Shown here one piece after another: positions 1 through 22,314 of a stretch of 22,314 bases of DNA (within the stretch, counting starts at the first letter, position 1; each line of letters begins with the position of its first letter). Source of the stretch: a virus; the IMG/VR virus record IMGVR_UViG_3300018080_007316, positions 1 to 22,314 of that record. One strand, written 5' to 3'. The notes beneath the pieces were generated by a model. The model was not told the origin of the DNA, searched no databases, and saw only the letters and a program-made list of their open reading frames with translations. Made by a program: the position numbers and the translations under genes.

Positions 1-141
1 GGGCAGGTCATGAAGAAGGCGCAGGAGGCCCAGGGGATGGCCAAACGCGGCGAGTTTTCCCACGCAAGGGGGGAATGCCTGGGGATCATAAACTACGCGG
101 CGGCGGCGGTCATTTGGCTGTCTGAGCAGGAGACAAAGTGA
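1..141 (+). CDS. 3' end of an unidentified phage gene (partial)
   Basis: The window opens inside a reading frame that stays open from base 1 to a TGA at 139-141, giving the last 46 residues of a protein. The visible tail is Lys/Glu/Ala-rich at first (MKKAQEAQGMAKRGEF) and ends in a short hydrophobic stretch (YAAAAVIWL) followed by SEQETK. The same strand and codon style as the downstream genes suggest a real gene. I do not recognise the family. It is followed by about 300 non-coding bases and a terminator-like hairpin, so it probably closes the preceding transcription unit rather than belonging to the glycan operon. Confidence 0.5.
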   Translation, partial: GQVMKKAQEAQGMAKRGEFSHARGECLGIINYAAAAVIWLSEQETK

Positions 142-162
142 ATGATATTGGACATATTCTTC

Positions 163-188
163 GACATTTTGGTCATGAAATGTCTTTT
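163..188 (+). terminator. Weak terminator-like hairpin after the first gene
   Basis: GACATTT (163-169) pairs perfectly with AAATGTC (178-184) around an 8-base loop and is followed at once by TTTT (185-188). The stem is short and AT-rich, so termination would be inefficient. Its position 20 bases after the stop codon of the preceding gene fits an intrinsic terminator. Confidence 0.35.
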
Positions 189-253
189 CGCGGTTGTCAA
201 ACATACATTGCGCACACTAACACTGCGGATGTTGTCGTGCGGATTGTGCGATA

Positions 254-270
254 ATTGGAGACCCTCCAAT
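254..270 (+). repeat. Perfect 7-bp inverted repeat with a 3-base loop
   Basis: ATTGGAG (254-260), a loop of ACC, and CTCCAAT (264-270) form a tight hairpin. The flanks TGCGGA and TCCGC are also nearly complementary, so the stem could continue after an internal loop. No T-run follows, so it looks like an operator or RNA structure rather than a terminator. Confidence 0.4.
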
Positions 271-317
271 CTTCCGCGCATAAAATGGAACGCGGCGATT
301 TCCGGATATTTGCTAGT

Positions 318-365
318 AAACTAATTTGGGCTACAACTTGCGATGTTAGTTTGTAGCCTTAGTTT
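318..365 (+). promoter_or_regulatory. Long hairpin (15 bp with a 4-base bulge) in the operon leader
   Basis: AAACTAA (318-324) plus GGCTACAA (329-336) pair with TTGTAGCC (351-358) plus TTAGTTT (359-365). This gives 15 perfect base pairs interrupted only by a TTTG bulge at 325-328, with a 14-base loop. A second TTAGTTT at 346-352 could compete for the same left arm, so two alternative folds are possible. It lies about 75 bases before the first glycan gene and has no T-run. It could be a leader RNA switch, an RNase site or a repressor operator; the sequence does not decide between them. Confidence 0.4.
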
Positions 366-438
366 GGGGAACCAGTGATTTCCATTTTGGAAATAGCTTG
401 CTAATTTTGCACATAGAATCAAGCACAGGGGGTGACGG

Positions 439-1275
439 ATGAAGATAGGGATCATCGGCGTCGGCGTGGTGGGCGGAGCGACGAAGGCCGTCATGGAGCG
501 CGCCCACGAGGTGCGGGGCTACGACCCGTACCGAAAGGAGTTCGAGGACACGGATAATCTCCGTTGGATCGCGCGTGAAGCGGACATAGTTTTCGTCTGC
601 GTGTCCACGCCCGGGAAGGAGGACGGCGGGGTCGGCTGCCAACATATCGACGCCTCGTTGGCCGCGCTGCGGCACGAAATGGCGGAGGTGGGTCGCCTAC
701 CCTCCGAACTCGTGGTCGCGATACGCTCGACGGCGATGGGCCCGGAACTCGACAGAGTGCTCAACGCTTACGGGTTCCGCTACGTGTGCAACCCCGAATT
801 CCTGCGCCAGGCGAGAGCGACCGAGGACATGGAGCACCCGGCGAGGGTCGTGGTCGGGACCGACGACCGGGACGCGGGGCGGACGGTGCTCTCGGCCTAC
901 GTGCAGGCGTACGGGAACGAGAACGCGCCGCAGTTCGTGTTCACCAGCCTGAAAGCGGCGCAGGTGACGAAGTACGCCGCGAACGCGATGTTGGCGGGCC
1001 AGATCGCCCTCGCGAATGAGATCGAGGAGATATGCCGCCGCCACGGGATACGCTACCGGGGCATCATGCACGCGCTGCGCATGGACCCGAGGATCGGGAA
1101 AAACATCGAGGTGCCCGGCCCGGACGGGAAGCGCGGCTACGGGGGCAGGTGCTTCCCGAAGGACCTGAGCGCGCTCATCATGTGCGCTGAGGATACCGGC
1201 TACGGAGCCCCGCTCCTGAAGGCGGTGCGCGACAGCAATACGCAGGCGCGGAGGAGGAAAGACGATGCGGAATAA
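439..1275 (+). CDS. ugd: Short UDP-glucose 6-dehydrogenase (UDPG/MGDP dehydrogenase family)
   Basis: Predicted to oxidise UDP-glucose to UDP-glucuronate with two NAD+. The 278-residue protein begins with a Rossmann dinucleotide motif (IGVGVVGG, residues 6-13) and has the VCVSTP loop (53-58), the CNPEFLR stretch (117-123), TKYAANAM (177-184, Lys and Asn of the active site) and GYGGRCFPKDL (233-243) with the catalytic Cys238. Bacterial enzymes are usually about 390-450 residues; this one stops soon after the catalytic Cys and lacks the C-terminal UDP-binding domain. The start ATG follows AGGGGGTGA at good spacing. It is the first gene of the operon and supplies the substrate for the UDP-xylose synthase two genes on. 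GDP-mannose dehydrogenase is the alternative, but the downstream decarboxylase favours UDP-glucose. Confidence 0.85.
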   Translation: MKIGIIGVGVVGGATKAVMERAHEVRGYDPYRKEFEDTDNLRWIAREADIVFVCVSTPGKEDGGVGCQHIDASLAALRHEMAEVGRLPSELVVAIRSTAMGPELDRVLNAYGFRYVCNPEFLRQARATEDMEHPARVVVGTDDRDAGRTVLSAYVQAYGNENAPQFVFTSLKAAQVTKYAANAMLAGQIALANEIEEICRRHGIRYRGIMHALRMDPRIGKNIEVPGPDGKRGYGGRCFPKDLSALIMCAEDTGYGAPLLKAVRDSNTQARRRKDDAE

Positions 1276-1648
1276 GGACATCATCGCCATGGCGATAGCG
1301 GTGGGGATAATCCTGCTCGTGCTGTTCTTCTACTTGGCGCCAGTGCGGGCGGGGGAAGCCGACCACGTGGCACTGGAGAGCGAGTGCCTTGAGCTGGCCG
1401 AGCGGATCGACGGGTGCGTGAAAATCCTGGTGCGCTACTGGGGGGCGAACGAGGGAACCCCGACCGGGGCGCGGAAGGCGGTCATCGAATCGCAACTGAG
1501 GGAACTGGAGCGGCTCTCGACGGAGCTGCGCCAGAAGCTGAGCGTCCTGGACCGGGGGCGGATGGAGCGGCTGCTGCTTCAGTTCAGCCGGGGCAGCGGC
1601 GCGGGTGGTGATGCGGATGGGGGACTGGCTGGAACGGACGGGGGGTGA
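1265..1648 (+). CDS. Small single-pass membrane protein of unknown function
   Basis: A 127-residue protein whose start overlaps the end of the dehydrogenase gene by 11 bases; GGAGGAAA lies just upstream of the ATG. Residues about 6-28 (IIAMAIAVGIILLVLFFYL) form one strong transmembrane helix or uncleaved signal anchor. Residues about 32-110 are charged and likely helical, with two Cys (near 41 and 51), and the end is Gly/Asp-rich (GSGAGGDADGG). I recognise no domain. It sits between the two enzymes of the UDP-xylose pathway, which suggests a role with the glycan machinery at the membrane, for instance anchoring it. A spanin- or holin-type role is possible but has no local support. Confidence 0.65.
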   Translation: MRNKDIIAMAIAVGIILLVLFFYLAPVRAGEADHVALESECLELAERIDGCVKILVRYWGANEGTPTGARKAVIESQLRELERLSTELRQKLSVLDRGRMERLLLQFSRGSGAGGDADGGLAGTDGG

Positions 1649-1652
1649 CCTC

Positions 1653-2606
1653 ATGGACGTGGTGAGCGGCGGGGCCGGATTCATCGGGAGGCACCTGGTC
1701 AGGGCACTGTTGGACAAGGGCGACTGCGTGACCGTGGTCGACAACTTCTGCACCAGCAGCGATGCGGGATTCATAGATGAGTTCCACAAGGAGCTGTCGG
1801 GGCACAGGCTCAAGCTCATGGTGGAGGATGTGGCGAAGGTGCGGCCCGGCGCGTACTTCGAGGGTGCCGGTGTGGTCTACCACCTGGCCTCGCCCGCAAG
1901 CCCGGCGGATTACGTGCGCCTGCCGCTGGAGACTCTGGAGGTGGGGAGCGTGGGCACGGAACGCATGGCCCGGATCGCCTACGCGAACAATGCCCGTCTG
2001 GTGTTCGCCTCCACGAGCGAGGTCTACGGGGACCCCGAGGTGCACCCGCAGACGGAGGGCTATTGCGGGAGCGTGAACCCGGTCGGGCCCCGGGCGATGT
2101 ACGATGAGGCCAAGCGTTTCGGGGAGGCGACGGTGTCGACGTGGGTGCGCCACCGGGGATTGAACGCGAGGATCGCCCGGTTGTTCAACACCTACGGTCC
2201 CGGGATGAGGACGGACGACGGGCGCGCGGTCCCGAACTTCATCACTCAGGCGCTCACGGAGCGGCCGCTCACGGTGTACGGCACCGGCCGGCAGACCAGG
2301 AGCTTCTGCTACATCGACGACACGGTCCGGGCGCTGCTCATGCTCGGATTCAGGGAGGGCCCGGATATGGGGCCGTTCAACGTGGGTAACCCGGAGGAGA
2401 TCACGATCATGCGCCTGGCGAAGCTCATCAGGACGATGGCGTGCTCGGGGAGCGGAATCGAGGTGCGACCGGCCCCGGAGGAGGACCCCCGGAGGCGGTG
2501 CCCGGACATCACCACCATCACCGAAGCGTTCGGCTGGCGGCCGACGATCCCCCTGCGGGATGGGTTGGCGAACACCATCGGATGGTTCAGGGAGAAGATG
2601 GGATGA
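1653..2606 (+). CDS. UDP-glucuronate decarboxylase / UDP-xylose synthase (extended SDR)
   Basis: Predicted to convert UDP-glucuronate to UDP-xylose through a 4-keto intermediate, using tightly bound NAD+. The 317 residues carry GGAGFIG (6-12, NAD binding), HLASPASPADY (77-87, a hallmark of this enzyme), STSEVYGDP (120-128), the YDEAK catalytic Tyr150/Lys154 pair, and ARLFNTYGP followed by LTVYGTGRQTRSF. This run is much closer to UDP-xylose synthases than to generic GalE or RmlB. The frame is open further upstream, but the ATG at 1653 follows GGGGTGA and begins right at the Rossmann strand, so I prefer it. It starts 4 bases after the membrane protein gene, and its stop overlaps the next start as ATGA. 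Confidence 0.88.
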   Translation: MDVVSGGAGFIGRHLVRALLDKGDCVTVVDNFCTSSDAGFIDEFHKELSGHRLKLMVEDVAKVRPGAYFEGAGVVYHLASPASPADYVRLPLETLEVGSVGTERMARIAYANNARLVFASTSEVYGDPEVHPQTEGYCGSVNPVGPRAMYDEAKRFGEATVSTWVRHRGLNARIARLFNTYGPGMRTDDGRAVPNFITQALTERPLTVYGTGRQTRSFCYIDDTVRALLMLGFREGPDMGPFNVGNPEEITIMRLAKLIRTMACSGSGIEVRPAPEEDPRRRCPDITTITEAFGWRPTIPLRDGLANTIGWFREKMG

Positions 2607-3424
2607 GGCTGGCGGTGATAATCCCGGTCTACAATCGGACCAAGGAGCTGGAGTGTTGCCTGCTCTGCCTGCACCGGCAGGATTACGGAGAATTTGAGAT
2701 CACAATCTGTGATGACGGGTCGAGCGAGGACACGCTGTCCCTGGTGCGCCGCTTCTCGGACGAGGGGCTCAACGTGCGCTACTGCTGGCAACCGGACAGG
2801 GGCTTCCGCGCGGGGCAGGCGAGAAACGCGGGCGTGAGGCTGGCGCAAGGGCGCGATCCGGTGTTCCTGGACTCGGACATCATTGTGCAGGAGAACTGGG
2901 TGGGCGAGCACATGAGGCTGGCGGCGCTGTTCCCGCAGGCGGTGATCTGCGGACGCTACGATTTCCTGCTCCCCTGCGACTACACGGTTGAGGATGTGGC
3001 GTACCGGTTCGACCGGGTGGTCAGCAACACGCTCCCGAGCGTCAAGTCGCCCCCGGCGAACCAGCTGGTCGGCCCCGACATCAGGCAGTCGCTCTTCGAC
3101 CGGGACCGGAGGATACGGGAGGAGCACGGGGACGGGAGCGAGAAGCGGCTCATCCGCGGGTCGGGAGGGGCGCTGTTCGGGGGGAACGCGCGCATCCCCG
3201 AAGATTGGTTCGGGAAGGTCGGGGGCTTCGACGAACATTTCATCCGCCATGGGGGGGAGGACTCGGATTTGGGGCAGACGCTCGACGAGGCCGGGGTCCC
3301 GTTCATATTCACCGACGAGGTCATCGGCTGGCACCTGTGGCATTGGAAGAATCAAAGGGCGAACGAGGTCAGTCTCAGGGCGAACATCGAATATATCGAC
3401 CGGAAACACGGGAAGATACCATGA
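2603..3424 (+). CDS. GT2-family glycosyltransferase with DSD metal motif
   Basis: A 273-residue GT-A fold transferase, predicted cytoplasmic, that moves a sugar from a nucleotide donor to an unknown acceptor. The N-terminus VIIPVYNR and CDDGSSED (36-43) bind the nucleotide; FLDSDI gives the DxD-type motif at 90-92. The C-terminal part has GGFDEHF and GGEDSDLG (217-224), typical of the acceptor-site loop of GT2/GT27-like enzymes. Start is the ATG of an ATGA overlap with the UDP-xylose synthase gene, supporting translational coupling and suggesting UDP-xylose as a possible donor (inference). No membrane segment is seen, unlike processive GT2 enzymes. Confidence 0.82.
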   Translation: MRLAVIIPVYNRTKELECCLLCLHRQDYGEFEITICDDGSSEDTLSLVRRFSDEGLNVRYCWQPDRGFRAGQARNAGVRLAQGRDPVFLDSDIIVQENWVGEHMRLAALFPQAVICGRYDFLLPCDYTVEDVAYRFDRVVSNTLPSVKSPPANQLVGPDIRQSLFDRDRRIREEHGDGSEKRLIRGSGGALFGGNARIPEDWFGKVGGFDEHFIRHGGEDSDLGQTLDEAGVPFIFTDEVIGWHLWHWKNQRANEVSLRANIEYIDRKHGKIP

Positions 3425-4212
3425 GAGTGTCGGTCATCATCACGACATACAACCGGGCGGGGCACCTGAAGTACGGACTGTATTCGGTGATGGGGCAGAA
3501 ATTCAAACCTTATGAGGTGCTTGTGGTCGACGACGGGAGCACGGACCACACGGAGAGGGTCGTCCGCGAGGCAAAGGAGAAGTGGCCGACGATACGGTAC
3601 ATCTACAACAGGAACCCCGGCTACACGAACGGGTGCCTGGCGAAGAACATCGGGGTCAGGCAGGCGGCGGGTGATCTCCTGATCTTCACCGAACCGGAGG
3701 TGCTGCACATCGGCGAGACCATGATGCAGCACGTCCTGCGCCATGGCGACGACACGCGCCTGTTCATCTCGACAGGGACGGTCTATTTCGTTTTCGGCGG
3801 GGTGGTGAAGATGCTCAGCCTCGCCGACCTGCGGGACCCGAAACGGATCGTGCGGGCATGGGACGCGAAGGAATGGAAGGACGGCTACGAGCCGCAGGCC
3901 GACGAGATGGCGGTGAACCGGCATGTCTGCGCCACCTATTGCGCCAGCGTGAAGCGCGAGGACGTGATGCGGATAGGGGGCTACGACGAGAGGCTCCTGA
4001 AATGGTGGGGCTGGGAAGACCTCGATCTACAATCGCGCCTCTCCCGGGACGGGGTCACGTGCCTCCCGGACCCGTCGATGCAGGTGGTCCATCTGGCGCA
4101 CGGGAGGACCGGGTGCTTCGAGGTGTGGGAATACAACCGTCGGCTGCACGAGGACCCGGACAAGCCGACGGTCGCGAACCAGGGCCGTGAATGGGGGGTG
4201 ATCCGCACATGA
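3421..4212 (+). CDS. GT2-family glycosyltransferase, TEPE variant (copy 1)
   Basis: A 263-residue GT2 enzyme. VSVIITTYNR and VDDGSTD (36-42) form the nucleotide-binding half. Where the DxD motif is expected the sequence reads FTEPEVLH (Thr90-Glu-Pro-Glu93), so metal binding may rely on Glu or differ altogether. GGYDERLLKWWGWEDLDLQSRL is the usual C-terminal acceptor loop of the family, with Glu-Asp-x-Asp. The protein ends in GREWGVIRT, and the next gene ends in GKEWGVLRR; both also share TEPEVLH, so the two are tandem duplicates. It starts in an ATGA overlap with the previous glycosyltransferase and ends in one with the next. Confidence 0.8.
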   Translation: MRVSVIITTYNRAGHLKYGLYSVMGQKFKPYEVLVVDDGSTDHTERVVREAKEKWPTIRYIYNRNPGYTNGCLAKNIGVRQAAGDLLIFTEPEVLHIGETMMQHVLRHGDDTRLFISTGTVYFVFGGVVKMLSLADLRDPKRIVRAWDAKEWKDGYEPQADEMAVNRHVCATYCASVKREDVMRIGGYDERLLKWWGWEDLDLQSRLSRDGVTCLPDPSMQVVHLAHGRTGCFEVWEYNRRLHEDPDKPTVANQGREWGVIRT

Positions 4213-5036
4213 CGCTATCGGTGATAATGCCGTGCTACAACCGGGGGCACCTGCTCCATTGGGCGCTGCGCTCGCTCCTGAACCAGAGCGATTGGGCGGA
4301 TGAGATCATCGTGATCGACGACGGGTCGGACGACGCCACGGAGGCCATCACGAGGCGGGCCATGGGCGAGCACCCGAACGGGAACATCAGCTATCATTTC
4401 AACAACCGGCCGGGATGGAACATCTGCGTGCACGCGATGAACTGCGGGATCAGGCTGGCCACGGGCGACATCCTCATGCTCACGGAACCGGAGGTGCTCC
4501 ACCCGACCGACGACATCGCCGTCATGCGGCGTTACTTTGAGGACGAGACGAACCAGGACAGGATTCTCATCGGAAGCCCGCTCTATTGCGTCTACGAGGA
4601 GGCGCTGAGGGACATGCCCCGGCAGAACCTAGAGGAACCGCGGAGAATCCTGGAGATGGGGGGGCTGATCCACGAATGGCAGAACGGCTACTGCAGCCCC
4701 CCGGACACTATCACTTACTTCCCCCGCGGCGGGACGCATCATATCGCAGGGGTGATGCGGCGGCACATGCTCGCCATCGGCGGCTACGACGAGGAGTTCC
4801 TGGCGGGCGGCGCGGGCGGCTACGACGACATCGATATGCTCACCCGGCTCAGGAACTACGGGGTCAAGGAGGAACGGACCGAGGACATCATCGCGATCCA
4901 CCTTGACCATTTTCCTCCCCCGCCGGAGGTGCAGAAACCCGAACTCGTGCGGAAGAACTACGAGCGCATGGTCAACCGCGATCCTGAGGATTGGAAAGTG
5001 AACAGAGGAAAAGAATGGGGCGTTTTAAGGAGATGA
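4209..5036 (+). CDS. GT2-family glycosyltransferase, TEPE variant (copy 2)
   Basis: A 275-residue GT2 enzyme and paralogue of its upstream neighbour. It shows LSVIMPCYNRG, VIDDGSDD (35-42), LTEPEVLHP (91-99) in place of DxD, and GGYDEEFLAGGAGGYDDIDM near residue 200 as the acceptor loop. The C-terminus GKEWGVLRR mirrors the neighbour's. The frame allows a start at 4191, but the ATG at 4209 lies in an ATGA overlap with the previous stop and begins directly at the first beta strand, so I use it. Donor and acceptor cannot be inferred from sequence. Confidence 0.8.
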   Translation: MTLSVIMPCYNRGHLLHWALRSLLNQSDWADEIIVIDDGSDDATEAITRRAMGEHPNGNISYHFNNRPGWNICVHAMNCGIRLATGDILMLTEPEVLHPTDDIAVMRRYFEDETNQDRILIGSPLYCVYEEALRDMPRQNLEEPRRILEMGGLIHEWQNGYCSPPDTITYFPRGGTHHIAGVMRRHMLAIGGYDEEFLAGGAGGYDDIDMLTRLRNYGVKEERTEDIIAIHLDHFPPPPEVQKPELVRKNYERMVNRDPEDWKVNRGKEWGVLRR

Positions 5037-5043
5037 GAGTGGC

Positions 5044-6210
5044 ATGAAATGGCGCGAGCATCCCGAGAGCGAGAAGCGCGTGATCGAGCTCATGGCGGAC
5101 AATTCCCCCGACCGGATCGCCGACATTCTGCAGCGGGAGTACCCGGACGAGACGATCACGCAGGTCGGGGTCGAGAGGAAGATCGATCGCCTCCGCCGGC
5201 ACATGAGGGAGCGGGGGATACCGTGTAAGAAGGTAATCGGCGACCCGGTGAAGAAGGTGCTCCAATGGCTCAACCGGGCCCCATTGAGCGTGGGCGAGCT
5301 CTCGCGCCGCCTCGACCGCTCGAAGGAGACGGTCGTCAGAATCGTGCAGGAGTTGAGGGACAAGGGCTACGACGTGGAGTTGGGCCGGGATACGAAGCAG
5401 GTGGCCCTCCACAAGACGCGGATACGGAAATTCGAGCCGCTCAAATTGGAGCGCATCTTCCGCCGTCACCTTAAGGTGCTACTGGTGAGCGATACGCATT
5501 TCGGTTCCCGTTTCCAGCAGCCCACGCTCCTGCGGACCGCATACGAGGTGGCAACGAGGGAGAAGGCCGACTTCGCCATTCACTGCGGGGATGTGACCGA
5601 CGGCATCCGCATGTATCGGGGGCATGAGTTCGAGTTGTTCCTCCAGGGTGCGGACGAGCAGCGCTCGTACGTCATCGAGCACTTCCCGAAGGCACCGTTC
5701 AAGACCTACATGGTGAGCGGGAACCACGACCTCAGCTACAAGAAGGCGACGGGACACACCATCGTGGAGGCGATCTGCAAGGAAAGGGAGGACCTGGTGT
5801 ACCGGGGTGATATCGGGGCCAGAATTGAATTCAAAAATTGCGCGGCGGAGACGATACACCCGAGCGGCGGAGTGCCCTATTCCCGGAGCTGGAGGCTGCA
5901 GCGGATGATCGAGGCCACGGTGGGGGACTTCATCCTGCACGCGCGCAATGCGCCCGAGGACATGGCCGGGATGGCGCATCTGTACCTCTCCGGACACCTG
6001 CATCAGGCATTCTATCTGCCCTATCTCGGCTTTCACGGATTTCTCGTGCCGTGTTTCCAGGCGGTGACGCCGTACCTGCGGGCGAAGGGGTTGTTCCCGA
6101 CGGTGGGCTTCTGGATTATCACCGTGCACTTCGACGACGAGGACAACGTGACCGGGCTCGACCAAACGCTCTACGATTGGACGCATCTGGCGAGGGAGAA
6201 CGACTATTGA
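5044..6210 (+). CDS. Calcineurin-like metallophosphoesterase with N-terminal helix-turn-helix region
   Basis: A 388-residue two-part protein. Residues about 1-60 and 65-115 look like DNA-binding helices, the second being a winged-helix pattern (PLSVGELSRRLDRSKETVVR). From residue 143 a calcineurin-type phosphoesterase follows with all metal ligands: D150/H152 (VSDTHFGSR), D183 (HCGDVTDG), N227/H228 (SGNHDL), H272 and H318/H320 (SGHLHQ). Such proteins act as DNA nucleases or phosphatases; the DNA-binding front suggests a nucleic acid substrate. It lies 7 bases after a glycosyltransferase gene, inside a sugar operon, which is unexpected. A phosphatase acting on a sugar-phosphate intermediate is an alternative, but the HTH half argues against it. 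Confidence 0.8.
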   Translation: MKWREHPESEKRVIELMADNSPDRIADILQREYPDETITQVGVERKIDRLRRHMRERGIPCKKVIGDPVKKVLQWLNRAPLSVGELSRRLDRSKETVVRIVQELRDKGYDVELGRDTKQVALHKTRIRKFEPLKLERIFRRHLKVLLVSDTHFGSRFQQPTLLRTAYEVATREKADFAIHCGDVTDGIRMYRGHEFELFLQGADEQRSYVIEHFPKAPFKTYMVSGNHDLSYKKATGHTIVEAICKEREDLVYRGDIGARIEFKNCAAETIHPSGGVPYSRSWRLQRMIEATVGDFILHARNAPEDMAGMAHLYLSGHLHQAFYLPYLGFHGFLVPCFQAVTPYLRAKGLFPTVGFWIITVHFDDEDNVTGLDQTLYDWTHLARENDY

Positions 6211-6225
6211 CACCAGGGGGTGAAC

Positions 6226-6912
6226 ATGCAGGCGCTGATACTCGCGGGCGGGGAAGGAAGACGGCTCAGGCCCCTGACGCTGATGCGGCCCAAACCGATG
6301 ATGGAGGTCCGGGGCATCCCGTTCCTGGGACACGTGCTGAGGCTGCTGAGGGAAGGGGGGATCGACCGGGCCGTCGTGAGCACGTGCTACCTCGGGAGCC
6401 AGATCAGGCACTACTTCGGGAACGGCTCCGCGTTCGGCGTCGACATCGTCTACAGTCACCGGACGGAGTACACGGAGACGCTGATGGCGCTGAGGGCGGC
6501 ATGGGATAGCCTCGACGAGGAGCCGTTCTTCCTGGTCAACGGCGACACCTACACGGAGCTGGACTACCGGGACATGTGGCGGACATGGAAGCGGAGCAAT
6601 CGGCTGGCGATGGTGGCGGCGCACGAACCCGACCCGGCCCCGAACTGCCTGGTGGACCGGAAGGACGGAGACCTGGTGATGCGTCTCCCGGAGTTTCCGT
6701 GGGGACTCTGCATCGACGCGGGGGTATGGGTCTTGGCTCGTGAAGTTCTGCCATTTCTGCCCGAGGGTGACGGGTCACTCTCAAAAACATTACTTCCGGC
6801 GTTGGCGCATGAGCGACAGGTAAAATCATACCCAGTAGGTCCGTTCTGGGATATCGGGACGAAGGAGAAACTTGAGGCGTTCCGGGAATATATGGGGGGA
6901 AAACCATGCTGA
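6226..6912 (+). CDS. hddC: Sugar-phosphate nucleotidyltransferase, probable heptose-1-phosphate guanylyltransferase
   Basis: A 228-residue NTP-transferase that would activate D-glycero-alpha-D-manno-heptose-1-phosphate to GDP-heptose. ILAGGEGRRLRPLT (5-18) is the nucleotide-binding signature, followed by KPMMEVRG, FLVNGDT with the metal-binding Asp, and FWDIGT near the C-terminus. The usual LGTAGA stretch is replaced by TETLMAL, so donor-base specificity is less certain. The heptose assignment rests on the neighbours: a heptose kinase overlaps it directly, and gmhA and gmhB follow. A GTG at 6220 is in frame, but AGGGGGTG is better spaced for the ATG at 6226. The last ~150 bases are slightly less GC-rich than the rest. 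Confidence 0.72.
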   Translation: MQALILAGGEGRRLRPLTLMRPKPMMEVRGIPFLGHVLRLLREGGIDRAVVSTCYLGSQIRHYFGNGSAFGVDIVYSHRTEYTETLMALRAAWDSLDEEPFFLVNGDTYTELDYRDMWRTWKRSNRLAMVAAHEPDPAPNCLVDRKDGDLVMRLPEFPWGLCIDAGVWVLAREVLPFLPEGDGSLSKTLLPALAHERQVKSYPVGPFWDIGTKEKLEAFREYMGGKPC

Positions 6913-7868
6913 CAAGCAAAACGCCGTTTAGGGTGAGCTTCGCAGGAGGAATGACTGATATTCCAGCGTTCTATCGGACCGAGCCGGGGGCGGTGCTCTC
7001 GGCGACGATAAACCGCTACATGTACGTCTTCGTCAACCGGAGGTTCGAGGACGGGTACCGCTGCAGCTACTCGGAGGTCGAGACGGTCCAGCGGGTACCG
7101 GAGATCAGGAACGACATCATCCGAGAGGCGCTGCTGGAGTTCACCCCCGGCTTCGTGGATGTGTCGTCCCTAGCCGACATCCCGCAGGCGTCGGGCCTCG
7201 GTTCCTCGTGTAGCTACGCGGTGGGGTTGGTGAACGCCCTGGCGCTCCTTTGCGTCAAGGAGATGACGCGGGAGGAGATCGCGGAGACGGCGTGCCGCCT
7301 GGAGATGGAGAGGTTGGGAAGGAACATCGGAAAACAGGACCAGTACGCGGCCGCGTTCGGGGGCATGAACCTGATCGAATTCCATCCCGACGAGTCGGTC
7401 AACGTCATCCCGGTGCGGGCGGACCGGGAGACGGTGGATGAGCTCAACCGCTCGCTCATGCTGGTCTACCTCGGCGGGAAGACGAAGCGCTCGGAGGAGA
7501 TCATTGCCACCTACGACTTCGAGGGCGAGCGGGAGACGCTCGGGGAGATGCGCGACCTGGCCTATGAGATGAAGGACGTGCTGGAGCATTGCCAGACGCT
7601 CTCTGATTTCGGATTGCTCCTGGGCGAGGAATGGGGACTGAAGAAGCGGATATCCCCGGAGGTGAGCACCCCGGAGATAGACGAGGTGTACCAGCGGGCG
7701 CTCGGGGCCGGGGCGCTGTCGGGCAAGATCTGCGGCGCGGGCCAGAACGGGTTCCTCCTCCTGTTCGTGGAGGGGGTGAACCGGGACAAGGTGCGTAAGG
7801 CGCTGTTCCCGCTGCGCGAGATCCCGTTCCGGTTCGAGTGGGGAGGTTCGAGGGTGTATGTTGAGTGA
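6906..7868 (+). CDS. hddA: GHMP kinase, D-glycero-D-manno-heptose-7-phosphate 1-kinase type
   Basis: A 320-residue GHMP-family kinase predicted to phosphorylate D-glycero-D-manno-heptose 7-phosphate at C1 with ATP. The N-terminus KTPFRVSFAGGMTDIPAFY (5-23) is the sugar-binding signature of HddA and fucokinase relatives; PQASGLGSSCS (93-103) is the ATP phosphate loop; GKICGAGQNGFLLL near 274-287 is GHMP motif 3. Length is close to that of known HddA proteins. Its ATG overlaps the end of the nucleotidyltransferase gene by 7 bases, so the two are probably co-translated. Fucose or other sugar kinases are the alternatives; gmhA and gmhB downstream favour heptose. Confidence 0.82.
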   Translation: MLTSKTPFRVSFAGGMTDIPAFYRTEPGAVLSATINRYMYVFVNRRFEDGYRCSYSEVETVQRVPEIRNDIIREALLEFTPGFVDVSSLADIPQASGLGSSCSYAVGLVNALALLCVKEMTREEIAETACRLEMERLGRNIGKQDQYAAAFGGMNLIEFHPDESVNVIPVRADRETVDELNRSLMLVYLGGKTKRSEEIIATYDFEGERETLGEMRDLAYEMKDVLEHCQTLSDFGLLLGEEWGLKKRISPEVSTPEIDEVYQRALGAGALSGKICGAGQNGFLLLFVEGVNRDKVRKALFPLREIPFRFEWGGSRVYVE

Positions 7869-8766
7869 CAGGATCAAGAGGATCGCGGTCACGGGGGCGT
7901 CGGGACTCTTGGGCACGGAGCTCTTGAGAGCGCTCAGGGGATCCTACGAGCTCCTCCCCTTCTCCTACAGGCGGGAGGGCCAGGCGATGGGGTTGAAGTT
8001 CAGGAGACTCGACCTGCGCATGGGCAGCACGCTCCTGAACGAGCTGGCCAGGTTCGCGCCCGACCTCGTCATCCATGCGGCGGCAATGACGGCGGTCGAT
8101 ACCTGTGAGCAACAGCCCACGGCGGCGTACCAGGCGAACGTCGCGGCGACGAGGAACGTGTGCCTCGCGGCCCGGGCCATCGGTGTGCCGGTGGTGTACT
8201 ACAGCACCGACTTTGTCTTCGACGGGCGCGCACGGAAGCCGATGCGGGAGAACCACACGCCCTCGCCCATCGGGATGTACGGGTGGACGAAATGGATGGG
8301 AGAGCGCGCGGTGGCGCGGCTCCCGAAGCACCTTACCATCCGCACCTCCTGGCTCTTCGGGGAGCACGGGGTGAACTTCGTGGCGGCGATCCTGAAACAG
8401 GCGGAGTACAAAAAGGAGCTGCACGTGGTGGACGACCAGCGGGGATGCCCGACCTACGCCCCGGACCTGGCGGCGGCGACACGCACGCTCCTGGGGCTGG
8501 GTGCGACGGGCACCTACCACGTGTGCAATGCGGGCGAGTGCTCGTGGTGCGGGTTCGCGAGGGAGATCATCCGCCTGAGCGGGAAGCGCGTCACGGTCAA
8601 GGCGATCCCCACGAGGGACCTCGACCGCCCGGCGGAGCGCCCGCGCTATTCGGTGCTCTCGACGGAGAAATACGAACGGGCGACGGGGGATGCCCTGAGG
8701 CCGTGGCAGGACGCGCTCAGGGACTACATAACAGGAGAGAATCATGGGAAAAATGATTCATCTTGA
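7858..8766 (+). CDS. rfbD: RmlD-like nucleotide-sugar 4-keto reductase
   Basis: A 302-residue extended SDR of the dTDP-4-dehydrorhamnose reductase group, which reduces a 4-keto sugar nucleotide with NAD(P)H. GASGLLGTELL is the cofactor motif; VIHAAAMTAVDTCE, YYSTDFVFDG, YGWTK (the Tyr/Lys catalytic pair), RTSWLFGEHG and DRPAERPRYSVL are conserved blocks of RmlD. It overlaps the kinase gene by 11 bases and the epimerase gene by 23. In this setting the substrate may be a GDP-4-keto-heptose rather than dTDP-4-keto-rhamnose, as in pathways to modified heptoses, but no 4,6-dehydratase is visible to make either intermediate. Confidence 0.8.
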   Translation: MLSDRIKRIAVTGASGLLGTELLRALRGSYELLPFSYRREGQAMGLKFRRLDLRMGSTLLNELARFAPDLVIHAAAMTAVDTCEQQPTAAYQANVAATRNVCLAARAIGVPVVYYSTDFVFDGRARKPMRENHTPSPIGMYGWTKWMGERAVARLPKHLTIRTSWLFGEHGVNFVAAILKQAEYKKELHVVDDQRGCPTYAPDLAAATRTLLGLGATGTYHVCNAGECSWCGFAREIIRLSGKRVTVKAIPTRDLDRPAERPRYSVLSTEKYERATGDALRPWQDALRDYITGENHGKNDSS

Positions 8767-9274
8767 CGGGATGCCGAAGGACAGAGTCGAACTGGACGTC
8801 ACCCTGGGGACCCGTCCGGCATCGATCGAGGGGGTCACGGTCAAGTCGCTGCGCCAGATACCGGACGCGCGCGGTCGTCTCATGGAGGTGCTGCGGTGCG
8901 ATTGGGACCAGTTCGTGGGGTTCGGCCAGGCATACGTGACCACGGCGTACCGGGGCGCGGTGAAGGCGTGGCACATGCACCGGAAGCAGACGGATAATAT
9001 CGCGGTGGTCTCGGGCATGGCGCGGGTGGCCGTGGCGCAATTCGATCCCAAGCGACCGGAGCGGGCGCGGGTGGAGGAATGGTTCGCGGGGGTGCTGAAC
9101 CCGCTCCTGATCCATGTGCCCCCGGGAATATGGCACGGGTTCATGGGACTCACCGACGACGTGGTGGTCATGAACGTGCCCGACAAGCTCTACAACTACA
9201 AGGACCCCGACGAGGAGCGCCTGGACCCGGACGGCCTCCCGTCGTTCGACTGGCATGCGGGGAGGGCGGGATGA
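8744..9274 (+). CDS. rfbC: RmlC-like sugar 3,5-epimerase (cupin)
   Basis: A 176-residue cupin of the dTDP-4-dehydrorhamnose 3,5-epimerase family. TVKSLRQIPDARGRLMEVLR opens the fold, AWHMHRKQTDNIAVVSG supplies the His motif on the barrel, VPPGIWHGF is the second conserved block, and YNYKDPDEERL...FDW matches the C-terminal signature of one RmlC subgroup. The start ATG follows AGGAGA and overlaps the reductase gene by 23 bases, suggesting the two act as consecutive steps: epimerisation, then reduction of a 4-keto sugar nucleotide. The sugar acted on is not fixed by the sequence; both a deoxyhexose and a 6-deoxyheptose are possible. Confidence 0.78.
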   Translation: MGKMIHLDGMPKDRVELDVTLGTRPASIEGVTVKSLRQIPDARGRLMEVLRCDWDQFVGFGQAYVTTAYRGAVKAWHMHRKQTDNIAVVSGMARVAVAQFDPKRPERARVEEWFAGVLNPLLIHVPPGIWHGFMGLTDDVVVMNVPDKLYNYKDPDEERLDPDGLPSFDWHAGRAG

Positions 9275-9831
9275 AAGAATACCTGAACGAGCTCATCGGA
9301 GCCATCGGAAGGTTCCCCCGGGACGAGATAAGGAGGCTGGCGCAGCGCGCCGTCTACTCGTCGACCGTCTACATCGCGGGCAACGGGGGTTCGGCGGCGA
9401 CCGCGAACCATTTCGCCGTGGACCTGATGAAGTCGGCGCAGGTCCGGGCGGTCAGCCTGTGCGCGAACCCGGCGCTGATAACGGCGCTGGGGAACGACAT
9501 CGGGTTCGCCTACGTGTTCAGCGAGATGGCGCGCTACCACGGCATGGGTTCGGACGACACCCTGGTCATCATCAGCGTGTCCGGGGACTCGATCGACCTG
9601 GTGAACCTGGCGAAGGAATGCCGGCGCCCGAAGGAGACCCTGCGCGGGGACGACCCCTACCCCGGCACGATCGCCTCGCTGCTCGGGAGGAGCGGCAGGG
9701 GATTGCTCGCGCCGTTGTCCGACACCGTGGTCGCGATCGAATCGGACGACTACGGCGTGTGCGAGGACATGCACAGCATCTGCTGCCACCTCATCGCAAG
9801 GGAGGCGGAGGCGATCCGTGCCCAACAATAA
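9271..9831 (+). CDS. gmhA: Sedoheptulose-7-phosphate isomerase (phosphoheptose isomerase)
   Basis: A 186-residue SIS-domain isomerase predicted to turn sedoheptulose 7-phosphate into D-glycero-D-manno-heptose 7-phosphate, the entry step of the heptose pathway. AGNGGSAATANHFAVDLMK (36-54) and ISVSGDSIDLVNLAKE (101-116) are the phosphosugar-binding loops; SDDYGVCEDMHSICCHLI (158-175) carries the conserved Glu-Asp-x-x-His. Asp51 stands where the Escherichia coli enzyme has its catalytic Glu, and the stretch around 117-135 is longer than usual. The start is the ATG of an ATGA overlap with the epimerase gene. Downstream gmhB overlaps its end by 14 bases. Confidence 0.82.
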   Translation: MKEYLNELIGAIGRFPRDEIRRLAQRAVYSSTVYIAGNGGSAATANHFAVDLMKSAQVRAVSLCANPALITALGNDIGFAYVFSEMARYHGMGSDDTLVIISVSGDSIDLVNLAKECRRPKETLRGDDPYPGTIASLLGRSGRGLLAPLSDTVVAIESDDYGVCEDMHSICCHLIAREAEAIRAQQ

Positions 9832-10363
9832 GGCGGTGTTCCTGGACCGGGACGGGGTCATCTGCCCGGTGCGCGGGGCGAAGTTCCAGGACAGGCCGCA
9901 ACCCGACAAGTACCTCCTGGACCCGGACGACTTCGAGCTGCTCCCCGGGGTCGCGGACGCGATGCGCGCGCTCAAGCGGGAGGGGTACCTCGTCATCGTG
10001 GTCACGAACCAGCTGGCCCCGTACCTCGGCATCGCCACCAGGGAACAGGTGGACGCGGTGAACCGCCACATGGTCACGGAGCTGGCGAAACGGGGGGCCA
10101 CGATCGACGACGTGTTCTGCTGCTGCGACCTCAGCCACCGGAGGAAGCCGAGCCCGGGCATGCTGGTGGAGGCGATGGTGAAATGGGATATCGACCCGGC
10201 GCGGTCCTACGTGGTCGGGGACTCGACATGGGACCTGCAGGCGGCGGAGGCGGTCGGACTCTGCCCCGTCCTGGTCACCAGTCCGCTCAGTCCGCTCGTG
10301 GCAGAGAGCCTGCATAGGGTGGCACCCCGGCTGCTCCGGGGGGAACGGCCTCCGGTGTACTGA
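9818..10363 (+). CDS. gmhB: HAD-family heptose bisphosphate phosphatase
   Basis: A 181-residue HAD-IIIA phosphatase predicted to remove the C7 phosphate from D-glycero-D-manno-heptose 1,7-bisphosphate. FLDRDGV (8-14) holds the nucleophile Asp10 and acid/base Asp12; VVTNQ (61-65) is motif II; RKPSPGML (109-116) supplies the Lys; VGDSTWDLQAA (133-143) is motif III. A Cys cluster (CCCDLSH, 101-107) sits where GmhB proteins bind zinc, though the usual CxHx spacing is altered. The start is GTG at 9818, inside the end of gmhA and preceded by GGAGGC. It is the last gene of the first long operon and is followed by the candidate origin. Confidence 0.82.
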   Translation: MPNNKAVFLDRDGVICPVRGAKFQDRPQPDKYLLDPDDFELLPGVADAMRALKREGYLVIVVTNQLAPYLGIATREQVDAVNRHMVTELAKRGATIDDVFCCCDLSHRRKPSPGMLVEAMVKWDIDPARSYVVGDSTWDLQAAEAVGLCPVLVTSPLSPLVAESLHRVAPRLLRGERPPVY

Positions 10364-10373
10364 TGGGATCGCG

Positions 10374-10416
10374 CCTGTGGATAACCTGTAACCTAGCGTT
10401 ACACCTTATCCACAGG
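10374..10416. repeat. 43-bp interrupted palindrome 1 (DnaA boxes plus GTAAC arms)
   Basis: Outer arms CCTGTGGATAA (10374-10384) and TTATCCACAGG (10406-10416) are perfect inverted repeats. Inner arms GTAAC (10388-10392) and GTTAC (10398-10402) share the same centre, base 10395, around CTAGC. Confidence 0.85.
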
Positions 10417-10469
10417 CTTAGGGAAGCTCATTTTCCCTCAGAATAGACGTAAGGTAGGATTGAAGCGGA

Positions 10470-10497
10470 TTTACATTGTTTTAGCAAGAAATAAATT
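10470..10497 (+). promoter_or_regulatory. Possible sigma-70-type promoter for the second operon
   Basis: TTTACA (10470-10475) and TAAATT (10492-10497) are separated by 16 bases, matching 5/6 and 4/6 of the -35 and -10 consensus. It lies in the AT-rich core between the DnaA palindromes and points toward the SDR gene at 10603. AT-richness alone could produce such a match, so it is a candidate only. Confidence 0.3.
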
Positions 10498-10516
10498 GAT
10501 TGAAGTCTAAAGGCTG

Positions 10517-10570
10517 CCTGTGGATAACTTGTGGATAACATGTAACGCTAGGTTACACCTTATCCACAGG
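10517..10570. repeat. Palindrome 2 with an extra DnaA box
   Basis: TGTGGATAA (10530-10538) and TTATCCACA (10560-10568) are inverted arms, with GTAAC (10542-10546) and GTTAC (10552-10556) inside, all centred at 10549. The core reads GCTAG, the reverse complement of CTAGC in palindrome 1, so the two sites face each other. A further box (CCTGTGGATAA, 10517-10527) is stacked on the left. Confidence 0.85.
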
Positions 10571-10602
10571 GGCAAAAAATTCATTTACGATTGGAGGACC
10601 GG

Positions 10603-11655
10603 ATGAAGATTCTCATCACGGGGGGGTGCGGCTTCGTGGGGAGCAACGTGGCACGCTACGCATTGGGGCGCGGCCACGAGGTGGTGGCGTTTGACAACCT
10701 CGTGCGGATCGGCTCCAGGAGCAACCTTGACGAGTTCAAGGCTGAAAATAATTTTCTCTTTATTGAAGGGGACGTGCGGGAACAGGCGGACTTCGAGGCT
10801 GCCCCTGAAGTCGATGCGGTGATCCACACCGCGGCGCAACCGGGCGTCCCGACATCGATGAGGAATCCGCGCTATGATTTCGAGGTGAATGCGCTCGGCA
10901 CGTTCAATGTGCTGGAATTCGCGCGGGAGCGGGGACTGTTGCCGTTGATATTTACGAGTACCAACAAGTGCTATTCCTGCGAAGTCAACGAGATCGGGGT
11001 GGAGATGGCCCAAAACGGGCGAGTTTTCACCGGGGAGTACCGTGGGGGCATCCCCGAGGGGTTCCCCGTGGATTCGGCCGGGAAAGCGGCATATTCCCCC
11101 TACGGGTGCAGCAAGTACACCGGTGATCGCTACTGCCAGGAATACTGGCACACCTACGAGGTGCCGACGGTCGTGAACCGGATGAGCTGCATCGCCGGCG
11201 AACGCCAGATGGGCGTGGAGGAGCAGGGATGGGTCGCGTGGTTCGCCTACGCCAAGATGTTCCACATCAACCTGAACATCTTCGGCGACGGGAAACAGAC
11301 CCGCGACGTGCTCTACGTGGGCGACCTGGCGAGGCTGTTCCTGGAGGAGTTGGAGCACATCGACCGGCACCGGGGGCAGGTCTACAACGTCGGCGGGGGT
11401 CCGGACAAGATGATAAGCCTCCAGGGCGTCATCGACCACCTGGTGGACCTGGAGGGATCGCTCTTTGACATCACGTACCACGAATGGCGGCAGGCGGACC
11501 ATCTCGCCTACTACACGGACATCACGAAAGTGAGCGAGTTCTGGCAACCGGAGATAGGCCCGATCGAGACGGTCGACCGCATCTGGGATTGGGCGGGGAG
11601 GAACCGTTCGCGCATCTGGAGAATGCTGAAGAAGACGCTGGGAGAAGGCGCATGA
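10603..11655 (+). CDS. CDP-paratose 2-epimerase-like extended SDR
   Basis: A 350-residue NAD-dependent sugar-nucleotide epimerase. GGCGFVG (7-13) binds NAD; HTAAQPGVPTSMRNP, the STNK stretch (119-122), YSPYGCSK (164-171, catalytic Tyr167 and Lys171) and EQGWVAWF follow in the order seen in CDP-paratose/tyvelose 2-epimerase. The long insert between STNKCYS and YSPYGCSK is also typical of that group. The substrate here may be another nucleotide sugar; no other CDP-dideoxyhexose genes are seen. A TTG at 10591 is in frame, but GGAGG at 10593-10597 points to the ATG at 10603. It opens the second operon, right after the DnaA palindromes. Confidence 0.78.
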   Translation: MKILITGGCGFVGSNVARYALGRGHEVVAFDNLVRIGSRSNLDEFKAENNFLFIEGDVREQADFEAAPEVDAVIHTAAQPGVPTSMRNPRYDFEVNALGTFNVLEFARERGLLPLIFTSTNKCYSCEVNEIGVEMAQNGRVFTGEYRGGIPEGFPVDSAGKAAYSPYGCSKYTGDRYCQEYWHTYEVPTVVNRMSCIAGERQMGVEEQGWVAWFAYAKMFHINLNIFGDGKQTRDVLYVGDLARLFLEELEHIDRHRGQVYNVGGGPDKMISLQGVIDHLVDLEGSLFDITYHEWRQADHLAYYTDITKVSEFWQPEIGPIETVDRIWDWAGRNRSRIWRMLKKTLGEGA

Positions 11656-12539
11656 ACGAGACCGTGTTGCGTGTAGTCGGCCCCAACGGCAAACCCGGGG
11701 GGGAGGGGCTGTCCCTGGCATGGTACGAGCGCCCCGACGTGCAGGTGGTCCGGGATATCGGCACGCGCTGCTTCCCGCTCTCATCGGGCACGATGGACGA
11801 AGTGGTCCTCGATAACGCGATCGACTACTTGGACGACTGGCCGCACCTTCTCAACGAATGCCACCGCGTGCTCAAACCGGAAGGGAAGGTGTCGGTGCGG
11901 GGATCGCTCGACACGGCGCTGTTCTCGGCGATGGCGAGGGCGACCGGGATGGAAAAGGCCGCACTCGGCCTGCGCTGCGCGTTCGAGGAGACGAACGAAT
12001 GGGGACTCGCCCTGCGGTCCGAAAGCGAGCGCTCCGGTGGAGCCCGCCCGCTCCTGACGAGACCGGGTATCGCGCTCCACAACGGGCACCCGAGCTGCGT
12101 CCGGGTGGAGCTGGGATGCGGGTCGAGGAAGCGCGGCGTCCCGGGACCGTTCATCGGCGTCGACCGCCATGAATATCCCGGGGTCGACGAGGTGGCCGAC
12201 ATCGAGCGGGGGCTCCCGTTCCATGACGGTTCGGTCGATTTCGTCTTCGCCTCGCACCTGATGGAGCATATCGGCGACCTCATCTTCGCGATGGAGGAGA
12301 TATGGCGGGTGCTGCGGAACCGAGGGATTTTTGAAATGATTAATCCTTGGTGGAATTCTATGTATGCTTTTGTAAACCCTGATCATAAACGCGTTTTACA
12401 CAACGATTTGTGGAGTTATTGGTCAAGTCAAGGAAATATAATGGACAAAGAAGCATACGGAATAAAAGCTCGCTTCGATGTTGTAAGCAATTCGCATATG
12501 GGAGATGGAAATTTTGTTACTTTAGAAGCAGAAAAATAA
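11652..12539 (+). CDS. Class I SAM methyltransferase with an extra N-terminal half-module and a GC-poor 3' end
   Basis: The 295-residue protein has two methyltransferase-like parts. Residues 31-85 (PLSSGTMDEVVLDNAIDYL, then HRVLKPEGKV) look like the second half of a methyltransferase without its SAM-binding loop. Residues 150-295 form a fuller domain with motif I (VELGCGSRKRG, 152-162, then GVD), LPFHDGSVDFVFASHLMEHI and WRVLRNRGIF. From about codon 225 the DNA turns abruptly AT-rich and stays so to the end, in line with the following HNH gene. The protein nevertheless reads smoothly through, including a VNPDHK stretch seen in phage methyltransferases. It starts in an ATGA overlap with the SDR gene. 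Target unknown; sugar O-methylation fits the context. Confidence 0.75.
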   Translation: MNETVLRVVGPNGKPGGEGLSLAWYERPDVQVVRDIGTRCFPLSSGTMDEVVLDNAIDYLDDWPHLLNECHRVLKPEGKVSVRGSLDTALFSAMARATGMEKAALGLRCAFEETNEWGLALRSESERSGGARPLLTRPGIALHNGHPSCVRVELGCGSRKRGVPGPFIGVDRHEYPGVDEVADIERGLPFHDGSVDFVFASHLMEHIGDLIFAMEEIWRVLRNRGIFEMINPWWNSMYAFVNPDHKRVLHNDLWSYWSSQGNIMDKEAYGIKARFDVVSNSHMGDGNFVTLEAEK

Positions 12540-13290
12540 ATACAAAGGAACCGTTATTTTGACTTTCTCTGGAGAAAAAAATCCATTTTTTGGGCACAAA
12601 CACACAGAAGAACAAAAGAAGCGGTGGAGTATAATGCGAACTGGAGTTAAACTTTCAGAGCAAACAAGAAAAAATATGAGTAAAGCTCAACAAGCACGGA
12701 AAAAGAAATTTGGTTATATGCATTCAAAGGAGACTAGGAAGAAAATAAGCGAAGCACTTAAGGGGAAACGCTATAAGAGAAAACCTTTTTCAGAAGAACA
12801 CAAACAAAGAATGAGCGAAGCGAAAAAGGGAATTCGTAATCCCATGTTTGGTAACTCCCATTCTGAAGAGGCAAGAAAAAAGATAAGGGAAGCTACAAAA
12901 GGCAAGAACAATCCATTTTTTGGAAAGCGCCATAATATATTAACAAGAAAGAAAATGAGTCTCTCTGCTAAGGGAAAGCATGCCAATGAAAAAAATCCTA
13001 ATTGGCACGGGGGAATTACTCCGTTATATGGGAAAATAAGGGGAAACGACGAATATGATCAGTGGAGGAAAAAAGTCTTTACAAGAGACGGTTTTACTTG
13101 TCAACAATGTGGCAGTTCTAAGAGCGGCAGCCTTAATGCTCACCATATTAAACCTTTTTCTGAAATTATCACGTCCAATAAGATAACCACTTGTCAGCAA
13201 GCGATTGCCTGTAAAGAGCTTTGGAATATTGATAATGGAATAACTTTGTGTAAAACTTGTCACTTGAAAACGTACAGAACTATCACAGCG
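12325..13290 (+). mobile_element. Low-GC block: methyltransferase 3' end plus HNH homing endonuclease gene
   Basis: Codons switch from GC-rich to AT-rich inside the methyltransferase gene near 12325 and back near 13280-13290, inside the last codons of the HNH gene. The ~960-base block has no visible terminal repeats or target duplication. It fits transfer by homing, where the endonuclease gene and flanking DNA were copied together from a low-GC relative. Boundaries are by eye and good to about 15 bases. Confidence 0.6.
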
Positions 13291-13314
13291 GGGAGGGACT
13301 GTTTACGACGATGA
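12559..13314 (+). CDS. HNH homing endonuclease with NUMOD3 repeats
   Basis: A 251-residue, Lys-rich protein typical of free-standing homing endonucleases. Several NUMOD3 DNA-binding repeats occupy residues 6-140 (KNPFFGHKHTEEQKKR, RNPMFGNSHSEEARKKI, NNPFFGKRH). The nuclease domain follows: FTRDGFTCQQCG (174-185), AHHIKP (194-199) and NGITLCKTCHLK (226-237), giving the His-Asn-His catalytic set and a C181/C184/C231/C234 zinc site. The start is TTG at 12559 after AAAGGA. The gene is markedly AT-rich compared with its neighbours; only its last few codons are GC-rich. It lies between two methyltransferase genes, with no sign of an intron around it. Confidence 0.85.
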   Translation: MTFSGEKNPFFGHKHTEEQKKRWSIMRTGVKLSEQTRKNMSKAQQARKKKFGYMHSKETRKKISEALKGKRYKRKPFSEEHKQRMSEAKKGIRNPMFGNSHSEEARKKIREATKGKNNPFFGKRHNILTRKKMSLSAKGKHANEKNPNWHGGITPLYGKIRGNDEYDQWRKKVFTRDGFTCQQCGSSKSGSLNAHHIKPFSEIITSNKITTCQQAIACKELWNIDNGITLCKTCHLKTYRTITAGRDCLRR

Positions 13315-13324
13315 TGGCGATGAA

Positions 13325-13954
13325 ATGACACTCAAAGATATGCCCGACATCGGGCTGACAGAAGAGGCGTTACGGAGAATACATGCGGCTGCGCTCCTGA
13401 CCGAACTCGACATCTACCATTTGTTCCAGTTCGCCCGCGAGATCCCCGAGGGCGGGACCTACCTTGAGCTAGGGGCCTATGCCGGGGGAGCGGTCATGTG
13501 CGTCGGGGAGGCGGCGAGGGCGGTGGAACGGCACGTCACCCTGATCGCGGTTGACCTGAACTTCGGCCTCGGATTCAGCGGCAATACTGGCGGCCTCCCG
13601 GTGAGAGTGATAGAGGGGAGGATCGGCGACAGGGACACGGTCAACAGGATCGACGGCGTTTCGGTTGACCTCATCTTCAACGATGCGGACCAACCGTACG
13701 GCGATCTGTGCCGTGACATCGCTCTCTATTGGGGCAAGCTGAAGCCGGGAGGGGTGCTGCTCGGACATGATTATTGGAACGGGACCGACCGTGGGTTCAT
13801 GGACACGAAGCGGGCGGTCGACGATGTGTTCGGGGAGCTGGCGACGGTGATGGAGGGGAACACCACGATGTGGATGGTGGGGAAGACGGACGAGACCGAC
13901 ACCATTGTCAGGAAACTGGCGAAGGAGATCGAGGGGGAGCGGCGTGCAGAATAA
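13325..13954 (+). CDS. Class I SAM methyltransferase (Methyltransf_24 type)
   Basis: A 209-residue methyltransferase. TYLELGAYAGGAVM (45-58) is motif I for SAM binding, LIAVDLN (73-79) carries the ribose-binding Asp, VDLIFNDADQPY (114-125) is motif IV, and LKPGGVLLGHDYW (139-151) is motif V-VI. This layout matches small-molecule and sugar O-methyltransferases associated with glycan clusters. Unlike most genes here it does not overlap the gene before it and has only a weak ribosome binding site near 13325, consistent with the HNH insertion having broken an older coupled arrangement. The next gene starts inside its end. Confidence 0.75.
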   Translation: MTLKDMPDIGLTEEALRRIHAAALLTELDIYHLFQFAREIPEGGTYLELGAYAGGAVMCVGEAARAVERHVTLIAVDLNFGLGFSGNTGGLPVRVIEGRIGDRDTVNRIDGVSVDLIFNDADQPYGDLCRDIALYWGKLKPGGVLLGHDYWNGTDRGFMDTKRAVDDVFGELATVMEGNTTMWMVGKTDETDTIVRKLAKEIEGERRAE

Positions 13955-14708
13955 GTTCCTGAGCGACACGGAGGAGCGCATCCCCTACCTGAGCGTGGGG
14001 GACTGTCCCCTGGCTTCGTTGGTGGTCCTGAGCTTCAACCGGCCGCAGTTCCTCCACCAGACCATTGCGAGCCTGAAACGGAACACGGAATATCCGCACG
14101 AGCTCATCGTGGTGGATGATGGCTCCATGGACCCGGCGAACGTCGAGTTCCTGATGCGTCTGTATGGAGCAAAAGAGCTGAGCACGCTCGTCCTGAACGC
14201 GGGCAGGAACCAGGGCGTGGGCGCGAGCATCAACCGGGGATTCCACGCGGCCCACGGCAAGTGGCTCTTCAAGCTGGACTCGGACCTGGAGTACAGGCCG
14301 CAGTGGTTGGAGAAGGCAGTCGCGATCCTGGAGACCTTCCCGGAGATCGGGGTGCTGGGCCTGTTCCGCTACTGGCACGACCCGTGCGACTGGCGGAAGA
14401 TGCTCATACGGCGCGAGGAGCGCGACGGGCTGGTGGTCCAGGTCGCGGAGGACCAGGTGGGTTCGACGATGGCGATGAGCCGGGAAACGTACGAGTCCCA
14501 CGGTGACTTCATTGAGGGCTCCTATGCCTTCGGCGCCGACTACGAATACAAGATGGCGCTGAAGCGCGGGGGGCGTTGGATCGCCCTGCCCGACGAGGAC
14601 CTGGTGGAGAACTTCGGCTTCGGGCTGACGACCACCTCGCTCCGGTGGAAGGGGGAGCCGGTCACGGTGTCGAAGGTGCCGCTCATATTCGGGAAGGGGA
14701 TATCATGA
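13944..14708 (+). CDS. GT2-family glycosyltransferase
   Basis: A 254-residue GT-A transferase. LVVLSFNRPQFL and VVDDGSMDP (56-64) make the nucleotide-binding half; LDSDLEY (111-117) contains the DxD metal motif; the AFGADYEYKMAL stretch is the likely acceptor-side loop. The frame is open from 13905, but the GTG at 13944 is preceded by GAGGGGGAG and overlaps the methyltransferase stop by 11 bases, so I choose it. It ends in an ATGA overlap with the next methyltransferase gene, suggesting that glycosyl transfer and methylation act on the same glycan (inference). Confidence 0.8.
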   Translation: MQNKFLSDTEERIPYLSVGDCPLASLVVLSFNRPQFLHQTIASLKRNTEYPHELIVVDDGSMDPANVEFLMRLYGAKELSTLVLNAGRNQGVGASINRGFHAAHGKWLFKLDSDLEYRPQWLEKAVAILETFPEIGVLGLFRYWHDPCDWRKMLIRREERDGLVVQVAEDQVGSTMAMSRETYESHGDFIEGSYAFGADYEYKMALKRGGRWIALPDEDLVENFGFGLTTTSLRWKGEPVTVSKVPLIFGKGIS

Positions 14709-15364
14709 ACGTGCTCGACGAGGAACTGAGGACCTGGAAGATAGAGGACGAGGCGGGGCGCTGGGAGAAGCTGGAGCGCGAACGGGTGCGCTATCCCCGC
14801 ATGCTCCGGGAGATGGGCGTGCCGCTCCTGCGCCTGGACAACAAGTCGGTCCTGGACGTGGGCTGCGGCCCGGTATCGGCGCTGGAGTTCCTGTCCCGCG
14901 CGGGGAGGAGGGCGGCGACCGACCCGCTGGCCGGGGAATACGCGGAGATATACCCGGAGCGCGACTCGTGCATCGAGTGGTACGACTGCCCGGCCGAGAA
15001 GCTGGAATTCGGCGACGGCGAGTTCGACCTGGTCCTGTGCATGAACGCGCTGGACCACGTGGCGGAGCCCGTCACCGCGCTCGTCGAGATGAAGCGCGTG
15101 CTCAGGCCCGGGGGCTTCCTGGCGGTGCACTGCTGCGAGGACAACGCGAGGATCAACCCGCACCCGGCGCACCGGCACAACCTCACCCTGGGATGGCTCA
15201 AGGGGCTGGTGGACGATAGCTTCGAGACCGTGGTGGAGCGCAGGGTCAGGTACGGGTGGGTCAAATGGCGCGGCAAGGTCGGCCAGCCTGCGTTCGCATG
15301 GTTGGGGAGGCTGACGACGGGATACAAGGCATTGCCCGATAGTACGCAGGAAGGGAACGGATGA
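14705..15364 (+). CDS. Class I SAM methyltransferase (Methyltransf_11 type)
   Basis: A 219-residue methyltransferase. SVLDVGCGPVSALEFL (48-63) is motif I, ATDP (71-74) follows the second strand, EFDLVLCMNALDHV (106-119) is motif IV and MKRVLRPGGFLAVH (129-142) is motif V. The first ~40 residues are charged and helical and may form a lid. It starts in the ATGA overlap with the GT2 gene and its stop overlaps the start of the second HNH gene. Substrate unknown; a sugar or sugar-linked acceptor is likely from context. Confidence 0.78.
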   Translation: MNVLDEELRTWKIEDEAGRWEKLERERVRYPRMLREMGVPLLRLDNKSVLDVGCGPVSALEFLSRAGRRAATDPLAGEYAEIYPERDSCIEWYDCPAEKLEFGDGEFDLVLCMNALDHVAEPVTALVEMKRVLRPGGFLAVHCCEDNARINPHPAHRHNLTLGWLKGLVDDSFETVVERRVRYGWVKWRGKVGQPAFAWLGRLTTGYKALPDSTQEGNG

Positions 15365-16179
15365 TGAAAGGCACGATGTCGATCACATGCGCCGAATGCG
15401 GGAAATTCTTCCGGGTCGCACCTTGGGAATTGAGGATAGGGAAGAAATACTGTTCTCTTAAATGTAGGTCGGCCGCAAGAGGAAGATGGCCCGAAGAAGA
15501 GTTGGTTATTCTCAGGGAACATTTCCCGCACGCTTCCAAGAAAGAGATGATGGCGCTACTCCCGCATCGGACCTATGATCGGATTCAGAAAAACGCGAAG
15601 GCGATGGGGCTGGAAAAGACGTGGGAAGCGAAACACAAATCACTTTCTGATAGACTGGTATGGAACAAGGGGAAAGGTGGATACCATGTGAGTCCGGCGA
15701 AGCCCGATGACGCGAGACGTTATCATGTCCCTTGGAATAAGGGCAAGACGAAGGAGACGGATAAGAGAATAAAGGCAGTAGCGAAAGCTAGAGAAGGGGG
15801 AAGGAATCCAGTTCATAAACCTGGGGTGAAAGAAAAGATATCTAAATCGCTTATGGGAAGATACGGAGGAGAGAAAAACCCGGCATATATAGACGGGAGA
15901 AACTCGATTCCGTACACCCCGGAATTCAGGAAGGTACGGGATAGGATAAGAGCGCGCGACGGGTATAAGTGTCAGCTGTGTGGAGTTCCTGAGCGGGAAT
16001 GTAAGCGGAAGCTTGACGTGCACCATATCGACGACGATAAGTCGAACAATGCCATGGGCAATCTCGTGAGTCTATGTATGATGTGTCATTTGCACACGAG
16101 ATATGATCGTGAGTTCTATCGGATGGTATTGACATCAATGATGCGTGAAAAGGAGAAAGTGAGTGGACCAAAACGCTAA
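15361..16179 (+). CDS. HNH homing endonuclease with zinc-ribbon and NUMOD-like regions
   Basis: A 272-residue protein with an N-terminal Cys4 zinc ribbon (C10, C13, C31, C35), a SANT-like helical segment about 43-85 (WPEEELVILREHFPHASKKE), two WNKGK motifs (101 and 125), a NUMOD3-like stretch (KEKISKSLMGRYGGEKNP) and a C-terminal HNH domain: RARDGYKCQLCG (197-208), DVHHIDDD (219-226), N234 and CMMCH (239-243). It is likely a selfish DNA endonuclease with no role in glycan synthesis. Its DNA is less GC-rich than the flanks. The start overlaps the preceding stop (ATGATGA), so insertion kept translational coupling. It sits between a methyltransferase and a glycosyltransferase that appears frameshifted just downstream. 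Confidence 0.82.
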   Translation: MMKGTMSITCAECGKFFRVAPWELRIGKKYCSLKCRSAARGRWPEEELVILREHFPHASKKEMMALLPHRTYDRIQKNAKAMGLEKTWEAKHKSLSDRLVWNKGKGGYHVSPAKPDDARRYHVPWNKGKTKETDKRIKAVAKAREGGRNPVHKPGVKEKISKSLMGRYGGEKNPAYIDGRNSIPYTPEFRKVRDRIRARDGYKCQLCGVPERECKRKLDVHHIDDDKSNNAMGNLVSLCMMCHLHTRYDREFYRMVLTSMMREKEKVSGPKR

Positions 16180-16187
16180 CAGAGGAG

Positions 16188-17357
16188 GTGCAGCGGCCAG
16201 GAGCGAGAAGGGTTCAATGCGAATCTTACTCGTTTCACCTGGCCACTGAGCCCGGGATATCAACTGTCGATGTATATCACGGCCTCGGCAACGCCCTGGC
16301 CAAGAAGCTCGGTCAGGCCAATGTGTTGCCGTTCGACCTGAAACCGATTCTTAAATTCTACCGGACGGCGGTCAAGAAGATGATCGAGGGGACGGCGAAG
16401 CGGGTGGACATCAACGACGTCTACAACAGCGCCTGCAAATCGCTCATCGTGAACGTGCTGCAGACCATGCCCGACCTCATCATCTACATCACGGGCCAGT
16501 ACATACCGCAGTGGGTCCCGGCGATGATCCGCGACCGCCTCCACATCAAGCAGGCGGTCTGGTTCACCGAGAGCCCCTACCAGGTGGCCCTGGAGGCGAG
16601 GATGGCGCCGCTGTTCGATTACGTGTTCACCTGCGACAAAGCATGTGAGAGGATCTACCGGGGATTCAACCCGAACACATGGTACCTGCCGACCGCCTAC
16701 GATTCCCTTTATGAGTGGGAAGTGACGGACGAACTCAAGCGGTGGGAGAGGATCATCTACACGCCCGACCTCTTCTTCGTCGGCTCCGAGGTTCCGGGGA
16801 GGCTCGACTTCCTGCGGGAATTGGTGAGCCACCTGAAGGGGCAACGGCTGCGGTTCCGCATGTTCGGCGTGTTCCCGAGTATCGAGGAGGGCAAGTGCCC
16901 GGAACTGGAGCCGTTCTACACGCCGAGGGTGCTGACGAAGTTCGATGTCATCAAGTACTACCGGTGGGCGAAGATCGTCCTGAACCATTTCAGGATCAAT
17001 GAGAGCAAGAGTTTCTACCGTGACGCGAAGACGGGGCAAGTGGTTCGCGACCCGGAGGGTAAGGTGATGGTGAGGACCATCGAGCCCTACTCGCTGAGTC
17101 CGAGGGTGTATGAGGCGCTGGCGGCGGGCGGGTTCCTGCTGACGCAGAAGAGGACCGAGATCGGCGACCTCTTCGTGCCGGGGCAGGACCTGGTGACGTA
17201 CGATGACGCCGCCGACTGCGCGAGGATGGTACGGGAGTGGCTCCCGAAGGAGAACGAGCGGCGGGAGATCGCCGACTCCGGGAGGCACAAGGTCGAGCAG
17301 GGCCATGACTACCTTGACAGGGCGGCCCGGCTGCTCGACGCGATTCACTTCATGTAG
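16188..17357 (+). CDS. CgeB-like glycosyltransferase, probably frameshifted near its start
   Basis: A ~380-residue GT-B type glycosyltransferase. The C-terminal half has IEPYSLSPRVYEALAAGGF, then LLTQKRTEIGDLFVPGQDL, the donor-site signature of CgeB/Glyco_trans_1_2 proteins; the middle (IKQAVWFTESPY, YVFTCDKACERIY, YLPTAYD) also fits. The listed start is a GTG at 16188 that overlaps its own GGAGG, so it is doubtful. A better start, ATG at 16217 with GAAGGG ahead, reads MRILLVSPGH and then hits TGA at 16247-16249 in another frame; removing one base there joins it to EPGISTVDVYHGLG, as expected for this family. So the gene is either broken by a +1 indel, uses frameshifting, or contains a sequencing error. 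Confidence 0.7.
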   Translation: MQRPGARRVQCESYSFHLATEPGISTVDVYHGLGNALAKKLGQANVLPFDLKPILKFYRTAVKKMIEGTAKRVDINDVYNSACKSLIVNVLQTMPDLIIYITGQYIPQWVPAMIRDRLHIKQAVWFTESPYQVALEARMAPLFDYVFTCDKACERIYRGFNPNTWYLPTAYDSLYEWEVTDELKRWERIIYTPDLFFVGSEVPGRLDFLRELVSHLKGQRLRFRMFGVFPSIEEGKCPELEPFYTPRVLTKFDVIKYYRWAKIVLNHFRINESKSFYRDAKTGQVVRDPEGKVMVRTIEPYSLSPRVYEALAAGGFLLTQKRTEIGDLFVPGQDLVTYDDAADCARMVREWLPKENERREIADSGRHKVEQGHDYLDRAARLLDAIHFM

Positions 17358-17375
17358 GCCAGGAGGTGAAACGGC

Positions 17376-17768
17376 TTGGCTAAGATTCACGGAAAAGGGG
17401 GGTACGCGATCATCGAGGGGCTCGGTATCATCACGCAACTCCACGGGTGGTCGCTTAACTTCAACCGGGACACGAGCCCGACCCCCCAGCAAGGGTACGA
17501 GTGGGTCGACTCCATCCGCGGCCAGGGACACTGGGGCGGGGCGCTGTCGATCTACTACGACGGGGCCAACCTCGGGAACCTGTACGACATTGTGAACAGC
17601 ACCACGGAGAAGGACGTCTATCTCTACCCGCAGAAGAGCGACACCACGAAGTATTTCTACGGTGACGCGTGGGCGGACGTCGATTTCAGCGTCCCGGTGG
17701 ACGGTCCCGAGGACATCTCGGTCACCCTGACGGGAACGGGCCAGCTGCTCGAAGAGGGCGTAGAGTAG
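17376..17768 (+). CDS. Major tail (tail tube) protein
   Basis: A 130-residue protein that fits small siphophage/myophage tail tube subunits: beta-rich sequence, GYEWVDSIRGQGHWGGALSI, and an ending with VPVDGPEDISVTLTGTGQLL, a pattern common at the C-terminus of tail tube proteins. It would polymerise around the tape measure to form the tail tube. The start is TTG at 17376 with a consensus GGAGGT eight bases ahead. Position supports the call: tail tube, then assembly chaperones, then tape measure is the standard phage order. It is the first structural gene after the glycan island. A strong hairpin follows its stop. Confidence 0.72.
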   Translation: MAKIHGKGGYAIIEGLGIITQLHGWSLNFNRDTSPTPQQGYEWVDSIRGQGHWGGALSIYYDGANLGNLYDIVNSTTEKDVYLYPQKSDTTKYFYGDAWADVDFSVPVDGPEDISVTLTGTGQLLEEGVE

Positions 17769-17778
17769 CGATGAACTA

Positions 17779-17805
17779 CTGCGGGGCCCTCTCCGGGTCC
17801 CGCAG
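17779..17805 (+). terminator. Very stable hairpin between tail tube and chaperone genes
   Basis: CTGCGGG (17779-17785) pairs with CCCGCAG (17799-17805), and CCC/GGG inside extend the stem across a G-U pair to 11 bp with a 5-base loop. No T-run follows, so it is not a standard intrinsic terminator. It may stabilise the abundant tail tube mRNA or reduce read-through into the chaperone gene. Confidence 0.45.
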
Positions 17806-17823
17806 GGACAAAAGGAGCGATGG

Positions 17824-18222
17824 ATGAGTACCCAAAGACAACCAAACAAGGATTTGCGCTCGGCGATTTTCGCCGCCGACGACCGCAAGCTGAAGTCAAC
17901 GGTGATAGAAGAATGGGGTGTGACGGTGTATCTGAAGCCCTTGGACTACCGGCAAAGAATGAAACTTATGGAGACGGTGAACCCGAAACATCAGGAGAAT
18001 GCCCCGGTAACCCCGGAGGTGGCGCAGACATTCACGCTTAGTCTCATCATTCATGGAGTATGCGACGAGAACGGGACTCCGATATTTACCGATGCCGACA
18101 AGGAACAGCTTCTAGGAAGGAACAGTGCGGTGCTCGACCGTCTTTCCACGGAACTCGGTACGCTTTCCGGGTTTGGGCCCGAATTCAGGGAGGAATTGAG
18201 GGAAAGGTTTCGAGGCAAATGA
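17824..18222 (+). CDS. Tail assembly chaperone (gpG-like)
   Basis: A 132-residue protein with the features of G-type tail assembly chaperones: an N-terminal beta segment (VTVYLKPLDYRQRMKL), then SLIIHGVCDENGTPIFTD followed by an acidic and helical tail ending ELRERFRGK. These proteins hold the tape measure protein soluble during tail assembly and come in a short and a frameshifted long form. The ATG at 17824 has AAGGAG six bases ahead. The gene lies directly between tail tube and tape measure, and a second frame with T-domain features continues past its stop, so the long form is expected. Confidence 0.75.
   Translation: MSTQRQPNKDLRSAIFAADDRKLKSTVIEEWGVTVYLKPLDYRQRMKLMETVNPKHQENAPVTPEVAQTFTLSLIIHGVCDENGTPIFTDADKEQLLGRNSAVLDRLSTELGTLSGFGPEFREELRERFRGK
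18200..18222 (+). promoter_or_regulatory. Probable programmed +1 frameshift site (G to G-T)
   Basis: Frame 1 reads AGG GAA AGG TTT CGA GGC AAA TGA. The T domain is in the +1 frame. A slip of tRNA-Phe from TTT (18208-18210) to TTC (18209-18211), with the usually slow CGA codon in the A site, gives F then GAG GCA AAT GAC, joining the two parts. GGGAAAG, the lambda G-T heptamer, is present at 18200-18206 but in the wrong phase for a -1 shift from this frame; a -2 shift would also reach the T frame but re-pairs poorly. Confidence 0.5.
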
Positions 18223-18421
18223 CGAAGCGATTTTCGCATTGACCTTGGCTGAGAAAATGGGGATGACGCTCGCTGAGCTCGGCGCTAGGATGTCGAGCCG
18301 GGAATTCACGATATGGAAGGAGTTCTATGCTTGGCGCGAAGAGAAACGGGAAGAGACACGCCGGGATCAACAGATGTTCAGTAATCTCGATGCGAGGGCG
18401 GCTAAGGCAGCGAGAAATTGA
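18212..18421 (+). CDS. T-domain extension of the tail assembly chaperone (gpT-like, made by frameshift)
   Basis: Sixty-nine codons in the +1 frame relative to the G gene, beginning EANDEAIFALTLAEKMGMTL and including the REFTIWKEFYAW pattern typical of T domains, which bind the tape measure protein. It has no ribosome binding site of its own; the internal TTG at 18239 is unlikely to be a start. Fused after F129 of the G protein it would make a 198-residue G-T protein. The tape measure gene begins 15 bases after its stop. Confidence 0.65.
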   Translation, partial: EANDEAIFALTLAEKMGMTLAELGARMSSREFTIWKEFYAWREEKREETRRDQQMFSNLDARAAKAARN

Positions 18422-18436
18422 CGGAGGTGGGTGGGA

Positions 18437-21400
18437 TTGGCGCTAGGTAGTTCGTTCAGCGAGGGGTTCGGGCTCAAGCTCAAGATACACGACCAATTCT
18501 CCGGGCCCCTTTCGCGCTATTCAACCGGGATAACGTCGGCGAAGATGAAGACGCAGGGCCTCACGCAGGCGTCGAAATTCAACGAACAGTCGCTTCGCAA
18601 AATGGGAATGGCCGCGACCGTCGCTGGTGGCGCTATCGTAGCTGGGCTCGGACTTGCCGTGAACACGACCAGGAAATTCGAGTATTCCATGGCGAACGTG
18701 GGCGCGGTCGCCGGGGCCTCGGCCGAACAGTTACAACAACTAGGCACGTTTGCCCGGAAAATGGGGAAGGACACTATCTTCGCCGCGTCAGAAGCGGGGG
18801 ACGCGATGTACTATTTGGCGTGTCTTCCGCCTGACGAGTTTATCCTTGGTGGGGACTACCGAGTAAAGAAGATAGGGGGATTTAAGGAAGATGAGGTCAT
18901 ATCGAGCAGCGGCGAATGCCAAATGGTTCACGAGCATACGAGCCGCCCATGCGTCGAGGGAGAGGTATACAAGATAAAACCGCGCATGATGCGGCCGTTC
19001 CGTGCCACCGGGAACCACCCCATCCTCGCGGTCAGGACAAAACAGTGCTTACCCTATATGAGGAAGAAAGGATGCAGTTCCAAGCATTTATGCACTCCAA
19101 ACTGTAGCGACGAAAAGTGCACCAGGCGATATTACGAGAACTACGAACCGGAATGGATACGAACGGAAGACTTACGCCAGGGTGACGCGCTCCTTATCCC
19201 GAAGATAAAGCGGGAGGAGGATGTCGAAATCACATGGAAAACAAAACGGCATCTGAAAAGGCATAACCTTCTCCCGAGACAGATTGACGATGATTTCGCT
19301 CGATTCCTTGGCCTTATCATGGGGGATGGTTGGGCTGATAAAGAAAGAGTTTTTTGTGCGTTTTCAAACAAAGGCAAGGATGCCAAATCGAAAATGTGGT
19401 TCATGGAATATGTGCGGAGCATTGGGTATGCTCCCTATGAGCGAAGAATGACCAACTGCACACAAGTGGCATTTTGGTCTCGCCCGTTGGCCACCCTCAT
19501 CGCCGAATGGATCGGGAAAGGGGCGAAGCACAAGCGCATCCCTCCTGCAATGTTTCGCGCCAAGAAAAGCAATGTGCTTGCGTTTCTTCGGGGATATTTC
19601 CAGTCAGACGGCTGTCATTTTGTCGAGAACGGAAGAACCCGTATTAGTGCCACCACAACTTCCCCCCATATCGCGTATTTTATCAATCTATTGGCCGCGA
19701 AAGCGGGGATTGTGTTTTCGATAGGGGAGGACAAGGGAGGACGGAAAACCACGCTCCCTAGCGGACACTCTTCTATTTCAGGGATAAGTTACACTATCGT
19801 CACGACAAACCCCCGTTACGTTTCGGCGATAGTCGGGCACCCACTGAGTACAAAACCGATAAAGTATGAGAAATTCTGGCAGGATGAGGATTACGTGTAT
19901 CTCCCCATTATCTCCATTGAGAGACAGGAATACCATGGACACGTCTACAATATGGAGACAGAGGACAACACGTATTCCACCGGGGTGATTGTCCATAACT
20001 CCGCCGGCTACGACGTCGAGAAGATGATGAAGGCCCTCCCCGGCACCCTGAACTTCGCCGCCGCCACCCAGAGCGGGCTCGCGGAGACGACGCAGCTCGT
20101 GGTTTCCACCCTGAACCAGTACGAGATGGCCGCTGAGGACGCCACCAAAGTGTCCAATATCTATTCGGCGGTTATCGGCAAGTCGCAGGCGACGATGGAG
20201 CGCCTCGGACAATCCATGCAATATGTCGGTCCGGTCGCGGCTGGACTCAACTACTCATTGGAGGAGACGTCCGCCGCATTGGGTATCCTCTACAACGCGG
20301 GCATTGACGCATCTATGGCGGGCACGGCATTAAGAGGAGCGCTCGCCCGATTGATGGACCCCACCAACGAGGTGCAGGGGACTCTCGCCCAACTGGGGTT
20401 GACTGTGGAAGACATTTCCCCCACCACGCACAACTTCGCCGAGATCGTGGAGACACTGAACAAGGCTGGGATCACCACCGAACAGACCATGAAATTATTC
20501 GGCCTCCGCGCCGGCCCCGCCATGATGCGGATGCTTTCCGCCGGTTCCGATGCGATAAGGCAACTCACCAAGGATGTCACCGGAACCAATCGGGCGGCCG
20601 AAATGGCGGAGAAGCAACTCGCGACCCTCCAGGGCCAGATGAAGCTATTGAAGTCGGCGGTGGAGGAGGTCCAGCTCGCTGTAGGGGAGGCCCTCATTCC
20701 AGTTCTCGTCCCCATGATCCAGAAAATCAGGGATATTGCCAAGGCGATCGGGGATTGGGGGAGAGAACATCCGCAACTCCTTGCATTCCTCGTCAAACTG
20801 GCTGCCGTGCTCGGGGGGATGTTGGTCGTGGGCGGTCCGCTGATGATGTTCGCGCCCGCAATAAGTTCGGCCGCGACGGCGTTCATCGGCCTAGTGGGTG
20901 CGATGGGACCCGTCGGGTTGGCGCTGGCGGGGATCTCGGTAGCCGTCTATCTGCTCTATACCAGGTGGGACGCGTTTGCCGGAGTGGTGGACAGAGCGAT
21001 AGAGAAGCTAAGGGAACTCCCGGTCATCGGACACGCAATCAAGGGAGTGACGATGTTGCTCACGGATTTCCCCAGAGCAACCGAGATCATCCTCTTGAGC
21101 TTGCAGGCGGTATGGACGGCGCTCAAGAACACCTTCACTGACTGGGAAGTGTTCAAGGCATTCTTGACCATGAGCGCCGAAGTCGCAAAATCGCTCATCG
21201 TTTTATGGAAGGATGCGTGGGTCACCATCGGACGAATCCTGCTCCGGGCTAGTTCCGTCATCTGGGCCCCTTTGATAAAGTCGCTGCAGTGGGTCGGTGA
21301 CCAGATGGCGTATTATTTTCGGCTCGGAATCGAAAGCGCGCGCAATGCGATTATCGAGGGTATCAACTTCATTACGGGTCAGGGGTTCGTTCCGCTCGCC

Positions 21401-22314
21401 AATGCGTTCGTCACCGCTGCCAATACGATGATCGGCGGAGCCGAAAATTTCGTGAACTTCTTCCTCACCGGGATCAACAATCTGCGCAAGGGCTGGGACG
21501 CGATGATGAAGGGAATCGGCTGGTTCGCAAAGAACGTCCTTCGTCAGGAACTCCCGGACTGGATGACCGCATTCGAGGAAGACTGGAAGGTGTCGTTCAG
21601 CCGTATCGAAGGGATCGCCGCCGATGCGCTTGCCATTAAGATCCCCGAATCGACGTTGAAGGAACCCGAGAAGTTCGCCGCAAGAATGTCCGAAGCCTGG
21701 GCGACAATAGAGGAACAGTTCTCCGAGATTCCCGGTGAGTTCCAGACTTACGTCAACCAGATTAAGAGGACGTGGGACGAGATTGTGGCTGCGGGTAGGA
21801 AGTTCGGTGTTGAAGCTGGCATCGAGGAATACATGCAAAAGATTGAAGCTTTGGTTGCGGAGTACGAAAAAGGAACGATAACCGGGGAGCAGTTTGGAAG
21901 ACAACTTGATGAGGTTTCTGAATCGGCCAAAGAAGCGGCAGAGAATGCTGGAAATGTGGCAACCGCTATTTCAAGAATCCCTCGATGGAAATGGGGGATA
22001 ACCCAGCCCGAATATGATATCATGGTGGCGTTTTGGGAAAAGATGGAATCGATCCGCCAAGAGGCGGAACGCATGGCAGAAGCCTCCAAAAAGCTCCATG
22101 CTCCTGGATTCAAATGGGCACCTACCCAATCTGAATACGATATCATGGTCGTATTCTGGAAGGAAATGGAAAAGATACGTCAAGAGGCAGAACGCATGGC
22201 GGAAGCCTCCAAAAAGCTCCATGCTCCTGGATTCAAATGGTCTCCCACCCAACCTGAATACGATATCATGGTGGCATTCTGGAAAGAGATGGAGAAAATC
22301 AGAGAGGAAGCAGA
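18437..22314 (+). CDS. Tape measure protein (TP901-like), intein-containing, 3' end beyond the window
   Basis: A protein of more than 1290 residues before splicing, setting tail length and delivering DNA. The first 128 residues include MKTQGLTQASKFNEQSLRKM, a Gly/Ala-rich hydrophobic helix and NVGAVAGASAEQLQQL, as in TP901-type tape measure proteins. An intein follows, then the conserved SAGYDVEKMMKALPGTL, and KLFGLRAGPAMMRM. A strongly hydrophobic stretch (about 20770-20965: FLVKLAAVLGGMLVVGG and AGISVAVYLLY) could span the membrane during DNA entry. The visible end is helical, with 41-residue repeats. The start is TTG at 18437 with GGAGGT eight bases upstream; an in-frame GTG at 18431 is too close to it. 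Confidence 0.88.
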   Translation, partial: MALGSSFSEGFGLKLKIHDQFSGPLSRYSTGITSAKMKTQGLTQASKFNEQSLRKMGMAATVAGGAIVAGLGLAVNTTRKFEYSMANVGAVAGASAEQLQQLGTFARKMGKDTIFAASEAGDAMYYLACLPPDEFILGGDYRVKKIGGFKEDEVISSSGECQMVHEHTSRPCVEGEVYKIKPRMMRPFRATGNHPILAVRTKQCLPYMRKKGCSSKHLCTPNCSDEKCTRRYYENYEPEWIRTEDLRQGDALLIPKIKREEDVEITWKTKRHLKRHNLLPRQIDDDFARFLGLIMGDGWADKERVFCAFSNKGKDAKSKMWFMEYVRSIGYAPYERRMTNCTQVAFWSRPLATLIAEWIGKGAKHKRIPPAMFRAKKSNVLAFLRGYFQSDGCHFVENGRTRISATTTSPHIAYFINLLAAKAGIVFSIGEDKGGRKTTLPSGHSSISGISYTIVTTNPRYVSAIVGHPLSTKPIKYEKFWQDEDYVYLPIISIERQEYHGHVYNMETEDNTYSTGVIVHNSAGYDVEKMMKALPGTLNFAAATQSGLAETTQLVVSTLNQYEMAAEDATKVSNIYSAVIGKSQATMERLGQSMQYVGPVAAGLNYSLEETSAALGILYNAGIDASMAGTALRGALARLMDPTNEVQGTLAQLGLTVEDISPTTHNFAEIVETLNKAGITTEQTMKLFGLRAGPAMMRMLSAGSDAIRQLTKDVTGTNRAAEMAEKQLATLQGQMKLLKSAVEEVQLAVGEALIPVLVPMIQKIRDIAKAIGDWGREHPQLLAFLVKLAAVLGGMLVVGGPLMMFAPAISSAATAFIGLVGAMGPVGLALAGISVAVYLLYTRWDAFAGVVDRAIEKLRELPVIGHAIKGVTMLLTDFPRATEIILLSLQAVWTALKNTFTDWEVFKAFLTMSAEVAKSLIVLWKDAWVTIGRILLRASSVIWAPLIKSLQWVGDQMAYYFRLGIESARNAIIEGINFITGQGFVPLANAFVTAANTMIGGAENFVNFFLTGINNLRKGWDAMMKGIGWFAKNVLRQELPDWMTAFEEDWKVSFSRIEGIAADALAIKIPESTLKEPEKFAARMSEAWATIEEQFSEIPGEFQTYVNQIKRTWDEIVAAGRKFGVEAGIEEYMQKIEALVAEYEKGTITGEQFGRQLDEVSESAKEAAENAGNVATAISRIPRWKWGITQPEYDIMVAFWEKMESIRQEAERMAEASKKLHAPGFKWAPTQSEYDIMVVFWKEMEKIRQEAERMAEASKKLHAPGFKWSPTQPEYDIMVAFWKEMEKIREEA
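18821..19999 (+). mobile_element. Intein with LAGLIDADG endonuclease, inserted in the tape measure protein
   Basis: In frame with its host gene, 393 residues from Cys1 to Asn393. Splicing motifs are complete: Cys1 (CLPPDEFIL), block B TGNHPIL with Thr63 and His66, block F EYHGHVYNMETEDNTY (370-385), and the end VIVHN followed by Ser in the C-extein. The endonuclease has both LAGLIDADG helices, FLGLIMGDG (162-170, Asp169) and FLRGYFQSDG (255-264, Asp263), so cleavage is probably active. A five-Cys cluster (76-100) may bind zinc. Splicing joins YYLA to SAGYD, restoring a conserved tape measure motif. The intein DNA is less GC-rich than the flanks. Confidence 0.9.
21992..22314 (+). repeat. 123-bp tandem repeats in the tape measure gene
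   Basis: Units start at 21992, 22115 and 22238, the third cut by the window edge. Each encodes 41 residues with the core EYDIMV.FW..ME.IRQEAE, then RMAEASKKLHAPGFKW. DNA identity is high between units 1-3, especially GATATCATGG and GCCTCCAAAAAGCTCCATGC. Period 41 codons keeps the frame and an alpha-helical pattern. Confidence 0.85.

Follow-up and report, generated by a model that had tools for sequence, protein, structure and literature searches.

A repeated DnaA-box element with a nested palindrome in a 98.9-kb phage: candidate composite sites for host DnaA and a phage ParB

The phage studied here carries, at four intergenic loci, a directional 39-bp element in which exact DnaA boxes enclose a second palindrome, TGTAAC-N5-GTTACA. 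We consider it quite possible, and favor the view, that these are composite sites, with host DnaA on the outer boxes and a phage dimer, most likely ParB, on the inner palindrome, and that they would serve replication or copy control. The anatomy, multiplicity and conservation of the element can be read from the DNA, as can one adjacent ParB gene; the binding proteins and the outcome we infer as the best explanation of them.

The window (the whole stretch of DNA analyzed, positions 1-22314) corresponds to positions 76623-98934 of a 98,936-base contig, IMGVR_UViG_3300017991_004311, at 99.99% identity. An exact-pattern scan of IMG/VR found the nested palindrome in this contig and in two shorter ones from the same virus. 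The parent contig starts and ends with an identical stretch of 113 bases that lies in a coding tandem repeat of 123 nt, and the map may therefore be circular. The 123-nt repeats are seen at both contig ends (window 21980-22314, contig 1-3094) within a long open reading frame, listed at 1009 aa, and probably belong to a single repetitive gene that spans the join of a circular map. The parent contig is a phage. Its proteins include a DnaB-like helicase, RecA, a portal, a head-maturation protease, head-morphogenesis proteins and a Pol III alpha fused to uracil-DNA glycosylase, with weaker matches to a DnaG-type primase, a gp32-like SSB and a terminase. Nearly all predicted genes lie on one strand, and no recognized replication initiator is encoded.

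A directional 39-mer at four intergenic loci

In the window, the element occupies the gap between the end of a HAD-type phosphatase gene (10363) and the best start of an epimerase gene (10603), both part of a glycan-biosynthesis cluster. The same GC-rich cluster contains a low-GC island (about 41%; window 12559-13314 and about 12000-13500) with a NUMOD3/HNH homing-type endonuclease. The original prediction, made from the window, described five exact boxes and two palindromes centered at 10395 and 10549, with matching GTAAC/GTTAC inner arms and the reverse-complementary cores CTAGC and GCTAG. All of these were recovered (Table 1), the arms in the longer form TGTAAC/GTTACA and the boxes within a 193-bp span and with no other exact copy in the window. 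The A+T-rich spacer, predicted at about 100 bases, measures 104 bp and is about 63% A+T. The palindromes do not, however, face each other across it, as had been proposed: over the whole 39-mer both lie on the minus strand (34/34 consensus positions agree, and 30/34 in the reverse orientation), and only the 5-bp core is inverted between them.

Chance was predicted to be a very unlikely source of such an arrangement, and the full contig bears this out. It has 15 exact DnaA boxes against an expectation of 0.28 and six TGTAAC-N5-GTTACA cores against one of 0.0004, and all 15 boxes and all six cores are confined to the four loci. With both counts so far above expectation, and all in the same sites, chance is excluded. 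The directional consensus reads TGTGGATAA-RG-TGTAAC-N5-GTTACA-KG-TTATCCACA, laid out as 9+21+9 bp with constant 2-bp linkers. Five sites fit it at 34/34 positions and the 70-kb site, which has lost its left box and keeps the inner palindrome intact, at 30/34; the next best match elsewhere in the genome reaches 21/34. Four of the six sites have a third box on their KG side, at a spacing of 11 bp. Every 5-bp core is either CTAGC or GCTAG, its reverse complement, in an orientation that does not follow that of the surrounding element.

Two of the loci, at 50.8 and 87.0 kb, are double units that are 88% identical, lie in opposite genome orientations and have a spacer of ~104 bp in common; in the 50.8-kb unit even the cores of the two palindromes agree. 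Between the double units, the palindromes differ at 2 of 92 positions (a count that omits the 5-bp core) and the spacers at 19 of 100 (Fisher p = 1.3e-4), the palindromes thus being the better conserved, as expected of binding sites. A mobile, MITE-like repeat or a recombination site copied around the genome would fit the identity and opposite orientations of the double units and the presence of the core in both orientations. We nevertheless regard this explanation as most improbable, given the conservation of the palindromes above the spacer. Moreover, neither double unit is bordered by a visible target-site duplication, no integrase was found in the phage and no transposase was seen among the proteins scanned.

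The other two loci are short gaps of about 80 bp between co-directional genes, each containing one 39-mer and lacking an AT-rich spacer. Promoter-like matches at the element sites are weak only. The 50.8-kb double unit is flanked by two terminator-like sites, away from obvious promoters, and its position between them favors a role as a DNA site over that of a promoter operator at this locus. Directly upstream of this unit is a gene for a Ro/TROVE-domain RNA-binding protein (L013:9236-10729), near which no Y RNA family was matched. No Rfam family was found in the window, and the only matches, below threshold, were at the 50-kb copy beside the Ro-type gene.

Table 1. Features of the element in the window and its loci in the parent contig
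Feature	Position	Strand	Remark
DnaA box	10376-10384	-	exact TTATCCACA
DnaA box	10406-10414	+	exact TTATCCACA
Third DnaA box	10519-10527	-	exact; tandem with 10530-10538, 11-bp spacing (2-bp gap)
DnaA box	10530-10538	-	exact TTATCCACA
DnaA box	10560-10568	+	exact TTATCCACA
Composite 39-mer, left copy (DnaA box-2 bp-TGTAAC-N5-GTTACA-2 bp-DnaA box)	10376-10414	-	34/34 to directional consensus
Inner palindrome TGTAACCTAGCGTTACA, candidate ParB site	10387-10403		one of six such cores in 98.9 kb
Composite 39-mer, right copy	10530-10568	-	34/34 to consensus; direct repeat of left copy, 154 bp apart
Inner palindrome TGTAACGCTAGGTTACA, candidate ParB site	10541-10557		one of six cores; core inverted relative to left copy
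A+T-rich spacer	10415-10518		81% identity over 102 bases to second double unit
IHF-like motif AATCAATTTATTT	10489-10501	-	same place in both spacers; last consensus position unmet
Element loci in contig	near 23.5, 50.8-51.0, 70.0 and 87.0 kb		87.0 kb is the locus of the window

Candidate binding proteins: host DnaA and a phage ParB

All 15 boxes match the widely used DnaA consensus exactly. A 2-bp gap between tandem boxes characterizes cooperative DnaA arrays in oriC (PMC4451416), and in other phage DnaA-box clusters same-strand spacings of 11-12 bp are the commonest (60 of 121 pairs within 40 bp). DnaA domain IV is absent from the phage-encoded proteins, so the DnaA would be that of the host.

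The original prediction also held that the GTAAC arms point to a second binding protein, and here the sequence offers a plausible candidate, since a phage ParB gene ends next to another copy of the element. The gene (contig 22550-23458; L012:2550-3458) encodes 302 aa with HTH_ParB (PF17762, 2.5e-15) and ParB_N (PF02195, 7.3e-13) domains and a conserved ENxQRxDLNPIE motif, and the 23-kb site begins 9 bp after its stop codon. The closest PDB proteins are chromosomal ParB and Noc, with KorB a weaker match (1e-20 for chromosomal ParB vs 4e-8 for KorB). In Caulobacter ParB, R173 contacts guanine 1 of parS (PMC7383237). The HTH of the phage protein keeps the equivalent arginine and differs at K171 and N178 (Caulobacter numbering, in a register set by hand alignment), while the half-site TGTAAC retains G1, T2 and C5 of the parS half-site TGTTTC; the inner palindrome has 17 bp vs 16 bp in canonical parS. 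About 33 intergenic gaps in the contig exceed 60 bp and four hold a site, which gives a probability of about 12% that a site would fall behind parB by chance. The link between ParB and the palindrome comes from this one adjacency, which is consistent with recognition and is not proof of it. The first 50 residues of the phage ParB form a cysteine-rich N-terminal extension (C-x11-C-x2-C-x5-C), possibly a zinc module. An AlphaFold model of the protein was poor (mean pLDDT 55.8) and was set aside.

We suggest that host DnaA would bind the outer TTATCCACA boxes and that a dimeric phage protein, most likely ParB, would bind TGTAAC-N5-GTTACA. With a linker of only 2 bp between outer box and inner palindrome, the two proteins would have to stack or else be mutually exclusive. 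Whether host DnaA sits on the phage DNA could be decided by the loading of ParB, which perhaps slides in a CTP-dependent manner. The likeliest use would be replication or copy control, by analogy with Vibrio cholerae chromosome II, whose 39-mers are the nearest tested analogue. There, a spacer with the ParB2 half-site TGTAAA lies between two 9-bp RctB boxes, and ParB2 competes with and displaces the initiator RctB (PMC3688505). The likeness is one of anatomy only: 39 bp, two 9-bp initiator boxes and a ParB half-site at the box/spacer junction. The half-site is TGTAAC in the phage, the RctB boxes are direct repeats whereas those of the phage are inverted repeats of the DnaA consensus, and the carrier is a phage, in which binding is predicted, rather than a bacterial chromosome. 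Still, the repeated, directional pairing of DnaA boxes with a likely ParB site makes for a concrete two-protein model. If it is correct, competition between initiator and ParB would extend from a secondary chromosome to viruses, and the composite element would offer a role for ParB in phages without ParA.

Several observations speak against the composite reading, among them the extra base pair of the palindrome relative to canonical parS and the lack of a ParA match. Two related phages of 129 and 145 kb (G004 and G005) carry an unrelated palindrome, TTGTA-N3-TACAA, nested in DnaA or near-DnaA boxes, and have no HTH_ParB hit; and a replication role is less natural for the two sites in short gaps between co-directional genes. 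A bolder form of the idea, which we hold to be somewhat doubtful, is that an orphan ParB without ParA acts as a switch over host DnaA. Its clamps at dispersed, DnaA-flanked sites would evict or position the initiator, and unrelated phages, such as the two just mentioned, would have evolved similar sites for an initiator plus a second protein. ParA was not found in the phage, with no AAA_31 match and no KGGxGK[ST] motif in six frames of the contig.

A ParB gene with ParB_N and HTH_ParB domains beside one palindrome recalls parS/ParABS and orphan ParB-CTPase systems (PMC12704722), and dispersed palindromic sites for a ParB-family protein on a mobile genome recall KorB of plasmid RK2 (PMC11790492). 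The sites might thus be a parS centromere or KorB-like operators of the phage ParB, with a different part of ParB recognizing the outer arms, or DnaA doing so only incidentally. The palindromes are intergenic and dispersed, as KorB operators are, one copy is directly behind parB, and the 70-kb copy has kept its inner palindrome without the left box. Even so, we find this reading decidedly unlikely: it would make the exact DnaA consensus of 15 of 15 boxes a coincidence, no ParA was found, and the 50-kb unit sits between terminator-like sites and not near an obvious promoter. The phage also differs from ParABS in its 17-bp palindrome with TGTAAC half-sites and in the DnaA boxes beside every copy, and from KorB in that its ParB is nearer to chromosomal ParB by sequence.

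Origin and titration as possible alternative roles

A single origin inside the glycan island, as first proposed, is unsupported, with the element at four loci and no skew switch in 98.9 kb. Cumulative GC skew rises throughout the contig, a weak argument, since nearly all genes run one way and skew then says little. The five exact boxes in 193 bp do amount to the DnaA-box cluster looked for in an oriC-type origin, and the perfect boxes, the 2-bp tandem gap and a possible IHF site are shared with oriC, datA and DARS; the phage differs from these in its several dispersed copies and its nested second palindrome. A simple single origin is less likely than the composite reading.

In a broader version, which we rate as unlikely, the 50.8- and 87.0-kb double units would load DnaA, open the spacer and load the DnaB-like helicase, the single sites being relics or regulators. 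The phage has suitable machinery for this in its helicase, Pol III alpha and weakly matched DnaG-type primase and gp32-like SSB, and it lacks a recognized initiator. The box pairs with an A+T-rich spacer would fit, as would an IHF-like motif conserved in both spacers; this motif occurs four times in 98.9 kb, two of the four in these spacers, and we treat it as a lead only. Against such an origin, there are four loci rather than one, the skew shows no switch (weakly, for the reason given), the A+T content of the spacer is not kept (63% in one double unit, 53% in the other), and the single sites have no such spacer.

The element may also act as a sensor or in titration. Dispersed high-affinity boxes could act as a sink that titrates host DnaA as phage copies rise, halting host initiation. 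This would be in keeping with 15 perfect consensus boxes per genome and with what is seen in other phages: inverted box pairs with 18-24 bp between them occur in at least 120 IMG/VR stretches vs 17 for a reversed control (an enrichment of at least 7-fold), and 14-31 boxes are spread over several loci in a number of large phages. A sink, however, needs no exact 2-bp linker, no inner palindrome and no direction, and we think it quite unlikely as the explanation of the element.

Distribution in other phages and genomes

DnaA-box clusters are common in uncultured phages, and no study of their use in phages was found in the literature searched. Two large phages have clusters of 15 and 12 boxes (L116:1814-2340 and L133:4627-5111), with three and two copies of the TTGTA-N3-TACAA palindrome nested between boxes or near-boxes. 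Outside contigs of the same virus, searches of phages, plasmids and genomes did not recover the exact element of the present phage. Exact and relaxed scans of genomes from 84,980 species of bacteria and archaea yielded either no match or isolated, chance-like ones with one GTAAC-type core each and no nested pair. Among phages with DnaA-box pairs that were checked for HTH_ParB, only the studied phage had a clear match, with a weaker one in a further phage (G007). More distant phage ParBs had no DnaA boxes nearby and no palindrome of the TGTAAC-N5-GTTACA kind.

No relatives in which site loss or co-conservation with ParB could be followed were found in the collections searched. Close IMG/VR relatives of ParB, Pol III alpha and the portal proved to be the same phage, except for distant Pol III relatives at 37% and 30%. 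The fetched stretches of these two contained no box, and the 37% record is boxless across its 84 kb. In the studied phage, the Pol III alpha fusion (L012:4874-8257) has uracil-DNA glycosylase as its C-terminal domain, and the 37% relative (L139) aligns with it over almost its full length, apparently as the same fusion.
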